Positions 1-64,000 of a DNA stretch of 64,000 nt are shown piece by piece. Within the stretch, counting starts at the first letter, position 1, and each line of letters opens with the position of its first letter. The notes beneath the pieces were generated by a model that ran no database searches, was not told where the DNA came from, and worked only from the letters and a program-made list of their open reading frames with translations. The position numbers and the translations under genes were made by a program. Origin of the DNA: Candidatus Phyllobacterium onerii (GTDB lineage: Bacteria; Pseudomonadota; Alphaproteobacteria; Rhizobiales; Rhizobiaceae); contig NZ_JAQMHX010000002.1 of NCBI RefSeq assembly GCF_028331445.1, positions 186,001 through 250,000 on the forward strand, read 5' to 3'.

Positions 1-795
1 TTGTCGCTTGCCATCGACCGGCATGAAATCAATATGGCGGTGTTTTACGGTCTCGGCGTTCCCAGTGCTGATACCCTTCTGCCCGAAAGTCCCCTGTTCA
101 AGCCCGAATATGCCAATGCGTGGATCGATCACGATACGCAACAGGCCAACGCGCTTCTTGACGAGGCCGGATTGCAAAATCGCGATGAGGACGGCATTCG
201 CCTGCTCCCGGACGGCCGGCTGGCCGAGATCACAATCGAAACGCCGGGCGAGAGCTCCGTGGATACGGATGTGCTTGAACTCGTCACCGATCACTGGCGC
301 AAGATCGGCATCGCGCTGTTCATTCGCACATCCCAGCGCGACATTTTCCGCAGCCGTGCCATGGGCGGGCGCATCATGATGTCGATCTGGTATGGCATGG
401 ACAACGGCGTGGCAACTGCCGACATGAACCCGGGACAGCTGGCGCCCACGATGGACGATCAGCTGCAATGGCCGCTCTGGGGAATGCATTACCTGTCGCA
501 TGGCAGCCAGGGCAAGGCACCGGACCTTCCTGAAGCGATTGAGCTCACTGAACTTTTGGGGCGCTGGCAGCGATCCGCCCACATGGCGGAGCGCACCGAA
601 ATCTGGCAGCAGATGCTGGCCATCTATACCCAGCAGGTATTTTCGATCGGGCTTGTCAATGGCACGCTGCAACCGATCGTGCGTACATCACGTTTGCAGA
701 ACGTTCCCGAAAAGGGCCTGTACGGCTTTGATCCCACATCCTATCTCGGCATTTACATGCCTGATACTTTCTGGCTGAGCGGGGAGCAGGTCTAA
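1..795 (+). CDS. Peptide/oligosaccharide ABC transporter substrate-binding protein, C-terminal part (5' truncated)
   Basis: The frame is open from the first base and ends in TAA, giving 264 residues. The gene almost certainly begins upstream of the window, because family 5 extracellular solute-binding proteins (DppA/OppA type) are usually 500-600 residues. The visible part fits the C-terminal lobe of that family: an early A-[IV]-D-R-x-x-I segment (residues 4-9), a P-x-A-x-x-L-L-x-x-A-G-type stretch and a conserved tail. Two DppB/DppC-type permeases follow after 4 bases, so it should be the periplasmic receptor of that importer. Substrate is unknown; in this family it can be peptides, opines or oligosaccharides. 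No ATPase genes follow, so they must lie upstream or elsewhere. Confidence 0.85.
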   Translation: MSLAIDRHEINMAVFYGLGVPSADTLLPESPLFKPEYANAWIDHDTQQANALLDEAGLQNRDEDGIRLLPDGRLAEITIETPGESSVDTDVLELVTDHWRKIGIALFIRTSQRDIFRSRAMGGRIMMSIWYGMDNGVATADMNPGQLAPTMDDQLQWPLWGMHYLSHGSQGKAPDLPEAIELTELLGRWQRSAHMAERTEIWQQMLAIYTQQVFSIGLVNGTLQPIVRTSRLQNVPEKGLYGFDPTSYLGIYMPDTFWLSGEQV

Positions 796-799
796 ACAA

Positions 800-1798
800 A
801 TGCTGCGTTATATCCTTTGGCGTATTGCTGCGATGATCCCCACCCTCTTGGTCATCTCGGCCCTGGTCTTTACCATTATCGAGTTGCCGCCCGGCAATTT
901 CTTCGAAAGCCAGATCGCGGAGCTCCGTGCCCAGGGTGAAACCGTCAATCTGCAGGAGATTGAGGAACTGCGCCATCAATACGGTTTCGACCGACCGCCG
1001 GTGCTGCGTTATTTCCATTGGCTTGGCGGCATGCTTCAGGGTGATTTCGGCTATTCCTTCGAGTACCAGCTGCCGGTGAGCGAGGTGGTGGGAGAACGGA
1101 TGTGGCTGACAATCCTCGTCTCTTTCGTCACGATCTTGTTCACCTGGGTCATCGCCTTTCCTATCGGCATGTACTCAGCCACACATCAATATAGCTGGAG
1201 CGACTATGGGCTGACGTTGTTCGGGCTTCTCGGCATTGCCATCCCCAATTTCATGCTGGCGCTTATACTGATGTACTTCGCCAATATCTGGTTCGGCACA
1301 TCGATTGGCCATCTGATGGATCAGAAGTTTCTGGGCGAACCGATGAGCTGGGAAAAAGCGCGGTCTATTCTTTCCCATCTGTGGATTCCGGTCATTATCG
1401 TCGGCACCGCGGGCACCGCCGGCATGATCCGGCGCTTGCGCGCCAACCTCCTGGACGAGTTACAAAAGCAATATGTGATGACGGCGCGCGCCAAAGGACT
1501 TCACCCGTTTCGCACGCTGGTCAAGTACCCGCTGCGCATGGCGCTGAACTTCTTCGTCTCCGATATCGGTTCCATATTGCCCTCGATCATCTCCGGCGCT
1601 GAAATCACCGCGATCGTTCTTTCACTGGAGACAACCGGCCCAATGCTCATCAAGGCGTTGCAAAGTCAGGATATGTATCTTGCAGGCTCCTTTTTGATGT
1701 TCCTGGCACTCCTGACGGTCATCGGCGTGCTCATATCGGATATTGCGCTTGCCTTTCTTGATCCGCGCATTCGCTTGCAAGGCAGGAGTACCAAGTGA
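800..1798 (+). CDS. ABC transporter permease, DppB/OppB family
   Basis: This 332-residue inner-membrane protein has the size and layout of the first permease of peptide-type ABC importers. It has an N-terminal membrane helix (L-R-Y-I-L-W-R-I), a periplasmic segment, and then a cluster of five hydrophobic helices. The cytoplasmic EAA loop, which contacts the ATPase, is visible at about residues 225-245 (A-R-A-K-G-L-H-P...). The gene starts 4 bases after the binding-protein stop and overlaps the next permease by 4 bases, so the three are translated as a unit. The C-terminal L-D-P-R-I-R is typical of DppB. The transported solute cannot be read from the sequence. Confidence 0.93.
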   Translation: MLRYILWRIAAMIPTLLVISALVFTIIELPPGNFFESQIAELRAQGETVNLQEIEELRHQYGFDRPPVLRYFHWLGGMLQGDFGYSFEYQLPVSEVVGERMWLTILVSFVTILFTWVIAFPIGMYSATHQYSWSDYGLTLFGLLGIAIPNFMLALILMYFANIWFGTSIGHLMDQKFLGEPMSWEKARSILSHLWIPVIIVGTAGTAGMIRRLRANLLDELQKQYVMTARAKGLHPFRTLVKYPLRMALNFFVSDIGSILPSIISGAEITAIVLSLETTGPMLIKALQSQDMYLAGSFLMFLALLTVIGVLISDIALAFLDPRIRLQGRSTK

Positions 1799-2970
1799 CG
1801 GCACCGCTTCCCCCGCCCGGCGCGCCCCTGCAACATTACGTTTCCACCGCCCCGTTCGATCCAATGTCGATCGAGGCGATGACCGATGCGCAGGCGAAAA
1901 TCCATCTTGCATCGCAGGCGCGTTTGATGTGGTGGAAATTCAAGCGGCACAAGCTCGCTTTGGCATCCGGCATATTCTTGCTCTTGCTCTACGGCATGAT
2001 CATTATTGCCGAATTCCTGGCACCTTACAATTTGCACACGCGCAATGTCGACTTTATCCATTCGCCCCCACAGCGGGTGCATCTGTTCCACGACGGAAAT
2101 TTCGTTGGTCCGTTCGTTTATGGCCGGCAAATGAAACTGGATATGGAGTCGCTCAAGCGTCTGTACACAAACGATCGCAACGATGTTCAGCCGCTTCGCT
2201 TCTTTTGTCGTGGTGACAGTTACCGTTTCTGGGGCCTGATCGAGGGTAATGTCCATCTTGTCTGCCCGGCGAAGGACGGCCAGATGTTCTTGCTCGGCAC
2301 CGATCGTCTTGGCCGTGACGTCTTATCCCGCATCATCTATGGTGCGCGCATATCGCTGACGATCGGGCTTATCGGCATAACCATCAGTTTCGTTCTCGGC
2401 ATCGTGATCGGCGGACTTGCAGGCTATCACGGCGGTTTGTTCGATCTGCTGGTGCAACGCGTCATCGAAGTGTTGCAATCATTGCCTAGCCTGCCGCTAT
2501 GGATGGCATTGGCGGCTATCATGCCGGTGACGTGGAGTCCTATCCTGATCTATTTCGGCATCACCATCATCCTCGGCATGCTGGACTGGACCGGGCTCGC
2601 CCGTTCCGTGCGCTCCAAACTCCTTTCGCTGCGTGAGGAAGACTATGTGCTGGCGGCGCAGTTGATGGGTGCCAAGAGCGGCCGGATTATCGGGCGGCAC
2701 CTGGTGCCCGGCTTTATGTCGCACCTGATCGCCACGGCCACCATTTCCATACCGGGGATGATCCTCGGCGAAACCGCACTGAGTTTCCTTGGGCTTGGCC
2801 TCAGGCCTCCGATCACCAGTTGGGGTATTTTATTGACCGAAGCGCGCAGCGTCAGCGTCATCGCTTTTTATCCCTGGCTGCTGTTCCCGATGATTCCTGT
2901 CATACTTGTTATCCTGGCGTTCAATTTCTTGGGAGATGGGTTGCGTGACGCTGCCGATCCCTACAGATAA
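1795..2970 (+). CDS. ABC transporter permease, DppC/OppC family
   Basis: This is the second permease of the importer, 391 residues. A GTG start overlaps the stop of the first permease (GTGA). The N-terminus carries the family's first helix after a W-W-K-F-K-R-H-K-L motif. An unusually long periplasmic insertion follows (about residues 85-160), and then a canonical L-G-T-D-R-L-G-R-D-V-x-S-R motif near 168-180 and the transmembrane core. The EAA loop (A-A-Q-L-M-G-A-K) lies near 285. The C-terminus ends with L-G-D-G-L-R-D-A-x-D-P, a hallmark of DppC/OppC. It should pair with the DppB-type protein in the inner membrane. Confidence 0.93.
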   Translation: MTAPLPPPGAPLQHYVSTAPFDPMSIEAMTDAQAKIHLASQARLMWWKFKRHKLALASGIFLLLLYGMIIIAEFLAPYNLHTRNVDFIHSPPQRVHLFHDGNFVGPFVYGRQMKLDMESLKRLYTNDRNDVQPLRFFCRGDSYRFWGLIEGNVHLVCPAKDGQMFLLGTDRLGRDVLSRIIYGARISLTIGLIGITISFVLGIVIGGLAGYHGGLFDLLVQRVIEVLQSLPSLPLWMALAAIMPVTWSPILIYFGITIILGMLDWTGLARSVRSKLLSLREEDYVLAAQLMGAKSGRIIGRHLVPGFMSHLIATATISIPGMILGETALSFLGLGLRPPITSWGILLTEARSVSVIAFYPWLLFPMIPVILVILAFNFLGDGLRDAADPYR

Positions 2971-3057
2971 GGCAAATGAGAATCCGATGGGTTCGTGTTC
3001 TCACGATCGTTTCGAATGCACTGCGCGGGTCAAACCGCAAAACAGGGGGTTTTGACC

Positions 3058-4269
3058 ATGATGCGGCGTTTCGAAGATGCCCGGATCTTGATGTATAGCC
3101 ACGACACCTTCGGCCTTGGCCATTTGCGGCGGTGCAGGACCATTGCCCATTCGCTGGTCGAGGACTACCGCGGGCTCAATATCCTGATTATATCCGGCGC
3201 AACGATCGCCGGCGCATTCGACTATCGCGCCCGCGTTGATTTCGTGAAAGTGCCGAGCGTGATCAAGCTTCGCAATGGCGAATACACCTCGCTTGCCCGC
3301 CACATCGATCTGCATGAAACGCTGAAGATGCGCCAGTCGATCATCCGGCATACGGCCGAGACCTTTCAACCCGATATTTTTATCGTCGACAAGGAACCGA
3401 TGGGGCTGAAGGGCGAAGTGGAGGAAACCCTCGCCTATCTTAAATCTCGCGGCACGACACTCGTGCTGGGCCTGCGTGAGGTCATGGACGCGCCGCATCT
3501 GCTCGAGGCCGAGTGGAAGAACAACAATGTGATGCGGAAGATCGATCAGTTGTACGACACGGTCTGGGTCTATGGCCCGCCGGATTTTTACGATCCACTC
3601 GTCGATCTGGATGTGCCGGTCACCCTGCGCGACAAGATGAAATTTGTCGGTTTTCTGCAACGCAGCCTGTCGAACGACAACACCCCGACCCATGTTCCCG
3701 AGGGCGACTATATTTTGGTGACAACGGGCGGCGGCGGCGACGGGGCCGACCTCGTGCATAACGTCATCCACGCCTATCAGCAGGATCCGACCCTCCAGCA
3801 CAAGGCATTCATCGTGCTCGGCCCGTATATGCCGGCAAAGCAGCGGGCAAAACTGGTCAGGAAGGGGGGCAAAATTCCCTATATCCAGGTCATCGAGTTC
3901 GATAATCGCATGGAGGAACTGATCGCGGGCGCGAAGGCCGTGGTGGCCATGGGCGGCTACAACACCTACTGCGAAATTCTGTCTTTCGACAAGCCGGCAC
4001 TGATCGTGCCCCGCGTCCTGCCACGCGAAGAGCAACTGATCCGCGCCACACGCGCCGCCGAACTTGGTCTCATCGAAATGCTGCTGCCAGAGGAAGCCGA
4101 GGACCCCTTGCGCTTTGCACAAGTGCTCAAGCGCCTGCCGGACCGTCCCCCGCCATCACAAACCGGCAAGGGTGAAGGCATGCGGCTGGAGGGTCTCGTG
4201 CATATTTCCGAGATCGTCGGCGACTGGCTGGACGAACGCGAACAACCATTGCCCGCAGTCGCGGAATAA
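3058..4269 (+). CDS. Predicted glycosyltransferase, MurG-like (GT28 C-terminal fold)
   Basis: About 403 residues from the ATG at 3058. I chose this start because an AGGGGG ribosome site lies 8-9 bases upstream; a longer GTG-initiated frame from 2995 is possible but less likely. The N-terminus has the Rossmann-like opening of this family (R-I-L-M-Y-S-H-D-T-F-G-L-G-H-L-R-R). The C-terminal half has a nucleotide-sugar site like MurG/GT28 (T-T-G-G-G-G-D-G near residue 222; A-M-G-G-Y-N-T-Y-C-E near 299). I would place it in the uncharacterised COG4671 'predicted glycosyl transferase' group. It is the first of three consecutive glycosyltransferases, and a second member of the same group lies two genes on. 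Donor and acceptor are unknown. Confidence 0.8.
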   Translation: MMRRFEDARILMYSHDTFGLGHLRRCRTIAHSLVEDYRGLNILIISGATIAGAFDYRARVDFVKVPSVIKLRNGEYTSLARHIDLHETLKMRQSIIRHTAETFQPDIFIVDKEPMGLKGEVEETLAYLKSRGTTLVLGLREVMDAPHLLEAEWKNNNVMRKIDQLYDTVWVYGPPDFYDPLVDLDVPVTLRDKMKFVGFLQRSLSNDNTPTHVPEGDYILVTTGGGGDGADLVHNVIHAYQQDPTLQHKAFIVLGPYMPAKQRAKLVRKGGKIPYIQVIEFDNRMEELIAGAKAVVAMGGYNTYCEILSFDKPALIVPRVLPREEQLIRATRAAELGLIEMLLPEEAEDPLRFAQVLKRLPDRPPPSQTGKGEGMRLEGLVHISEIVGDWLDEREQPLPAVAE

Positions 4270-4279
4270 GAGAATAAAC

Positions 4280-5524
4280 TTGTCAGTACGCCGCAAGACA
4301 TTGGTGATTCTGAAGGGCTATCCGCGCCTTTCGGAGACATTCATCGCACAGGAACTGCTCGGACTGGAGCGGGCAGGCTTCGACCTGACGCTGATCTCCA
4401 TGCGCAAGCCGACGGACAGGAAACGTCACCCGATCCATGATGAGATCAAGGCGCGTGTCGTCTATCTGCCCGAATATCTTCACGAAGAACCAATCCGAGT
4501 CTTTCGTGCTCTCATGGCAGCGCGGAAAAACCCCAATTTCAAGCCACTTCTCCGGCGATTCTGGAAAGACCTGCGTCGCGATATTTCGCGCAACCGCATC
4601 CGTCGTCTCGGCCAGGCACTTGTCCTTGCCCATGAATGGCCGGACGCAGGCGAATGGCTGCATGCCCATTTTATTCATACGCCGGCTTCCGTCGCGCGCT
4701 ATGCCAGCATCATGACTGATGTGCCCTGGACCTGTTCGGCCCATGCCAAAGACATATGGACCTCTCCCGACTGGGAACTGATCGAGAAACTCGGCGCGGC
4801 GCGCTGGAGCGTCACCTGCACGCGCGCGGGCTTCGAACACATGCGCGGGCTGACAAATCGAAAGGAACAGGTGCATCTGAGTTATCATGGTCTTGATCTT
4901 GCCCGCTTCGGATATTTCTCTGGCGTCCGTCCCAGCCGCGACGGTGCGGACAGAACGGATCCCGTGCAGATATTGAGCGTCGGCCGTGCCGTGCCGAAGA
5001 AGGGCTACGACATCCTTTTGCAAGCACTGGCGCAGCTGCCTGCCCGTCTGCACTGGAGGTTCGTGCATATTGGCGGCGGCGATGAACTGGCGCGGTTAAA
5101 ACCCCTTGCCGACAAGCTCGGCATAGCCGACCGCATCAGCTGGAAAGGCGCGCTTGCGCAGGAGGATGTCCTTGGCCACTATCGCAGCGCCGATATATTT
5201 GCCCTCGCGTGCCGGGTTGCGGCAGATGGAGACCGCGACGGCTTACCGAATGTCCTTTTTGAGGCTTCCAGTCAAAACCTTGTCTGCATCTCAACGAATA
5301 TTTCCGGCATACCCGAGCTTCTGACCGGCGGAGAAAACGGTTTCGTCGTCCCTCCGGAAGATCCCCGGCTGCTGGCGGTTGCACTTGAACGCGCAATCCG
5401 CGAACCCGACCTTCGATACCGCTTGGGCAAGGCCGCCGAGAAACGGGTACGCGAACACTTCGACCATACTGCGAGCATCCGCCAATTGACCCGCCTTTTT
5501 GAGAGCGAATGGCAAAAACCATGA
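4280..5524 (+). CDS. Glycosyltransferase family 4
   Basis: I start this gene at the TTG at 4280, ten bases after the preceding stop. The frame is open further upstream only because it overlaps the previous gene. The product is about 414 residues. Its N-terminal domain begins V-I-L-K-G-Y-P-R-L-S-E-T-F-I, typical of GT4 enzymes of exopolysaccharide and colanic-acid type (WcaL-like). The C-terminal domain has S-V-G-R-A-V-P-K-K-G-Y (near residue 235) and the retaining-enzyme E-x7-E region F-E-A-S-S-Q-N...G-I-P-E (near 333-348). The stop overlaps the next gene's start, implying coupled translation. It probably transfers a sugar from a nucleotide donor in the cytoplasm. Confidence 0.88.
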   Translation: MSVRRKTLVILKGYPRLSETFIAQELLGLERAGFDLTLISMRKPTDRKRHPIHDEIKARVVYLPEYLHEEPIRVFRALMAARKNPNFKPLLRRFWKDLRRDISRNRIRRLGQALVLAHEWPDAGEWLHAHFIHTPASVARYASIMTDVPWTCSAHAKDIWTSPDWELIEKLGAARWSVTCTRAGFEHMRGLTNRKEQVHLSYHGLDLARFGYFSGVRPSRDGADRTDPVQILSVGRAVPKKGYDILLQALAQLPARLHWRFVHIGGGDELARLKPLADKLGIADRISWKGALAQEDVLGHYRSADIFALACRVAADGDRDGLPNVLFEASSQNLVCISTNISGIPELLTGGENGFVVPPEDPRLLAVALERAIREPDLRYRLGKAAEKRVREHFDHTASIRQLTRLFESEWQKP

Positions 5525-6651
5525 GCGAACCGCGCGTCCTTTTCTACGTCCAGCATCTTCTTGGCATAGGTCATCTCGCCCGCGCCAGCCGCGTAGCCGC
5601 GGCGCTCGCCGCTGACAAGTTCGATGTCACGGTGGTAACGGGTGGATCGAAGGTTTCGGGTTTTCCGGGACCCGATGTCAAATCTGTCGCATTGCCCACA
5701 GTGCTTGCGGGCAATGCCGGATTTTTAGGTCTGGCAGATGAGTTTGGTAATGCGGTTGACGATGAATTTCTGGCGCACCGCCGCGATCTCCTGCTCCAGG
5801 CGTTTCACCAAATCAACCCATCTATGGTCATCATCGAAGCGTTCCCTTTTGGACGCAGGCAGATGCGATTCGAACTTTTGCCATTGCTGGATGCCATGAA
5901 GGCAATGTCGCCGCGGCCGAAGCTTCTGAGTTCCGTCCGTGATATCCTGCAGGAGCGCACGAAGCCCGGGCGTGATGAAGAGACGGTTCGCATCATCAAG
6001 GCACAGTTCGACCATATCCTGGTGCATGGCGACCCGTCATTTGCAACGCTTGCCGATACGTTTCCCTTGGCAAAGGAGATCGCCGACAAGATTATCTATA
6101 CCGGTCTGGTTGCAGGTCCTGACCCGGCCGAACCATCGGAAGTCTTTGATGTCGTTGTGTCTGCCGGTGGCGGCGCCGTGGGGCTCGATCTGATCCGCTC
6201 AAGTCTGGAAGTGGCAAGGCAATCGGCCTTCCGCGGATCCTGGTGCCTGATCACCGGACCCAATCTGCCGGAACGCGATTTCAATGCCTTGTCGGCACAG
6301 GCACCCGGCAATGTGCGCGTCGTCCGTTTCCGCCAGGATTTTCCATCATTGCTCAAAGGAGCCGAGCTTTCAATTTCGCAGGCAGGATACAACACGGTGT
6401 GCGATATTCTGCGCGCGCAGTGCCGTTCCATCCTTGTCCCTTTCGCGGCCGGTGGCGAAACGGAACAGAGTGTACGGGCCGCACGGCTGGACACCCTCGG
6501 CCTCGCCATCGCCTTGCCCGAAAACAGCCTCAACGCCGATATTCTCGGCAATGCCCTTGCGGCCGCCCTGGCGCAGCCAAAGCCATCATCGCATATGCTT
6601 GACCTCGGTGGCGCCGAGCGCACAGCTGCGGTGTTGCGACATCTCCTCTAG
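5509..6651 (+). CDS. Predicted glycosyltransferase, MurG-like (second copy of the group)
   Basis: 380 residues from ATG 5509; an ATG at 5521 forms an ATGA overlap with the previous stop and is equally plausible. It belongs to the same group as the gene at 3058. It has the Y-V-Q-H-L-L-G-I-G-H-L-A-R opening, where the other copy has S-H-D-T-F-G-L-G-H-L-R-R. It also has the glycine-rich V-S-A-G-G-G-A-V-G donor-site loop near residue 220 and the S-Q-A-G-Y-N-T-V-C-D motif near 290. Overall similarity to the other copy is low outside the motifs, so this is an old paralogue and not a recent duplicate. The operon order, group member / GT4 / group member, suggests stepwise assembly of one glycan. Confidence 0.8.
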   Translation: MAKTMSEPRVLFYVQHLLGIGHLARASRVAAALAADKFDVTVVTGGSKVSGFPGPDVKSVALPTVLAGNAGFLGLADEFGNAVDDEFLAHRRDLLLQAFHQINPSMVIIEAFPFGRRQMRFELLPLLDAMKAMSPRPKLLSSVRDILQERTKPGRDEETVRIIKAQFDHILVHGDPSFATLADTFPLAKEIADKIIYTGLVAGPDPAEPSEVFDVVVSAGGGAVGLDLIRSSLEVARQSAFRGSWCLITGPNLPERDFNALSAQAPGNVRVVRFRQDFPSLLKGAELSISQAGYNTVCDILRAQCRSILVPFAAGGETEQSVRAARLDTLGLAIALPENSLNADILGNALAAALAQPKPSSHMLDLGGAERTAAVLRHLL

Positions 6652-6854
6652 GCAGGCAATGTCCCTCAGCGACAGCACCACAACCAGATGCCGACGCCTG
6701 CCAATTGACAACGCAACCTTCCGTCCCCATGTCGTATAGCCTTCACGAACCTGATGCTGTAGGCTGGGAGGATTCAATCATGGAGTTCGTCCATGTACTC
6801 TTCAAACGTTTCAGTATTTGAAATTCCAGCTGAATTCACAGCCCACGGTCGCCC

Positions 6855-9569
6855 ATGGAAACAAGTCTAACACGCTATATCTGGTCGAACACGCGGCTGC
6901 AGCAGATATGGATTCTGTTCGTCGTAGCTGTCTCGATGATTCCGTATTTCATGTCTTTCGACCTGCCAAAACAGATCGTCAACGGTCCCATCCAGGGTAA
7001 CGGTTTCGAGACCCCGGGCGCGACGCGCACCTTCATGCATCTCGAATATGACGTCCCCGTTTTCGGCAAGGTGGTGTTTTTCGACGGCCTTGAACTTACG
7101 CGTTTCCAGACATTGATGGCGTTGAGCCTGGTTTTCCTGCTGCTCGTCATCATCAACGGTTTGTTCAAGCTTTATATCAACACCTACAAGGGCCGTCTCG
7201 GCGAGCGCATGTTGCGACGAATCCGCTTCGAGTTGATTGACCGCGTGCTGCGTTTTCCGCCGGCGCAATTCAAGCGGGTAAAATCCGCGGAAATTGCGAC
7301 GATGATCAAGGACGAAGTCGAACCCATGGGCGGCTTCACCGGGGACGCCTTCGTTCAGCCGGCATTGCTAGGCGGACAAGCTATCACGGCCCTCGTCTTC
7401 ATCATCATGCAGAATTTCTGGCTTGGTATGATTGCCGCAGGCATTGTCGCGGTCCAGGGCGTGGTCATTCCCCGCATGCGCAAACGGTTGCTTGAACTCG
7501 GACGCCAACGTCAGCTCACGGCGCGCGAACTGTCTGGCCGTGTGGGTGAGATCGTCGATGGCATTGGTACCATTCACGGTAATGACACATCGAACTTCGA
7601 ACGGGCCGACATCGCGTCGCGGTTGGGCCTGATCTTCTCGATACGGTACGATCTTTATCAATGGAAGTTCCTGGTCAAATTCATCAACAATTTCCTCGCA
7701 CAGGTCACTCCGTTTCTATTCTATTCGATCGGTGGCTTTCTGGCGTTGCAGGGAAGACTCGATATCGGCCAGCTCGTTGCCGTCATCAATGCCTACAAGG
7801 ACCTGCCGGGGCCGTTGAAAGAGCTCATCGATTGGGACCAGGCCCGTCAGGATGTCCAGGTCAAGTACAACCAGGTGGTAGAACAGTTCAACGTCGACAT
7901 GCTCGTTGATCCAAGAATCCAGGCTCTGGCGCCCGATCCCGTCAACCGCCTTGAGCATTCGCTGCACGCGGTCAACCTGACACTTTCCGACGACAGCGGT
8001 GCGCCCTTGCTCAGACATGTCACGCTGGAGATCAAACCGGGCGAGACTGCCGCCATCGTTGGCAACAGCGGAAGCGGCGCCGAGGCCCTTGCCGAAGCCT
8101 TCGCACGCCTTATCTGGCCGGAGCAGGGTCGCATCACCATCGATGGCAAAGACATCCTCGAACTGCCAGAATCAGTAACCGGCCGCCGCATCGCCTATGC
8201 GGCATCCGATACCTACTTCTTCCACGGAACCTTGCGCGATAATCTGCTTTATGGCCTCAAGCATGCACCCCTGACCAAGGTCGAGTATGAAGGAGCAAAA
8301 GCTGCGAAGAACAAATGGAACATCAACGAAGCGCGCCGCGCCGGCAATCCCGAACTCGACGTGAACAGCGACTGGGTCGATTACGTCTCCGCGGGCGTGA
8401 CAGGGCCCGACGATCTGTTCAAGGTGGTGCGTCCGGTACTCGATGCCGTTCTGATTTCCCAGGACATTCTCGATATGGCGCTGCGTTCTAATGTCGACAT
8501 CAAGACACACGCTGATTTGACCGATCGCATTGTCGAATTGCGTCAGGCGCTGCGCAAACGATTGAAGAAGGAAGATCTCGACGATCTTGTCGTTCCGTTC
8601 AAGCTGGATGAATATAACCCTCAGGCCACCGTTGGTGAAAATCTGCTGTTCGGCAGCATGAGACGTCCGATGATGACGAACCGCAAACTGGCCGCACATC
8701 CCTATTTCCGCTCGGTGTTGCGTGAGAACGACCTTTACATCGATCTCTACAATATGGGTCTGGAGATCGCGGCCAATGCCGTCGAGCTCTTCGAGGATCT
8801 GCCGCCGGATCATCCGTTCTTCCAGCAGCTGACCTTCATGACCGCCGATGACATCCCGGCCTATCAGGTGTTGCTGCAAAAATTGCAGGGCCGCGGTATC
8901 GACGCGGCGTCGGCAGACGAACGAACAAGCATTATCCGCCTGAGCTTCTCCTACATCGAGCCAAGGCATCGCTTTGGTCTTTTGAACAGCCAGCTCATGG
9001 CCAAGATCGTCGATGCGCGCGCACGTTTCCACCAGAATATGCCGGACGATCTCAAGGCCGTCATTGAACGCTATGATCCTGAACGTTTTATCTCAACGGC
9101 CACGCTTCTCGATAATGTCCTTTTCGGCAGGATCGGCTTCACCCAGGCCGATGGTTCGGATCGCCTACGCACCATTTTGCGCGACCTGTTCGACCGTCTC
9201 GGACTGTTCGAAAGCGTCCTTTCGATTGGCATGGATTTCGATGTCGGATCCGGCGGCAAGCGATTGACCAATGTGCAGCGACAGAAGCTCAATGTTGCCA
9301 GAGCCCTGCTCAAGCGTGCTGACTACGTGATATTCAATCGTCCACTGCCCGCGCTTGATCAACGCGTGCAAGACCACATCACACACAACATCATGGAGGA
9401 CCTGCACGAAGAGGGCCACGCGCCTGCGATCATCTGGGTTCTGTCAAACACTGCACTTGCCAATCTGTTCGATCGCGTGATTGTATTCGACAAGGGAACA
9501 CTGGTCGAAGATGGAACACACGCGACTCTCCTTGAGAAAAACGGTATATTCAAGGAGCTGGTGTCATAA
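6855..9569 (+). CDS. ABC-exporter-like protein with a degenerate, expanded nucleotide-binding domain
   Basis: 904 residues, against about 580-620 for a normal half-exporter. Residues 1-330 form a type IV exporter membrane domain; the ATPase-like region begins near 370. Every catalytic motif is altered. Walker A at 403-410 reads GNSGSGAE, with no Lys or Ser/Thr. The Q-loop Gln is Ser. The signature is LTNVQ (804-808). Walker B is VIFNRPLPALD (Asn-Arg in place of Asp-Glu), and the switch His is missing near 864. An insertion of about 300 residues separates the Q-loop from the signature. It contains two further copies of the decapeptide that follows the Q-loop: GTLRDNLLYG at 458, ATVGENLLFG at 591 and ATLLDNVLFG at 749. 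It probably cannot hydrolyse ATP. A cyclic-nucleotide-binding gene follows after 88 bases. Confidence 0.85.
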   Translation: METSLTRYIWSNTRLQQIWILFVVAVSMIPYFMSFDLPKQIVNGPIQGNGFETPGATRTFMHLEYDVPVFGKVVFFDGLELTRFQTLMALSLVFLLLVIINGLFKLYINTYKGRLGERMLRRIRFELIDRVLRFPPAQFKRVKSAEIATMIKDEVEPMGGFTGDAFVQPALLGGQAITALVFIIMQNFWLGMIAAGIVAVQGVVIPRMRKRLLELGRQRQLTARELSGRVGEIVDGIGTIHGNDTSNFERADIASRLGLIFSIRYDLYQWKFLVKFINNFLAQVTPFLFYSIGGFLALQGRLDIGQLVAVINAYKDLPGPLKELIDWDQARQDVQVKYNQVVEQFNVDMLVDPRIQALAPDPVNRLEHSLHAVNLTLSDDSGAPLLRHVTLEIKPGETAAIVGNSGSGAEALAEAFARLIWPEQGRITIDGKDILELPESVTGRRIAYAASDTYFFHGTLRDNLLYGLKHAPLTKVEYEGAKAAKNKWNINEARRAGNPELDVNSDWVDYVSAGVTGPDDLFKVVRPVLDAVLISQDILDMALRSNVDIKTHADLTDRIVELRQALRKRLKKEDLDDLVVPFKLDEYNPQATVGENLLFGSMRRPMMTNRKLAAHPYFRSVLRENDLYIDLYNMGLEIAANAVELFEDLPPDHPFFQQLTFMTADDIPAYQVLLQKLQGRGIDAASADERTSIIRLSFSYIEPRHRFGLLNSQLMAKIVDARARFHQNMPDDLKAVIERYDPERFISTATLLDNVLFGRIGFTQADGSDRLRTILRDLFDRLGLFESVLSIGMDFDVGSGGKRLTNVQRQKLNVARALLKRADYVIFNRPLPALDQRVQDHITHNIMEDLHEEGHAPAIIWVLSNTALANLFDRVIVFDKGTLVEDGTHATLLEKNGIFKELVS

Positions 9570-9657
9570 GGGGAACAGGAGATCTTTTGAGAATTCAGCT
9601 TTACGCCCGTCTGGCTGAAATTATCGAAAAGTCTCTATCAGGGGGTGGTGGACGTTC

Positions 9658-10122
9658 ATGCTGCTGAAAGATGAAGTTGAAATGTTGCGGCGGGTACCGC
9701 TGTTTTCGGGCGTTGCGCCAGCCAAGCTCAAGCTTCTGGCCTTCACATCCGAGCGCGTCAGCTACAAATCCGGCCAGATCCTGTTTCGCCAGGGCGATCC
9801 AGCCGATGCAGCCTATGTCATCCTCACTGGCGGTGCTGATATTCTGTCAGATTCCCCCAGCGGTGAAATCAAGGTTGCGGAGATAGAGCACGATTCCATC
9901 GTCGGTGAAATCGCCATCCTCTGTGACGTTTCGCGAACTGCGACGGTCCGGGCAAACTCCGCACTCGAGGCCTTGCGCATCAGCAAGGATCACTTTCTCA
10001 AGCTCCTGAGTGACTATCCGGAGATGACCATCGAGATCATGCGCGTCCTTGCCGACCGCCTGAGCCACACAACAACCGAACTCAGCGAAGCGCGCAGCAA
10101 GCAGAAGCAGGCGGCGAAATAG
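9658..10122 (+). CDS. Stand-alone cyclic-nucleotide-binding domain protein
   Basis: 154 residues, essentially one CNB (cNMP-binding) domain with no helix-turn-helix after it, so it is not a Crp-type transcription factor. The beta-roll is recognisable (F-R-Q-G-D-P-A-D-A-A-Y-V-I near residues 42-54). The phosphate-binding cassette looks intact: G-E-I-A-I-L-C-D-V-S-R-T-A-T-V near 82-96, with the Glu and Arg that contact the ribose and cyclic phosphate. The tail is a charged amphipathic helix. It could be a cAMP-responsive regulatory subunit for the ABC-like protein just upstream, since an adenylyl cyclase gene lies 5 kb downstream. That partnership is inference. Confidence 0.9.
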   Translation: MLLKDEVEMLRRVPLFSGVAPAKLKLLAFTSERVSYKSGQILFRQGDPADAAYVILTGGADILSDSPSGEIKVAEIEHDSIVGEIAILCDVSRTATVRANSALEALRISKDHFLKLLSDYPEMTIEIMRVLADRLSHTTTELSEARSKQKQAAK

Positions 10123-10158
10123 CGGGGCTCAGCTGATGAATGCTGCCTTCACCTGCCT

Positions 10159-11928
10159 TCAATCATCGGCTGACTGGTCTTCGTTGCGCGTGATTAACCC
10201 GCTGGTGAGATTGATCCGGAAGTCACGCGACGGCAGGTCCGACAGATATCGCCCCATCATGCGGAACAGGCGCGCGAATTTTTCCTGAGCGCCGCCAGTC
10301 TCAAGTGCGCAAGAGCTTGCGTACATCTCGATCAGCAAACGATAGGCCGCAAGCCGATCCGGCGATATGCGATCCAATGCCAGTTCACTGCCCATGCGCA
10401 GCCGATACCAATCGCCAAGCAGACTGAGTACCGGGATAAAATCAAGTCGTCCAAGCGCGTTTGCACTATAATCGCCAGAGGTTTTGCCGGCGCGTTGCGC
10501 ATGAACAAGTGCCTCGGCGTTCTCGATCGGAACTGGCTGCTCCCATTGGCTGAGCACGTACAAATCGCCAAGATTGAGCCGCGACATGGTTCTTGCCATG
10601 TTGTTCGGCCATTCGCGGCGCAAATAGCGATGCACAACCAGCTGGTCCATATGTTCCGACAGGAAATCTCCATAATCAGTGGCATCCAGCATACGACCGG
10701 TGTTCTTGCCTGTGACATTGATCTCGGTACGATATTGTCGGTTGATGACAGGGTCGATCGGCAGGTGCTCGATGCTGACCGTTTCAACCCTTAACTCTGT
10801 ATTGCCCAGCGTTACCACCTTGAAGGCCGGTGGAAAGGCTGCAAGCGACGGCACGCCGATATTGACGAGGAAATCTTTGCCGTGCCGCACCAGCGCCGTA
10901 TCATTGATGTGAAGATGCCCGCTGAAATGAACGCCGATGCTTGCATGAATGGCCGCACGCGCCACCGCATCTGTCGGTGTCCGTTTCGTGGATATCGTTT
11001 CACCTATCAGCGACCGCTCGTCCTCCGCTGTGCCATTGAGCATATCCAGTAGCGGATAGTGCGAGAATGTCAGCAGCCGCTTGCCGTCTCGCCTGGCTCT
11101 CTCGGCCACATCTTTCGCCCAATGCAAGACGAAGCGCTTGTGCTTGAGCAATGCATTCCAGCCGGCATTGGTGCTGTCGAAGAATGCCCCCGCATCCCCT
11201 TTGGTAAAGACACCGTTGCGCGGCTCGAACACATTGGCATCGATCATCAAAAGCCACAGACCCGCAACCGGTTCGATCAGATAGGACGCATCCATTAACC
11301 GATACTCATTCAGTCCGTCGTCCGAACACACGTAATAAAGCCGCTTCGCTGGATCGTCATGGATCCCGAACGGTGTCTCCCAATGCAAATCCGATGGCCT
11401 GCGAAAGAAGCCGATATCCGGCAAGGCTAGCAATCCAGCGGGGTATCCCGCGCAATACATCTTGTTGGTAACCACCATACCGTCTGCATCGTCATCGACG
11501 AATTCATCGTCGCTGGCGACGATCGTATAGGTGCCATCGGGATTAAGCAGGCGTTTGGCGTGGTGCTTGCCATCCGGGCCGAAGATATCGTGGTTGCCGG
11601 GGGTAGCAATAAAAACAACGCCGTGTTCGCGGGTGTAGCTGTCCAGCAGCTGCCGCAACGCTTCAAGCGTCGCAATCTGGCCGTCATCGGAATAGTCGCC
11701 GAGCAGAACGACATATTTGATGCCGCGGGTCACGACCTCGTCCAGCGCCCCTCGCAGAGCATAATAGCTCTCATTGAACACCCGGGTAGAGCGCACCGTG
11801 TCGGTCAGTCGTCGCGCTGTCATTTTGTGCCCGCCAACACCGATGCCGTCGAAATCATAGTCCCCATAAAGATCGTGGAAATGCGCATCGGCGATGACAG
11901 CAATCGGCGGAAACGTCAAAGAAGACAT
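10159..11928 (-). CDS. Class III calcineurin-like metallophosphoesterase
   Basis: 589 residues. All the metal-site blocks of calcineurin-like phosphoesterases are present: A-D-A-H-F-H near residue 13, L-L-G-D-Y-S-D-D near 76, T-P-G-N-H-D near 108, S-H-Y-P-L near 291 and S-G-H-L-H near 335. The fold and motif set match the CpdA-like class III phosphodiesterases, but the protein is about twice as long. Its C-terminal 200 residues match nothing I recognise. No signal peptide is visible, so it is likely cytoplasmic. It converges on the CNB gene and stands among cAMP-related genes, so cAMP hydrolysis is a reasonable guess; other phosphodiester substrates remain possible. Confidence 0.87.
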   Translation of the reverse strand: MSSLTFPPIAVIADAHFHDLYGDYDFDGIGVGGHKMTARRLTDTVRSTRVFNESYYALRGALDEVVTRGIKYVVLLGDYSDDGQIATLEALRQLLDSYTREHGVVFIATPGNHDIFGPDGKHHAKRLLNPDGTYTIVASDDEFVDDDADGMVVTNKMYCAGYPAGLLALPDIGFFRRPSDLHWETPFGIHDDPAKRLYYVCSDDGLNEYRLMDASYLIEPVAGLWLLMIDANVFEPRNGVFTKGDAGAFFDSTNAGWNALLKHKRFVLHWAKDVAERARRDGKRLLTFSHYPLLDMLNGTAEDERSLIGETISTKRTPTDAVARAAIHASIGVHFSGHLHINDTALVRHGKDFLVNIGVPSLAAFPPAFKVVTLGNTELRVETVSIEHLPIDPVINRQYRTEINVTGKNTGRMLDATDYGDFLSEHMDQLVVHRYLRREWPNNMARTMSRLNLGDLYVLSQWEQPVPIENAEALVHAQRAGKTSGDYSANALGRLDFIPVLSLLGDWYRLRMGSELALDRISPDRLAAYRLLIEMYASSCALETGGAQEKFARLFRMMGRYLSDLPSRDFRINLTSGLITRNEDQSADD

Positions 11929-11963
11929 GAATCATCCGTCCCGTGGTGAAGAAAGTCGGCAGT

Positions 11964-11991
11964 TTTATACGTTTGTATCAATAATTGTCAT
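11964..11991 (-). promoter_or_regulatory. Sigma-70-like promoter for the metallophosphoesterase gene
   Basis: Read on the minus strand, ATGACA (11991-11986) and TATAAA (11969-11964) are separated by 16 bases. Each matches the consensus hexamer at five of six positions. The -10 lies about 35 bases upstream of the metallophosphoesterase ATG. The surrounding 200 bp is AT-rich compared with the genes and also separates it from the divergent metallo-hydrolase gene. Confidence 0.5.
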
Positions 11992-12143
11992 AAAGCTTAA
12001 AATCCAAATCGCTATCGCTTACATATGATCTGACGCAGATTTTTATTGCGCCGCTGCTAAATTAATCGAAATCCAAGCCTCGCATAAGGATTGCAGTTTG
12101 GATACGATGCCCTGAAAAAGGGGAATTGGGTGTAAAGAGCATA

Positions 12144-12974
12144 ATGAACGACGAAGTGTTTCGGGTGAAATTCTGGGGAACGCGGGGAAGCGTCTCCGTA
12201 TCGGGTCCCGATTTCAAAAGGTATGGCGGCAATACCGCATGTATCGAAGTTCAATGCGGCAAGCACCGGATGATCTTCGACGCCGGTTCCGGCATAAGGC
12301 AGGCGGGTGATGCTTTGGCACTGGAAGGCGTTGACCACCTCGACATCTTCTATACCCATTGTCATTACGACCATATCATTGGCCTCCCCTACTTCATGCC
12401 GCTTTACAATCCGATGATGAATGTGCGGCTGTGGTCCGGTCATCTGGCCGGGATCATGACGACGCGTGAAATGGTCAAGCAGTTCATGCGCCCGCCGTGG
12501 TTTCCTGTCGAGCCCGAAATCTGCAAGGCCAGTCTCGCTTTTCGCGATTTTCGTTCCGGCGACGTGCTGACACCATTTGACGGGGTCACGATCCGCACCG
12601 GCAGCCTTAATCATCCGGGCGGTTGCATCGGCTACCGCGTTGAATTTGCCGGCCGCGTCCTGGCGTTGATCTACGATACCGAGCATGAAGCCGGCAAACT
12701 TGACCCGGTGGTTCTGACGCTGATCAAAGACGCCGATCTCGTCGTCTATGACTGCACCTACACAGAAGACGAGATGCCGCGGCGTTTCGGCTATGGCCAT
12801 TCGACGTGGCAGCATGGCGCCCTCTTGGCGCAGGCAGCCAGGATCGGCAGACTGGCGCTGTTTCATCACGCGCCGGATCGCACGGATGACGAACTCGACG
12901 AATTCGAGCGACTGGCGAAAGAACGCTTTGCCGGCGCCTTTGCCGCGCGGGATTTTCAGGTGATCGATCTTTAG
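12144..12974 (+). CDS. Metallo-beta-lactamase-fold hydrolase
   Basis: About 276 residues from ATG 12144, which has an AAAGAG site a few bases upstream. A TTG 18 bases earlier is in frame but has its purine stretch too close. The protein has the metal-binding H-x-H-x-D-H motif (T-H-C-H-Y-D-H, near residues 72-78), a following histidine in S-L-N-H-P-G-G, an aspartate in Y-D-T-E-H, and a C-terminal F-H-H-A-P. The opening F-W-G-T-R-G-S is typical of the phosphodiesterase-like branch (RNase Z/PhnP relatives), not true beta-lactamases. It lies between the phosphoesterase and the cyclase, so a nucleotide phosphodiesterase role is possible but unproven. It overlaps the convergent deacetylase gene by 4 bases. 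Confidence 0.87.
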   Translation: MNDEVFRVKFWGTRGSVSVSGPDFKRYGGNTACIEVQCGKHRMIFDAGSGIRQAGDALALEGVDHLDIFYTHCHYDHIIGLPYFMPLYNPMMNVRLWSGHLAGIMTTREMVKQFMRPPWFPVEPEICKASLAFRDFRSGDVLTPFDGVTIRTGSLNHPGGCIGYRVEFAGRVLALIYDTEHEAGKLDPVVLTLIKDADLVVYDCTYTEDEMPRRFGYGHSTWQHGALLAQAARIGRLALFHHAPDRTDDELDEFERLAKERFAGAFAARDFQVIDL

Positions 12975-13723
12975 AGCAATTCCCGCAGCGAAACCCAGCG
13001 ACCAGCCGGCGTTGCCGCCACCACTGCGAACAATCTCCGCAAAAACTCCCAGGCGGATTCATCATGCACAAGATGGTGCGTCAGGATGCCGACAGGCTCA
13101 TCGTGGCTCCTGAAGCGCAGCCGCAACTCCCTGACGATCGCTTCAACCAATTGCCCATGGTCCCTGCAGCCTCGCGTTCCGTGCCAGTCCATCAGATCAA
13201 CATGGGCGTTGATGACCGGAAGGACAGCCGTGAACGTCTCGTTTGGCCGACCGAAAACCGATAGTGCCTTGAAATCGAGATTTGCCAATTCCTTCAGGAG
13301 CAGCGGATCGATCCGGTTCCATGGCGGCACCAACACCGGTACGAAGCGGGCGGGAAACAGGCTTTCAAGCAGTCTAAACCCTTCACCCAGTTCCGCCGAC
13401 ATCACAGAAAGCGCTCGATGCGGGCCGAGCTCCTGTTTTTTCTCGTTTGCCGCTGCGTGATTTGCGTGCGACCAGCCATGCACCGCGACAGTCACACCGA
13501 CTTCGTGCGCCAATCGTCGGGCAAGCTGCTCTTGCACATAGGCAGGGACTACGGCGAGCGTCAGCGGGACCTGGTACTCCTCGCGCAACACCAGAAGCCG
13601 TTCCAGCGCAGCGGTCGGCGCGACCGCGTCATCGTCGCGCAGCCAAAATCGGGCAATGCGATTGACTTTTGTCCAGCGCGCGAGCTCCTCTCGCAATGGC
13701 TGCCATGCGGCTTCATCCATCAT
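12971..13723 (-). CDS. Polysaccharide-deacetylase-like protein
   Basis: About 250 residues starting at the ATG-ATG overlapping the stop of the upstream glycosyltransferase gene; a longer frame from 13768 would run inside that gene. The NodB-type fold is suggested by F-W-L-R-D-D-D (metal Asp, near residue 27), V-H-G-W-S-H (the H-x3-H metal pair, near 82-86), and a P-P-W-N-R block (near 133). A late L-T-H-H-L-V-H follows. Such enzymes remove N- or O-acetyl groups from glycans. There is no signal peptide, so it may act on a cytoplasmic glycan intermediate. Coupling to the GT4 gene supports a shared pathway. Confidence 0.75.
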   Translation of the reverse strand: MMDEAAWQPLREELARWTKVNRIARFWLRDDDAVAPTAALERLLVLREEYQVPLTLAVVPAYVQEQLARRLAHEVGVTVAVHGWSHANHAAANEKKQELGPHRALSVMSAELGEGFRLLESLFPARFVPVLVPPWNRIDPLLLKELANLDFKALSVFGRPNETFTAVLPVINAHVDLMDWHGTRGCRDHGQLVEAIVRELRLRFRSHDEPVGILTHHLVHDESAWEFLRRLFAVVAATPAGRWVSLRELL

Positions 13724-14807
13724 GCACCATATAGTCCCGCAACAGCTGGTCGAGCCGCTTTGACGCAATCTCGAGCGATCGCTCTTCCATTACAAAACGT
13801 CGTCCCGCCCGTCCCATGGAAAGGCGGCGATCCTCATTGTCGATCATCTGCACAATGGCATCGGCAAAGGCGCTTATATCTCCAGCCGGCGTCAAGGCAC
13901 CGGTCACGGCGTCCTTGACCACCTCGGGCACCCCCGCGGTCTTTTGTGCCACAACCGGCAATCCCGCCGCCTGCGCTTCCAGATAGGCAATGCCGTAGGC
14001 TTCGCCCGTCCCCGGCCAGACAAAGGTGCCACCACGATAAAGCAAATCCACAACCTCCCCGGCCCGTTTTTCGCCCAGCCATTCGATGCGTTCGGCGTCA
14101 AACGCCGCAAACATCGCCTTCACTGCCACGCGCTCCGGTCCATCGCCTATAACGCTCAATTTCCAGGGCTTCTCCCCGAGCAAGGCCAGTGCCTCGGCGA
14201 GCATACGATAGCTTTCGAGCTTGTCGCCCGCCCGCATCATGGCGATCGTCACCAGCCGGTGCGGGTCATTCGCTGCGGGTTCGGCACGAAACGCCGATGC
14301 ATCGATAAAGGGCTGCAGCCGCGCCAGCCGAGCTTCCGGAATATGTGCGGCCAGTCCGATCGCGTCGCGCTTGGTCAAACAGATGTTGACTGCCGCTTGG
14401 CGCACTGAATCCACCACCACGGACTGCAGCTCGGCCCAGCCGCCGTCATCTCGCCGCTTCGAATAGGACGCTTCAGCGGTGACATAGGCAATACCCAGCG
14501 CAGCGGCGAGCGGCGGGCCGATCAGGTCAGGCGCTTTATAGTAAGGATGATAGCAGAACCATAGATCAGGCTTTCCCTCGCGCCGCCATTGCCGCGACAA
14601 CCGCTCGATCTCCTGTTTTGCCAGTTCTGCAATGCGTTCGCGTCCGGCTGCTTGCGGCGTCGCCGTAAAGCTGCGCAACTGCGATATCACGTCGACATCG
14701 TAACCCGCCAATTCAAGTGCGGCCACAAGCAATCTCGCCATCTGCCGATCGCCGGATGGCACCGGATGACTGGGTGATTTCAGCGGGGCATAGAAGGCGA
14801 TCTGCAT
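13713..14807 (-). CDS. Glycosyltransferase family 4
   Basis: About 364 residues from the internal ATG (M-Q-I-A-F-Y-A-P-L); the frame extends six codons further upstream. The opening I-A-F-Y-A-P-L-K-S-P-x-H-P-x-P-S-G-D-R is a variant of the N-terminal nucleotide-fold start. The C-terminal domain has V-I-G-D-G-P-E near residue 200 and the GT4 block Y-G-I-A-Y-L-E-A...G-V-P-E near 263-284. It is unlike the GT4 at 4280. Translation is coupled to the deacetylase gene through an ATGATGGATGA overlap, so the two products probably work on the same glycan, possibly de-N-acetylation after glycosyl transfer. Confidence 0.87.
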   Translation of the reverse strand: MQIAFYAPLKSPSHPVPSGDRQMARLLVAALELAGYDVDVISQLRSFTATPQAAGRERIAELAKQEIERLSRQWRREGKPDLWFCYHPYYKAPDLIGPPLAAALGIAYVTAEASYSKRRDDGGWAELQSVVVDSVRQAAVNICLTKRDAIGLAAHIPEARLARLQPFIDASAFRAEPAANDPHRLVTIAMMRAGDKLESYRMLAEALALLGEKPWKLSVIGDGPERVAVKAMFAAFDAERIEWLGEKRAGEVVDLLYRGGTFVWPGTGEAYGIAYLEAQAAGLPVVAQKTAGVPEVVKDAVTGALTPAGDISAFADAIVQMIDNEDRRLSMGRAGRRFVMEERSLEIASKRLDQLLRDYMVHDG

Positions 14808-14971
14808 TGTCTCTTTGTGCTTCAAACGACGTATAGGAACAAGCTTTCAAATGTTCCGCCAATAATTGCAAGCGCGGCTTCATCTCGCCATTTTTGCGGC
14901 GGCATTGATCTTCTCGCCAAATCACCATTCGTCGCTTAAATTGATTCGGCTAGAACATAATCCGGGTATTC

Positions 14972-16708
14972 ATGACATCAATCGACACAGCGCCCCTTTT
15001 GTCCGAGCGATCCCTGCGCAGGGCACGATTGATGTCGGGACTGATCCTTTTGGTCTTCGTGACATTGCATCTTGCCAATCACGCACTGAACCTGATCTCT
15101 CTGGATGCTGCGGAAAAAGGCCGGCTGTGGTTCACCGCCCTCTGGCGCAATCCGGTCGGCACCGTCCTGCTTTATGGCTCGGTTCTCGTTCACATCGCAC
15201 TTGTCATGCGTTCACTCTATCGGCGCCGCACCCTCGTCATGCCATTTCGGGAAGCGCTGCAGATTGTTCTCGGCCTTCTTATCCCGCTGTTGATCATTGA
15301 ACATGTCGTTGCAACACGCATCAGCTCGCAAATCATGGGTACGCCGGACGTCTATGCGTTTGTCATCCGCTCGCTATGGATCAACGCACCGATGAACGGT
15401 TTGCGCCAATCGATTGCCCTCGTCGTGGTCTGGACGCATGGCTGTATAGGAGTTCATTTCTGGCTGCGCTATCGGCCGTGGTACGACAAGGTCGCCCCGT
15501 TCCTTTTGACCTTTGCCATTCTCTTGCCGGTGCTGGCCCTGCTTGGATTTGCCAGTACGGGGCGCCTACTCGCCAGCGAGCCACCGCAATCCAGCAGCGG
15601 CTACGGCCCGGCGGGGGCTAGCACCGGTTACGGCGGTTCGAAGAGCGATGACGCCGCAATGTCGTTTGCAACGACCGCAGTGCGCAAGGAACGGGTGCAG
15701 ATGACGAAATACGCGCTCTATGGCGGATTTGCCGGCACATTGCTGACTGTTTTTGCCATGCGCGCACGGCGCAGCCGGCGCGAACGGACAGACCAGATCG
15801 AAATCCGTTATCCGGAGGGGCAAATCGTCAACGTTCCGCGCGGCTTCAGTGTGCTTGAAGCGAGCCGGCTCGGGGGGATCCCGCATTATGCGGTCTGCGG
15901 TGGCAAGGGCCGCTGCTCGACCTGCCGTGTCCAGGTCGTTGAGGGTGCGGCATCGCTGCCGAAACCTGAATCAACCGAACTGACAACGCTCCGCCGCATC
16001 AACGCAGATCCCGGCGTGCGCCTCGCCTGCCAGTTGCGGCCGCTACACGACATCAGCGTCGTTCCGCTGCTTGTGCCAACGACGGAAGGCGCGCTTCCCG
16101 TCGGCAGCCAGCAAATCAATCCCGGACGCGAACAGGAAATCGTCATTCTCTTTTGCGATATCCGCAGCTTCACCATGCTGACCGAGGCCCAGCTTCCCTA
16201 CGATATCGTCTTCCTGCTCAATCGTTATTTTGCCATTGTCGGTCAGGCGGTCGAGCACGCCGGGGGACGTCTCGACAAATTCATCGGCGATGGTGCCATG
16301 GCACTCTTCGGCCTGAAAGGTTCTCCCGAAGACGCCTGCCGCAACGCGCTCAAGGCAGCCGCCAGGATCGTCAGCGAAATAGAACGGCTCAATGATGAAT
16401 TGTCCGCCGAACTTTCCATGCCGCTTCGTGTTGCCATCGGCATCCACAGCGGTCCGGCCATTGTCGGTGCGATGGGTTATGGCAATGTGAAGAACCTCAC
16501 CGCCATCGGCGATACGGTCAATGTTGCCAGCCGGCTGGAAACCATCGCCAAGGAGCTCGACTCCACGCTGGTCGTGTCGGAACCAACCATCCAGTTGGCC
16601 GGTTCCGACACCGCCAATCTCGAAAGCCAGGAAATCTCCATTCGCGGCCGGGCAGAACCACTGCGTGTCTATATCATTCACCAGGAATTGACTGCGAGGT
16701 TTGTCTGA
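14972..16708 (+). CDS. Membrane adenylyl cyclase with [2Fe-2S] ferredoxin domain (class III)
   Basis: 578 residues in three parts. Residues 20-265 hold about six membrane helices with histidines in or near them (H33, H37, H74, H111 and a pair near 157-162), resembling a succinate-dehydrogenase-type diheme cytochrome b anchor. Residues 275-365 are a plant-type ferredoxin domain with C-G-G-K-G-R-C-S-T-C and a fourth Cys in L-A-C-Q-L. From about 385 a class III cyclase domain has both metal Asp motifs (F-C-D-I-R-S and I-G-D-G), the adenine-binding Lys (D-K-F-I-G-D) and Thr in I-G-D-T-V-N, as in class IIIb adenylyl cyclases. The layout recalls the quinone-responsive CyaC of Sinorhizobium meliloti. 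It probably makes cAMP in response to membrane redox state. Confidence 0.92.
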   Translation: MTSIDTAPLLSERSLRRARLMSGLILLVFVTLHLANHALNLISLDAAEKGRLWFTALWRNPVGTVLLYGSVLVHIALVMRSLYRRRTLVMPFREALQIVLGLLIPLLIIEHVVATRISSQIMGTPDVYAFVIRSLWINAPMNGLRQSIALVVVWTHGCIGVHFWLRYRPWYDKVAPFLLTFAILLPVLALLGFASTGRLLASEPPQSSSGYGPAGASTGYGGSKSDDAAMSFATTAVRKERVQMTKYALYGGFAGTLLTVFAMRARRSRRERTDQIEIRYPEGQIVNVPRGFSVLEASRLGGIPHYAVCGGKGRCSTCRVQVVEGAASLPKPESTELTTLRRINADPGVRLACQLRPLHDISVVPLLVPTTEGALPVGSQQINPGREQEIVILFCDIRSFTMLTEAQLPYDIVFLLNRYFAIVGQAVEHAGGRLDKFIGDGAMALFGLKGSPEDACRNALKAAARIVSEIERLNDELSAELSMPLRVAIGIHSGPAIVGAMGYGNVKNLTAIGDTVNVASRLETIAKELDSTLVVSEPTIQLAGSDTANLESQEISIRGRAEPLRVYIIHQELTARFV

Positions 16709-16789
16709 TCCGGGCAGTTGGCCAGGACGTGTCCGGGCTTTACATGTCTCGGCATTGCGCTAGGAGTGATGTTGGGTAGGGCTCAATCA

Positions 16790-17662
16790 ATGCTGGACAC
16801 AAAATCGATCCGCCGCCATCTTAGAAAAGCCAGAAATAATCTGGCTTCCAGGCTTTTCGACACGCGCTACGGTCGGAATTTGTTGATCAATTCGCTTGGC
16901 CCCCGTGTTCAAACGATGACACTCGATTGCGGCGATCACGTCATGAGTTTTTCGCCCGGCGATTATATCGGCAAGAAAATTTTCCGGAAGGGTCACTTCG
17001 AGCGCGAGCATGTGGACCGGCTGCTTGATATATTAAAGGAACGCAGTCTGCTGCGCCAAGGCACCACGCTGCTCGAGCTTGGCGGAAATATCGGCAGCCA
17101 AACCGTCTATTTTGCCCTGAGCGGGCAGTTCGCCCGCATTGTCAGTGTCGAACCGGATCCGCGCAATTTCGATTTGCTTCGCACCAATGTCACGCAGAAC
17201 GGGCTGGAGGATTGTGTAATCCTGGTCAATTGCGCCGCTGGAGCGAACGCGGGCGAGATCGACTTCTTTCAGCATCAGAGCAATCATGGCAAGAGCAGCG
17301 CCACCCGGCACAATACATCCGATAGCAAGATTGTCGTTCCGGTCAGGCCGGTCGGTTCAATCCTTAACGAAGCTGCAATAAATCCCGATGACGTCGGTCT
17401 GATTTGGATGGATATCGAAGGATACGAACCTTTCGCCTGCCACTCCATGCAAGCCCTGTTCGCCCGCAAGATCCCACTTTACATGGAATTTTCGCCGACA
17501 TTTTACGGACCGGACCAATCCACCGCCTTCGTGCAATTTCTTGCAGGATTCTACGAGGATTGCCTGATTTTCCGGGAGGATGACGGTACACCGGCGAAGG
17601 TCAGGGAAATTCCCATCACCGAAAAACAGTTTGACGTTCTGTTATTCGACGCGGCGATATAG
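16790..17662 (+). CDS. FkbM-family methyltransferase
   Basis: About 290 residues from ATG 16790. An ATG at 16769 with a very close AGGAG, or the full frame from 16718, are alternatives. The SAM-binding region shows L-L-E-L-G-G-N-I-G-S-Q-T near residue 92 and V-E-P-D-P-R-N-F near 117. The D-I-E-G-Y-E motif near 205 is diagnostic of FkbM proteins, which O-methylate sugars or polyketides. The gene follows the cyclase and ends 21 bases inside the convergent small methyltransferase. Methylation of the glycan built by the neighbouring glycosyltransferases is the likely role; the acceptor is not known. Confidence 0.85.
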   Translation: MLDTKSIRRHLRKARNNLASRLFDTRYGRNLLINSLGPRVQTMTLDCGDHVMSFSPGDYIGKKIFRKGHFEREHVDRLLDILKERSLLRQGTTLLELGGNIGSQTVYFALSGQFARIVSVEPDPRNFDLLRTNVTQNGLEDCVILVNCAAGANAGEIDFFQHQSNHGKSSATRHNTSDSKIVVPVRPVGSILNEAAINPDDVGLIWMDIEGYEPFACHSMQALFARKIPLYMEFSPTFYGPDQSTAFVQFLAGFYEDCLIFREDDGTPAKVREIPITEKQFDVLLFDAAI

Positions 17663-18124
17663 GAAGTAGCGGCCCTTCTTGACGGTGTGTGGCAGCGGCA
17701 GGCTTTCAAGCTGCGGATGGCTGAGTTCGAGCCCGCTGGCGACGATGCCATTCGGGGCAAGCAGCGCTGCTGCCAATTGCGGCAGCCATGTCAGGGTTAT
17801 GGCATCCTTCTCCGCATAGCCTGTCCCGATATCCACATGCACAAGAGCAGCGTTGATACCAGCGAACTGCTGCGCGGTCTCACGTATTTCGCCGACAATC
17901 AGATTTTCCGGTTCAGGGGTCGAGGTCTTGTGGGAACCGACGGCCCTGTCGAAAGCGATGATCTTGCGTTCTGGAAACTGGGCTCGCAAATGATCGAAGG
18001 TGCGACCGTTGCCAAGGCCAAGCTCGAGTACCGGCCCATGCAACTCCCTCACCTTCTCGCCAATGTGATTGAGAACATCGCGCTGTGCCGTCATACGGCG
18101 GATGAAGCTGTCGAGACGACTCAT
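17642..18124 (-). CDS. Small class I SAM-dependent methyltransferase
   Basis: About 160 residues from the ATG giving M-S-R-L-D-S-F-I-R-R; the frame opens 11 codons upstream. It has a clear SAM motif I (V-L-E-L-G-L-G-N-G-R-T near residue 32) and an acidic motif II (I-A-F-D-R-A). It is smaller than most and lacks an obvious substrate-binding domain. Its 3' end overlaps the FkbM gene by 21 bases, tail to tail. Substrate unknown. It is the last gene before the plasmid replication operon, with an 80-bp gap to repC. Confidence 0.8.
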   Translation of the reverse strand: MSRLDSFIRRMTAQRDVLNHIGEKVRELHGPVLELGLGNGRTFDHLRAQFPERKIIAFDRAVGSHKTSTPEPENLIVGEIRETAQQFAGINAALVHVDIGTGYAEKDAITLTWLPQLAAALLAPNGIVASGLELSHPQLESLPLPHTVKKGRYFLYRRVE

Positions 18125-18239
18125 AAAATTCCATGTCCGTGATTCTGTGCAGATCATGCGGGCTTAGCACCGGATCGAGGCAAGGTCGATGCCTGGCATG
18201 CCGCGGGGACCATCAAGCTTTTGTTAACCATCGTTTTTT

Positions 18240-19520
18240 TCACCCTGCCCTCGCCTCATGCTGCTTCTGGTTTGCCTTCAACAATCCCATCAGCAAGGGA
18301 CCCGCGGAGAACGAACCGGCACGGGCCTTGTCGGTAAGCGATCGGAGGTAGCCGCCAGGACTCGTGATGGCCTCGCCCTTTTGCAGGATCGCGGCCACGA
18401 CAATTGCCGCTTCATTGGCACCAAAGGTTTCGACCGCCTGGTTCCACGCGTCGGGGCTTATCCCGAGCGTCACCCGAACCAGATTGGCCGTCTGCACCAG
18501 GTCCGGCCAGCCCTCGATGCCGCGCAGGGCGTAATCGACAATGTCCGGGCAAGCCTTCAGGATCAAGCCGAGCGGAAAGGCTTTTGGCGGTAATTTGTTG
18601 CGGGAATGTATCGGGTGGTCGGCCAGCCCGCCATCACCCCTGTCGCTGCTTTCCGCTTCGCTGTCATCGTTCCAGTCAGCTTCGGTATTTGCCCCCTGGT
18701 CTTTTCTAAAGCCGGGTTCAAGTTCAAATGAAGATTCGGGATTTTGATTCTGTATGTGCCGTTCATTTTGAACGTCACTGGCGTTTGATTTTGTATAATT
18801 AACGTGAATTTCCAATAACTTCTCGACATCCAAGCGTAGATCATCCAGCGCTGCGGCCAATGCGTCGAGCCCTGCCCGGTCAAAGCCACGCAACAGGGGT
18901 CGGGCCAAGGGGATAAAACGCTCGCTGATGGCGCTCCAGGGCCCATCCAGTTCCTGCTCCTCGGCAAAAATAATCATCTTGGCAATGTCGCGGCGATGCA
19001 GGCTGATACGTTCCCGCAGCAGGCGTCTTGCCAGCTCCTCGGCGCGGATGGCGGCGGCCAGTTGTTCAAGCTCCCCTGCCCGCGCCACCAGCGGCGTCAG
19101 ATCAAAGCCGAAAGCGGTTTTGACGTCGCCTTCCTGGTCACGGCGCACATAGCGTTTACCGTTGGGGCTGTCGCGGCGGATGATGAGACCGGCCTCGACC
19201 AATGCCGCCAGGTGCCGGCGCAATGTTACCGGCGCCATGCCATGGGCGCGCATCGAAAGTTCGCGGTTGGACGGAAAGACAACGAGATTGCTTTCGCTGT
19301 CGAGTTCTCCCGGCTTGTGAAAGCTCATTAGCGCATGCAGCACCGCCAGCGACCGATCGGATACACCAAGAGCCGGGCGCGCCTCGGTGATCATACGGAA
19401 CAATTTCCACTTGTCGGCGACTAGCGTAGCCGGACAATCGCGCGCCGCAGCCTGTGCCTCCAGCATGGCATGCGACATCGGCCGCCGCCCGAAAGGCGTC
19501 GTTGTGATTTCCCTGTTCAT
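18240..19520 (-). CDS. repC: Plasmid replication initiator RepC
   Basis: About 426 residues from the ATG at 19520, which has GAAGGTGA upstream; a TTG five codons earlier is less likely. The start T-T-P-F-G-R-R-P-M-S is the conserved beginning of RepC in repABC replicons. A winged-helix-like DNA-binding region (M-R-A-H-G-M-A-P-V-T-L-R-R-H near residue 90) follows. The acidic, low-complexity middle coincides with an AT-rich stretch, and the C-terminal domain is conserved. RepC is the limiting initiator, acting at an origin inside its own gene. Its synthesis should be controlled by the antisense RNA in the gap to repB and by RepA/RepB repression. Confidence 0.97.
   Translation of the reverse strand: MNREITTTPFGRRPMSHAMLEAQAAARDCPATLVADKWKLFRMITEARPALGVSDRSLAVLHALMSFHKPGELDSESNLVVFPSNRELSMRAHGMAPVTLRRHLAALVEAGLIIRRDSPNGKRYVRRDQEGDVKTAFGFDLTPLVARAGELEQLAAAIRAEELARRLLRERISLHRRDIAKMIIFAEEQELDGPWSAISERFIPLARPLLRGFDRAGLDALAAALDDLRLDVEKLLEIHVNYTKSNASDVQNERHIQNQNPESSFELEPGFRKDQGANTEADWNDDSEAESSDRGDGGLADHPIHSRNKLPPKAFPLGLILKACPDIVDYALRGIEGWPDLVQTANLVRVTLGISPDAWNQAVETFGANEAAIVVAAILQKGEAITSPGGYLRSLTDKARAGSFSAGPLLMGLLKANQKQHEARAG
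18705..18835. other. AT-rich segment inside repC, putative oriV
   Basis: This stretch is clearly more AT-rich than the rest of repC. It contains two GATTC (GANTC) sites and an inverted repeat GTTCATTTTGAAC at 18761-18773. In studied repABC plasmids the origin lies in an AT-rich patch in the middle of repC; I place it here by analogy only. Confidence 0.45.
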
Positions 19521-19576
19521 AGCTTTCACCTTCAATCAGGCAAAAGAAATCTGCTCGCCGAAACGACGCTTAGTGC

Positions 19577-19605
19577 TTGACAGTGATTCTCGGAAATGCG
19601 ATTCT
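19577..19605 (+). promoter_or_regulatory. Promoter of the repABC antisense RNA
   Basis: A perfect -35 box TTGACA (19577-19582) is followed after 17 bases by GATTCT (19600-19605). It points away from repC towards repB, opposite to repABC transcription. Transcription would start near 19612, just ahead of the terminator hairpin. Confidence 0.75.
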
Positions 19606-19611
19606 CAAGCT

Positions 19612-19661
19612 GCTTAGACTTTGAGAGGGCTTCCGGGACTTGTTTCGGGGGCCTTTTCTTT
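19612..19661 (+). ncRNA. Counter-transcribed antisense RNA of the repABC operon (ctRNA)
   Basis: A short RNA of about 50 nt is predicted between a consensus promoter and a rho-independent terminator. It lies in the repB-repC gap on the strand opposite to the mRNA. Position, size and layout match the incompatibility RNA of other repABC replicons, which pairs with the repB-repC leader. Pairing leads to premature termination or hides the repC start, which sets copy number and incompatibility. The exact 5' end is inferred. Confidence 0.8.
19628..19661 (+). terminator. Rho-independent terminator of the antisense RNA
   Basis: GGCTTCCG (19628-19635) pairs with CGGGGGCC (19646-19653), with two G-T pairs, around a 10-base loop. 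TTTTCTTTT follows. The same hairpin sequence in the repABC mRNA is the target loop of the antisense RNA. Confidence 0.78.
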
Positions 19662-19679
19662 TGTGATCTCTCTCTCCAG

Positions 19680-20687
19680 TTAGAGTTGTCTCATACGCGG
19701 TTCACTCTCCTCGCTGCGAAGATACGCAGCGTAGATTTCCGGCAAATGCGTTATCAGATAGTGGCCGAACTCCGGCGCTGTTGCCTCATCAACGGTCACT
19801 TTCGTCTTGCCATCATTCTGCTCGATCCTGGCAAAGGGCACACCTGCGCTGGATTTGAGCGGGTAGACAGAGGGAGCGGCTTTCCGCTTCGGCGTCAGGC
19901 TTTTCAGGAGCAGCGCAAATCGCGCATCGCTGTCGAGGCGCATGAAGCGCTGCATGTCCACCCGCTCCTTCCAGGAGCCTGGCGTTTCCTGCAGCAGCTG
20001 CGACAGCTGCTCCCAGCGTGGCCGGCCGACCTTGGGTGCAGCACCGACCGCCTGGATCAAATCCAGCGGCAGGGAGTTGGCCACGGCGATCATGGTCGAC
20101 AAATTGCCTTTGTGAACCGACAGTGCCGCCATCAGCGCGTGCCGCTCAATGCCATGCGCCTCAAGCCGGGCCGCGAACAGGGCCCGCTCGATGAAGGACA
20201 GGTCCTTGCGCTCGAGGTTTTCCTTGCCCTGGGCAACGATCAGGTCCTCATCGGAAAGATCGCGCACGATCGCTTTCACCGGGCGGCCGAGAGCCTGCAA
20301 CGCGGCAAGGCGACGATGGCCATAGGCGACCTGATAGCGATCAGCGTCTTGCGGGCTGGGCCTGACCAGGATCGGAACCTGTTGACCGTGCTCCGCAATG
20401 CTTGCCTTCAGTTCCTCGAAATCCACCGTATCGAGATCATCAAGGCGGTCGCGAATGAACGAGACATCGACCAGACCAGGCTCGATGTCGATAACGTATT
20501 CGCCGGACTGGAGCTGGGCGCGCAGAGCCTGCGCATCCTCGGCATCGTCCGAAAGGCTTTGCAGCGACAGCCCCATGGCTTTCAGCGAGCCGGACTTCTG
20601 CGCCGGTTTCGCCAGGCGATGCTCGTTCTGCGACGCCTCGTTGATCGGCGTCATCATGGCTTTCAACGCGTCTCGGCGTTTGTTCAT
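19680..20687 (-). CDS. repB: Plasmid partition protein RepB (ParB family)
   Basis: 335 residues from the ATG at 20687, which forms an ATGA overlap with the repA stop; the frame itself opens five codons earlier. The ParB nuclease-like N-domain is visible (V-A-Y-G-H-R-R-L-A-A-L near residue 126). A helix-turn-helix region with L-S-F-I-E-R-A-L-F-A follows. RepB binds centromere sites (parS) and, with RepA, segregates the replicon; it also helps repress the operon. I found no convincing 16-bp parS palindrome in the operon by eye. Confidence 0.96.
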   Translation of the reverse strand: MNKRRDALKAMMTPINEASQNEHRLAKPAQKSGSLKAMGLSLQSLSDDAEDAQALRAQLQSGEYVIDIEPGLVDVSFIRDRLDDLDTVDFEELKASIAEHGQQVPILVRPSPQDADRYQVAYGHRRLAALQALGRPVKAIVRDLSDEDLIVAQGKENLERKDLSFIERALFAARLEAHGIERHALMAALSVHKGNLSTMIAVANSLPLDLIQAVGAAPKVGRPRWEQLSQLLQETPGSWKERVDMQRFMRLDSDARFALLLKSLTPKRKAAPSVYPLKSSAGVPFARIEQNDGKTKVTVDEATAPEFGHYLITHLPEIYAAYLRSEESEPRMRQL

Positions 20688-21907
20688 GGCGACCTGCCCC
20701 ATGCTTCGCGCACCAGATCCTCGATCTCCAGATTGACCGCATTGAGCGCTTCGATGGCGCGGTCATAGGTGGCGCGGGTGAAAAATTCGCGGCCGACCTC
20801 ATAGAGCGTCTGTTTGGTCAGCCCCGCATCGGAAATGGCCGTCGATTTCAGCAAGGCGTTGGTCAAAACGCGCTCGCCGAACAGGCTCTTCATCAGGCCG
20901 ACGATCTGTCCTTGCGGACCGTCGCTCGGTTCATAACGGGTAATGACGTAGCGGAAGAAATCATAATCCGCATCGCCGCCCGCCTGCTCCACCACATCGA
21001 GCAAGCCAGCTGTCATGTGCAAAAACTGCGACATGGACGCTACGTCGAGCATTTGCGGATGGATGGTGACAAGAACGCTGCGCGCCGCGCACAGTGCCGA
21101 TAGCGTCAGGAAGCCCAGCGATGGCGGGCAGTCGAGCACGACCACATCGTAGCGGTCATCGACTGTCGCCAGCGCCGCGGCAATGCGCGAGAAGAACAGC
21201 CGCTCGGCACCACGGCGTTTTTCAGCAAGGATGCGCGGCGTGTCGTGCTCGAATTCCTGCAGTTCCAGATTACCCGGAATGATATCGAGTCCATGAAAAT
21301 ACGTCTTGCGGATAATGTCGGCGAGGGGACGCTGCTGATCGTCATAGCGGATCGCACCATAGATCGTGTCATTGTCTTCCAGATCGAATTCCGGCTGGAT
21401 TCCGAACAGGGCTGACAGCGATGCCTGCGGATCGAGATCGATCGCCAGCGTCCGATAACCGCGCATGGCAAAGTACTGCGCGACATGAGCCGCTGTCGTC
21501 GTCTTGCCGGAACCACCTTTGAAGTTGGTGACGGCAATGACCTGCATATGCTCATTACCCTGGCGAACGGGCAGATAGCTTTTCTTCGACTTGGCCAGAT
21601 GGCGGCGGATTTCATGCACCTGCTCAAGCGAATAGAGCCTGCGCCCGCCGGACGTCTTTTCCGCCTCGGGACCCTCGCCCGCCAACGACAAATGCCTGAT
21701 ATAAGCGTCGGTGATGCCGATGAGCTTGGCGGCCTCGCCGGAGGTGAATTTGCGCAATTCCTTTACGGCTGTCGGCGGAAAAGCGCGCGAGCGCAACTCT
21801 TGCAATTGGGCGCTGAGCAGGTCAGCATCCGCCTCGATCAGACGCGTCAGCGAGCGCACCTTCTTCCCGGTCCGGTGACTCTGGTCTTTTTCAGCTGGAG
21901 ACAACAT
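20684..21907 (-). CDS. repA: Plasmid partition ATPase RepA (ParA family)
   Basis: 407 residues, normal length for RepA. An N-terminal helix-turn-helix region of MerR/ParA type (residues 40-90) precedes the deviant Walker A motif F-K-G-G-S-G-K-T-T-T near residue 131. Then come the Walker A' partner (D-L-D-P-Q-A-S) and Walker B (V-V-L-D-C-P-P-S). RepA is the partition motor and, with ADP or RepB, represses its own promoter. It is the first gene of the operon and is coupled to repB by a 4-base overlap. Confidence 0.97.
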   Translation of the reverse strand: MLSPAEKDQSHRTGKKVRSLTRLIEADADLLSAQLQELRSRAFPPTAVKELRKFTSGEAAKLIGITDAYIRHLSLAGEGPEAEKTSGGRRLYSLEQVHEIRRHLAKSKKSYLPVRQGNEHMQVIAVTNFKGGSGKTTTAAHVAQYFAMRGYRTLAIDLDPQASLSALFGIQPEFDLEDNDTIYGAIRYDDQQRPLADIIRKTYFHGLDIIPGNLELQEFEHDTPRILAEKRRGAERLFFSRIAAALATVDDRYDVVVLDCPPSLGFLTLSALCAARSVLVTIHPQMLDVASMSQFLHMTAGLLDVVEQAGGDADYDFFRYVITRYEPSDGPQGQIVGLMKSLFGERVLTNALLKSTAISDAGLTKQTLYEVGREFFTRATYDRAIEALNAVNLEIEDLVREAWGRSP

Positions 21908-22295
21908 ACACGCTCTAAATCCAATTTCTGAGATTAAAGCGTAAATTCAACTGAGTCTGCGTGAGTCGTCAAGCAATTAAAGGTTAACGCCTGTGCACGG
22001 CTTTATAGTTCCGCCTCCATCGCGGGCAGCATGCGTTCTGATGAAGCCGCACGCGGACCCATACCTGTGTTTCCTCACGGTGGCCACTCAATCGGCTGGC
22101 ATGGATCAACAGGCGATCGTTGAGCATGCAAGTCTGAAAAGATGCCTCGCCTTCATAGGGTTGCCACCCGTGTTCAAGCATCGCCTTGATTGGTGGCGCT
22201 GGTCAGACGGGCTGGCATTACCACCTTGAGAGTGCTTTCCAATGCACGTTGCTGCCCGTCGCTTGCCAATCCTTGGCCAATCCACCTCAAATGGT
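21908..22295. promoter_or_regulatory. repA upstream region, 388 bp without a convincing gene
   Basis: This gap separates repA from the end of the amino-acid transporter operon and must hold the repABC promoter and operator. On the minus strand TTGACG (21972-21967) is a possible -35 with only weak -10 candidates 17 bases on. Two direct GACTCA repeats 10 bases apart lie between them and could be part of a RepA site. Short open frames on both strands (60-78 codons) look accidental or are remnants; I recognise none. Confidence 0.4.
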
Positions 22296-23135
22296 TCAGT
22301 TCGACACCAGATCCGCACCGAACCATTTGAGGCTGATCGCTTTCAGCGAACCATCCGCTTCAATTGCTTCGATAGCACCATTGAAGCGTTCGGCAAGTTC
22401 CCTGTCCTGATTGCGCAAGCCGATGCCGATACCTGGGCCGAAGAGGCCGCCCGAAATTCTGGGGCCGTAGAGCGCCGCCACCGCACCGTCCTTGGACTCC
22501 AGAAAAGCCTTCCAGACGGAATAGTCTGCCAATCCAGCATCAATGCGGCCTGCAACCAGATCAAGATTGAGATTATCCTGTTTGTCGTATGTGCGGATTT
22601 CAACCGTATCGCCAAAATACTCGCGGACGAATGCTTCGGCGTTCGTCGATCCCTGCACGCCGATGATTTTTCCTTTGAGCTTGTCCTTCAGGGCTTGCAG
22701 AATGCCTCTCTCCTCTTCCACTTGCGACGAGAGATTGACTTTCAAATGGCTGGCCATCTCCGCAAGACCGAGCGACTTTCTGACAACGAAGTAATTGGAG
22801 GTCAGGGCGTAGGGTTTGGAGAAGGCAATAACCTGCTTTCTTTTTTCGGTGATCGACATTCCGGCCATGATGGCATCGAACTTGCCGACGTTCAGAGCGG
22901 GAATGATACCGTCCCATGCCTGCGTCGCAAATTCGCATGTTAATTTGGCCCGCTGACAAAGCGCCGTGCCGACATCGATGTCAAAACCTTGCGGTTTTCC
23001 AGATGTGTCGACGGAATTCCAGGGTGGAAATGCGCCTTCCGTGGCGATTTTGATCGTTTTGCCCTCCTGCGCGCTCGCCTGCCCGAATATCAGGGCAGCG
23101 AGAAGGAAAGCCAGTGGTAGTTTGAACCTATTCAT
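22296..23135 (-). CDS. Polar amino acid ABC transporter substrate-binding protein
   Basis: 279 residues with a cleavable signal peptide (L-A-F-L-L-A-A-L-I-F-G-Q-A-S-A at the N-terminus). The family 3 periplasmic binding fold is shown by I-A-T-E-G-A-F-P-P-W-N near residue 30, G-F-D-I-D-V-G-T-A-L-C near 48, and the D-A-I-M-A-G-M-S-I-T-E-K-R hinge block near 86-98. It matches lysine/arginine/ornithine- or opine-binding proteins (ArgT/OccT type). It is the last gene of a five-gene operon; its ATG overlaps the racemase-like gene's stop by 4 bases. Confidence 0.93.
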   Translation of the reverse strand: MNRFKLPLAFLLAALIFGQASAQEGKTIKIATEGAFPPWNSVDTSGKPQGFDIDVGTALCQRAKLTCEFATQAWDGIIPALNVGKFDAIMAGMSITEKRKQVIAFSKPYALTSNYFVVRKSLGLAEMASHLKVNLSSQVEEERGILQALKDKLKGKIIGVQGSTNAEAFVREYFGDTVEIRTYDKQDNLNLDLVAGRIDAGLADYSVWKAFLESKDGAVAALYGPRISGGLFGPGIGIGLRNQDRELAERFNGAIEAIEADGSLKAISLKWFGADLVSN

Positions 23136-24319
23136 TGTGATTTCCCCTTGTCAGTTGGCTTTGCGCTGTAAATCCTCGGGATATGATCTCTGAGCTGCGC
23201 ATAGAGGCCGACGATATCGGTCCCCCAGCATCTGGCGACTTCTTCATGCGTGATGGATTGATCCCCTTGACGGCCGAGCAGCACGACCTGATCCCCATAG
23301 CGGGCTTCCGGAATATCGGTCAGGTCAATGCGGATGTGTTCAAGATGGGCGGGAGGCAGCAACCGGGCTCGCTGCCCGCGTATGAGGCCCACCGCACCGC
23401 TTGGAATCTGCCGGGGAAGCCCGTCTCCCCAGCCCATGCCAATCACCCCGAGGATCCCTGGATTCTTCCCGAAAATGGCCGGTACGGGTCCGAGTGACGC
23501 ATCGAGACGTTTGACCGAAACCAGGCTTGAACAAATGGATTTCAGTGCCGGGCGCAGCATGACCGGGCGGGCCGGCTTGTCGGACTCTGGAAGCCCAAAA
23601 AACAGCGCTCCTGGATCAACGGCATCGAAGTCCATGTCCGGACGGTTCAGCACGCCCTCTGTACTGGACATCATCACCACAGCGGGGCGCCAGCCTAAAC
23701 CGCTGGCCTCGCGCAAGATCGCCTGCATTCTGGCAAGTTGCTCATCCGCATCTGAACCTTGCACGGTCGGCAGCTCGCTCATGTGGGCGTAAATGCCCTC
23801 GACTTGCACGTCGGCAAGACCTGCCGCTGCGGCCAGAAGTTTACCCGCATCGAAAGGCGTGGCCCCAGCGCGGAAGAACCCAAGGTCGACTTTTATGAAC
23901 ACACGCAATCTCGTGATGGCAGCCCGCCATTGCGCCAGCTCTTCAATGCTCGAAACGCTGACGGTCAGATCAAGCGCCTGAATGGTCGGCGCGGCCGCAG
24001 GCAGGGCACCTGGATAGAGCAGAATCTGCTGGGATACGCCTTCTTGGCGAATGGCGATTGCATCGAGCAGGGAAGCCACCGCGAAACCATCGACCCCCTC
24101 CTTGGCCAAAGCAGAAGCGACCGGCCCAGCGCCGCAGCCATATGCGTTGCGTTTCAGACAGGCATAGACCTTGACGTGGCAAGGCAGATGGCTGCGCAGT
24201 TGCCGGTAGTTGTGGCAAATGGCATCAAGCTCGATCTCGTACCAGCTGCCGCGTAATATTGCGGCGCTGGCCTGATCTGCAGCGCGTACGCCTGATAGGG
24301 GCACGGGAACGGTCCTCAT
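23132..24319 (-). CDS. Alanine-racemase-fold PLP enzyme, atypical active site
   Basis: 395 residues of fold type III. The PLP lysine block is present (C-L-K-R-N-A-Y-G, K56), as are the V-D-L-G-x-x-R-A-G block and the C-terminal-domain I-D-L-T-D-I-P. Three active-site features differ from Alr. The catalytic Tyr of G-Y-A-D-G is Trp (G-W-G-D-G, W297). The Arg that binds the PLP ring nitrogen is Asp (V-D-P-G, D235). The usual L-Y-G is F-F-G. It lies between permease and binding-protein genes with 4-base overlaps on both sides, so it probably acts on the imported amino acid. Racemisation of a non-alanine substrate or another PLP reaction are both possible. Confidence 0.8.
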   Translation of the reverse strand: MRTVPVPLSGVRAADQASAAILRGSWYEIELDAICHNYRQLRSHLPCHVKVYACLKRNAYGCGAGPVASALAKEGVDGFAVASLLDAIAIRQEGVSQQILLYPGALPAAAPTIQALDLTVSVSSIEELAQWRAAITRLRVFIKVDLGFFRAGATPFDAGKLLAAAAGLADVQVEGIYAHMSELPTVQGSDADEQLARMQAILREASGLGWRPAVVMMSSTEGVLNRPDMDFDAVDPGALFFGLPESDKPARPVMLRPALKSICSSLVSVKRLDASLGPVPAIFGKNPGILGVIGMGWGDGLPRQIPSGAVGLIRGQRARLLPPAHLEHIRIDLTDIPEARYGDQVVLLGRQGDQSITHEEVARCWGTDIVGLYAQLRDHIPRIYSAKPTDKGKSQ

Positions 24320-25074
24320 GGTGCCACTTTCTGCGCTGCGGATATTTTTGCGGCTGCCCTGACGCGTGATCGGCTGTTGTTCTTGAGTCCGGCGCGTTGC
24401 TGATGCTTTGCCATATGCCTTTCCAATCGGCCAAAGACATGAACGATGAGGAATGTGAAGCCGAGATAGATCAGGGCCGCCGCTATGAAGACCTCGTAAG
24501 GAGAAAAGGTCTGCGCCACGATCTTGCGCGCCGTCCCGGTCATTTCCATGAGAGTGATGGTGCTGGCGAGAGAACTCGCCTTCAGCATCAAGACGACCTC
24601 ATTGGCGTACGCCGGAAGGGCGAGCCGAAAGCCGGCAGGAAGAACGATCCGCCTGATGCGCAACGCGTAGGACATACCGAGTGCTTTTGCAGCTTCGATT
24701 TCACCAGAGGGAACCGCCCGAATTCCTCCACGCAAAATCTCTGTGGTATAGGCCCCATTGTTCAGGGAGAACGTGATGAGTGCGCACCAGTAAGGCTCTC
24801 TCAATATACTCCAGGCGGCGCTTGAGCGTATCCACTCCAGCTGGCCGGCGCCGTAGTAGATGAGAAATAGTTGTACCAGCAGAGGGGTGCCACGGAACAC
24901 GAACGTGTAGAGGAGAATGGTATAGGAAAAAACGAAAGACGGCGATGTTCGCAACAGCGCAAGTGGAACCGCAATGAGAAGGCCGATCGCAACGGAAGCT
25001 GCCGTCAGTTGCGCCGTGAGCAGCATCCCTTCGAGAAGTAGTGGCAGAACGTCGACAATGAGATGCAGGTTCAT
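24316..25074 (-). CDS. Amino acid ABC transporter permease (HisM-like)
   Basis: About 252 residues from ATG 25074 (M-N-L-H-L-I-V-D-V-L-P); the frame continues upstream inside the neighbouring gene. It has five hydrophobic helices and the E-A-A-K-A-L-G-M loop that docks on the ATPase, near residue 145. It also has the I-L-R-G-G-I-R-A-V motif typical of HisM/GlnP permeases. The C-terminus is long and basic. It pairs with the second permease, whose stop lies 10 bases upstream. Confidence 0.9.
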   Translation of the reverse strand: MNLHLIVDVLPLLLEGMLLTAQLTAASVAIGLLIAVPLALLRTSPSFVFSYTILLYTFVFRGTPLLVQLFLIYYGAGQLEWIRSSAAWSILREPYWCALITFSLNNGAYTTEILRGGIRAVPSGEIEAAKALGMSYALRIRRIVLPAGFRLALPAYANEVVLMLKASSLASTITLMEMTGTARKIVAQTFSPYEVFIAAALIYLGFTFLIVHVFGRLERHMAKHQQRAGLKNNSRSRVRAAAKISAAQKVAP

Positions 25075-25084
25075 GACAACACTC

Positions 25085-25762
25085 TCATTTGGCGAACCGC
25101 ACGCCGCGATCGGAGCGTCGCTCAAGCCATGTCAGGCCGATCAGCGAAACGGAGGTGAACAACAGATAGAGACCGGCAGCGATCGAATAGAACGTCAGGG
25201 GGTCATGGGTTGACCCCGCAGCGATACTGGTCTTGCGCATCAGATCTTCAAGGCCGACCACGGAAATCAGCGCCGTATCCTTTAACAGTGTGAGCCAAAG
25301 GTTGCCGAGGCCAGGCAACGCGTAACGCCACATCTGCGGGAGAATCACCAGGTGCCACATCCAAAACTTCGACAGGCCAAGAGCCTGAGCCGCCTCAATC
25401 TGCCCTGAAGGTACTGCCTGAATCGCCGCTCTGAAGACTTCGGTCGCGTAGGCTCCAAAAACGATCGTCAGTGCAAATACGCCGGCGGCGAACGCATCGA
25501 CCTCGACGTAGCGACCGAACATTGTCGTCAGCGCAACGGTGCCGCCAAAATACAGGATAAGAATAATGAGAAGTTCGGGAACACCGCGAACAAGCGTGGT
25601 GTAGCAGTCAGCGAGCCACCGGATGATCTGAACCCGGCTGCGTTTGGCCAAGGCTCCGCACAGACCGACGCCGATGCCGAGCACCAGGCTGGTGCATGCT
25701 GTGCGCAGTGTCGTGAATGCGCCAAGGGCGATTTGATCGCCAAAGCCTTGCAATTCCGTCAC
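25085..25762 (-). CDS. Amino acid ABC transporter permease (HisQ-like)
   Basis: 225 residues from a GTG that overlaps the ATPase gene's stop (GTGA). The family traits are clear: V-R-G-V-P-E-L-L near residue 58, V-F-R-A-A-I-Q-A-V-P-S-G-Q near 108-120, and the EAA loop I-E-A-A-Q-A-L-G-L-S. It forms the membrane channel with the HisM-like subunit. The order ATPase, HisQ, HisM, racemase-like enzyme, binding protein resembles opine or basic amino acid uptake operons with a catabolic enzyme inserted. Confidence 0.92.
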   Translation of the reverse strand: MTELQGFGDQIALGAFTTLRTACTSLVLGIGVGLCGALAKRSRVQIIRWLADCYTTLVRGVPELLIILILYFGGTVALTTMFGRYVEVDAFAAGVFALTIVFGAYATEVFRAAIQAVPSGQIEAAQALGLSKFWMWHLVILPQMWRYALPGLGNLWLTLLKDTALISVVGLEDLMRKTSIAAGSTHDPLTFYSIAAGLYLLFTSVSLIGLTWLERRSDRGVRFAK

Positions 25763-26568
25763 TGGCCGCGTTCCCCGAAATGTGCCGACAGGAACTGTTT
25801 GAACCGCGGTGAGGAAGGCTCACTGAAGAGCTTACCCGGATTGCCCTCCTCTTCGATCCGTCCCTGATGCAAAAATACGATGTGGTTGGATACCTGACGG
25901 GCAAATCCGAGTTCATGGGTAGCAATGAGCATCGTACGCCCTTCATCGGCGAGCGCGCGAATGACCTTCAAGACCTCCCCGACCAGTTCCGGGTCGAGCG
26001 CCGAGGTCGGTTCGTCAAAGAGAAGGATTTCCGGTTGCATTGCCAAAGCGCGCGCAATCGCCACCCTTTGTTGTTGCCCGCCGGAAAGATGGGCTGGATA
26101 ATCGTTTCGTTTGTCGGCCAGGCCCACTTTTACGAGCAGCTCTTCTGCCCGCAGGCACGCCTCTCGTTTAGAAATGCCAAGAACATGGATCGGTGCTTCG
26201 ATGATGTTCTCCAGAACGGTCTTGCACGACCAGAGGTTGAAGTGCTGGAAGACCATTCCCAGCCTGGCGCGCAAGGCGTTGACCGCTTGGTAGCCTGCAA
26301 GACTTCCGCCCTTCCTGACGCGTCTGCCGGAAATCCAGATTTCACCTTCCGTAGGCTCTTCCAGAAAATTCAGGCAACGCAAAAAAGTGCTTTTTCCCGA
26401 CCCGCTGCTTCCCAGGATGGAGATGACATCGCCGCGCTGCGCGGTCATGGAAATCCCTTTGAGGACTTCGAGCGTACCAAAGCGCTTCTTCAGATTTTTG
26501 ACGCGCAGCGGGGCGTTGATGTCAGAAATGAGGGGCTGAAATTGACCGTTGTCAGATTGCGTATGCAC
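25759..26568 (-). CDS. Amino acid ABC transporter ATP-binding protein
   Basis: 269 residues with intact motifs: Walker A G-S-S-G-S-G-K-S-T near residue 53, signature L-S-G-G-Q-Q-Q-R-V near 163, Walker B I-L-L-F-D-E-P-T-S-A-L-D near 184-195, and the switch H in T-H-E-L. It matches HisP/GlnQ/OccP-type ATPases. It is the first gene of the five-gene operon; a 92-bp gap separates it from the AraC-type regulator upstream, which probably controls it. Confidence 0.94.
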   Translation of the reverse strand: MHTQSDNGQFQPLISDINAPLRVKNLKKRFGTLEVLKGISMTAQRGDVISILGSSGSGKSTFLRCLNFLEEPTEGEIWISGRRVRKGGSLAGYQAVNALRARLGMVFQHFNLWSCKTVLENIIEAPIHVLGISKREACLRAEELLVKVGLADKRNDYPAHLSGGQQQRVAIARALAMQPEILLFDEPTSALDPELVGEVLKVIRALADEGRTMLIATHELGFARQVSNHIVFLHQGRIEEEGNPGKLFSEPSSPRFKQFLSAHFGERGQ

Positions 26569-26633
26569 CGGAGACCCTCGTTTGCTTTTCGCGAAGATGC
26601 GACAGCCAGCGCGAGGGTGCTTGCAGTAAATTG

Positions 26634-28060
26634 ATGCAGGTGCGGGATCTGATCAGTAAATCATTGTTGTGCTTTGCCCGGCCAGGTGCCGCGATAGGCC
26701 ACGGGGGTCATACCCACTTCCCGGCGAAAGGCATTGGAAAAATGGCTCGAACTGGAGAAGCCACAGGACAGCGCGATATCGGTGACCGGCATCGAGGAAT
26801 GGCGCAGAAAGTCCTTTGCCCGCTCGATCCTGCGCCGGATGATGAAAGCATAGGGCGGACAGCCAAGCGTTTGCCTGAACGCCCGGCAAAAGTGCGGAAC
26901 GCTCAGGCCGGCAAGCTCGGCCAGTTGCAACAGCGACAAGTCCGCCGTGAGGTCATCATCAATTCTCTGAATCACCCGGTCAAGGTTCATCGGGGCGAGC
27001 CCGCCTTTGCGGACAGCGGCCGGATATCTTTGCCTGCGCATCAGCTGGGCGAAGATTGTGGCTGTATAGCTCTCCACAAGCATGGCGCTGAGAGGATTGC
27101 GGTCACGGATCTCTGCACCTATCCCGCGCGCTGCGTTCAGGATGATGGGATCCTCGAAGCCGAGATCCGGTGAGAGCGACGGCAGCAATCCGGATGGTAC
27201 CCGGTCAAGAAGCTCTGCCACATGCGCCGGTTTGACCTGGATCGCCAGATAGGCCGCCGTCGAGGCGCCGGCTTCCCAGCCCCGCCAGCTGCATCCGGCG
27301 GGAACAAACAGGATTGCGCCGGGCTTTCGGGGTACAAATCCGGCGTTCCTGCCATCTATGAAGTATTGGCCACGCTCTGAGTTGCCCTGCACATTGAGAA
27401 GCACAACATGCCGGCTGGAGGTGATCGCCGTCTCCTCCTTGGCAAGCCCGCTGCGCCGGACAAGATCGGCCTCCACGCGATGCCATGACCTCTTGTCACG
27501 GGAAATTGTGCGGCAGTCACCGACCTTGAAGGCGGGTTGCGGCCCGGAGATCGCCATGTTCATCCCCGATCCTCATCGGATGCAGAACCTCTCCGCCCTG
27601 CCCCATATGTGTCCGGTGACGCGCCGTACGCTTTTTCTGTCTTCGGCAGCGGGCAGGCCATGGTGTCGCCGTGCAGAGCGGCGAATTCCTCGCCTAACGC
27701 GGTAATAAATGAGCATACGCGGCGGCGCGTGCGGGGAGGCAGCCGCATCACCCCTTCAATCAGCCGGCGCCCCTCGCTGCTTGCTATGAATGTGATCCGC
27801 TCGTCGACGGGAAGCGAGGCCACCTCGCCGCTTTGCTTCTCATTTCCAGGCAGACCTTCAAAGAAACGCCCGACGGGCACGCCGAGGAATGTCGCGATTT
27901 CAAACAGCATGGACGCACTGATGCGGTTCTTGCCGTTCTCATATTTTTGCAGTTGCTGGGGGCTTACCCGGATAGCGCGGGCGAGCGTAGCTTGCGTCAC
28001 GTCGTATTGAACGCGCACGGCGACAACCTGACGCCCGACATAAAGATCAGCAGCATGCGG
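26634..28060. repeat. Tandem duplication, copy 1 (AraC-XRE regulator pair)
   Basis: About 1.43 kb, nearly identical to 28928-30334 in the same orientation. Both copies start with the same ATGCAGGTGCGGGATCTGAT stretch just past the AraC stop and end inside the 5' part of the XRE gene at CAGCAGCATG. The intervening 870 bp, with a small plus-strand XRE gene, is not duplicated. Confidence 0.93.
26661..27563 (-). CDS. AraC-family transcriptional regulator (copy 1)
   Basis: 300 residues. An N-terminal AraC-ligand-like domain (residues 1-180) is followed by the C-terminal double helix-turn-helix: L-A-G-L-S-V-P-H-F-C-R-A-F-R near 215 and I-A-L-S-C-G-F-S-S-S-S-H-F-S near 262. It starts in a 4-base overlap with the XRE gene upstream and lies 92 bp upstream of the amino acid transporter operon on the same strand, so it is its likely local activator. 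A nearly identical copy lies 2.3 kb away. Compared with copy 2 it keeps six residues (around M-N-L-D-R-V) that the other has lost, so this is probably the ancestral form. Confidence 0.9.
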   Translation of the reverse strand: MNMAISGPQPAFKVGDCRTISRDKRSWHRVEADLVRRSGLAKEETAITSSRHVVLLNVQGNSERGQYFIDGRNAGFVPRKPGAILFVPAGCSWRGWEAGASTAAYLAIQVKPAHVAELLDRVPSGLLPSLSPDLGFEDPIILNAARGIGAEIRDRNPLSAMLVESYTATIFAQLMRRQRYPAAVRKGGLAPMNLDRVIQRIDDDLTADLSLLQLAELAGLSVPHFCRAFRQTLGCPPYAFIIRRRIERAKDFLRHSSMPVTDIALSCGFSSSSHFSNAFRREVGMTPVAYRGTWPGKAQQ

Positions 28061-28135
28061 CACCTCGCCCGCGGACGCTTGCGGGTGAAGTAGGTGCGGC
28101 CGCCTTTCCATCAGCCGGACCTTCCGATGCTGCAT
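27560..28135 (-). CDS. XRE-family (Cro/CI-type) regulator (copy 1)
   Basis: 191 residues with an HTH_3 domain at about 40-95: V-T-Q-A-T-L-A-R-A-I-R-V-S-P-Q-Q-L-Q-K-Y. The block I-S-A-S-M-L-F-E-I-A follows. The rest is a helical tail with no known domain. This arrangement resembles the many rhizobial XRE regulators with a C-terminal effector region. It is coupled to the AraC gene by ATGA. The AraC partner probably shares its target, but what either senses is unknown. Confidence 0.88.
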   Translation of the reverse strand: MQHRKVRLMERRPHLLHPQASAGEVPHAADLYVGRQVVAVRVQYDVTQATLARAIRVSPQQLQKYENGKNRISASMLFEIATFLGVPVGRFFEGLPGNEKQSGEVASLPVDERITFIASSEGRRLIEGVMRLPPRTRRRVCSFITALGEEFAALHGDTMACPLPKTEKAYGASPDTYGAGRRGSASDEDRG

Positions 28136-28512
28136 CTGTCACTCTCCGTAGAATAAAAGACTCGCCGTGCGTCGCTACTGGAGACCGACTGAACCTTCGA
28201 GAGATCGGCGAATCGGCAACTGGGCAAGACTGCCAACCATCCAGCCATTCGGTTTAGCGAGGTTCATCCTGCAATCACATGCCGTCTTCATTGTCTTTGT
28301 CCTTCGGCGACAATTCCAAGGTAGGGCGCCATCAGTATTGGCCGTTCCTCGCTGCCCGTGCCCGCGCAGTGTCGAACCACATGCCCCTACCGCCACACCA
28401 TTGCGATCGTGTGGCCCCCTCACACCAGGAAGGAGGAGGTCTCATAATGACTATTTTATATACTATCGTTTAAATTTCAATCTCTTTAGAGCGTGGAATA
28501 CTCTGCTGACTC
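28136..28512. other. 377-bp gap with a strong ribosome site and a tiny open frame
   Basis: There is no protein gene I can support. A near-perfect Shine-Dalgarno stretch, AAGGAGGAGGT (28430-28440), precedes ATG 28447, which encodes only eight residues before a stop (28447-28473). An AT-rich stretch with TATACT (28459-28464) may be the -10 for the small XRE gene downstream. The divergent promoter of the minus-strand XRE gene should also lie here. Confidence 0.4.
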
Positions 28513-28755
28513 ATGCTTTTTCGTGGCATGACGAACGACCCTCACGCTTTGCGCAAGCTAGTGGCTCTCAACATTCGTATAAGGCGAGTGGAGTTAGACA
28601 TCACGCAAGAGGAGTTGGCTCACCGCGCAGAACTATCCCAGGCGTACCTGAGCGGAATCGAACGCAATAAACGCAGCCCGTCTATCGATACCATTCAAAG
28701 GATAGCCGATGCGCTAGGTATGCTAGCTCACGACTTACTTAGGCCCCGTGTGTAA
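28513..28755 (+). CDS. Small XRE-family repressor
   Basis: 80 residues from ATG 28513, or 75 from ATG 28528; neither start has a good ribosome site. Almost the whole protein is one helix-turn-helix domain: R-R-V-E-L-D-I-T-Q-E-E-L-A-H-R-A near residue 25, then L-S-Q-A-Y-L-S-G-I-E-R and P-S-I-D-T-I. It is the size of restriction-modification controller (C) proteins and of many orphan rhizobial XRE proteins. No restriction genes are nearby. A related gene lies at 30796, outside the second regulator copy. Confidence 0.85.
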   Translation: MLFRGMTNDPHALRKLVALNIRIRRVELDITQEELAHRAELSQAYLSGIERNKRSPSIDTIQRIADALGMLAHDLLRPRV

Positions 28756-28927
28756 ACTGGTGTCTCAAAGTAAACAATCCAGAGAAGCACTCTCCCCGAT
28801 ATTCAGTGTCTCCGCAACAAACGCTGGGCTTTCTCTGAGTGTATCAGCGCTCCTGGCTCTTAGCTGATGCGAAAACACGCGATGGCTGTCGGATGGGCTG
28901 AGATTATCCACAGCACTTCTCTGCTTA
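28756..28927. other. Intergenic stretch between the small XRE gene and repeat copy 2
   Basis: 172 bp with no gene and no clear hairpin; the repeat begins at its right end. Confidence 0.5.
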
Positions 28928-30334
28928 ATGCAGGTGCGGGATCTGATCAGTAAATCGTGGTTATGCCTTGCACGGCCAGGTGCCGCGATAGGCCACGGGG
29001 GTCATTCCCACTTCCCGGCGGAAGGAATTGGAAAAATGGCTCGAACTGGAGAAGCCACATGAGAGCGCGATATCGGTGACTGGCATCGAGGAATGGCGCA
29101 GAAAGTCCTTTGCCCGCTCGATCCTGCGCCGGATGATGAAAGCATAGGGCGGACAGCCAAGCGTTTGCCTGAACGCCCGGCAAAAGTGCGGAACGCTCAG
29201 GCCGGCAAGCTCGGCCAGTTGCAACAGCGACAAGTCCGCCGTGAGGTCATCATCAATTCTCTGAATCGGGGCGAGCCCGCCTTTGCGGACAGCGGCCGGA
29301 TATCTTTGCCTGCGCATCAGCTGGGCGAAGATTGTGGCTGTATAGCTCTCCACCAGCATGGCGCTGAGAGGATTGCGGTCACGGATCTCTGCACCTATCC
29401 CGCGCGCTGCGTTGAGGATGATGGGATCCTCGAAGCCGAGATCCGGTGAGAGCGACGGCAGCGCCTCGAGCTGCCCCCCGGCAAGCAGCTCGGCCACATG
29501 TGCCGGGTTGACCAGGATTGCCAGATAGGCCGCCGTCGAGGCGCCGGCTTCCCAGCCCCGCCAGCTGCATCCGGCGGGAACAAACAGGATTGCGCCGGGT
29601 TTTCGGGGTGCAAACCCGGCGTTCCTGCCATCTATGAAGTATTGGCCACGCTCTGAGTTGCCCTGCACATTGAGAAGCACAACATGCCGGCTGGAGGTGA
29701 TCGCCGTCTCCTCCTTGGCAAGCCCGCTGCGCCGGACAAGATCGGCCTCGAGGCGATGCCATGACCTCTTGTCACGGGAAATTGTGCGGCAGTCACCGAC
29801 CTTGAAGGCGGGTTGCGGCCCGGAGATCGCCATGTTCATCCCCGATTCTCATCGGGTGCAGAACCTCTCCGCCCTGCCCCATATGTGTCCGGTGCCCCGC
29901 CGTACCCGTTTCTGTCTTCGGCAGCGGGCATGCCATGGCGTTCCCGTGCAGAGCGGTCAATTCCTCGCCTAAAGCGGCGATGAATGAGGATACGCGGCGG
30001 CGCGTGCGGGGAGGCAGCCGCATCACCCCTTCAATCAGCCGGCGCCCCTCGCTGCTTGCTATGAATGTGATCCGCTCGTCGACGGGAAGTGATGCCACCT
30101 CGCCTTCCGGCCTTGCATTGCCCGGCAGCCCTTCAAAGAAACGCCCGACGGGCACGCTGAGGAATGTCGCGATTTCAAACAGCATAGACGCACTGATACG
30201 GTTCTTGCCGTTCTCATATTTTTGCAGCTGCTGGGGACTTACCCGGATAGCGCGGGCGAGCGTAGCTTGCGTCACGTCGTATTGAAGGCGGACAACGACA
30301 ACCTGACGCCCGACATACAGATCAGCAGCATGTG
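28928..30334. repeat. Tandem duplication, copy 2 (AraC-XRE regulator pair)
   Basis: The second copy of 26634-28060. Scattered base changes, an 18-bp deletion in the AraC gene and a frameshift near the 3' end of the XRE gene distinguish it. The duplication is therefore not brand new, but most of the sequence remains identical. Confidence 0.93.
28961..29839 (-). CDS. AraC-family transcriptional regulator (copy 2)
   Basis: 292 residues, near-identical to the regulator at 26661. Differences are a short replaced stretch near residue 120-130 (A-G-G-Q-L-E-A), loss of six residues just before I-Q-R-I-D-D-D-L, and a different last residue block (W-P-C-K-A). Both helix-turn-helix motifs are intact, so it is probably functional. 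The lost segment lies in the linker between ligand and DNA-binding domains, which could change the response. It lies about 2.4 kb from the transporter operon and has no adjacent target on its own strand except copy 1's neighbourhood. Confidence 0.88.
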   Translation of the reverse strand: MNMAISGPQPAFKVGDCRTISRDKRSWHRLEADLVRRSGLAKEETAITSSRHVVLLNVQGNSERGQYFIDGRNAGFAPRKPGAILFVPAGCSWRGWEAGASTAAYLAILVNPAHVAELLAGGQLEALPSLSPDLGFEDPIILNAARGIGAEIRDRNPLSAMLVESYTATIFAQLMRRQRYPAAVRKGGLAPIQRIDDDLTADLSLLQLAELAGLSVPHFCRAFRQTLGCPPYAFIIRRRIERAKDFLRHSSMPVTDIALSCGFSSSSHFSNSFRREVGMTPVAYRGTWPCKA

Positions 30335-30410
30335 GGCATTCGCACATACGTGTTTGCGGGTAACGCGAGCGCGATGGCGTTTCTGGCTGCTGGACATTTC
30401 GGCGGAGCAT
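29793..30410 (-). CDS. XRE-family regulator (copy 2, altered C-terminus)
   Basis: 205 residues. The helix-turn-helix domain and body match the protein at 27560. After the shared P-L-P-K-T-E the frame shifts, so the last 35 residues are new and the stop lies 47 bases inside the AraC gene and not at a 4-base overlap. The N-terminus also differs beyond the repeat boundary; an internal start near the shared A-A-D-L-Y-V-G-R-Q is possible. The DNA-binding part should still work; the tail change may matter for partner or effector binding. Confidence 0.82.
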   Translation of the reverse strand: MLRRNVQQPETPSRSRYPQTRMCECPHAADLYVGRQVVVVRLQYDVTQATLARAIRVSPQQLQKYENGKNRISASMLFEIATFLSVPVGRFFEGLPGNARPEGEVASLPVDERITFIASSEGRRLIEGVMRLPPRTRRRVSSFIAALGEELTALHGNAMACPLPKTETGTAGHRTHMGQGGEVLHPMRIGDEHGDLRAATRLQGR

Positions 30411-30762
30411 CTATCAATCCCCGTGGAGCGAGTATGTCCCGGTACATCCGCGAGAGACTCACATAACTTTCGAATGATCGGCGGGTCCCAACCGTGCACG
30501 ACAGCCCTGCGGCCCTTGGCTCCGGAAAGGCTGGATCCAACCGATCGGTTCCTGTTCCCCGAACATTCACGCTGCAATCACCACTGCCCAGTAATTTCGG
30601 CGTAACTTGGCGCGGACTTCATCTCTGGTGGCGAAGTAGTGCTCGATTCCGAAGCATCGTGAAGAAGGGTGCCGCCATAAAAAAGTTTCTGGCATGGGCA
30701 ATTTGGCGAGGCGTGCGTCACACTAATCTGTCTCAAAGTCGAAATACATATTATAGTTGATA
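30411..30762. other. Gap upstream of the second small XRE gene
   Basis: About 350 bp with only short accidental frames. No hairpin or IS end is clear. It corresponds in position to the 28136-28512 gap but is not an obvious repeat of it. Confidence 0.4.
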
Positions 30763-30779
30763 ACACTATAGTGTATAAT
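30763..30779 (+). promoter_or_regulatory. Perfect palindrome overlapping a consensus -10 box (probable XRE operator)
   Basis: ACACTATAGTGT (30763-30774) is a perfect 12-bp palindrome. Its last base is the first base of TATAAT (30774-30779). The small XRE gene begins 17 bases downstream. The -35 is weak (TTATAG at 30751-30756). Binding of the XRE dimer here would block its own promoter. Confidence 0.6.
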
Positions 30780-30795
30780 TTGCCACCCTTTTTGC

Positions 30796-31017
30796 ATGGA
30801 TATGCGCAAATTGGTTGGCCAAAACTTTTCGCGTCTGCGGAGAGAAAAAGGGCTCACCCAGGAGGAAATCGAAGAGCGGTCAGGCTTCAGCCAACAATAT
30901 CTCAGCGGCCTTGAAAGAGGGCGGCGGAATCCAACCGTCATTACAATATACGAACTGGCGCAGGCGCTTGGAGTTGATTATTTAGAGTTGTTAGCGCCGT
31001 CCACGCGAAACAAATAG
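30796..31017 (+). CDS. Small XRE-family repressor, C-protein-like
   Basis: 73 residues, or 71 from the second ATG. It is a single helix-turn-helix domain: L-R-R-E-K-G-L-T-Q-E-E-I-E-E-R near residue 14, then S-Q-Q-Y-L-S-G-L-E-R-G-R-R-N-P-T and Y-E-L-A-Q-A-L-G-V. Size and motifs are those of restriction-modification controller proteins, but no methylase or endonuclease is present. The mRNA leader is very short, about 10-12 nt from the predicted start site. A perfect palindrome at the promoter suggests autoregulation. Confidence 0.88.
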   Translation: MDMRKLVGQNFSRLRREKGLTQEEIEERSGFSQQYLSGLERGRRNPTVITIYELAQALGVDYLELLAPSTRNK

Positions 31018-31245
31018 TTGGGGCTGAACACCCGAGGGTCTAGACATATCGGCTGTCGGATCTATGAGTGCTGACCATCCATCACGCTGACTATAAACGC
31101 ATCTGCGGTTGCAGAATTCCAACAAAGGCACCTTCGTATCAATCCTGTATCGGCTTTCCGAACACGCTGCTTTATTATGCAAGTCCAAGGCGCGGGGAAC
31201 AAGAAATGACGACCATTCCAGCTAATTTGCTTTCATCCAATTTTC

Positions 31246-32241
31246 TTATGTATCCTTTAGCCGCTCATCGTGACGGTCTGTGTATTTTTTATAGTGTGGC
31301 GCCGGATGCGATGATGCGCCGTTTCCGAGGTCCGTGCCGCTCACGGTCAGTTGGATTCCGTCATAAAACTTTGTCTTAGGTGACCAACTCAAAACTTTTT
31401 TTGCAAATGAAATATCGAGGCTTGCGATGTCAACATCCGTTGTACGCGCTTCTGAGTATTGGAGTTTGATCGTTTGATTTGTTGTCGCCTCGATTGTGCT
31501 TATCACGTCGAGCACAGACCGGACTTCACCGCTACCAACATTGACAATCAACCGCGGCGCTCCAGGTAAATTCACCGCTGCTTCGATAGCGTCGATTAGA
31601 TCGTCGATATACAGGTAGTCACGAAGCGCGGCCCCGTTGCCGAATATCTTCACCGGAAGATTCTTGCGTTGATGGTCCAAGACGGCTGGGATCAGACCTT
31701 GCCCCTTACGAAATTCTTGACCTGGTCCGAATGGGTTGGCGACACGCAATATAATATATTCAAGACCATCTACATGACCATGCATCTGTATATATTTTTC
31801 GACAATAAGTTTGGTGAGGCCGTGAGAATTTATTGGGTTCGTCAGACTGGTCTCGGGTGTTGGCACTTGAGCGTCCGGTCCATAAACGGTGCCGCCTGAT
31901 GAGAGGAATATGTAGCGCTTGATGCCCGCCTGAATGCAGCTTTGCAAGAACTGGACATGTGGCACGACGTTTTCGGCTATGTCGGCAATTGCATGGTCGT
32001 TCTTCATGCCGGGACTTGACGTGGATACCAATTGTATCACCGCATCTATATCCTGGAGCGTCGAAGCCATCTCAAGCGATTGCCTCAAATCGGCTTCGAT
32101 AAATTCAACGCGATTTGCGAAAGATGCTGTAAAGACTGGATCGAACTTGCGCGAAACGGCTCTAATAAGCCGATCGTTATCCGCGAACCGACGAACGAGA
32201 TGGCGGCCGATAAATCCGTTTGCTCCATAAATGCCAATCAT
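31246..32241 (-). CDS. NAD-dependent epimerase/dehydratase (extended SDR)
   Basis: 331 residues. The nucleotide-binding G-A-N-G-F-I-G motif is at residues 6-12. The V-Q-L-V-S-T-S-S region, the F-L-S-S-G-G-T-V-Y-G serine block near 118 and the R-V-A-N-P-F-G-P-G substrate block near 170 fit UDP-sugar 4-epimerases and related enzymes. The catalytic Y-x3-K appears as S-H-G-L-T-K, with His in place of Tyr. It would supply a nucleotide sugar for the glycosyltransferases downstream. Base composition is lower in GC than in the repABC region. Confidence 0.85.
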   Translation of the reverse strand: MIGIYGANGFIGRHLVRRFADNDRLIRAVSRKFDPVFTASFANRVEFIEADLRQSLEMASTLQDIDAVIQLVSTSSPGMKNDHAIADIAENVVPHVQFLQSCIQAGIKRYIFLSSGGTVYGPDAQVPTPETSLTNPINSHGLTKLIVEKYIQMHGHVDGLEYIILRVANPFGPGQEFRKGQGLIPAVLDHQRKNLPVKIFGNGAALRDYLYIDDLIDAIEAAVNLPGAPRLIVNVGSGEVRSVLDVISTIEATTNQTIKLQYSEARTTDVDIASLDISFAKKVLSWSPKTKFYDGIQLTVSGTDLGNGASSHPAPHYKKYTDRHDERLKDT

Positions 32242-32611
32242 CGAGTCACCCCAGCTATCAATTCTTTGTCACCAGCCTACCGAATTAACGTCAATGCATC
32301 TAGTCACGACACAACACTGCATTACGCCATTGCGGTTCAATCGCCTTCCCGGCGATGAAACCGAGAAAGCTTCTTCGGAGACCTCAAAACGGTGGAGGAC
32401 TACATCGAGAAAGCGGATTTGCCTCACGCTAATTGACCTTCGTTTTTAAAACCGTTGCGGGTATTCTCGACAAGTGTCAATTGAGGTCGACTGGGTGAAC
32501 GATCGGGTGGCCATGCGAGCTGAAAGGTGAAAATTCGTCTGGTTTTAACGCGAATGATTTAATTGATGCGGTGTGAAATTGCCAAAACAGAGAATGAAGT
32601 GAGGGATTGGA
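32242..32611. other. 370-bp divergent promoter region, no gene
   Basis: It separates the divergent epimerase and GtrII-like genes and is AT-rich. A good ribosome site (GAGGG, 8 bases before ATG 32612) marks the downstream start. I see no convincing protein gene; short frames here lack ribosome sites. Confidence 0.5.
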
Positions 32612-34147
32612 ATGCCGGCGTCAAAGCTTGAGACTCCTCCTAAAGATGATGCCGAGGTCCAATATGCGAGTGAGCTGTTCGCAAACTTCGATTTAAACGC
32701 AGTCGCAAAGCTGTGGCTCATTTTCCTTGCCCTATACTTCCCCATGATGACTGTTCTCCCCTTGAACATTGATGCCGAGCGGATGGCAGTAAGTCAAAAT
32801 TTTTCAATTTGGATTGGTCAAGGACGCTGGGCTAGCTATCTCTTTTCGACGTATCTATTACCGCCTCCGGTGATTCCGTATTTCTCGCTTGCGCTATTTG
32901 GCCTCGTCTCAGCTTGCGCATATTATTTGTTGCTCGACGCTTGCCGGCTCCCATTAACCGGCAGGGAGTTTATCGGCTTTTCTATTTTTTCTGGATTCCC
33001 GATCTGGAGCTTCCTGCTGGAATTTCCCACTAACAGCGCCCTTGCTGGAATAGCCCTGCTTCTCTGCAGCGTCTCCGTCTATCTTCTTTCCATTTACGTG
33101 AGTTCTAGCCAGAAGTTCAAATTTATATGCTGCTTATTTCAAATTGTAACCTTAACTTTTTCAATTGGAGTATATCAAACATTTGTATTCGTTTATTTGA
33201 CGATGGTCCTGGCAGTAGCCCTGCTCAATCCACATTTCTCGGACCGTTCGCGTTTGTTTTATTTTCTTGCGCAGGCATCGATGGTTATGATTGTCTCCGT
33301 CATACTGTATTATGCGATGCAGAAAGTGAGTCTTTGGTATTTTAATTTTGAGACCGCCTATATTGGTTCATTCTTTCGTTTAGACTTGCTGCTAAGTGAG
33401 CCGCTTATGGTAGCAAAACGAACAATCTCCGAGTTATTTGCGATTTATACGGGGGCGTCTCGGATTTTTGGCACTGCAATAACGTGCGTATCGTTCATCA
33501 TGCTTTTGGCTATTGTAAGAGTATTGCTTGAACGATCTCCTTTGGAAATTCTGTTATTTGCAGGGCTCCTTCTGGCGCCATTTGGAATGGCTGTCGTAGC
33601 AGGGGGCGCCTTACCGCATCGGGCACTCATAGGAGTGCCGACGGCCGTTTGGGCCGCCGCGATGGTGGCTACGCGTTTTCATAGTGCCCCTTTACGCCTT
33701 AGTGCAATCATAGCGGTCGCCATTTTAGGGTTTCAGTCCTCAGCTCTCTTGAGCCAGTATCAAGCTGAACGTCTCTTTGTTGCGGAATTCGATAGAAGCA
33801 CGGCCGCACAGATATATAGTAGAATCGCAGCAATATCAGATGTTCAGGTAGACCAAGCAGTCGACTTCTATGGTCAACTCAGTGGACCGAAAGTTTATCC
33901 CGTAGGTCAAAGCTCCACCGCCTCGGCCTCGTTTTTCTCGTGGGATAATGGAAACCCATGGCGAATGCTCGACTATATGTCGCTGCTTGGCTACGCACAT
34001 CTGAAACTTATTTCGAACAGTGAGCGAGAACGAATGAAACCCATTTTCGAGACAATGCCTTCTTGGCCCAGTAGTGGATCTGTCCGCAAACTGGGAAGTG
34101 TCGTCCTCATAAAATTGAGCAATGTGCCCGGATATTACGAACAGTAG
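32612..34147 (+). CDS. GtrII-like O-antigen glucosyltransferase membrane protein
   Basis: 511 residues with about ten membrane helices. The block W-I-G-Q-G-R-W-A-S-Y-L near residue 70, preceded by acidic D-A-E-R in the first periplasmic loop, matches the GtrII family. Those enzymes move glucose from a polyprenyl carrier onto O-antigen at the periplasmic face. They work with GtrA (flippase) and GtrB (polyprenyl glucosyltransferase); both partners occur within 7 kb, though on different strands and not in one operon. Sugar and linkage cannot be predicted. Confidence 0.8.
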   Translation: MPASKLETPPKDDAEVQYASELFANFDLNAVAKLWLIFLALYFPMMTVLPLNIDAERMAVSQNFSIWIGQGRWASYLFSTYLLPPPVIPYFSLALFGLVSACAYYLLLDACRLPLTGREFIGFSIFSGFPIWSFLLEFPTNSALAGIALLLCSVSVYLLSIYVSSSQKFKFICCLFQIVTLTFSIGVYQTFVFVYLTMVLAVALLNPHFSDRSRLFYFLAQASMVMIVSVILYYAMQKVSLWYFNFETAYIGSFFRLDLLLSEPLMVAKRTISELFAIYTGASRIFGTAITCVSFIMLLAIVRVLLERSPLEILLFAGLLLAPFGMAVVAGGALPHRALIGVPTAVWAAAMVATRFHSAPLRLSAIIAVAILGFQSSALLSQYQAERLFVAEFDRSTAAQIYSRIAAISDVQVDQAVDFYGQLSGPKVYPVGQSSTASASFFSWDNGNPWRMLDYMSLLGYAHLKLISNSERERMKPIFETMPSWPSSGSVRKLGSVVLIKLSNVPGYYEQ

Positions 34148-34170
34148 GCGCAGAGAACAACTCTGCGCCT
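34146..34170 (+). terminator. Strong hairpin after the GtrII-like gene
   Basis: AGGCGCAGAG (34146-34155) and CTCTGCGCCT (34161-34170) form a perfect 10-bp stem with a 5-base loop, starting at the stop codon. No T-run follows, so it may stabilise the 3' end or act as a weak terminator. Confidence 0.5.
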
Positions 34171-34275
34171 GGCTAACTGTCCATCAACCGGCTTACGATC
34201 GACAAAATTTTCCCGGATTCTACCGGCGCAAGAAAACGTGCTTGCCATGCGGACTTACATCAACGTATCGCTCAA

Positions 34276-37173
34276 TTGAGCCATTTGATAATTGAGACGG
34301 GAATCACCTCTTTGACTCGTATTAAACCGAAAAAAACCATAGGGCATAGCGCCACCGATGCCAACTTTTGGAAGGAATGCGTATCCCCTGTTTCGTTGTG
34401 GCCTATCGACTTTCTGGCCCGAGAATCCGCTTGGCACGAACATGCCCCATTTGCGTCTTGGCTCATCGAGGCTCTCCGCCCGCGTACATTGGTGGAACTG
34501 GGAACACACGCAGGGTTTTCCTACTTCACCTTCTGTCAAGCCGTGCAGCGATTGGCCCTCCCCACAAATTGCTATGCCATCGATACATGGAAGGGGGATG
34601 TTCATACAGGTTGGTACGACGAGGATGTTTACAACTCCGTGCAGGAATATAATAACGCCAACTTCAGCAACTTTTCGACATTAATTAGATCAACCTTTGA
34701 TCATGCTCTGCCGGATTTCAAAGACGGATCGATCGACTTGCTTCACATAGACGGCCGACACTTTTATGAAGACGTGAAGCATGATTTCGAAACCTGGCGT
34801 CCGAAACTGTCAGATCGCTCAGTCGTGCTCTTCCATGATACTAACGTTCATGATCAGGATTTTGGTGTATTCAAACTGTGGGACGAACTGCGCTCTACCA
34901 GACCTTCATTTACGTTTTTGCACGGGCACGGCCTGGGCGTCCTCGGGTTTGGGCAACACGTTTCAACCTCTTTGGACGCGTTGTTCCAATCAGCCAAGTC
35001 CGAAGGGGAACTAACGGCTGTAAGAAACGCCTACGCCCGGCTAGGCGCGGCCGTAGCGGCTGAATGGAAATTACTGGATCAGCGAGATGAGTTGCAAAGG
35101 ATTCACACCGAACTAAGGCTCTCGCACGATGAGAATGAATCACGGAAGAAAGCTACCGAAGTCGCAGAGGCAACAGCGCGTCATCTTGCTGAAGAGCTGG
35201 ACCAAACTAGGCTGCAGCTTGATACCGCACGCAAGCAGGTCGACGAGATTACCGATGCATTGAATGATCGTAATCACGCTTTATCGCGGCTGAATCGGCG
35301 CGCTAACGAACTCGAATCTAGAGTTTCACGGCGCGACAGTGAAATCCTGGCGATCCAGAGCTCCGCAAGCTGGCGAATGACCGCTCTCTATCGATTTTTG
35401 GGTAGAAAAATCAGACGACAATCGAGGCAGGCGGGGATCAGCAAAATCTTGAAATTAGCTGGCTCAGGCAACGATTATGCGGAATGGCTCAAGCGATACA
35501 AGGACCATATTAATTTCAGCCGGGGACAGGTACGTCAGCGATTGTCAGAAATTGGTGAAAGTCAAAAGATATCGATCATCATGCCCGTCTATAATCCAAA
35601 CCTAGACTGGTTAGGTGAGGCAATAAACTCAGTGCTTGGCCAATCGTACAGCAATTGGGAGCTCTGCATCGCGGACGATGCATCGACTAATCCGCTGGTC
35701 CACAGCGAACTCATGAAGTATCAGAAAAAAGATCCTCGGATCAAGGTCATTCTACGTGAGAAGAACGGTCACATTTCAGCAGCATCGAATTCCGCGTTAA
35801 TGCTCGCGAACGGTGATTGGATAGCGCTCCTCGATCAAGATGACCGCCTGGACCAGGACGCGCTCTTTCACATTTCCTTTGCTATATACTCAAACCCGCG
35901 CGCGGGTATTTTATACTCTGATGAGGACAAGTTCGACGCATCAGGCGCACGTTTTAGTCCGTACTTCAAAAGCGACTGGAATCCGGATCTATTTCTTTCA
36001 CATAATATGATTAATCACTTGGGCGTATATCGAGCCGACCTTGTTAAAAACCTCGGAGGCTTTCGCGAGGGATTTGAAGGTTCGCAAGACTACGATTTGG
36101 CGCTTCGTTGTGTCGAGGAATTGGACTCAAATCAGATTGTCCACATACCACGTGTGCTTTATCACTGGCGAAGCCATGCAGATAGTACAGCCCAATCCGG
36201 CGGAAATAAGAATTATGCGTTATTAGCAGGGCAACGTGTATTAAATGAACATTTCAGCAGATGCGGCGTTAGCGCTTCGGTTGAACTGCTAGATTTTGGA
36301 ATGTACCGTGCCCGCTATTCGCTACCCACAACTTTACCGCTCGTCAGTTTGATAATTCCCACCCGTAATGGGCTTTCTGTATTAAAAAAGTGCGTACAAA
36401 GTATATTAGATAAAACTGATTATAGTAACTATGAGATTATCATAGTTGATAATGGTTCCGACGATAGGGATACATTGGAATATCTACAAGCGATCACGGC
36501 CGATGATCGTGTTCGGGTGTCGCGAGACGAGCAACCGTTTAATTATTCCGCTATTAACAATAAAGCAATTAGAGAGGCAGCCGGTGAATATATCGGCCTC
36601 GTGAACAATGATGTGGAGATCATATCAGATTGCTGGTTGAGTGAGATGGTTAGTCTCGCGGCGCAGCCCGGTGTGGGTGCCGTCGGCGCGCGACTGTGGT
36701 ATCCTGATGATACCTTGCAACACGGCGGCGTAATCATTGGTTTGGGCGGTGTAGCTGGTCACGCGCACCACAGACTACCTAAAGGTGACCCCGGTTATTT
36801 CGGGAGAGCAACTCTGATCCAGACTCTAAGCGCGGTTACGGCGGCCTGCCTTGTTATTCGCAAGCAAATCTATCAAGAAGTGGGAGGGCTGAACGAGGAA
36901 CATTTGAAGGTAGCCTTCAATGACGTCGACTTCTGCCTAAGGGTACGCGAGGCAGGATACAGAAATGTTTGGACCCCATTTGCTGAATTGTATCACTACG
37001 AATCTGTCTCACGCGGATATGAGGACACACCAGAAAAACAAGAGAGATTTTCCGCGGAAGTCAAATACATGCAGGAACAGTGGGGCAATAAATTGCTGGA
37101 AGACCCTGCATATAGCCCAAATTTGACCTTGGCTCGACAGGACTTTTCGCTGGCTTGGCCGCCACGCATCTAA
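34276..37173 (+). CDS. Fusion: methyltransferase - coiled coil - two GT2 glycosyltransferase domains
   Basis: 965 residues from a TTG; no ATG or GTG lies near the domain start, so the start is uncertain. Residues 40-235 are a class I methyltransferase of the Methyltransf_24 kind (E-L-G-T-H-A-G near 73, L-L-H-I-D-G near 155). Residues 260-350 look coiled-coil. A S-A-S-W-R-M-T motif lies near 365. GT2 domain one begins I-I-M-P-V-Y-N-P near 434 (L-L-D-Q-D-D-R-L later). GT2 domain two begins L-I-I-P-T-R-N-G near 692, with a conserved F-N-D-V-D-F-C-L. It could add two sugars and methylate the chain, perhaps capping it. A paralogue of the N-terminal half lies at 47387. Confidence 0.88.
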   Translation: MSHLIIETGITSLTRIKPKKTIGHSATDANFWKECVSPVSLWPIDFLARESAWHEHAPFASWLIEALRPRTLVELGTHAGFSYFTFCQAVQRLALPTNCYAIDTWKGDVHTGWYDEDVYNSVQEYNNANFSNFSTLIRSTFDHALPDFKDGSIDLLHIDGRHFYEDVKHDFETWRPKLSDRSVVLFHDTNVHDQDFGVFKLWDELRSTRPSFTFLHGHGLGVLGFGQHVSTSLDALFQSAKSEGELTAVRNAYARLGAAVAAEWKLLDQRDELQRIHTELRLSHDENESRKKATEVAEATARHLAEELDQTRLQLDTARKQVDEITDALNDRNHALSRLNRRANELESRVSRRDSEILAIQSSASWRMTALYRFLGRKIRRQSRQAGISKILKLAGSGNDYAEWLKRYKDHINFSRGQVRQRLSEIGESQKISIIMPVYNPNLDWLGEAINSVLGQSYSNWELCIADDASTNPLVHSELMKYQKKDPRIKVILREKNGHISAASNSALMLANGDWIALLDQDDRLDQDALFHISFAIYSNPRAGILYSDEDKFDASGARFSPYFKSDWNPDLFLSHNMINHLGVYRADLVKNLGGFREGFEGSQDYDLALRCVEELDSNQIVHIPRVLYHWRSHADSTAQSGGNKNYALLAGQRVLNEHFSRCGVSASVELLDFGMYRARYSLPTTLPLVSLIIPTRNGLSVLKKCVQSILDKTDYSNYEIIIVDNGSDDRDTLEYLQAITADDRVRVSRDEQPFNYSAINNKAIREAAGEYIGLVNNDVEIISDCWLSEMVSLAAQPGVGAVGARLWYPDDTLQHGGVIIGLGGVAGHAHHRLPKGDPGYFGRATLIQTLSAVTAACLVIRKQIYQEVGGLNEEHLKVAFNDVDFCLRVREAGYRNVWTPFAELYHYESVSRGYEDTPEKQERFSAEVKYMQEQWGNKLLEDPAYSPNLTLARQDFSLAWPPRI

Positions 37174-37205
37174 ATGTGCTGCGCAGCCAACCGCATCGAT
37201 TGACA

Positions 37206-38183
37206 TCAAGTAAAGCTTTTATCCTCGGATTGGGAGATAAATGTCTTCTTGCCAACAACGAACTGGGGCGTGTTATTCAAACGGATATAGATTCGGCCCA
37301 CATACTCGCCTATTACACCCACGCAGAATGTTTGGATACCGCCAATAAACAACACGGTTGCGATCGTTGACGCCCATCCCGGTTGAATCGCTGGATGAAC
37401 CAAACGATCCAAGATTACCAGAATAAAAATTCCCATACTCATGACTGAAAGGAAAAAGCCCGCAAACGTGGCAATCCGCAAAGGGTAAATTGAAGAACCT
37501 GTTGCCATCTTTAGCCACAAGGAAAAAAGTTTGCGGAAATTGTAGTTGCTAGAACCATCCCAACGCTTTTGATGGTCTATTTCTATCGACACAATTGAAT
37601 TGGTTGCTCCAACTATCAAGCCGTCAAGGTAGGTATAGGGTCCATCGTAGAGCAATATCGTGTCCGCTATGTCTTTGTTCATGGCCTTATACGATGATAG
37701 GTAAAGTCCTTTCGGCTTCTTCAGCATCCACGTGGCCATCCAATCGTTAAATTGACTGCCCCAACGTTTCCACGCAACGTGCTTGCGTCCACGATATTTG
37801 GTATAACACACGTCGTTGCCACTTTTCACCCTATCAGCTAGAACCAAAATAGCTTCAGGGGGATGTTGGAGGTCATCGTCCATTACGACAATAATTTCGC
37901 CTCTCGCGAAGCTAATACCCGCCATGGTTGCATTGTGTTGTCCGACATTTTTGCGTAAAGAGATCCCTCGCACAAACGGAAACTGTTGTGCTAGTCCCTC
38001 GATAACCTTCCAACTATCATCTGGGCTACAATCATTGGCCAGTATCAATTCGAACCCGTTGGCGTACTCGCTCGATTTTAGAACATCATGGATTTGTACA
38101 ACCAGCTCCGGAAGCACGGTCATGCTTCGGTAAACTGGCACAACAATGGATAGCCGTATCACCATTTGATCAATGTTGTTCAT
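37206..38183 (-). CDS. GtrB-type polyprenyl-phosphate glycosyltransferase (GT2)
   Basis: About 325 residues from the ATG giving M-N-N-I-D-Q-M-V; a GAAGG site lies upstream. The GT2 core has L-S-I-V-V-P-V-Y near residue 9, the A-N-D-C-S-P-D-D nucleotide-binding block, and V-V-M-D-D-D-L-Q-H-P-P. Two C-terminal membrane helices follow (residues 225-295), the layout of GtrB/ArnC/DPM enzymes. It should charge undecaprenyl phosphate with a hexose for the GtrII-like enzyme. It is on the opposite strand from gtrA and the GtrII-like gene. Confidence 0.87.
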   Translation of the reverse strand: MNNIDQMVIRLSIVVPVYRSMTVLPELVVQIHDVLKSSEYANGFELILANDCSPDDSWKVIEGLAQQFPFVRGISLRKNVGQHNATMAGISFARGEIIVVMDDDLQHPPEAILVLADRVKSGNDVCYTKYRGRKHVAWKRWGSQFNDWMATWMLKKPKGLYLSSYKAMNKDIADTILLYDGPYTYLDGLIVGATNSIVSIEIDHQKRWDGSSNYNFRKLFSLWLKMATGSSIYPLRIATFAGFFLSVMSMGIFILVILDRLVHPAIQPGWASTIATVLFIGGIQTFCVGVIGEYVGRIYIRLNNTPQFVVGKKTFISQSEDKSFT

Positions 38184-38363
38184 CAGGCAGCCTTCGCGAA
38201 TGTGATACCATGCATCGAACCATGGAAATTGGACGCTTGCCAAAAACACAGACGCCGCAAAAGGTCAAGACACTGCACGAGGCTGGTGTCATCGTGACCC
38301 AAGATTGGCTTGCGATAGCTCAAAGCCGATGCTAATCCCCTTAGGTTAACGTAGGTGAGCGAA

Positions 38364-39071
38364 ATGTCCGAAGGTGATAAAACGAATCCCAGCGAGTTTG
38401 ATGCTTATCGAACGAGTTATGCTGGCGCTGTAAATGACTCAATTGCCTTTTCGGGACTCAATGTGGACTTTTTTGCCAGAGCGAAGGCAGCCAGGCTCGT
38501 CGATCTATTACATAAGATGATCGGCGATCCTCGCGATCTGTCGATACTTGATGTCGGCTGTGGGGTCGGAACGTATCATTCTCTTCTCAGAGGTAAGGTT
38601 GGGCGAGTTTCCGGCGTTGACCCTTCCAATGAATGTATTGCGCAAGCGCGTATCAACAACCCAGACGTGGAATACAAAACATATGGTGGGGCACTGCTTC
38701 CTTATGATGATGGCGAGTTTGACGCTTCATTTGCCATATGTGTGATGCATCACGTTCCAGTGTCCAAATGGGCGCAGTTTTCGGCAGAATTGGCGCGTGT
38801 GACTCGTCCTGGCGGCGTAGTGGTGTTATTCGAGCACAATCCGTTCAATCCTCTAACGCGACGAGCGGTGTCGAATTGTCCTTTCGACGAGGATGCCGTA
38901 TTACTCTCGAAGCGGACGGCGACAGGGTATTTTGCGAGAGCGGGCCTCCATGATGTCCAAGGAAAATATATCCTTACGATACCCTCCGTTAGAGGCTTCT
39001 TACGAACGGCCGACGACTCACTAGGTTTCATTCCTATAGGTGCTCAATACTATATCGTCGGTCGCCGGTGA
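38364..39071 (+). CDS. Class I SAM-dependent methyltransferase
   Basis: About 235 residues from ATG 38364, with AGGTGAG upstream. Motif I is clear (I-L-D-V-G-C-G-V-G-T-Y near residue 61), with motif II V-S-G-V-D-P-S and a Methyltransf_11-type F-A-I-C-V-M-H-H-V block. A GTGA overlap couples it to gtrA, so it belongs to the same transcript as the flippase. It may methylate the sugar handled by the Gtr system, but this is inference. Confidence 0.86.
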   Translation: MSEGDKTNPSEFDAYRTSYAGAVNDSIAFSGLNVDFFARAKAARLVDLLHKMIGDPRDLSILDVGCGVGTYHSLLRGKVGRVSGVDPSNECIAQARINNPDVEYKTYGGALLPYDDGEFDASFAICVMHHVPVSKWAQFSAELARVTRPGGVVVLFEHNPFNPLTRRAVSNCPFDEDAVLLSKRTATGYFARAGLHDVQGKYILTIPSVRGFLRTADDSLGFIPIGAQYYIVGRR

Positions 39072-39487
39072 CGGGGAATACGGTAGAGGCGCCTGCTTGG
39101 CGTGAACGCTGGCGGCCGCTCATATTTATTGCTGTAGGCCTAGTGAACACAGGAGCTTTTTTTGTTCTGGCCAACCTTTTTACTTACGCAATAGGGTTCA
39201 GTCCGAAAATCGCGGCTTACATATCCTACGCCATTTTAATGCCCGTTTCTTTTTTCGGTCATCGTCGCATTACGTTCGGATCAAAAGGTACGATGTTATG
39301 GGAATGGGCCAAGTTTTGCGCCACCCAGGCCGCAAATGTTGGCATAATTGGTCTTGTTACCGAGGCTGCGGATAGTTTTCCCATTTTGGTTGGTTGGTTG
39401 TCTTTTGCTATTATCAGTATCATCATTCCCGCGCTGAATTTTATGATTTTCCATTTATGGGTGTTTTCCAAGAATAGCTCGAATTAG
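39068..39487 (+). CDS. GtrA-like flippase
   Basis: 139 residues from a GTG that overlaps the methyltransferase stop. Four membrane helices fill most of the protein; F-I-A-V-G-L-V-N-T-G near residue 21 and F-F-G-H-R-R-I-T-F near 60 are GtrA-family signatures. GtrA proteins flip polyprenyl-linked glucose to the periplasmic face. Together with GtrB at 37206 and the GtrII-like protein at 32612 it completes the set needed for O-antigen glucosylation. Confidence 0.85.
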   Translation: MTGNTVEAPAWRERWRPLIFIAVGLVNTGAFFVLANLFTYAIGFSPKIAAYISYAILMPVSFFGHRRITFGSKGTMLWEWAKFCATQAANVGIIGLVTEAADSFPILVGWLSFAIISIIIPALNFMIFHLWVFSKNSSN

Positions 39488-39508
39488 CTTATCCGATCGC
39501 TAATTCGA
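39479..39508 (+). terminator. Hairpin overlapping the gtrA stop
   Basis: TCGAATTAGC (39479-39488) and GCTAATTCGA (39499-39508) are perfect 10-bp arms with a 10-base loop. There is no T-run. It marks the end of the methyltransferase-gtrA transcript and abuts an IS66 fragment. Confidence 0.45.
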
Positions 39509-39539
39509 CGTGCCATCATTCGTCTCCGGCTGTGATCGT

Positions 39540-39951
39540 CGACGGCTGATGGCATGGTGTTAGGTACGTCGTTACGTCAGAGATGGGGCACGGTGCATCA
39601 TAAGCGTCCGGATGCTGCGCGACCGCCCTTTCCCTGGAAAGGATTGGACCGGAATCGGACCCGCCCGTGTTCCTGATCTATTTGCGCAGCGTATTCTTGT
39701 CGACACGGGCGGCCTGGGCGGCAAGGCCGCCGACTTCGACCGGAAGGAGTTGCGGGACCGACGACACTGATATCTGGCAAAGCCCTTACGCCACCGGAAT
39801 AACTGACCGCTGTGGATGCCACTGTACGCGCGATCTCTGACACGCTTGCTCCCGGTTCCAGGCAGGCCGCAACCAGGGGTTCCTTCTCTTCCCGAGACCA
39901 CCGCCGACGACGCACGACCGACGTGATCACCTCAATATATTGCGTCGTCAT
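39540..39951 (-). pseudogene. IS66-family small-ORF (TnpA) remnant, frameshifted
   Basis: From the ATG at 39951, I-E-V-I-T-S-V-V-R-R-R-R-W-S and then L-E-P-G-A-S-V-S-E-I-A-R match the IS66 accessory protein OrfA. The expected next block (S-G-Q-L-F-R-W-R-K) appears in another frame. The L-L-P-V-E-V-G-G-L block appears in a third. At least two frameshifts are therefore needed and the element is dead. No tnpB/tnpC or clear ends remain. Confidence 0.72.
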
Positions 39952-40063
39952 AGGAGTACTCCAAGTGTTACCACTAGGACTTCCAATGTTCAGCCTCACA
40001 TCACAAGACAGCCGTCACCGTCGGGATACCAAAATCTTCGTCAACGCTATCTTGCTGTGACGA

Positions 40064-41197
40064 TTATACTCGAAGCAACCGAGAGCGAAGGCGGTTGATC
40101 ACAGTCTTAATAAGATCAACGGTTTTTATTTCAGTAATTGGTGGTTCCCGCATAGTCTCCAGCTCCATGCTTGCCTCAGATTCGACGAGACGTTCAGGGG
40201 CGATCGGTTCATGCTGTATCCAAGGTGTGTTTCTTCCCACATTTCTGTGAAAGTCGTGGGCAGAAATGCCTCTTTGGATTACCTCGTCTTGAGGCATTTC
40301 AAGTAGGATTTCGCTCCCCAGCTGGTTGAGCATTTTCTCGAGTGACCCACCGCGATAATCGAGCAGGTAGGTGGCGATTTCAAACTTCAAAGCTTTATCG
40401 TCCTGCAGCGAGGCCACGTTTGTAAAGCCAAAAGCGGAGTAGAAATTCTCAGCGGTGATGCATTTGAATAGGTTGACTAAGATCAAACGATGCTCGTTGA
40501 TCGATCTATTGGACGTAGTTAGAGAAGGACGGCTTGTATTGTTTTCGTGGACACGAAAGCCAACGAGTTTTTCCGGCATCACTAAGATATCATAGTGCTG
40601 GAGTACTCTAAGCCACATATCCAGATCTGGGAGTTGCCTGTAAAAATTGTTATATGTGCCGACGTTCTCGTAAACTTCACGCCGAATGAGAACGGAAGGG
40701 TGGCAAAGACAGTTGCCATGCTCTGTAAGATCCTTAATCCACGTAAATCGAGAACGATTTGGCTGTTTGAATATTGGCTCAAAAGTCAAAAGGTCCGCTT
40801 CTGATAGTGAACGACTTGAGTCATCGATCCACTCAACGTCGGAGAAAACGGCACCTAGTTTTGTTCCACTTGCGAAGATTTCGAGCTGCCGCTCCAATTT
40901 ATCTGGCACCCAAACGTCATCGGAATTGCATACGGCGATGAAGTCTCCTTCGCACATCGAAAGACCGATGTTCATGGCTTGGCATGCACCGACATTGGTT
41001 GCCAAAAATCGAGAAACGATTCGCTCGTCGTTGATGGATCTAATGACATCGGCCGAGTGATCAACCGAGGCGTCATCCACAATGACAACTTGGATCTCCC
41101 GATGAGTCTGGGCTAGGATACTATTTACCGTAGTCTCGATAAACTCCGCATGATTGTAGGATGGGATGAGTACGGAAATTATTGGCTTATCGTTCAT
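40064..41197 (-). CDS. Glycosyltransferase family 2
   Basis: About 377 residues from the ATG giving M-N-D-K-P-I-I-S-V; the frame continues 28 codons further into the upstream gene. The GT-A fold start I-S-V-L-I-P-S-Y-N-H, the V-I-V-D-D-A-S block and the metal-binding C-N-S-D-D-V-W are all present. The C-terminal 130 residues match nothing I recognise. Last gene of a four-gene operon; it overlaps the upstream GT2 gene by 11 bases. Confidence 0.88.
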   Translation of the reverse strand: MNDKPIISVLIPSYNHAEFIETTVNSILAQTHREIQVVIVDDASVDHSADVIRSINDERIVSRFLATNVGACQAMNIGLSMCEGDFIAVCNSDDVWVPDKLERQLEIFASGTKLGAVFSDVEWIDDSSRSLSEADLLTFEPIFKQPNRSRFTWIKDLTEHGNCLCHPSVLIRREVYENVGTYNNFYRQLPDLDMWLRVLQHYDILVMPEKLVGFRVHENNTSRPSLTTSNRSINEHRLILVNLFKCITAENFYSAFGFTNVASLQDDKALKFEIATYLLDYRGGSLEKMLNQLGSEILLEMPQDEVIQRGISAHDFHRNVGRNTPWIQHEPIAPERLVESEASMELETMREPPITEIKTVDLIKTVINRLRSRLLRV

Positions 41198-41963
41198 TTT
41201 TTGCTCTGATAATAGCGGCATCGATGTACGGAGCGAAGGATCTGTCAACATTCTCTCTAAGCGCCAACAGGGAGTCCACAATACCAGAACGCTTCTCCTC
41301 TTGGCTCATTCTCGTCCAAGTCCCTTTCTCATGCAGTCTGTAGCTGGTGCAGGTGCGGGCCGCGAACAGCGCGCCGCCATTTGATGCCAGCGTCATGTTG
41401 AGCAGCCAATCATATCCGCCCTTAACATCGTTCTTGGCCAAGCTTTCTGAGAACCTGTTTGCTCGGTAGAAACAGTTGGAGAATGTGGCAATAGGATTGT
41501 TTGTAAGCATGTCCAGCAGTTGTATGACGCGATGCCTATTGATGGGCCAGCCGGGATGATGCCAACTCACGCCAGTTGCTTCGTCCTTGACCAAACAGGC
41601 CGTGAAACATATGCCGACCCCAGGATGAGCATCCATAAGGTTTTTCTGTAGTTCCATCTTCTCGGGCGCATGCCAGTAGTCGTCGCCTTCCAGAATGGCC
41701 GTGTAAGGCGTTTCAACGAACGATGCCAGTAAACGATAATGCGCCATTACCCCCAAGTTCGATGGGTTCTGTCGGACGGTAATATTTGGGAAATTGGACG
41801 CTGCTGCCCGCGCGATTTCGACAGTTTCATCTGACGAGCAATCATCGGAAACAATTACCCTACACGATTTGAAGATGGATTGATCCCGCACACTTTCAAT
41901 GGCCTCTCTTATGTACGCGGCATGGTTGTAAGTTGGTATCAGGACGGTTATCATGTCGGTCAT
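41187..41963 (-). CDS. Glycosyltransferase family 2
   Basis: 258 residues, a compact GT2. I-T-V-L-I-P-T-Y-N-H is at the N-terminus, V-I-V-S-D-D-C-S-S near residue 36 and L-E-G-D-D-Y-W near 90 (the metal-binding D-x-D equivalent). It overlaps the aminotransferase gene by 4 bases. It resembles the other GT2 in the operon at the N-terminus and may have arisen by an old duplication. It probably adds the amino sugar made by the two upstream enzymes, or a neighbour of it. Confidence 0.88.
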   Translation of the reverse strand: MTDMITVLIPTYNHAAYIREAIESVRDQSIFKSCRVIVSDDCSSDETVEIARAAASNFPNITVRQNPSNLGVMAHYRLLASFVETPYTAILEGDDYWHAPEKMELQKNLMDAHPGVGICFTACLVKDEATGVSWHHPGWPINRHRVIQLLDMLTNNPIATFSNCFYRANRFSESLAKNDVKGGYDWLLNMTLASNGGALFAARTCTSYRLHEKGTWTRMSQEEKRSGIVDSLLALRENVDRSFAPYIDAAIIRAKNER

Positions 41964-43084
41964 TTTAGAGCGGCCTTTAAGGACTCTGCTATGTACAACG
42001 CGGCTGCATCAGTGACCCCGCCGTGGAGCGGCAGCGTCAATACCTCGTTTGCTGCGCGCTGCGCATTTGGGAGGTCGAACTTGGTCTGTGTCATGTGGGC
42101 CGTATACGCCGGAATGTCGGACAACAGCGGATAGAAGTATTTCCGCGTGTAGATTCCGAGATCACGTAGCGCGAGGTAAACTTTGTCGCGAAGTGAAACC
42201 CCGTTTTCAACGGGCAGTCGGATAGCAAAATAATTTGTGGATCCGACTGTTCCAGGTCGTTGAGGGACGATCCGGATCTTGTTGTCTTCAGTGATACTGT
42301 CGCGGTAAATCTGGGATACCGCGCTGCGACGCGCACGCTCCTCGAACAGGGCGTTTAGATTGGCCAAACCAAACGCAGCGTTCAACTCGCTCATTTTACC
42401 ATTGATACCGATGTCTGAAATCACGTCTTCAGACTTAATGCCGAAGTTCTTGAGGAGGCTCAGCTTCGTATCTATTTCGGAGGAGGATGTGACGACCGCG
42501 CCTCCTTCCCCTGTATTGAATTGTTTGGTCGCATGAAAGCTCATCGTCGTTGCATCACCATAGCTTACGATTGGGCGTCCATTATAGGTCGCGTCAAAAA
42601 CGTGTGCACCATCGTAAAGCACGGGGATTTGATGATTGCGACTAATGGAGTCTAGCGCATCTACGTCACAAGGGCAGCCGTACACATGAACGCCTAAAAT
42701 ACCACTGACATCCTCGTCAATTGCTGCTGATACGGACTCCGGACTCAAAGTGAGATAGTCCTCCTCAACGTCCACCAAAACCGGATCGAGCCCAATCCAG
42801 ATCAAAGCGCCCACGGTAGCGGCGAACGTAAAAGGGGTTGTGATAACTTTGTTTTTGAAGTTGAGCGCCTTGGCGGCTATTTCGATAGCCACGGTGCCAT
42901 TTGTCATCAAATTCACATATCTGGTCCGAAGCAGCTCAGAAAGTCGTAATGCAAGATCGGCAGAGATTGGTCCGCCGTTAGACAGGCGGCGACTCTCGAG
43001 CGCTGGGCTGAGGTGGGAAACAAAGTCTTCAAGGGTTGGGACTATAGGTCGAGCGACATAGATGGGAGTATTTGACACCATCAA
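41960..43084 (-). CDS. DegT/DnrJ/EryC1/StrS-family sugar aminotransferase
   Basis: 374 residues. The PLP lysine is K187 in S-F-H-A-T-K-Q-F-N. D158 in Y-D-G-A-H contacts the ring nitrogen. T-N-G-T-V-A-I and the E-G-G-A loop are also typical. The family transaminates 3- or 4-keto sugars on nucleotides (perosamine, viosamine, Fdt-type amino sugars). The upstream acetyltransferase and 4-base overlaps on both sides suggest an N-acetylated amino sugar. A 4,6-dehydratase for the keto sugar is not in the window. Confidence 0.9.
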   Translation of the reverse strand: MMVSNTPIYVARPIVPTLEDFVSHLSPALESRRLSNGGPISADLALRLSELLRTRYVNLMTNGTVAIEIAAKALNFKNKVITTPFTFAATVGALIWIGLDPVLVDVEEDYLTLSPESVSAAIDEDVSGILGVHVYGCPCDVDALDSISRNHQIPVLYDGAHVFDATYNGRPIVSYGDATTMSFHATKQFNTGEGGAVVTSSSEIDTKLSLLKNFGIKSEDVISDIGINGKMSELNAAFGLANLNALFEERARRSAVSQIYRDSITEDNKIRIVPQRPGTVGSTNYFAIRLPVENGVSLRDKVYLALRDLGIYTRKYFYPLLSDIPAYTAHMTQTKFDLPNAQRAANEVLTLPLHGGVTDAAALYIAESLKAALK

Positions 43085-43713
43085 TCCTTCTTTTTCGCGG
43101 GGACACCGATCACTGTGTAACCGTCAACTACGTCACCAACGACACATGCCGACGCGCCGACGGTGACGCGATTACCAATTCTCAATGGATTGCCGGACGT
43201 ACCATTGCGCACTACAGAGCCCGCTCCCAGCCATACGTCGTCGCCGACGTCAACATGTCCGGCAATCGTTACGTTTGCCGCCAAAAACGAATTCGAACCA
43301 ATTCGCACATCGTGCGAAATGACTGATCCAAAATTGACGATAACGTTGTCTGCTAGTCTTACTCCCGAAGAAACTACTGTGTTCGCAAATATTTGAGCCG
43401 CCCCGCATATTGTTGCGGATGGAGAAATCAAGGCACGGGAACTTATGAAAGAGCCGACTGTCAAACCGAGATCGCGAAGCTTTTTGAGAACAGTCTTACG
43501 GCCAGCAATATTCCCGATTGCAATGTACCAATTTGCATCAGGAAAACGTATGCGAGCATCATCACGAGAAAGTACAGGAGTGCTGTCGAGATCAAAACCG
43601 GATCTAAAATCATCGATAAATGCCAGAACGGATGCTCCCTCCGCCTGCAGTTGGAAGTGCAATTCACGGGCGTGACCGCCAGCACCATAGATAATAGCTT
43701 TGGAAATCATCAT
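43081..43713 (-). CDS. NeuD/PglD-family sugar O/N-acetyltransferase
   Basis: 210 residues. The N-terminal Rossmann-like domain begins I-I-Y-G-A-G-G-H-A-R-E. The C-terminal left-handed beta-helix has hexapeptide repeats, including the catalytic-His segment V-I-S-H-D-V near residue 134 and L-A-A-N-V-T-I-A-G. This is the layout of PglD, NeuD and PerB, which acetylate nucleotide-linked amino sugars. It is the first gene of the operon with the aminotransferase and two GT2 enzymes. Confidence 0.88.
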   Translation of the reverse strand: MMISKAIIYGAGGHARELHFQLQAEGASVLAFIDDFRSGFDLDSTPVLSRDDARIRFPDANWYIAIGNIAGRKTVLKKLRDLGLTVGSFISSRALISPSATICGAAQIFANTVVSSGVRLADNVIVNFGSVISHDVRIGSNSFLAANVTIAGHVDVGDDVWLGAGSVVRNGTSGNPLRIGNRVTVGASACVVGDVVDGYTVIGVPAKKKD

Positions 43714-43839
43714 TCACACTCAAGTATGGTTGGGAGACTTCTAGATCGATCAATGTATGATGGCTAGTCTTTTATGACATATGCCTACAAATTAACCAGT
43801 AGGCCTGGCGTTCCATTCTGCGAAAATGTGCCAAGTGAT

Positions 43840-44045
43840 TTTCGCAGATCGCGCACGACGGAGCCGAGAACCAGAGCGTGGTCGGATACAATCTGCGCGG
43901 CATGGTTTTTCTCAGGACAGTCCGATATTCGGCGCGCCATCATAGGCCCGTCTGCGGTGACCTAACCGATCTCATCCTCGATCTGATCGAGTAGCGGTGG
44001 CACTTGCGCGAGATAGTCAGTGTCCTGTTCCTGGGTGGCTTCTTC
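43840..44045 (-). pseudogene. IS5-like DDE transposase fragment
   Basis: Read on the minus strand, D-Y-L-A-Q-V-P-P-L-L-D-Q-I is followed by an in-frame stop and then V-T-A-D-G. After a frameshift a residue block (K-N-H-A-A-Q-I-V) recalls the middle of IS5-group transposases around the second catalytic Asp. Too short and broken to name the element; the family call is from memory of the motif. Confidence 0.45.
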
Positions 44046-44095
44046 GAAGGGCCACTTTATAGCGTACCAATCGTTTAACCCATCAAAGGAATCTC

Positions 44096-44486
44096 ATGAA
44101 TGGACTGCTACGGCGCCCCTATCCCCAAATCACTCTCGATGAACATCGCAAAATTGAACGCTGGCACGCGGATAAGATCAGCGCTGACGTGATTAGGGAG
44201 AAACTCGGACGACATTGTTCGACGATCTCTCGAGAACTGTAGCGCAATTGCTTTGTTGTCCGCGCAAGTGGCCAATCGTCTGAATCTGGAAGGCGTCCGG
44301 AATGGAATGAGGCTCTGTCACGAAATGATCTACCGATTGCCTATTCGAAGGACGGTCAGGCAATTAAACTGTGGCATCGCATACCGGAGCGACGCGCCCG
44401 GCTGCGGGTGCATATGCCCGCGCCGCCACGGCCACCGATTCAGCCCGCATCCAAGCATTTTGCATTGGCTAGATATTGTGCGGTAA
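44096..44486 (+). pseudogene. IS30-family transposase remnant
   Basis: An ATG with AAGGA eight bases upstream opens a 48-codon frame: R-R-P-Y-P-Q-I-T-L-D-E-H-R-K-I, then L-G-R-H-C-S-T-I-S-R-E-L. This is the N-terminal helix-turn-helix of IS30 transposases. It stops at 44240. Pieces of the central region (H-E-M-I-Y-R; S-K-D-G-Q-A-I-K-L-W; P-E-R-R-A-R) follow in shifted frames to about 44486. The catalytic domain end is missing. Confidence 0.68.
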
Positions 44487-44747
44487 CGTCAACAATCTGG
44501 GTGGCGCCGGGAGGCCGTCTGCCGCCGATGCTCCCCCACCCCGCGCCCTGTTCTATCGAGAACTCCGTCCATATCCTTCAGCGTCCTGGTCTTGCTCAGG
44601 CAATGATGGACGCTCTCACGCTCGTGCCGAAACTTCACTTCGGAGATGATGCCTGGTCGCCGACGGTCAATGCGGGGTACCTATACGAGTCCCATTTGCT
44701 GTACCTATGCTCTGCGCAAGCGCGACCTAACTGACTTGCTGTGCCCA

Positions 44748-46829
44748 TCATGACATCTTCTCGAAGCGAACTGTTAGGTGGCCGCAGTCAGTATCACCTT
44801 GCTTGTCGACAAGGATGCTGAGATTGCCAGTTTCCTTTGGAAGTTCGACCTCAGTCGATCCGCCAGGGTTAATCTCCCCTTGCCAAATGGGAGTGTCATT
44901 GAATGTCAGCGACACGTCAGCGCCATCGCTCGCCAAGCAACTTGCCGACACTGTGTCGGAGATAGAAAGGACGACCCCGCCGTGCAAGTCGGTCAACGCA
45001 GGATCCATCGGGATAGTGGTAGAACTCGGCATTTTTAGGCCGGGGCGCATTAGAAGTGTCGTTTCATCCGCTGCCGGATAACTCGTGCCATACACGTCAC
45101 CAAGCCTGTCCTGTCGCAACGCAAAGGGTAGAGCCATCGTTTTTTTGAACTGGGGCCAAAAGTCTTTGTGATAGGATGCGCCTAGCTCGTTGATGAGATT
45201 TACAACTTCGGGTTTTGTAACGGGCCGAGTACGGCGAAACAAATCTGCAGTCTGCCCGCCTGATAAATTATAGGTACCGAGTTTTTCGAATCCCGAGCCG
45301 ATTCCAGTTTGTGAAAGGATCATCTCCGCGGGAATACTAAGGTGCTGCCAAGTCGGTGGAACAGTCCGTCGTCCGGGATCGGATCGAACTAGGGCATATT
45401 CTGCTCTCAGGTTGTCGGGGGTTATTAGGGTGACAGTCGGCGTATAAGACACATAGCTAACCCGCGGAAGTAGCGCAGGATCGAGTGCAACCAACATCGC
45501 ATCTGCCATTTCAAAACTATAGCAAAAGCAGACAATTTTGGCGTTCGAATCTAGCATCCTGTCTAAGTCGCCTACCAGCCTTTCGTACTCGCTATAATTG
45601 TCCAGATGCAACGGGAAACTAGAGGATTTTGGTACCAGTCCTTCAATATAATTCCCACCCTTGTTAAGTCCTGGGACGATGCTGAGAATGAACACGGCCA
45701 GGCCGGCCGCCACAAATGGGCCCATCCGAACTACTTCAGGTAGCCTTGTTAATTGCCGTCCTAGCCGCTCCGTTGCCACGACATAAGGTACCAAAAGCCA
45801 AGCGGCGATGGGAAGAAAATGGTGGAAGGCAAGCGTTTGGACACGAATAAACAATAAGAATGTTAAGGTCGCCGCGAGAGTGCAAAAGATGGCTCCCGGA
45901 TTCAGCGTGATGAAAGATAAACCGACGCCTAAGACAATCGCGGAAATGAAATACCAGCCGAGAAATCCGGGGAATAACATCATGTGAGATTTAAAGTCAG
46001 TCTGCCAACCCGCGTGAAGTTCGGAGTAGTTGGTGGTCAGAATGCGCTCAACCAAATCAAATTGAATTAGCAACACTAAGACGGATGCTACTATACCTGC
46101 TAACCCTAGCAAGAAGGCCGCGGCCATTACGGCGCGTGGCATCGACTTGCCTTCTCGAAGTCGTTGGATCATCACAAATAGAAATGCGAGAGCCATAAAT
46201 GATACAATGCTAAAAGCGTACCATCGTCGAAAAAGAAATGGCAAGTAAATAAGAATGCCTAAAAGTAAGGAATTGTAGAGCGCATTGCGCGATAAGAAGT
46301 TTGTGCGTAGCAGAACCAGGGTCGCCAATCCCAGTGGGATAAGGCCCACAATGTCTACCATTCCCCGCAAACTTGGCGTCCAAAATGGAATGTAAGTCAG
46401 CACCATTATAAATACTAGTACAGCATTGGCACGTGGAACTACTTGTTTTGAAAGTAATGAAAACACGAACGCCGCCGGCAGCAAGTATACAAGACAAATG
46501 CCAATTACGTATGCGGTACGAGTTTCTCCGCCGATTAGGTATACCGGGTAAAGGAGCACCGACGCCAATGGGTTATAGTCTAAAGTCTCAATCTCCCTCC
46601 CGAGCTGTGTTGGCCACCCATTTGCCCCTGAGCTAATCAGGTGTGCATAGGTTTTAAAATATTCCCAGTAGGCACCGTAATCCCAAACGTATGCCGGATT
46701 TTCAAAGTGAACATAGGCGGCAACGAACGCGGAGATAAGAGGCGCGGCCATAGCCACCGCGATGATCAACCACCGCGTCTGCGGGTCGTTTGAGCGTTTA
46801 AATCGCACTTTTTTGAATTCCAATTGCAT
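44748..46829 (-). CDS. Large GT-C-like membrane glycosyltransferase
   Basis: 693 residues with about eleven hydrophobic helices in the first 440 residues and a soluble C-terminal part of about 250. An acidic pair in the first extracytoplasmic loop (W-D-Y-G-A-Y-W near residue 50) and L-D-Y-N-P near 83 fit GT-C enzymes that use polyprenyl-linked sugars. I cannot assign a family with confidence (PMT-like/GT39-like is the nearest). The C-terminal half has periplasmic-loop-like sequence. A functionally similar but frameshifted gene lies at 50444. Confidence 0.7.
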   Translation of the reverse strand: MQLEFKKVRFKRSNDPQTRWLIIAVAMAAPLISAFVAAYVHFENPAYVWDYGAYWEYFKTYAHLISSGANGWPTQLGREIETLDYNPLASVLLYPVYLIGGETRTAYVIGICLVYLLPAAFVFSLLSKQVVPRANAVLVFIMVLTYIPFWTPSLRGMVDIVGLIPLGLATLVLLRTNFLSRNALYNSLLLGILIYLPFLFRRWYAFSIVSFMALAFLFVMIQRLREGKSMPRAVMAAAFLLGLAGIVASVLVLLIQFDLVERILTTNYSELHAGWQTDFKSHMMLFPGFLGWYFISAIVLGVGLSFITLNPGAIFCTLAATLTFLLFIRVQTLAFHHFLPIAAWLLVPYVVATERLGRQLTRLPEVVRMGPFVAAGLAVFILSIVPGLNKGGNYIEGLVPKSSSFPLHLDNYSEYERLVGDLDRMLDSNAKIVCFCYSFEMADAMLVALDPALLPRVSYVSYTPTVTLITPDNLRAEYALVRSDPGRRTVPPTWQHLSIPAEMILSQTGIGSGFEKLGTYNLSGGQTADLFRRTRPVTKPEVVNLINELGASYHKDFWPQFKKTMALPFALRQDRLGDVYGTSYPAADETTLLMRPGLKMPSSTTIPMDPALTDLHGGVVLSISDTVSASCLASDGADVSLTFNDTPIWQGEINPGGSTEVELPKETGNLSILVDKQGDTDCGHLTVRFEKMS

Positions 46830-47386
46830 TTTGATTCTCGGATTTGCTGACGGGGATAAAAGAAACTTTCCTTAATAAAAATCAAGTCAACATGTCCATG
46901 GTTGGTCCGAGCCGTTTACTTCTCTGGTCCGGGCTGGAGGCCCAGTAGTACGCGTCCATTAGCGGTAAGTTGCTGAAATTTTTTGTTGGGGTGATCTGCG
47001 GGTAAAGTCCGGGATTTCAAGTGCACTGTGCGATCAAGTCACTGCTCTCAAAGAAAAACTCGCAACCGCAGCAGCGACAATGCTAAGAACGCACCGTCCT
47101 GGCAAGCATATTCGATCTTTTCGCCGAACACCGGCGCGGATTGAAAGCTATGCCGCAGTGACTGCACGCGCACTGCGAGGTGCTGAGCCAAGTGACACGG
47201 GGCATGTGCAGCCACACACGGCGACTACGGTGGAACTGACTGGACGCCTTAGGACGGCTAGCCGATCGCCTCAGTTCGAGCGTTTCGAGCCTGTATGGGA
47301 CGTAGACAAAAAAGTCTTAATATGGCGGTAGAGTTGCAGTGATATGGTGCTGGCCTTATGAGGAAGAACTATATGGAGTGAGATTT
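46830..47386. other. 557-bp gap, no supported gene
   Basis: The promoter of the minus-strand membrane protein should be at the left end, which is AT-rich. An 83-codon plus-strand frame at 47080-47331 has no recognisable sequence or ribosome site. No terminal repeats were seen. Confidence 0.5.
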
Positions 47387-48469
47387 TTATTTCCGTATTT
47401 TGGCTACGACATTTCCTAGAGCTCTTAGCGGGCTGGTGATACGCCAAGATGTAGACTTACGTAGGGATTCAAAGGCATTTTGCAAATTCGCAATTTCTTG
47501 ACTGTGCCGGCGCTCCATGTGTTCCTTGTCCCACTGGGCCGACGATATAATTCTAGAGGTTTCCTCGCGCAGCAAATACACTGTTTTTTCCGCATCATCC
47601 TTGACGGACTTGATTGCCTGGGCTGCATCATTCTTAACGTTTTGAATTGCCAATCCCGCTTGGCCGTTGGCCACTTCGATCTGCAACGCATGCTCTTTCT
47701 TTTGTTGGATTGAACGAGATTCAGAAGCCCATCGATCGCCGGCAAACTCGAACCGGGTCCGAAACTCATCGGTATCGGCATCGTTCAATGCAAACAATTG
47801 GCGTAGCGTTTCCGGCAAGGCGGTGCCGAGCGCTAAAACACCCAAGCCATGACTATGGAGGAATTCGAAACCGGGATAACGTTGCGTTACCTCATCCCAG
47901 AACTTCCAAACGCCAAATCCCTCAAAATGAGCATTGGTGTCATGGAAGAGCACAACACCGCGATCTGATAGTTTCGGGCGCCAGGTTTCGAAATCGTGGG
48001 ATACTGCCTCATAGGTATGAAACCCATCGATGTGCAGCAAATCGATTGATCCGTCGTCAAACTGGTTGACTGCCTCGTCGAATGTCGAGCGGAGCATGGT
48101 CGAAAACGTCTTAAAAGTTGCGTCATGGTATTCTCGAAGGTGCCAAAAGACGTCTTCTGAATACTTACCGGCGTGTTCGTCGCCTTCCCAAGTATCTATG
48201 GCGAAGCATTTCGTTCCGAGGTTTTCTCGCACAACAGCATTGCAAAACGCCGCGTACGAAACGCCAGCATGCGTCCCAAGCTCAACAATCACCCTGGGCT
48301 TGGTGACGGCAACAATCCAGTGGGCGAAGGGCACATGACCGAACCATGTGCTTGGCCGGTCAATCAACTCCGCATCCCAGAAAATCGGTGCAGCGCTTTT
48401 TGCGAGCACATCCTGCACAGCACTTCCGCTTGTATTTATCTCCGCCACCCTCGTACTGGAGTTTTGCAT
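47387..48469 (-). CDS. Class I methyltransferase with C-terminal coiled coil
   Basis: 360 residues. Residues 35-235 are closely related to the N-terminal domain of the 965-residue fusion at 34276: E-L-G-T-H-A-G-V-S-Y near 72, F-A-I-D-T-W-E-G-D near 102, L-L-H-I-D-G-F near 151 and V-L-F-H-D-T-N near 180. A long charged, probably coiled-coil segment (240-330) follows. It ends with S-T-S-W-R-I-T-S-P-L-R-A, a motif shared with two other proteins here. Unlike the fusion it has no GT domains. Likely methylates a glycan, perhaps controlling chain length. Confidence 0.85.
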   Translation of the reverse strand: MQNSSTRVAEINTSGSAVQDVLAKSAAPIFWDAELIDRPSTWFGHVPFAHWIVAVTKPRVIVELGTHAGVSYAAFCNAVVRENLGTKCFAIDTWEGDEHAGKYSEDVFWHLREYHDATFKTFSTMLRSTFDEAVNQFDDGSIDLLHIDGFHTYEAVSHDFETWRPKLSDRGVVLFHDTNAHFEGFGVWKFWDEVTQRYPGFEFLHSHGLGVLALGTALPETLRQLFALNDADTDEFRTRFEFAGDRWASESRSIQQKKEHALQIEVANGQAGLAIQNVKNDAAQAIKSVKDDAEKTVYLLREETSRIISSAQWDKEHMERRHSQEIANLQNAFESLRKSTSWRITSPLRALGNVVAKIRK

Positions 48470-49389
48470 ACGGCCCTCTTTCCTGTTTTCTCAGGAGTGA
48501 ATACTGTGGTCCAGTCCTGGTCAAGATGTTTCCCGACGTCTATAGAACCGCGTGTGACTTCCTTTAGTGCGGCATTGACAGGTCCCAGGAGCCGACGACG
48601 ACCGAACCAATACTGACGGTTCGGATCTCTATTTATCGAACAAGCGACAGAGAGAGTGGTCAACCGAACTTTGTTCGCTGATACGCACGTGCTTTCGGCA
48701 ACTGGCTGCGCCCCCTAGTCGCGGTCTTTTTGGTGGGCTTATCGACAAACTGGATGGCGAACCATGTCGACATTTACGAATTGCCTGATATGACCGATTG
48801 CTTTTGTTACGCGATAGCCATGCAATGCGCGGCCAAAAGGCTGGCTAGTATATCAACTTCTCCTCGCATCAGACGGCGAGCGGCTTTCCTTCCGGAACCT
48901 CCCACGGTGAGGTCAGGTCAACTCGATTGAAAACAAAGCGTGGTTCATGCCGGACTTCAGGCAGCAACACTGGTGACGGACCTCCAGTGTGCAACTCCGC
49001 TGCGATGGAGTGAATTGCCGTGGCGGCGCGTCTTGTAAGGCGGAAAGCGATTGCGGACCGCGGAGACAGCCGAGAGGAACGTTGAGGCTCCCGAAATACT
49101 TCCATCTCCCGCTCCGGCTGTCGCAGCGGGAGATGTGGGTTCGCGCGCGCTAGTCCCTTCTTTTTCAGCAGACGAACAGCAAGCGTTTGGTTGCCTCGAT
49201 ATCGGCGGTTGTGAATGATTTTGTCGAGCACGTAACCATCCCGATCGTCCGCTCGCCAGAGCTTCCCGCGACGATGGTGCATTCCTACAAACTGACGAAA
49301 TGCTTCGAGTCCCCAAGTGCACTGTAGCGCCCTGGGCATTGATGCGATAATGAACTTTATTGTGTAAGCTTGGGTGTTGATCAAACCAA
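48470..49389. other. 920-bp gap, only an unrecognised open frame
   Basis: A minus-strand frame of 171 codons (48869-49384) covers much of it. It begins with a plausible start next to the divergent sulfotransferase-like gene, but its Arg/Leu-rich sequence matches nothing I know and other frames are nearly as open. I treat it as unproven. Promoters for both flanking genes should be here. Confidence 0.4.
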
Positions 49390-50430
49390 ATGAAGAATCA
49401 TCTACTTATTGCTGGAACAGGTCGCGCTGGAACAAGCCTTCTTGTAAAATATCTGACAGAGTTAGGACTCGAAACACACGTATCTGTTAGCGATGTTGTG
49501 GGTTGGAGTGACGACGCTAACGCAGGGCTAGAAGATAAGGTTTTGCACGGGAACGGGAAGGAACCTTATGTCATCAAATCCCCGTGGCTATTTCAGTCTA
49601 TCGATGAAATTTTGGCGAGCGGTGATGTCAAAATTGACGGTGTGATAATCCCAGTTAGGGATTTGTCCGAGGCAGCAAGCAGCAGAACCATCCTCGAACT
49701 ACAGAACATACACAATCAATACCAGTGGTTTACTGAGGAAATGGCTCCGTGGCAGGCATGGGGAACAACGCCTGGGGGGACAGTGTATTCCCTGAACCCA
49801 CTCGACCAGGCGCGTTTGCTTGCAGTTGGATTTCATCACCTAGTGGAAAGGCTGGTAAAGGCGGAAGTGCCAATTTATTTGGTGGCCTTTCCTCGATTTG
49901 CTGAGGACCCTGAATATCTTTATCGCGCTCTCAACGGATGCTTGCCTTCATCCGTCACCAAAGAAGCTGCGATTGCCGCGCACAACAAGCTCGTAGATCG
50001 GAAAAAAGTGAGGGTAAAAAAGGAGATTGGCGGCGAATTTTTAGCATCACCAGAACACCCGCCGTCGCTCGAAAAAGCCGATAATGCGGCACTTAGGCGT
50101 GAACTGGTAAAAAGCAGAGCAGCAAATGCCGCAACGGAAGAAATGCTTAGTCAGGCTATAACGGCGAAGCAATCTGCCGCAACTGAAGTCATGGCCCTTC
50201 AGACACAACTGATGGATGCGCAAAACGCGTTGGCAAACATGTCTGAAACAATCTCGCTGCAACACTCCGAAATTAGAGGCTGCGACGAAAGAATTGATAT
50301 GCTTTATTCCAGCACTTCATGGCGCATGACTAGCCCGTTGCGAAGTATAGTAAATGCGATGCGGGGTGTGTTAAGGTTTCGAGGAGTTGCGCCAGGCAAT
50401 GAGCCAATCAGACTAGCGCGCCGAGAATAG
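49390..50430 (+). CDS. P-loop (sulfotransferase-like) protein with coiled coil and SWRxTSPLR tail
   Basis: 346 residues. The start I-A-G-T-G-R-A-G-T-S-L-L-V-K is a P-loop like that of sulfotransferase-fold proteins that bind PAPS, followed by a second block V-I-K-S-P-W near residue 58 and V-I-I-P-V-R-D near 92. Residues 225-310 are a predicted coiled coil rich in Ala, Glu and Gln. The end has S-S-T-S-W-R-M-T-S-P-L-R-S. Probably a glycan sulfotransferase or a regulator of chain length; assignment is tentative. Confidence 0.72.
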   Translation: MKNHLLIAGTGRAGTSLLVKYLTELGLETHVSVSDVVGWSDDANAGLEDKVLHGNGKEPYVIKSPWLFQSIDEILASGDVKIDGVIIPVRDLSEAASSRTILELQNIHNQYQWFTEEMAPWQAWGTTPGGTVYSLNPLDQARLLAVGFHHLVERLVKAEVPIYLVAFPRFAEDPEYLYRALNGCLPSSVTKEAAIAAHNKLVDRKKVRVKKEIGGEFLASPEHPPSLEKADNAALRRELVKSRAANAATEEMLSQAITAKQSAATEVMALQTQLMDAQNALANMSETISLQHSEIRGCDERIDMLYSSTSWRMTSPLRSIVNAMRGVLRFRGVAPGNEPIRLARRE

Positions 50431-50443
50431 GATTTCTCCCAAA

Positions 50444-52263
50444 TTGACGTTGCAGCGAGAGACGTTCGAATTGTTCGCCTATGCTGGTATCGGCATTGCA
50501 ATTGCGGTGCTTCCGCTATTCTTGGTTCTCGCGTTTCTAATACAGCAACCATCAATGCGGCGGTATAGTTATGAGCCGTCGACATGGTCCACAGCCACTC
50601 TAGGTTTCGCGATGGCTGGTGCTTTGTTCTTTTTAACATGTATCCAAGCCACGCCAGCACGCATCGCCTGCGTGGTGGCGCTTGCGGTGCCATTTCTATT
50701 ACTTCTCCTAGTTCCCGGTGAGCGGCACCGATCCGTTTTGTGCGCCGCGATACTCGCAGCGTTTACTGCTATCGCGTTCGTGCTCAACTTTTCGTCCGGT
50801 CCCTATGAACCGGATCCGACCAACACGACTGGCATCAAGTTCTTTGAAAGCGGTTGGTATCATTGGAGCGCTTACCTGGCCCCGGCAAAAAGCCTTGGTG
50901 CGGGGCTAGTCATCTACAGAGACTTCCCTTCCCAATACGGACTCGTGCCACCCCTGCTCATGGCAGCTGCGTCGAAAATGGGATGGGTCGCTGGCACGTT
51001 CTATGTCTTCGGCGTGCTTCAGTTCTTATTTTGGTTAAGTCTCACCTGCACAGCCCTGGTCGTTGTCAGGCGGGCTAGGGATTACAACCCTTTGATTTGG
51101 TTGGCCGCGCTATCAACGGTGCTTGCTACGTGCTTCTTTTGGGCCGGTGGGCCGAGCTTCGCGAATATAACCCCGTCGCTGGGAGGCATCAGATATTTTC
51201 CTGTTGCGGTGCTGGCTGCCGCAATAGTCCTAAAAAGCCCCAGTTGGCTGCTTCATATCCTTTGGGCCATCGGAGCGCTGTGGTCTATTGAATCGCTATT
51301 CATGGTGTCCTTCGTTTGGTGGCCGCAGTGCATCCTCATCAATCTACCGCGCGGCGGCACACCATCGGCGATCCTCTGGAGTTTTATCCGATCTGCATTA
51401 GTGCTGATTGGGGTCGCCCTTGCCACACTCGTGATGGCCCTGGCGTTATACTTGGCTCTATACGGAGTGTTACCAGACCCGAACATGTTGTTTTCGTTCG
51501 GCATAAACCCGCCAGGGGCGTTGCAGTCAACCCAATTGGTCCAATTCTCGTCGTTGTCTTATCACTGACGTTCGCGATCTACACGCTCGTTTCCATATAT
51601 AGACGGACGGGACTGGACCGCGAGTTTCAGAACCTCTTTTGCGTCATCTTGTTGAGCTATGGGGCCATGATTTACTATATAGGCCGCAGTCACGATGCCA
51701 ACGTCCTGTCACTCTTCCCATACTATGCATTGATCTTGATCTACCTGGCGCTCAATGCCACGGCGACAATCATTCGCGTATGGACGGCGAGCACGTTGGC
51801 GCTGTGGATTAGCTGGGTTTTGGTTGCTCAGTTCGCGCCGAGCCCGAACCGCTATGACAATATATTGACCTTTAACGGTGGAAACCTCGACAGGGTCATG
51901 ACCGACTATTTCGAGAATCCGACCAAAACAGATCGCGGCAAGGCGATAGACTACATCACAAAAACATATGGCGAGGGGGTTACCGCCTTCGATGTGATTG
52001 CGGACATTGTTATAACTGAACCGCAAACGCAGTGGACTTCCTACACGAACTTCACCAGCTTCTATTTCCTGCCAACCGAGACACTAAGGCTTACCGTGCA
52101 CCGCGCAAAAGAGCGGTTGATGCAAAATGGATGGGTTATCATTTCTAACAATGATCCGACGATGTCGGCATCTGTACTCGATCTTTTTGCAGCCGATTAC
52201 GATATTATCGAAACCAAGAGTTTTGGAACGTATAAAGGTTATCGTTTTTCTCCCAAACCCTAA
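50444..52263 (+). pseudogene. GT-C-like membrane protein, disrupted by one frameshift
   Basis: The first frame (50444-51568, 374 residues, about nine helices) and a second frame that stops at 52263 join into one protein of about 605 residues. Good membrane and soluble sequence passes from frame 1 (...M-L-F-S-F-G-I-N-P-P-G) to frame 2 (N-P-I-G-P-I-L-V-V-V-L...) within 51505-51550. A one-base loss would explain it. The soluble C-terminus ends near Y-D-I-I-E-T-K. An acidic W-Y-H-W-S-A-Y-L loop near residue 140 recalls GT-C enzymes. It could be a recent pseudogene or a sequencing error. Confidence 0.75.
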
Positions 52264-52530
52264 GATCGCCGCCACACCTCCCGTTATGTTATCGAACGAG
52301 GAGGAGTGCATATCGTACGGCGTAGACTTGTCCATTGAGCCGTTTGAGGACGAGCAATCCTTTCCTTGGGCACACGAAGTAAACCGGCGGTCGGGACTCC
52401 TTACTCTGACCGAGCTTGGATGGGAATGACTGTTGCTACTAGCTCTGTGGATCAAGTAGGACGCTTTAGTTTTCAGTGGCTCGCGCTTGAGAAACTAACG
52501 TTCCTCGAACGTTTTAAGCGAGGAGCTTGC
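52264..52530. other. Gap after the frameshifted membrane gene
   Basis: 267 bp of non-coding sequence with no feature I can name; it leads into the gene debris at 52.5-53.4 kb. Confidence 0.4.
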
Positions 52531-52531
52531 T

Positions 52532-52900
52532 TCAGCCATCTGAGGATTTGGGCGTCATTGGATGAGAGAAATGTCCCACGTGCAACGCCGCTTCTTGAGT
52601 ATGAAGCCAAGCCGACGCAGCGTCAGAGCTAGGCAGCGCGCAGCTGACATGTCCCGCAAGCATGAACGATACGGACATTCGCGACCTCTGGCCCTGCGTT
52701 GGCAGCATCAACCAGTGCGCGAACATGTGAAGCATCTGCCCGTAACGACGGACGACACCGATGAACTCTTCGATGTCATGTCCCCTGAGAATGAACACTG
52801 GCAATCCCGTTGACTTACGGAACTTTGGGGCACCGAATGAATCGCGGTCCTGACCAGCGTGATAAAGCTCATGTTCAATCAGCGCGCAGCTCGCAGCGAC
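52532..52900 (-). pseudogene. Fragment of a phage-type metallopeptidase
   Basis: Without a start codon, the minus strand reads A-L-I-E-H-E-L-Y-H-A-G-Q, an H-E-x2-H zinc motif, then F-G-A-P-K-F. It continues to L-R-G-H-D-I-E-E-F-I-G-V-V-R-R-Y-G near 52740. This matches the 'putative phage metallopeptidase' family. The remaining open frame to 52532 is unrelated. The 5' part is missing; the fragment meets the stress-protein fragment head to head. Confidence 0.55.
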
Positions 52901-53162
52901 GGCGGCCGGGGCTGCGGCAGGTGCAGTGGCAGGCGGGGCTGCCGGCGGGCTTATCGGCTTGCTGACGAGTGCCGGAGTGGATGAAGATGAAGCCCATGTT
53001 TATGCAGAAGGTGTTCGCCGGATCGCGCCAAAATGTATCGCCCGCTTTAAGCGAAATCTAATAGAGGCCTACGCAGCAGAAGCCGGCCGCGTAGGCCTGA
53101 TTTTAGGTTTTCTGCGGAATTGGTTAGGACGGGTCCGGCGCATTCCGAACGCGCAATCGTGA
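52900..53162 (+). pseudogene. Fragment of a YflT-like general stress protein
   Basis: An Ala/Gly-rich stretch leads into L-L-T-S-A-G-V-D-E-D-E-A-H-V-Y-A-E-G-V-R-R, a conserved segment of small rhizobial stress proteins. The frame then runs into unrelated sequence at about 53025 and stops at 53162. Both ends of the original gene are missing. Confidence 0.45.
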
Positions 53163-53255
53163 TTGGTTGCAGGAGCCGGATTGGGAACCGACGGCATGAG
53201 CCGAGCGCTACCGAATGCGCCATCCTACGAAACTGATTTTGGAGAATAAACCTCC

Positions 53256-53361
53256 ATGTGCCGCAAGCTATCTGCTTGGGCTGGGTTTATGCGCAAGCTT
53301 CTCGTCACCGCCAATGCGCTCGTCAAAGCCGATCGCATGTGGCGCGAAAAACATGCTTGAT
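53256..53361 (+). pseudogene. Possible IS110-type transposase tail
   Basis: A 34-codon frame beginning near ATG 53256 reads F-M-R-K-L-L-V-T-A-N-A-L-V-K-A-D, like the C-terminal end of IS110/IS116-family transposases. Nothing else of the element is present. Very short, so only a suggestion. Confidence 0.35.
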
Positions 53362-53778
53362 CACAAGGGAAACTAATCGCGCTCTACCTATCATGAAAAG
53401 AACCTCAATTGAGAGCCTTAAATCACCGCCTCGAAGAGCTTCGAACATTTCTTCGAAAGCATCGACGCGCTGCTGTGACAGAAGGCGAACATCGGCTTCT
53501 GTCGAGTTCCTACGCTGCCCATAAACCGCAGAACTGTGAGTGGATCGCGTTGGTCACCGGATCGAACGAGAACCACAATACGAGCGTCCGCCATCGACGA
53601 AATGCATTTTCCGCGCGGGGCGATGCGACACCGGAATGGGTCCATTTTGAAGGAAAGCTACTAATGCATAATTTTCTCGAGTCAAAATCGATTTTAGGGT
53701 AAAATTACGCAGCGTATTTAAAGGTAGCGTCCTTGCGCGCCGTATTCGACGCAGGATGCTGCAGAGGAATGATAGCCA
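53362..53778. other. 417-bp gap upstream of the BA14K gene
   Basis: Short frames (up to 97 codons) on the plus strand have no recognisable content. It is AT-rich near 53690-53710 (TTTTAGGGTAAAATTACG), probably the BA14K promoter region. Confidence 0.4.
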
Positions 53779-54267
53779 ATGGAAAGGTTAGCAATCTTTG
53801 CCCTGTCGCTGGTGACGGCGCTGACGAGCGTCCCGGCGGCCATGGCGTTTCCCACCGTTGCCGTGCCGAAGATCGAAGTCGAAGAGGCGCAGCCGGTCCA
53901 GTACAGGCGTTACCGCGGCGGTTACAACCGTGGATACTGGGGCGGCTATCGAGGCTACCGCGGGCACAGATACTACAATGGTAACGACGATTGGGCTTGG
54001 GCACTGGGCGGGCTCGCGACTGGCGTAATCATCGGCGGATTGCTGGCACAGCCGAGGTATTATGGCCCCAGCTACTACGATGAGGGCTACTACGGGTCGA
54101 CCTATTACCGTCCGCGCTACTACGCGCCACGCAATTACCGCCGGGTCTATTATGGCGGTACACATACGCGCTGGTGCTATGCGCGCTACCGGTCCTATAG
54201 GGCTTACGACAACACGTTCCAGCCCTACTACGGTCCGCGACGGCCGTGCGTCTCGTCCTATTATTGA
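53779..54267 (+). CDS. BA14K-family exported protein
   Basis: 162 residues. The signal peptide (residues 1-23, ending A-A-M-A) is followed by a Tyr/Arg/Gly-rich repeat region. A short hydrophobic segment with W-A-L-G-G-L-A-T-G-V-I-I-G-G lies near residue 76. The diagnostic C-terminus C-Y-A-R-Y-R-S-Y-R-A-Y-D-N-T-F-Q is near 136-151, with P-R-R-P-C closing a likely disulfide. The family includes the Brucella 14-kDa immunoreactive protein with lectin-like activity. Probably periplasmic or outer-membrane. Confidence 0.92.
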   Translation: MERLAIFALSLVTALTSVPAAMAFPTVAVPKIEVEEAQPVQYRRYRGGYNRGYWGGYRGYRGHRYYNGNDDWAWALGGLATGVIIGGLLAQPRYYGPSYYDEGYYGSTYYRPRYYAPRNYRRVYYGGTHTRWCYARYRSYRAYDNTFQPYYGPRRPCVSSYY

Positions 54268-54426
54268 TTGCGAGCGTAGTTGGCGAGCCACCTGGCGCTT
54301 TTCCCCGACGCGCAGGCTACCGGATTCTTCGGCTTCTCCTCAAACGGCTGCGCATATTTCCCCATTGTGCATGATGAATGCCACATTTTTCTGACAGCAC
54401 TCATGGTGAGACAAAGTGGAGCGGCC

Positions 54427-54594
54427 ATGAAGCGCAAGTGCAAATCCCCGGAGAGCCCCTTAGACCAACACACTGTGCAAGAGCTGGAACTTCAGGAGCG
54501 TCTGATTATCAAGTACATGAAAGAGGGCATGACGCGCGAGGAAGCGGCAATGCATGCGCCCGCCGAATTGCGGGAGAAAATGGATCGGGGCTGA
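54427..54594 (+). CDS. Small hypothetical protein
   Basis: 55 residues from ATG 54427, preceded by GGAG at good spacing; the frame opens upstream at 54280 but without a ribosome site. Sequence is charged and helical (L-E-L-Q-E-R-L-I-I-K-Y-M-K-E-G-M-T-R-E-E-A), with a C-terminal A-P-A-E-L-R-E-K-M. No family recognised. Downstream of BA14K on the same strand. Confidence 0.5.
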   Translation: MKRKCKSPESPLDQHTVQELELQERLIIKYMKEGMTREEAAMHAPAELREKMDRG

Positions 54595-54636
54595 GACTGT
54601 TCCATATCTCATGCGGCTTAAGCCTTTGCAGAACTA

Positions 54637-54915
54637 CTAGTCGATTTCTGAAGAGCCTGCCGGTGGCGGCTGCTGAGGCTCGGTTAGATATGGCAGCTTA
54701 TCCGCCGCTGGCGTGCCTGCCAGTTTAAGGAGTGCCACCATTACCGCTGTAAAATTGGCATTATTGCCCAAGGCAGCACGTGGATTCGCTGCAAGGCCAA
54801 ACAACGCCACTGTGTTGGCATCTTCAACCGCGAACGAACCGTCAAAGAGACCAATTCGCAAGCTGCGTCCATTATGTAGAACGAATACCTTCTTAATGTT
54901 CCAATGGGTCATCAA
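54637..54915 (-). CDS. Small hypothetical protein downstream of the MFS gene
   Basis: 92 residues beginning M-M-T-H-W-N-I-K-K-V-F-V-L, with a short Pro-rich tail. The gene starts 15 bases after the MFS stop on the same strand, without a strong ribosome site. Ala- and Leu-rich in the middle. No domain is recognised. It may be part of the MFS operon. Confidence 0.45.
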   Translation of the reverse strand: MMTHWNIKKVFVLHNGRSLRIGLFDGSFAVEDANTVALFGLAANPRAALGNNANFTAVMVALLKLAGTPAADKLPYLTEPQQPPPAGSSEID

Positions 54916-54930
54916 GCCAAAATTCGCTGT

Positions 54931-56118
54931 TCAGTCCTTGTGGTTCCAATCGATCCGCAAAATGACCAGGGCGATTGTACTCACAGCGAGAATCCCGGCG
55001 AATACCAGAAATATTGTAGAGGGGTATATCCCACCGGAAAACACTGCCCCGATTCCGAAAAGGACCAAACCGAGCAACATCCCGGTACAATGCAAAGCGC
55101 CTTTTGCCCGCCCCAAGGTCGATCGTGGAACGCTCGATTGAAGCGTGACCTCAACGGCAACCCTGCCCAGATTATAGAGTACGCCAAGTACAGCAAATAC
55201 GAGTGGCGCCCACGGCAGATCTACCATTTTCAAAGCCGCAAACGAGAAAGCGGTAAGGGCGACGATGATCAATTGCAAGATCGGAACCTCTATGATCCGG
55301 ACCAGCGGTATAAGAAGTATAGCACCCAGAATGGAACCAGCGGACCAAGCGCTTTCAAGCTGTCCAAAATCTATTGCGCTGCCTTTAAGTTCTTCAAACA
55401 CGAAGCTCGGGCCAATAACGCTTACCAACATGCCCCCGAGGTACAGAAGTGCGTAAATGGCGCCGAGTCGAAGCAGATGGCGGTCGATAAGCAGTTCTGA
55501 CTCGTTTGTATTTCGTGCATCCTGAAGGGAGAGCGGTTCTCGTCGGACGAGACACATGCAGCATACAGATATCGCAAAAGCCGCGGCTATTGCTGCGAGC
55601 GTAAACGTCGGGGTCCAGACGTAGAGCAAGACACCAGTGAGCGCTGCTGCCACCAAACTTCCTGATTGCGTCAAGAAGCACGCGATGCAGTTTGCTGTCG
55701 ACAGCGGGAAGCCAGCGCCAACGGATGGTATCATTGACTGAGACGCCGTAAGCGCAATCCGGTCGAACGCCGCGAACGGAATTGTCGACAGCCAGATCGC
55801 CCAACGCAAATCCGGCGCTAGCATGATTGCCCCCAGAGCCAACGCGGCTAAGAAGCGAACGAAGTCGGCTATCAAACAGAGAGCGCGTCGATCGTAGCGA
55901 TCAGACATCCATCCTGCGAGCGGGCTCGCGATCAATTCTGTCATGCTTAAAGATGCGAAAAACACCGCCACGGCTGATACGCCGCATCCCGAAACAACGA
56001 GAATCCAGGCGCAAGCAAAGTTGTACGCGTTGCGCCCTACGGCCGAAGCAAACGTGCTCGCGAGGTACCAGTTGAACGAACACGATCCATGGACTGCAAC
56101 GGAACAGGATCGGGGCAT
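54931..56118 (-). CDS. MFS-family efflux transporter
   Basis: 395 residues with twelve predicted membrane helices. The loop motif G-W-M-S-D-R-Y-D-R-R after helix 2 (near residue 70) is MFS motif A. The overall pattern resembles MFS_3/EntS-like exporters. Helices 6 and 7 are separated by a cytoplasmic loop with L-V-R-R-E-P. It lies next to an AraC regulator and a divergent methyltransferase. The exported compound is unknown; a small metabolite modified by that methyltransferase is the simplest reading. Confidence 0.88.
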   Translation of the reverse strand: MPRSCSVAVHGSCSFNWYLASTFASAVGRNAYNFACAWILVVSGCGVSAVAVFFASLSMTELIASPLAGWMSDRYDRRALCLIADFVRFLAALALGAIMLAPDLRWAIWLSTIPFAAFDRIALTASQSMIPSVGAGFPLSTANCIACFLTQSGSLVAAALTGVLLYVWTPTFTLAAIAAAFAISVCCMCLVRREPLSLQDARNTNESELLIDRHLLRLGAIYALLYLGGMLVSVIGPSFVFEELKGSAIDFGQLESAWSAGSILGAILLIPLVRIIEVPILQLIIVALTAFSFAALKMVDLPWAPLVFAVLGVLYNLGRVAVEVTLQSSVPRSTLGRAKGALHCTGMLLGLVLFGIGAVFSGGIYPSTIFLVFAGILAVSTIALVILRIDWNHKD

Positions 56119-56231
56119 TTGGCAGCTTTCGGGAAATGGCTATGCAAGCATCAACGGCAATTTCCGGCGGTCATGCTTTCTGATTTGTGCCGGACTTTCA
56201 AAATCGTGCCAAAAAATCTTGGACATGCGCA

Positions 56232-57131
56232 TCAACTGCGCCACCGGCGGCGGAACTCGGAGGGGCCGGTGCCTAAGGCTTGTTTGAAGGCAACGGTAAA
56301 GTGACTTGAACTCGCAAATCCGCATCCCAGTGCAATGTCGGTCGCCGAAAGATCGGTGGTACGAAGGAGATCGACTGCACGTTTCAACCGATGTTCTGCA
56401 ACGTATGAATGAGGCGTTTTGCCTGTAGATTGCTTGAACGCGCGAAAAAAGTGCCGTCGACTTACGCCAATTTCTCGAACAAGTTCCTCCAGGCTCGGCG
56501 GGTTCGCCGGTCGGCTCTCGATGATGGCGTTTATACGCTTGAGATTGAGCGGTGTGAGACCACCTTTGGCTGGCTCCAAACCAACGCCGTTGAGTCTGAG
56601 TAACTGTACGAACAGTTGGACGGCTTGGCTTTCAGCCATAGTAACACTGATTGGATCGGGATTATGGAGCTCCGCCGCGATCCTTTGAAGTGCGTCCTCG
56701 ATCATGTTGTCGCGAAACCCGATGGCCGGCTTCAACCCCACCAGGTGCTTGGAACCGAGGGCTTCCTCAATGAACGTGGTATCGACGGAGACGAATAAAT
56801 ACGAACCGGTGGCGTCTCCTTCGTCCCATCCAGTCCATTCACGGTGAGCAGGTACGAAAACGACGGAGCCCGGACGGCGGGGAGTGAAACCAACGGAACG
56901 GCCCTCAACGAAATCCTCACCAGACCGTGCCCCGCCTTTCAGGTTTATCAAAAACGAGTGCTGGTCAGGCGCAATGCGCGTCTCCTGACGTGCCAACCCC
57001 GTTCTCTTAACGATGTGCGCTCGAACCATACCCCAGTTAATATGTTGATGGACGAGGGTGCTGTGATCCGATCGACGGACCTCATCAGGTTGAAAGTCAT
57101 ATGTCTCCGTCAAAGAGGCAATCCCTTCCAA
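56232..57131 (-). CDS. AraC-family transcriptional regulator
   Basis: 299 residues, the same architecture as the duplicated regulators at 26661 and 28961 but only distantly similar (shared G-L-A-x-x-E-T, G-F-T-P-R-R-P-G, K-G-G-L-T-P-L-N-L and I-A-L-G-C-G-F-A-S-S-S-H-F). The double helix-turn-helix is intact (I-G-V-S-R-R-H-F-F-R-A-F-K near 215). It lies upstream of the MFS gene on the same strand and divergent from the methyltransferase, so it probably controls both. Confidence 0.9.
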   Translation of the reverse strand: MEGIASLTETYDFQPDEVRRSDHSTLVHQHINWGMVRAHIVKRTGLARQETRIAPDQHSFLINLKGGARSGEDFVEGRSVGFTPRRPGSVVFVPAHREWTGWDEGDATGSYLFVSVDTTFIEEALGSKHLVGLKPAIGFRDNMIEDALQRIAAELHNPDPISVTMAESQAVQLFVQLLRLNGVGLEPAKGGLTPLNLKRINAIIESRPANPPSLEELVREIGVSRRHFFRAFKQSTGKTPHSYVAEHRLKRAVDLLRTTDLSATDIALGCGFASSSHFTVAFKQALGTGPSEFRRRWRS

Positions 57132-57374
57132 GTTAACTAGTCACAACGAGTTATAGATGAATCTTGGGTTGCCAAACAATCCGCGATCAACCCAGGGTTG
57201 GTCGATGATGGCACTTTCATGAAAAAACGGCATGGCGGTGAAAGCGCGTTGTCGAGCAGCCGTCTACCAACTATCGGACGACGCGCTGGCGGCAGATCGG
57301 CACTAGACCGCAGAATACCCTCTTACAGTCCGGCGGCATCGTACCTTGGGGTGCAATCATGGAGGTGTACGACG

Positions 57375-58361
57375 ATGCAAGCTTTCACAGACTTTATCGC
57401 CGAATGCGACCGCGGCCCGCGTTTGAACAAACTCGCCGGATTCTTTGCGGAGACCGCGGCCGGCAAGGGTGGAATGCCCATTCGCAAACCCGCCGTTGAT
57501 ACGCGGCTTCTGCCATATGACACACTCCTTCATCGGTTTGTCGAACTGCATTCGCGCCGCCAAGGTTTCTTCGACCAACACTATCACAGTAGCATTCCGT
57601 ACCGCCTGGAGGAGGAATGCCGTATGGCGCACGCACTCCTGCGATACAGTCAATTGAACACGAATGACGTGTTGCTCTACAGTCTTGGCACTGCCGAAGG
57701 CACAATGGCTCGCACGCTATCCGAAATGAGCCGGGGGAGTATCCGATCCTTGTCGTGCAGCCCGAACGAGGAGAACTACAAGTGCTTTATGGCTTTTGGT
57801 GAGCCCACTTACGCCAGCTTTTTCCTGGGTCCCTTTCATCGGTTGACCAAGGAGCATCTCCATTCCGACAAAAAGCTTGAACCGTTTTCGGAAGGGTTCG
57901 ACTTCATCCTGGAAGACACCACGTTTCAGATGTATTCACCCAATCGGCAAAAGCAGATCGAGTTTGTCGCTCAACATCTCAAGGCTGACGGCATCCTCTT
58001 GCTCTTGGAGAAGTTCCGGGCCGTTGATCCCGAAGACTACCAGGGACGTGAATCTCAAAAGGACTTTGGCTTCAAGACACATTACTTCGGCTCCAAGGAG
58101 ATAGCGCGGAAGACGAAACTCGTGCTCACAACAATGCACGACGGCCAAGTTACCTTGGCAGAGATGGCGAGCGCCATATACGCACAATTTAGCCACTGCA
58201 TCGTCACATGGAACAGCGGAAACTTCTATGGTCTGGCGGCCAGCAACAGCAGGGAGAATCTTCGGCGTTATCTATCCTTGATGGTTTATCCTGCGATACC
58301 TCTCGAATACGTCTATGAGCCGGAGCCATACACCGACCTCGCAAGGTGGGTGAGAACCTGA
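57375..58361 (+). CDS. SAM-dependent methyltransferase, CmoA-like
   Basis: About 328 residues from the ATG at 57375, which has a perfect GGAGGT eight bases upstream; the frame is open 59 codons further up. The SAM region reads L-L-Y-S-L-G-T-A-E-G-T-M-A near residue 103, a variant with Thr-Ala in place of Cys-Gly. A late L-L-L-L-E-K-F block after F-V-A-Q-H-L-K-A-D-G resembles CmoA-type enzymes. Substrate unknown. The divergent AraC regulator and exporter suggest biosynthesis and release of a small molecule. Confidence 0.8.
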   Translation: MQAFTDFIAECDRGPRLNKLAGFFAETAAGKGGMPIRKPAVDTRLLPYDTLLHRFVELHSRRQGFFDQHYHSSIPYRLEEECRMAHALLRYSQLNTNDVLLYSLGTAEGTMARTLSEMSRGSIRSLSCSPNEENYKCFMAFGEPTYASFFLGPFHRLTKEHLHSDKKLEPFSEGFDFILEDTTFQMYSPNRQKQIEFVAQHLKADGILLLLEKFRAVDPEDYQGRESQKDFGFKTHYFGSKEIARKTKLVLTTMHDGQVTLAEMASAIYAQFSHCIVTWNSGNFYGLAASNSRENLRRYLSLMVYPAIPLEYVYEPEPYTDLARWVRT

Positions 58362-58432
58362 TGATCAGGCTCCGGTTTGAACCCCTATCCATCATTCTGG
58401 TCAGTAGCAGTCACACGCTTGAGGAAACAGGC

Positions 58433-58768
58433 ATGCAGGCGATATCCCGCAAAGCGCCAGCAAGAATATCGGAAAAGTGCATGGATCAGGAGCTTTGGGC
58501 AATTTTGGATCGGCATGCTCGCCTATCGACATCTATTCAAGCGTTTCAAACGAAAGTGCCCGCAGCAAGCGAGGCAAGACAAATCCTCGCGATAAAAATT
58601 CTTGAAGAACAGTTCCTCCGCAAGCAGCTGATTGACATTCGCCCGTCTACAAACCACGGAGCCCAATCGAAATTGATATATCTTAGTCTAATGCTAGCAA
58701 AGACCCGAACCTCCATGAATGAAAGTACCATGGCGCGAGTCATGAGATCGGTGGAACGTTTTCTTTAA
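58433..58768 (+). CDS. Hypothetical protein downstream of the CmoA-like gene
   Basis: 111 residues from ATG 58433, with GAGGA eight bases upstream. A second start at ATG 58361 overlaps the methyltransferase stop (TGATG) and would add 24 residues. Sequence is helical and charged (M-D-Q-E-L-W-A-I-L-D-R-H; A-I-K-I-L-E-E-Q-F-L-R-K-Q-L). No family recognised. It probably belongs to the same transcript and converges with the XRE gene. Confidence 0.55.
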   Translation: MQAISRKAPARISEKCMDQELWAILDRHARLSTSIQAFQTKVPAASEARQILAIKILEEQFLRKQLIDIRPSTNHGAQSKLIYLSLMLAKTRTSMNESTMARVMRSVERFL

Positions 58769-58792
58769 CCGCAACGCTGCGAACCGCCTCGC

Positions 58793-59266
58793 CTAAGTCT
58801 CGTCCACCTTTGCCTGGAGAACTGCAACAGTCTCAAGCAGCGTTGTGACGGAAGCCATAGTTTCTGCAGGAAGATCCTCCAGCAATTTCATTATCCGGAA
58901 TCTGCGTTCAGCTTCCACTTCCGACTTACCCCACAAGTGAGGTGCCGTGCTGAACAGCATGGAAAGTGGTGATGCGCCAAGGACTTCGCTGAGGTGGATC
59001 AGTCGGCTGACGGTCATTTTAGAGGAGTTTCGTTCATAGCGTCCGTACACCTGTTCGCTCAGCCCGACGAGTATCGCTATGTCCGCCCTGCTAAGACCTT
59101 GTTTTTGACGACAGCGCCGCAGTGCTTCGCCGAGCCTGTCATCCAGTTCTCCAAATATCGCGATACCGTCGAAACCTGGTCTTCTGTAAACCGGTTTTTC
59201 ATTGTCGGGATCAGTGGTTTGCACCAGTTTCAATTCCGCGATGTGCTCTTTTAAATCCTTAGTCAT
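58793..59266 (-). CDS. XRE-family regulator next to the conjugation genes
   Basis: About 157 residues from the internal ATG (M-T-K-D-L-K-E-H); the frame opens three codons earlier. The helix-turn-helix lies at residues 45-100: L-G-E-A-L-R-R-C-R-Q-K-Q-G-L-S, then A-I-L-V-G-L-S-E-Q-V-Y-G-R-Y-E-R-N. The C-terminal helical tail is unlike known effector domains. It lies just upstream of the TrbM-like gene on the same side and may regulate the transfer genes or itself. Confidence 0.88.
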   Translation of the reverse strand: MTKDLKEHIAELKLVQTTDPDNEKPVYRRPGFDGIAIFGELDDRLGEALRRCRQKQGLSRADIAILVGLSEQVYGRYERNSSKMTVSRLIHLSEVLGASPLSMLFSTAPHLWGKSEVEAERRFRIMKLLEDLPAETMASVTTLLETVAVLQAKVDET

Positions 59267-59318
59267 TTCCCCCAATCACCAAAACGTTGCGCTTATGTCA
59301 TACATCACGACGCCGCTC

Positions 59319-59333
59319 AAATGCTATGCATTT
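59319..59333. promoter_or_regulatory. Inverted repeat upstream of the XRE gene (possible operator)
   Basis: AAATGC-TAT-GCATTT, two perfect 6-bp arms around three bases, lies 53 bp upstream of the XRE ATG in a short gap between XRE and the trbM-like gene. It has the size of an operator for a dimeric XRE repressor. Confidence 0.38.
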
Positions 59334-59392
59334 CATTCAAGTAGGCGCTATCCATCAAGGTAGTCCATACGTTTAGCGGTCGGGATCATCTG

Positions 59393-59935
59393 TCATTTTC
59401 GCAAGTTGAACCAGAACCGGGTGAGTTGACCTGAGATGTCCTCCTTCATATCGAAATAATATGGATCGCGCCGCAATGGCCTCTGCATGTATTCAGTGAA
59501 GGCGCAGGAACGACCATCTGAGAAGACCCGCCTCACACCGTCAGAGGCGACCGTTCGGCTACCCGAGTATCGCGACGAACGATAGCCGGGCCGGCACGTC
59601 GTTTGGCGTCGCATGCACTGGGGCAGTTTCGCGGAGGCTTCATCGCGGACACTGTCACCGGCAATCGGCTGCCAGCCTTCCGGGCACTCTGCGTATCGTT
59701 CATATCCAGGCTTGCCGGTGCCGGCTCCCTGGCAGATCGGCCAGGAGAACCCCGGCCTCTTCATGGCCGTGATCAGTTTCTCCATCGGGGGGCGGCAGCT
59801 TGCTACGTCCTGCCAGGACGGGTTGGAAGATGCAGCGCATAAAAGGACTTCACAACCCCAATCGCTGGCTTGAGAGGGCGATGTAAACCAAAGGGCGAAT
59901 GGAATTGTGAGCATTGATGCAAGGATAAATTTCAC
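59393..59935 (-). CDS. TrbM/KikA-family conjugal transfer protein
   Basis: 180 residues from the GTG at 59935, with AGGGGG eight bases upstream; the frame is open 66 codons further, but those residues are not family-like. A signal peptide (M-L-T-I-P-F-A-L-W-F-T-S-P-S-Q-A-S) is followed by D-W-G-C-E-V-L-L-C, the start of the TrbM domain. The protein is cysteine-rich. TrbM proteins are periplasmic accessory factors of conjugation systems, in keeping with the virB genes 2 kb away. Confidence 0.78.
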   Translation of the reverse strand: MKFILASMLTIPFALWFTSPSQASDWGCEVLLCAASSNPSWQDVASCRPPMEKLITAMKRPGFSWPICQGAGTGKPGYERYAECPEGWQPIAGDSVRDEASAKLPQCMRRQTTCRPGYRSSRYSGSRTVASDGVRRVFSDGRSCAFTEYMQRPLRRDPYYFDMKEDISGQLTRFWFNLRK

Positions 59936-59967
59936 GGAAAATCCCCCTAAACCTGTTGTTGAAAAGC

Positions 59968-60633
59968 CTACCGGTCTCGGCGGCTTGGTTGACGGCGTGC
60001 ATCGGCGAACGGAGGCGTGATCTCGCTTTGGCGCTCGGAAAGCAGGTTGATGTCGGCAAATGGTCTGCGTCCGAGCGTCCTGTCCACTGCCTTTTGACGC
60101 CACTCCGTCATGTCGAGGGCATAAGTTGCCCACATCCCATAACGCGCGCCGATTGCGCGACGCTGCGTTGCGAAATAGCGAGGGTTGCTTGGAGAAGCTG
60201 TGGTCAATCGCGCCAACCCAACTCGCAGCATTTCATCGGCGAGATCCATGTCACCGGCATAACAAATTCCGCTCAGGTCATTGGGGCCGGGAACGGTCAC
60301 TATTCTACAGGTAACCGCACGGCTACCAATGCTCCGCTTTAACCAAGCTTTGGCGAGAGCACCGCAAGGCACCGGGGACAGAAATCTTCTATTGTCGTTC
60401 GGCTCCGGATCAAAGGCCCATTGCGGCAGATCGCAACTGTCGATTTGGTTCAATTTTACGAGAATACGCCGGTTGGCGAACCACAAGGTTCGTCCGTCTA
60501 CGACTGCCACGCGGTCAGTAATTTTGTTTGGGCCGACCGTTTGGACCTGGGCCAAGCCAATGGGCAAGTCAGCGGCTCCGCCGTTGCGCGATCCAAAGAT
60601 CAAAGCCAAAGCAAGTGCGAGGGGCCGGATCAT
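59968..60633 (-). CDS. Secreted staphylococcal-nuclease-fold protein
   Basis: About 221 residues from the ATG at 60633 (M-I-R-P-L-A-L-A-L), with GGGAG upstream; the open frame continues 106 codons but into other genes. A signal peptide of about 23 residues precedes a thermonuclease-like domain: V-A-V-V-D-G-R-T-L-W-F-A near residue 45, L-N-Q-I-D-S-C-D near 64, and A-D-E-M-L-R-V-G-L-A-R-L near 155. Conserved SNc arginines are partly missing. Possibly a periplasmic accessory factor that trims DNA or envelope, or a non-catalytic DNA-binding protein. Confidence 0.7.
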   Translation of the reverse strand: MIRPLALALALIFGSRNGGAADLPIGLAQVQTVGPNKITDRVAVVDGRTLWFANRRILVKLNQIDSCDLPQWAFDPEPNDNRRFLSPVPCGALAKAWLKRSIGSRAVTCRIVTVPGPNDLSGICYAGDMDLADEMLRVGLARLTTASPSNPRYFATQRRAIGARYGMWATYALDMTEWRQKAVDRTLGRRPFADINLLSERQSEITPPFADARRQPSRRDR

Positions 60634-60884
60634 CGGACGCTCCCAGAATCCTTTGTCACCCTGCTGAGGAGCATTGCTGTGTGCTGAACGCGCTTGAACT
60701 GCCGGGCGGCCCGCTCCGCAGTGGCATGAGGCATATGCACCGCAAGCCAATCGAGCCGCAGGCTGAAGAAAACGTGCTTTGCCCCTGCGAAGTGCCGCCA
60801 GGGCCGTGGTGGTCCCCAGGAGGGTTCCGGCAAAGATCCCGAAATAATTGGCAGGTCCTGAACAATGAGGAATAAATTTATCAT
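60630..60884 (-). CDS. Small hypothetical protein between two nuclease-fold genes
   Basis: 84 residues. It overlaps the upstream gene's stop by 4 bases (ATGA at 60881-60884) and ends with a 4-base overlap at the downstream ATG, both signs of coupled translation. The second half (D-W-L-A-V-H-M-P-H-A-T-A-E-R-A-A-R-Q-F-K-R) is amphipathic. Another frame in the same stretch (A-N-Y-F-G-I-F-A-G-T-L-L-G-T) looks membrane-like, so a different start or frameshift cannot be excluded. Confidence 0.5.
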   Translation of the reverse strand: MINLFLIVQDLPIISGSLPEPSWGPPRPWRHFAGAKHVFFSLRLDWLAVHMPHATAERAARQFKRVQHTAMLLSRVTKDSGSVR

Positions 60885-61507
60885 TGGCCACGCACCCTTG
60901 GGTCCCCCCACATGCCAAAGCCACCGCGACCAATTTTTTCCGCCTCCGCAAGATCGGGCCGCATCAGAGCGCCATCCGGCTTTTTTGCCAGGCGGAGTGC
61001 ACCCACCGAAACGAGTTGTTCTTCGAGATTGTCGACGGTGTCGAGTGACCCTGGATAGTAGTAGTACCCGAAACAGGTCACATCTTGCCGGGGGGCCTCC
61101 CGCTCCGTCAGGAAGGCGCGGCAAAACAGGACTTTTGCTTCCTTAACCATGACTTCAAGCTGTTGCCGGGCAAAGTCGGCGCATGTGCCGGCAAAACCCT
61201 CTTTGCGGTTGGCCATCTCGCCGCTACAGGTTTCCAGCCCGTAAAGATGAAGCCTCGTTTTCTGGTTTATTTCGATATCAACGGGCGACACGGCCAGGAA
61301 ACCCCCAGGTGAGGCAAATCCCTTGCGGTCGACCACTTTCCCGGCCGGATCGTAATACTCGACCACGGCCACCGTCTTTCCTGGGGCTGCCAGGGATTTG
61401 ACGTAGGCGGGGTCGATCGCGCCGGCTGCCCATGAGTGACCTGCAAGCACGCAAATCGCCAAAGCCACCGTCAACTTCTCATAGAACTTTACCAATTCTA
61501 TTCTCAT
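60881..61507 (-). CDS. Secreted thermonuclease-like protein
   Basis: About 208 residues from the internal ATG (M-R-I-E-L-V-K-F-Y). Signal peptide V-A-L-A-I-C-V-L-A-G-H-S-W-A-A-G. The SNc-like domain has I-N-Q-K-T-R-L-H-L-Y-G-L-E-T-C, C-A-D-F-A-R-Q-Q-L-E-V-M-V and V-S-V-G-A-L-R-L-A-K, ending F-G-M-W-G-D-P-R. It is the first gene of the minus-strand operon and is divergent from virB1, so its promoter lies in the 160-bp gap. Same fold as the protein at 59968 but with low similarity. Confidence 0.72.
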   Translation of the reverse strand: MRIELVKFYEKLTVALAICVLAGHSWAAGAIDPAYVKSLAAPGKTVAVVEYYDPAGKVVDRKGFASPGGFLAVSPVDIEINQKTRLHLYGLETCSGEMANRKEGFAGTCADFARQQLEVMVKEAKVLFCRAFLTEREAPRQDVTCFGYYYYPGSLDTVDNLEEQLVSVGALRLAKKPDGALMRPDLAEAEKIGRGGFGMWGDPRVRGQ

Positions 61508-61669
61508 TTTTTTGTCTCCTGGGCCGATTTTGTACTTTTCAATCCGACATTTCGCGTGTAGGTATGAACACAATCGGTAATACAACTAAAGCATGATAGC
61601 AAGTTCTGTCGATAGCTCTGGCTGCAAAATCTAGCGTGGTCAGCACCGGAAAGCAAAAGCGAGGTGTAT

Positions 61670-62554
61670 ATGAGATCGAAGGAGATCGCCGCTTTCGCAG
61701 GCATCAGCTTCTTAATGACCTGCTGCATAAGTAAAGCTGATGCCACTGATATCTCACGTTTTTCATATGACCAACTTGCCGCCGCGCGGCCTACCGAGAT
61801 CGTAGTTTCGACAAAGGGCGCGATTTCTAAGAACGAGTTTGTGTTGCGATCATCAGGCGCGTTGGCGAAATCCAGTGGCGGCAACATTGTGAACATAAGC
61901 GATGACATGTCAGCCAGCATGTCGTCCTTTTCTGCGCTGACCGGAGGGAAATCCATCGCCAAGCAACCGACTGAGATAGCGAATATAGTATATTCAAACC
62001 AAACGTCACCTTCGGTGGTGCCGGAATGCGGCCCCTCGCCGTTGAGCCCAGCAGAAATCGAAGCTTTGGTCGGCGCGACGGCAGCGGCCTACGCGATCGA
62101 CCCTCATTTTGCCAAAGCCATTGCCTGGGCGGAAAGCCGATATGATCAGGTTCGCAACAGTCCGAAAGGTGCGCGCGGTCCGATGCAGCTTATGCCTTCC
62201 ACCGCAACGGCTCTCGGTGTGCAGGACCCGTGTGAGCCGAAATCCAATGTCGACGGCGGCGTTCGTTATCTTAAAGCGCTGATCGACGAGTTTCAAAACC
62301 CGTTGCTTGCGGCTGCAGCTTACAACGCCGGAAGCCGCGCTGTGTACGACAATGGCGGGATTCCGCCCTACGGCGAAACCATTCGCTACGTTGCGGCGGT
62401 CATCAATCACCAGCTGGGGATCAAACCTGAGCAGGGGAAAGCTTCCTCCCGGAGGGCCATTGCGAGGAGGGACGGAGGCGGTTCCAGCGCACAGGCAAGC
62501 GATGACTCGAGCAGATCGGGCAGTCGGTTCGTCAAAGGCGTCATGCATTTCTAG
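61670..62554 (+). CDS. virB1: VirB1-like lytic transglycosylase
   Basis: About 294 residues from ATG 61670, with GAGG six bases upstream; a GTG two codons earlier is possible. After a signal sequence and a long low-complexity N-terminal part (to residue 130), the SLT domain has the catalytic Glu in W-A-E-S-R, G-P-M-Q-L-M-P-S-T-A and A-A-Y-N-A-G. The C-terminus is Ser/Arg-rich. It cuts peptidoglycan so that the type IV secretion channel can assemble. First gene of the virB operon, 17 bases before virB2. Confidence 0.9.
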   Translation: MRSKEIAAFAGISFLMTCCISKADATDISRFSYDQLAAARPTEIVVSTKGAISKNEFVLRSSGALAKSSGGNIVNISDDMSASMSSFSALTGGKSIAKQPTEIANIVYSNQTSPSVVPECGPSPLSPAEIEALVGATAAAYAIDPHFAKAIAWAESRYDQVRNSPKGARGPMQLMPSTATALGVQDPCEPKSNVDGGVRYLKALIDEFQNPLLAAAAYNAGSRAVYDNGGIPPYGETIRYVAAVINHQLGIKPEQGKASSRRAIARRDGGGSSAQASDDSSRSGSRFVKGVMHF

Positions 62555-62570
62555 AGTCAAGGAGACGTGA

Positions 62571-62909
62571 ATGAAAACCACCCTTTCCGATCGGCAAAAC
62601 AGGACGAGGCAGATAACGGTGATCTTGTTGATGCTGGCCGTGTCACAACTTCTTGCCAGCAACATCGCCATGGCACAGGCAACCAACCAGGCCTTTGCGC
62701 CGCTGCAGACGGTGGTTCAGGCGGTCGTGGATTTCATCACCGGCCCGTTCGGGCGCCTCGTCGCCATCATCGCGGTTATCGGCCTGGGCTTTCTGGCTTT
62801 TGCGGGCCGTTTGAGCTGGTTCACCGCAGGCGCAGTCGTGCTTGGCATTGGTCTGGTATTTGGAGCACCAGCGATCGTTGACCAGTTGATGTCGACAGTC
62901 GGGAACTGA
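62571..62909 (+). CDS. virB2: VirB2 major pilin precursor
   Basis: 112 residues. A long signal peptide ends near A-M-A-Q-A (residue 45). Two hydrophobic helices follow (T-G-P-F-G-R-L-V-A-I-I-A near 65 and L-G-I-G-L-V-F-G near 93), separated by a short Arg-containing loop, the TrbC/VirB2 layout. The ATG follows AAGGAG closely. It is the subunit of the conjugative pilus. The next gene begins 4 bases after the stop. Confidence 0.9.
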   Translation: MKTTLSDRQNRTRQITVILLMLAVSQLLASNIAMAQATNQAFAPLQTVVQAVVDFITGPFGRLVAIIAVIGLGFLAFAGRLSWFTAGAVVLGIGLVFGAPAIVDQLMSTVGN

Positions 62910-62912
62910 GCG

Positions 62913-63212
62913 ATGGCTGAATTTGAAGACGACAAGCCGGTCCTGACCCCCCTCGTCATCGGCTTGACCCGGTCGCCGACCCTGTGGGGCGTTCCGTACA
63001 TGGCCGTCGTCATGGTAATCGGCCTGACGATCATCGCGTGGCTCGCCACAAATACCGTCTGGGCGCTGCTAACGGCACCTGTCGCCTACGTGATGCTTTT
63101 CACGCTGTGCACCTGGGACAGCCGGATCCTCGACGTGCTGCAGGTCGCAACACGTCTGACACCCAAGACCCCGAACAAATCATTTTGGGGTGCCAACTCT
63201 TACGGACCTTGA
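62913..63212 (+). CDS. virB3: VirB3 type IV secretion protein
   Basis: 99 residues. The N-terminal L-T-P-L-V-I-G-L-T-R-S-P-T-L-W-G-V-P-Y is a VirB3 signature. Two membrane helices follow (residues 30-65). It is a small inner-membrane partner of VirB4. The position between virB2 and virB4 fits the standard operon order. Confidence 0.92.
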   Translation: MAEFEDDKPVLTPLVIGLTRSPTLWGVPYMAVVMVIGLTIIAWLATNTVWALLTAPVAYVMLFTLCTWDSRILDVLQVATRLTPKTPNKSFWGANSYGP

Positions 63213-63217
63213 CCGTC

Positions 63218-64000
63218 ATGCTGAAGCTCATTCGAGAAGAACTAGGGTTTGGTAACAGACTCAGCCGCGAAAAACCAATGGCGAAGCATATACCCTACCT
63301 GCGACATGTCGCCGACACGGTCATAAAGCTGGAGAGCGGCGCCCTGCTCTCGGTCATTCGCCTTAATGGACTGCTTTTTCAGACCGAGGATCAGGCCGAG
63401 CTCAACATGCGATCCGCAGTGCAAAACACGATGATCAGAGCGCTCGGATCCAGCCGCTTTTCCCTATGGTCGACTGTCATCAGACGTCAGGTCGAGAGCG
63501 ATCTGGACGGCGATTTCGCTGACCCGTTCTGCGACCTGCTCAATCGTCGTTACATGGCGCAATTGAGCGAAAAGCGCATGTTCACCAACGAACTCTATCT
63601 GAGTGTCATACGGTCTGGAATGCGCGGTGCCCTGGCACTTGGGGATAAAACGCGGCGCCTCATCTACAAATCAAGGTCGCGAGATGCCATCGACAACCAG
63701 ATGCGTGAATCGGTGAGTGAGCTCGAAGAACTTGTCGGCAACATCTGCAAGGATCTCCAGAAATATGACGCACGCCCCCTCGGAATTGTCCATCGCAGGC
63801 AAGAACCTTATTCAGAGCCGTGCGAGTTTTTCCAGACGATCCTAAATTGCGGCATTCCCCGCCGGATGCGCCTGCCCCGCATGAACATTTCCAACTACAT
63901 CGGAAGCTCGCGGCTGCATTTTTCCAGGCGCACGATGCAGGCTCAGGGGCCGACCAAGGGCGAGGATCGCCTTGGCGCGATGCTGTCGATCAAGGAGTAC
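63218..64000 (+). CDS. virB4: VirB4 type IV secretion ATPase, N-terminal part (3' truncated)
   Basis: The frame is open from ATG 63218 to the end of the window (261 residues), 5 bases after virB3. The N-terminus (L-R-H-V-A-D-T-V-I-K-L-E-S-G near residue 28, F-T-N-E-L-Y-L-S-V-I near 124) matches the CagE/VirB4 N-terminal domain. The Walker motifs lie beyond the window. VirB4 is the inner-membrane ATPase that powers pilus assembly. Confidence 0.92.
   Translation, partial: MLKLIREELGFGNRLSREKPMAKHIPYLRHVADTVIKLESGALLSVIRLNGLLFQTEDQAELNMRSAVQNTMIRALGSSRFSLWSTVIRRQVESDLDGDFADPFCDLLNRRYMAQLSEKRMFTNELYLSVIRSGMRGALALGDKTRRLIYKSRSRDAIDNQMRESVSELEELVGNICKDLQKYDARPLGIVHRRQEPYSEPCEFFQTILNCGIPRRMRLPRMNISNYIGSSRLHFSRRTMQAQGPTKGEDRLGAMLSIKEY

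Follow-up and report, generated by a model that had tools for sequence, protein, structure and literature searches.

An ABC-exporter-like protein with degenerate ATPase motifs, an enlarged nucleotide-binding domain and a cyclic-nucleotide-binding partner in Alphaproteobacteria

Organization of the locus

The window, a stretch of 64,000 nucleotides from Candidatus Phyllobacterium onerii (contig NZ_JAQMHX010000002.1, positions 186,001 to 250,000), encodes an ABC-exporter-like protein followed by a cyclic-nucleotide-binding (cNMP) protein, with glycosyltransferase genes nearby (Table 1). The preliminary description, made from the letters of this DNA, held that the reading frame, membrane domain and domain order of the ABC protein are intact, and our analyses agree. 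As in a type-IV exporter, a transmembrane domain (TMD) precedes a nucleotide-binding domain (NBD) in a single chain, with ABC_membrane (PF00664, residues 84–311) and ABC_tran (PF00005) both above their cut-offs. The latter matches the first half of the NBD alone (residues 386–484), while the second half, residues 748–903, is matched by several exporter models. Structure prediction of the monomer, proposed in the preliminary description, yielded a complete NBD fold that aligns with the ComA NBD (3vx4) over 239 of 239 residues (Z 29.7, rmsd 2.0). The TMD of this monomeric model is of low confidence at residues 165–181 and 315–322 (pLDDT <50).

Table 1. Features of the locus, with positions in the window
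Feature	Position	Strand	Basis
ATPase-dead ABC-exporter-like protein, 904 aa	6855..9569	+	ORF, Pfam/exporter-model matches, structural model
Type-IV exporter-like TMD, residues 1-345	6855..7889	+	PF00664; model matches TM287/288 and MsbA chains
First half of NBD core, residues 366-471	7950..8267	+	Partial PF00005 match, residues 386-484
Degenerate Walker A GNSGSGAEA, residues 403-411	8061..8087	+	Motif alignment, conservation near window
Repeat copy 1, residues 446-543, with the Q-loop strand, GTLRDNLLYG and the helices after it	8190..8483	+	hhalign to copy 3, E 1.6e-6
NBD insertion, residues 472-745	8268..9089	+	Walker A-signature spacing; 475-766 modelled alone
Repeat copy 2 with ATVGENLLFG, residues 553-637	8511..8765	+	hhalign, two alignments to the region of copy 3 (E 3e-13, 2.8e-14)
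Repeat copy 3 with ATLLDNVLFG, residues 712-794, runs into signature helix	8988..9236	+	hhalign
Degenerate signature LTNVQ, residues 804-808	9264..9278	+	Motif alignment, conservation near window
Degenerate Walker B, Asn828-Arg829 replacing Asp-Glu	9324..9341	+	Conservation near window
Cyclic-nucleotide-binding partner, 154 aa	9658..10122	+	PF00027, 73.2 bits; beside family gene in most loci
Three glycosyltransferase genes (GT28-like, GT4-like, GT28-like)	2995..6651	+	Non-overlapping homologues near 79, 74, 66 of 96 loci
MBL-fold hydrolase (+), polysaccharide deacetylase (-), GT4 (-), class III cyclase with 2Fe-2S domain (+)	12126..16708		ORF and domain matches

Loss of the ATPase motifs

The preliminary description stated that every ATPase motif is lost. 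The Walker A (GNSGSGAE, residues 403–410), signature and Walker B motifs are indeed degenerate, Ser451 replaces the Q-loop Gln and Ser864 the switch His; the loss is not total, in that Walker A Gly408, signature Gln808 and D-loop Asp835 remain (and are kept in 156, 151 and 146 of 161 members, respectively). The A-loop aromatic residue is also missing, the window protein having Leu377 at a position where 27 of 161 members carry F, Y or W.

The same losses recur in the homologues. The motif counts comprise 161 distinct sequences out of 186 ORFs meeting the full-length rule; they are skewed to Rhizobiaceae, and one gene entered twice (L187 and L197). None of the 161 has a canonical ATPase site or the LSGGQ signature, and the highest score is seven of ten canonical residues. 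The Walker A Lys is retained in 81/161, the catalytic Glu position in 64/161 and the Walker B Asp in only 19/161, while the Walker A Ser/Thr is replaced by an acidic residue in 143/161. In the clade of the window protein, Ala or Gly stands for the Walker A Lys, Glu for the Ser/Thr and Asn-Arg for the Asp-Glu pair, and both the Q-loop Gln and the switch His are absent. Homologues with intact Walker A and B motifs, which would have spoken against the preliminary description, do occur in a limited sense: GK[S/T] is kept in six members, four of which (three genes: L186, L188 and L187/L197) also keep the Walker B Asp-Glu. Since they retain these residues, the L186, L188 and L187/L197 proteins may bind ATP weakly or hydrolyse it slowly. 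We also looked in the NBD insert for a conserved P-loop that could provide an alternative complete ATPase site, and saw none.

The Walker A Lys never occurs together with a basic residue at 829 (0/81), and 54 members without Lys/Arg at 409 have one. We considered co-evolution by charge swap and rejected it, because the pattern traces largely to a single change basal to one clade: the tree (88 rows, <80% identity, at least 820 aa, NBD motif columns removed, treated as unrooted) offered four independent pairs on supported branches, and both traits differed in none. The opposition between an acidic residue at 410 and Asp828 (median p 0.125) is suggestive only.

Family distribution and selection

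The family is present in 132 of 385 alphaproteobacterial genomes, including that of the window, where the window protein is the sole copy. Among the members more than 58% identical to it, Asn828 occurs in 44/44 and Arg829 in 41/44. The preliminary description expected a conserved protein with dN/dS below 1 and named relaxed selection as evidence to the contrary; the ratios are in fact far below 1 in every domain (0.033–0.070), with the TMD the lowest of the four parts (0.033). These ratios, from the window protein and 12 members of 0.82–0.97 identity, are approximate, because mean dS exceeds 1 and pairs with dS outside 0.1–2 were dropped, leaving 54, 43, 36 and 45 of 78 pairs per domain. Alignment A2 used 58 of 80 loci. 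With the replacements conserved in the members closest to the window protein and selection this strong, the sequences indicate that the motif loss is not decay. TMD-only relatives exist. The great majority of the listed family matches contain no internal stop; a few genomes carry two-piece, two-frame or stop-bearing copies.

An enlarged NBD with repeated helical segments

The distance from Walker A to the signature is 401 residues in the window protein versus 104, 104 and 109 in three canonical exporters from its own genome, which makes its NBD about 295 residues longer, close to the 300 extra residues first estimated. The preliminary description had also suggested internal repetition from three decapeptides, at residues 458, 591 and 749. 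Profile–profile comparisons extend this similarity beyond the decapeptides: residues 545–590 match 700–748 (E 2.8e-14), 576–750 match 734–850 (E 3e-13) and 440–592 match 734–850 (E 1.6e-6). The first part of copy 1 aligns with a canonical Q-loop segment (E 2.3e-10), and residues 734–850 with a canonical NBD (E 1e-23). As controls, four other segments were compared in 24 combinations, all of which gave E 0.017 or worse, and seven comparisons of a separate run gave 0.006 or worse. The resemblance is thus greater than chance, and the insert carries two additional copies of the Q-loop/helical-subdomain segment, three in total.

In the structural model, helices 559–572 and 712–727 occupy the place expected of a signature helix. 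As profile comparison does not support homology of the signature helix (E 0.005 and 0.03), we limit the repeat to the Q-loop/helical segment and the helix preceding it. Residues 475–766 modelled alone reached a pLDDT of 89.8. A Foldseek search of the PDB with this model gave no match at E ≤ 0.001 (best 2.1), which is not proof of a new fold. VIA-align gave Z scores of at most 4.0, with the ABC proteins 6p6i, 6par, 3rlf and 6gjq at 2.4–3.0, the first three over model residues 110–253; these matches agree weakly with a helical-subdomain copy in the insert.

The cyclic-nucleotide-binding partner

PF00027 is the sole Pfam match of the partner, with none to a DNA-binding domain. Its homologues preserve the nucleotide site, with the Arg in 108/108, the Gly in 108/108 and the Glu in 100/108, residues of the site Gly-Glu and Arg that we take to contact the nucleotide. 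The link to a cyclic-nucleotide-binding neighbour, noted in the preliminary description for this locus, proved to be a family trait: in 188 of 191 loci such a protein is either a neighbour of the family protein or joined to it in one chain, counted as loci and not species because the same gene occurs twice in some of them. Every one of the 107 long-flank loci that contain a full-length member has it, as do 79 of 84 short-flank loci. Among the five misses, two are fusions cut by the locus end, L187 and L188 being the same genes as the fused L197 and L220, respectively. The other loci without a cNMP gene in the flanks covered are L065 (up to about 9 kb downstream), L073 and L075 (about 1.7–2 kb). 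Where its position was measured (105 loci), the cNMP gene lies on the same strand, 14–330 bp past the NBD match. Six fusions (L041, L197, L200, L201, L207 and L220) carry the cNMP domain at the C terminus.

L065, L073 and L075, the members that lack a cNMP gene, keep between them five, six and seven of ten canonical residues, versus a median of three in the other 158. The cNMP domain is not always paired with the fullest motif loss, since at least two of the three genes that keep GK[S/T] and the Walker B Asp-Glu are fusions (L197 and L220). Elsewhere in the genome of the window, each of the 14 other ABC_membrane matches, two of them at contig starts, is more than 25 kb away from all ten cNMP domains.

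Gene neighbourhood

Counted by non-overlapping place and excluding paralogue cross-hits, three or more glycosyltransferase places occur near 69 of 96 loci, one or two near 12 and none near 15; some of the latter owe this to a short flank. The flanks examined of the full-length members L065, L073 and L075 contain no glycosyltransferases. Homologues of the other neighbours are likewise recurrent, with GT4 near 62 of the 96 loci, the deacetylase (PF01522, 25.1 bits) near 46, the MBL-fold hydrolase near 24 and the class III cyclase near 20. A canonical exporter-like match (E<1e-40) was found in only one of the 96 loci, with at most about 9 kb of flank covered. Outside this set, an exporter gene coding for 609 aa, with matches to ABC_membrane and ABC_tran, lies near the L201 family gene.

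Discussion

The ATPase parts are lost, a section of the engine is triplicated, a cNMP sensor is nearly constant and the setting is mostly a sugar-polymer cluster; taken together, these sequence features suggest a signal-controlled gate or scaffold, not a pump. To the best explanation we give an even chance: the protein would be a cyclic-nucleotide-controlled, ATPase-dead membrane protein of the ABC-exporter fold and, at the majority of its loci, a component of a surface-glycan cluster. The TMD retains the exporter fold under strong constraint, and the NBD its fold, with canonical ATP hydrolysis presumably impossible and hence no ATP turnover. The two extra Q-loop/helical-subdomain copies may make the NBD an enlarged cytoplasmic platform. 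On this platform would act the cNMP partner, separate or as the C-terminal domain of the fusions, which probably senses the cAMP or cGMP that class III cyclases produce. In the most likely mechanism, ligand binding would alter a presumed physical contact between partner and NBD, and the coupling helices would relay the change to the TMD. As an outcome, this gating might open or close a passage through which the putative substrate, a lipid-linked glycan or a lipid, would move, or the glycosyltransferases of the locus might be held at the membrane. A more specific version, which we advance tentatively as possible, is that an ATP-free ABC exporter fold has turned into a cNMP-gated passage or flippase: the triplicated NBD would dock the sensor, the second messenger would replace ATP as the switch of the TMD, and members lacking the sensor would keep more of the ATPase site.

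It is unlikely that the protein still runs on ATP, through a non-canonical site or by binding without hydrolysis, in an MsbA-like export of glycan or lipid that the cNMP protein only modulates. The retention of the Walker A Lys in half of the family and of the catalytic Glu position in 64 members would fit such activity, as would the six to seven of ten canonical residues in L065, L082 and L073. A passage of PMC10945364 names S. meliloti SMb20813, possibly the family's gene, as an msbA homologue. However, LSGGQ is absent throughout, the window clade lacks the Walker A Lys, the Asp-Glu, the Q-loop Gln and the switch His, the window protein has no A-loop aromatic residue, and the MsbA lipid A flippase model TIGR02203 scores 191.2 bits against a cut-off of 602. 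Rather improbable, in turn, is a membrane scaffold or receptor for glycosyltransferases that moves nothing, in keeping with the enlarged helical platform, an energy source that is not evident and the at least three glycosyltransferase places near 69/96 loci; against it, the TMD is the most constrained part and TMD-only relatives exist, so that the membrane portion seems important in its own right, and three members have no glycosyltransferases nearby.

We judge it distinctly improbable that the protein forms a heterodimer as the degenerate subunit, with a canonical exporter, in most cases encoded at another locus, providing catalysis. Degenerate-site exporters form an established class (review PMC7756269), and an exporter gene does lie near that of L201; yet just one of 96 loci has a canonical exporter-like match within the flanks covered, the window protein is the only family copy in its genome, and nearly all site elements are altered, not one composite site. 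The alteration of all canonical motifs and the broken copies in a few genomes would suit a pseudogene-like remnant, a reading that the low dN/dS and the scarcity of internal stops have largely refuted and that we consider hardly tenable.

Comparison with known systems

The open-access literature searched contained no description of the window family or of an ABC–cNMP fusion, and no ATP-binding, transport or cyclic-nucleotide experiment on the family. ABC proteins are regarded as ATP machines, in which one competent site usually persists even when others are altered. The window family has no canonical site, three helical segments per NBD and a near-constant cNMP partner, and would, if our reading is correct, be a test case for an exporter fold that is driven or gated independently of ATP. 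Such a mechanism would moreover connect cAMP or cGMP directly, at the post-translational level, with the production of surface glycans by soil and symbiotic Alphaproteobacteria.

The window protein shares the TMD fold, NBD fold and domain order of the type-IV-fold exporters MsbA, TM287/288 and PCAT1, but differs from them in lacking a canonical ATPase site, in its roughly 295 additional residues with two extra helical-subdomain segments, and in its cNMP partner. In TAP, TM287/288, CFTR and SUR, altered Walker and signature residues are retained by selection, and no fewer than one of the two paired sites remains competent. Altered residues of this kind are found in the window family as well, whereas no member examined has any canonical site. 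Exporter-like ABC genes are also tied to a cNMP-binding protein, judging by model names, in NHLM bacteriocin transport with TIGR03896. The two window proteins match these models weakly, below their cut-offs (TIGR03796, 164.3 bits against a cut-off of 853.3; TIGR03896, 40.7 against 161.05), and most loci of the window family, in contrast, have a glycan context. Finally, cyclic-nucleotide-gated channels couple a cNMP domain to a membrane domain; in the window family the membrane domain is instead of the ABC type, and gating is putative.

Results

The degenerate ATPase site is conserved

Motifs were counted over 161 distinct full-length family members, with one gene counted twice. The Walker A Lys is kept in 81 of them, and the position that follows it holds Ser/Thr in 12 and Glu/Asp in 143; GK[S/T] occurs at the Walker A position in six. 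The Q-loop Gln is found in 43 members, both signature glycines in three, and the LSGGQ signature in none of the 161. The Walker B Asp is present in 19, with Asn in its place in 131, while the catalytic Glu is retained in 64, the switch His in 15 and an aromatic A-loop residue in 27. On the family tree (88 rows, unrooted, as no root was inferred), the acidic residue that follows the Walker A Lys occurs throughout, and the supported 26-row clade to which the window protein belongs has lost the Walker A Lys and mostly carries Arg for the catalytic Glu. The 44 members more than 58% identical to the window protein all carry Glu/Asp410 and Asn828, and 41/44 carry Arg829. The median dN/dS is 0.033 for the transmembrane domain (TMD), 0.065 and 0.070 for the first and second parts of the nucleotide-binding domain (NBD), and 0.064 for its insert, values that are approximate owing to high dS. 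Since the replaced residues are conserved and dN/dS is low, the losses are fixed features and not decay. This answers the check proposed in the preliminary description, namely whether the motif losses are conserved with dN/dS below 1.

Fold and internal repeats

The AlphaFold2 model of the window protein, built from 59 sequences, has a mean pLDDT of 83.1 and a pTM of 0.77. Exporters are its closest solved structures, and the modelled NBD (range 364-904) fully covers that of ComA (3vx4; Z 29.7, 239/239 residues, rmsd 2.0). By fold, the window protein is an exporter.

Coordinates of the window protein, its parts and features at related loci
Feature	Source	Position	Remark
Family gene	window	6855-9569 (+)	904 residues
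TMD, exporter type	window protein	84-311	Pfam
First NBD half	window protein	386-484	Pfam
NBD insert	window protein	472-745
Second NBD half	window protein	748-903	picked up by exporter models
Repeat copies 1, 2, 3	window protein	446-543, 553-637, 712-794
Low-confidence parts of model	window protein	165-181, 315-322
cNMP-binding protein	window	9658..10122 (+)	154 aa; cNMP-binding domain, no further Pfam match
Region of lower G+C	window	30000-54000
ABC exporter gene upstream of fusion member	L201	4177-6003	609 aa; ABC_membrane + ABC_tran
Conserved protein, Kiloniella-type glycan cluster	L101	1237-1785	183 aa; similar genes in 21 loci; no Pfam match
Member with N-terminal extension	L206	6485-10504
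S. meliloti 1021 family gene	L212, pSymB	6724-9433

The Walker A-to-signature distance is 401 residues in the window protein (374-473 in the family, median 401); three canonical exporters encoded in its genome have 104-109. When sub-alignments were compared with hhalign, residues 545-590 matched 700-748 (E 2.8e-14), 576-750 matched 734-850 (E 3e-13) and 440-592 matched 734-850 (E 1.6e-6); 24 control comparisons gave E 0.017 or worse, and seven from the first run did no better than 0.006. Of the canonical NBD, copy 1 aligned with the Q-loop segment (E 2.3e-10) and copy 3 with the stretch from the Q-loop to Walker B (E 1e-23); copy 2 gave a weak match (E 1.7e-4). The NBD thus contains three Q-loop/helical-subdomain entries, of which the third runs into the degenerate signature helix. 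The internal triplication of the helical-subdomain segment suspected earlier thus holds, the controls being far weaker. Modelled separately, the insert reached a pLDDT of 89.8, and PDB searches with it returned no strong match.

A cyclic-nucleotide-binding partner

A homologue of the adjacent cyclic-nucleotide-binding (cNMP) protein was present in 96/96 loci of the first neighbourhood test. The full recount, over loci holding a full-length member, found it in 107/107 with long flanks and 79/84 with short flanks; of the five loci without it, two hold fusions whose cNMP domain is lost beyond the locus end, and therefore a cNMP domain, adjacent or fused, occurs in 188/191. The gene lies on the same strand, 14-330 bp past the NBD match, in the 105 loci with a measured position, and its site holds Arg and Gly in 108/108 and Glu in 100/108. 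ABC-cNMP fusions occur at six loci (L041, L197, L200, L201, L207 and L220). As a control, the own genome contains 15 ABC_membrane matches and 10 cNMP domains, of which the window pair alone is closer than 25 kb.

Three full-length members (L065, L073 and L075) have neither a cNMP gene nor any of the window's other cluster genes within the available flanks; a queuine tRNA-ribosyltransferase gene adjoins the latter two. L065, the most canonical member of all, has seven of ten canonical residues, L073 six and L075 five, all three with the switch His, against a median of three and a maximum of six in the other 158. L065 and L073 cluster on the tree (support 98), and L075 is outside its 88 rows. 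This pattern, seen in only three genes of which at least two are from one clade, agrees with ATP use having been exchanged for control by cNMP.

Distribution and related forms

The window protein is the sole family copy in its genome, the next best match being 26% identical over partial length. Counting the own genome, relatives occur in 34/59 genomes (E <= 1e-50), in 132/385 genomes and 88/277 genera of the class (E <= 1e-40), and in 32/398 genomes of the phylum (E <= 1e-60), where the one match from outside the class is TMD-only and on a 3.2-kb contig. Among named records, Phyllobacterium zundukense plasmid NZ_CP104972.1 comes closest (98%). The plasmid collection holds the family in 262 records, chiefly Rhizobium (144) and Sinorhizobium (80), and named loci include Kiloniella, Reyranella, Azospirillum, Mesorhizobium and Rhizobium.

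TMD-only relatives of ~320-425 aa, without an NBD, were seen at L194, L195, L196, L208 and L213-L215. Those of L194 and L196 lie within copper-resistance islands, both with a multicopper oxidase and the latter also with CopB and a heavy-metal P-type ATPase; those of L213 and L215 adjoin cation P-type ATPases, L213 also a universal stress protein. A second group (L189-L193 and L198; ~863-949 aa) has the same insert and degenerate NBD, with a TMD too diverged for the family profile; its three long loci that were scanned contain no cNMP gene. Over the two kinds of relative together, none of the seven loci scanned has one. The ~450-residue extension of the L206 member has no Pfam match and may reflect a wrong start in GC-rich DNA.

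Glycan neighbourhood

Homologues of the window's glycosyltransferases were counted by non-overlapping place near 96 loci, contig ends depressing the counts. They recur near most of these loci (GT28-like 79/96, GT4 74/96, second GT28-like 66/96, second GT4 62/96), with at least three places in 69/96 and none in 15/96. Homologues of the deacetylase occur near 46/96, of the MBL hydrolase near 24/96 and of a cyclase-domain protein near 20/96; the metallophosphoesterase adjoining the partner recurs near only 2/96. The MBL protein scored 40 bits with a cyclic-nucleotide phosphodiesterase model, below the cut-off of 400, and 84 bits with a ribonuclease Z model, likewise below cut-off. Upstream of the window are another cyclase-domain gene, a polysaccharide lyase and a UDP-sugar dehydrogenase, in an order shared with P. 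zundukense. The G+C content of the region listed in the table is ~47-54%, against 55-59% leftward, which suggests an acquired region.

In S. meliloti 1021, the family locus is on pSymB at ~842-844 kb, and its gene may be SMb20813, named as the msbA homologue in PMC10945364. Close to it by gene number are smb20804/05, which affect capsular polysaccharide according to PMC5539429. In the pSymB record of strain 1021, the match to the family gene falls into two frames; Rm41 has it as a single open frame.

Discussion

The most economical reading, which we regard as evenly balanced, is that of a cNMP-controlled, ATPase-dead exporter fold serving a surface-glycan pathway in most loci. The motif losses and their conservation, the repeats, the partner and the fusions are direct observations. 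On this reading, ATP turnover would be absent, the partner would bind a cyclic nucleotide and contact the family protein physically, and the TMD would either pass a lipid-linked glycan or act as a scaffold.

Residual ATP use by the family protein seems unlikely. The partner-less members point the same way as cNMP control of an ATPase-dead fold, and the partner is not invariable. That the family protein is a pure scaffold is improbable, and that it works with a canonical exporter partner is quite improbable.

The window protein fell below the cut-offs of the MsbA and NHLM models, and by its motifs it does not qualify as a working ABC exporter; it is therefore not assigned to any of these groups. 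It does not share the functional ATPase motifs of a working ABC exporter, but it does share the fold.
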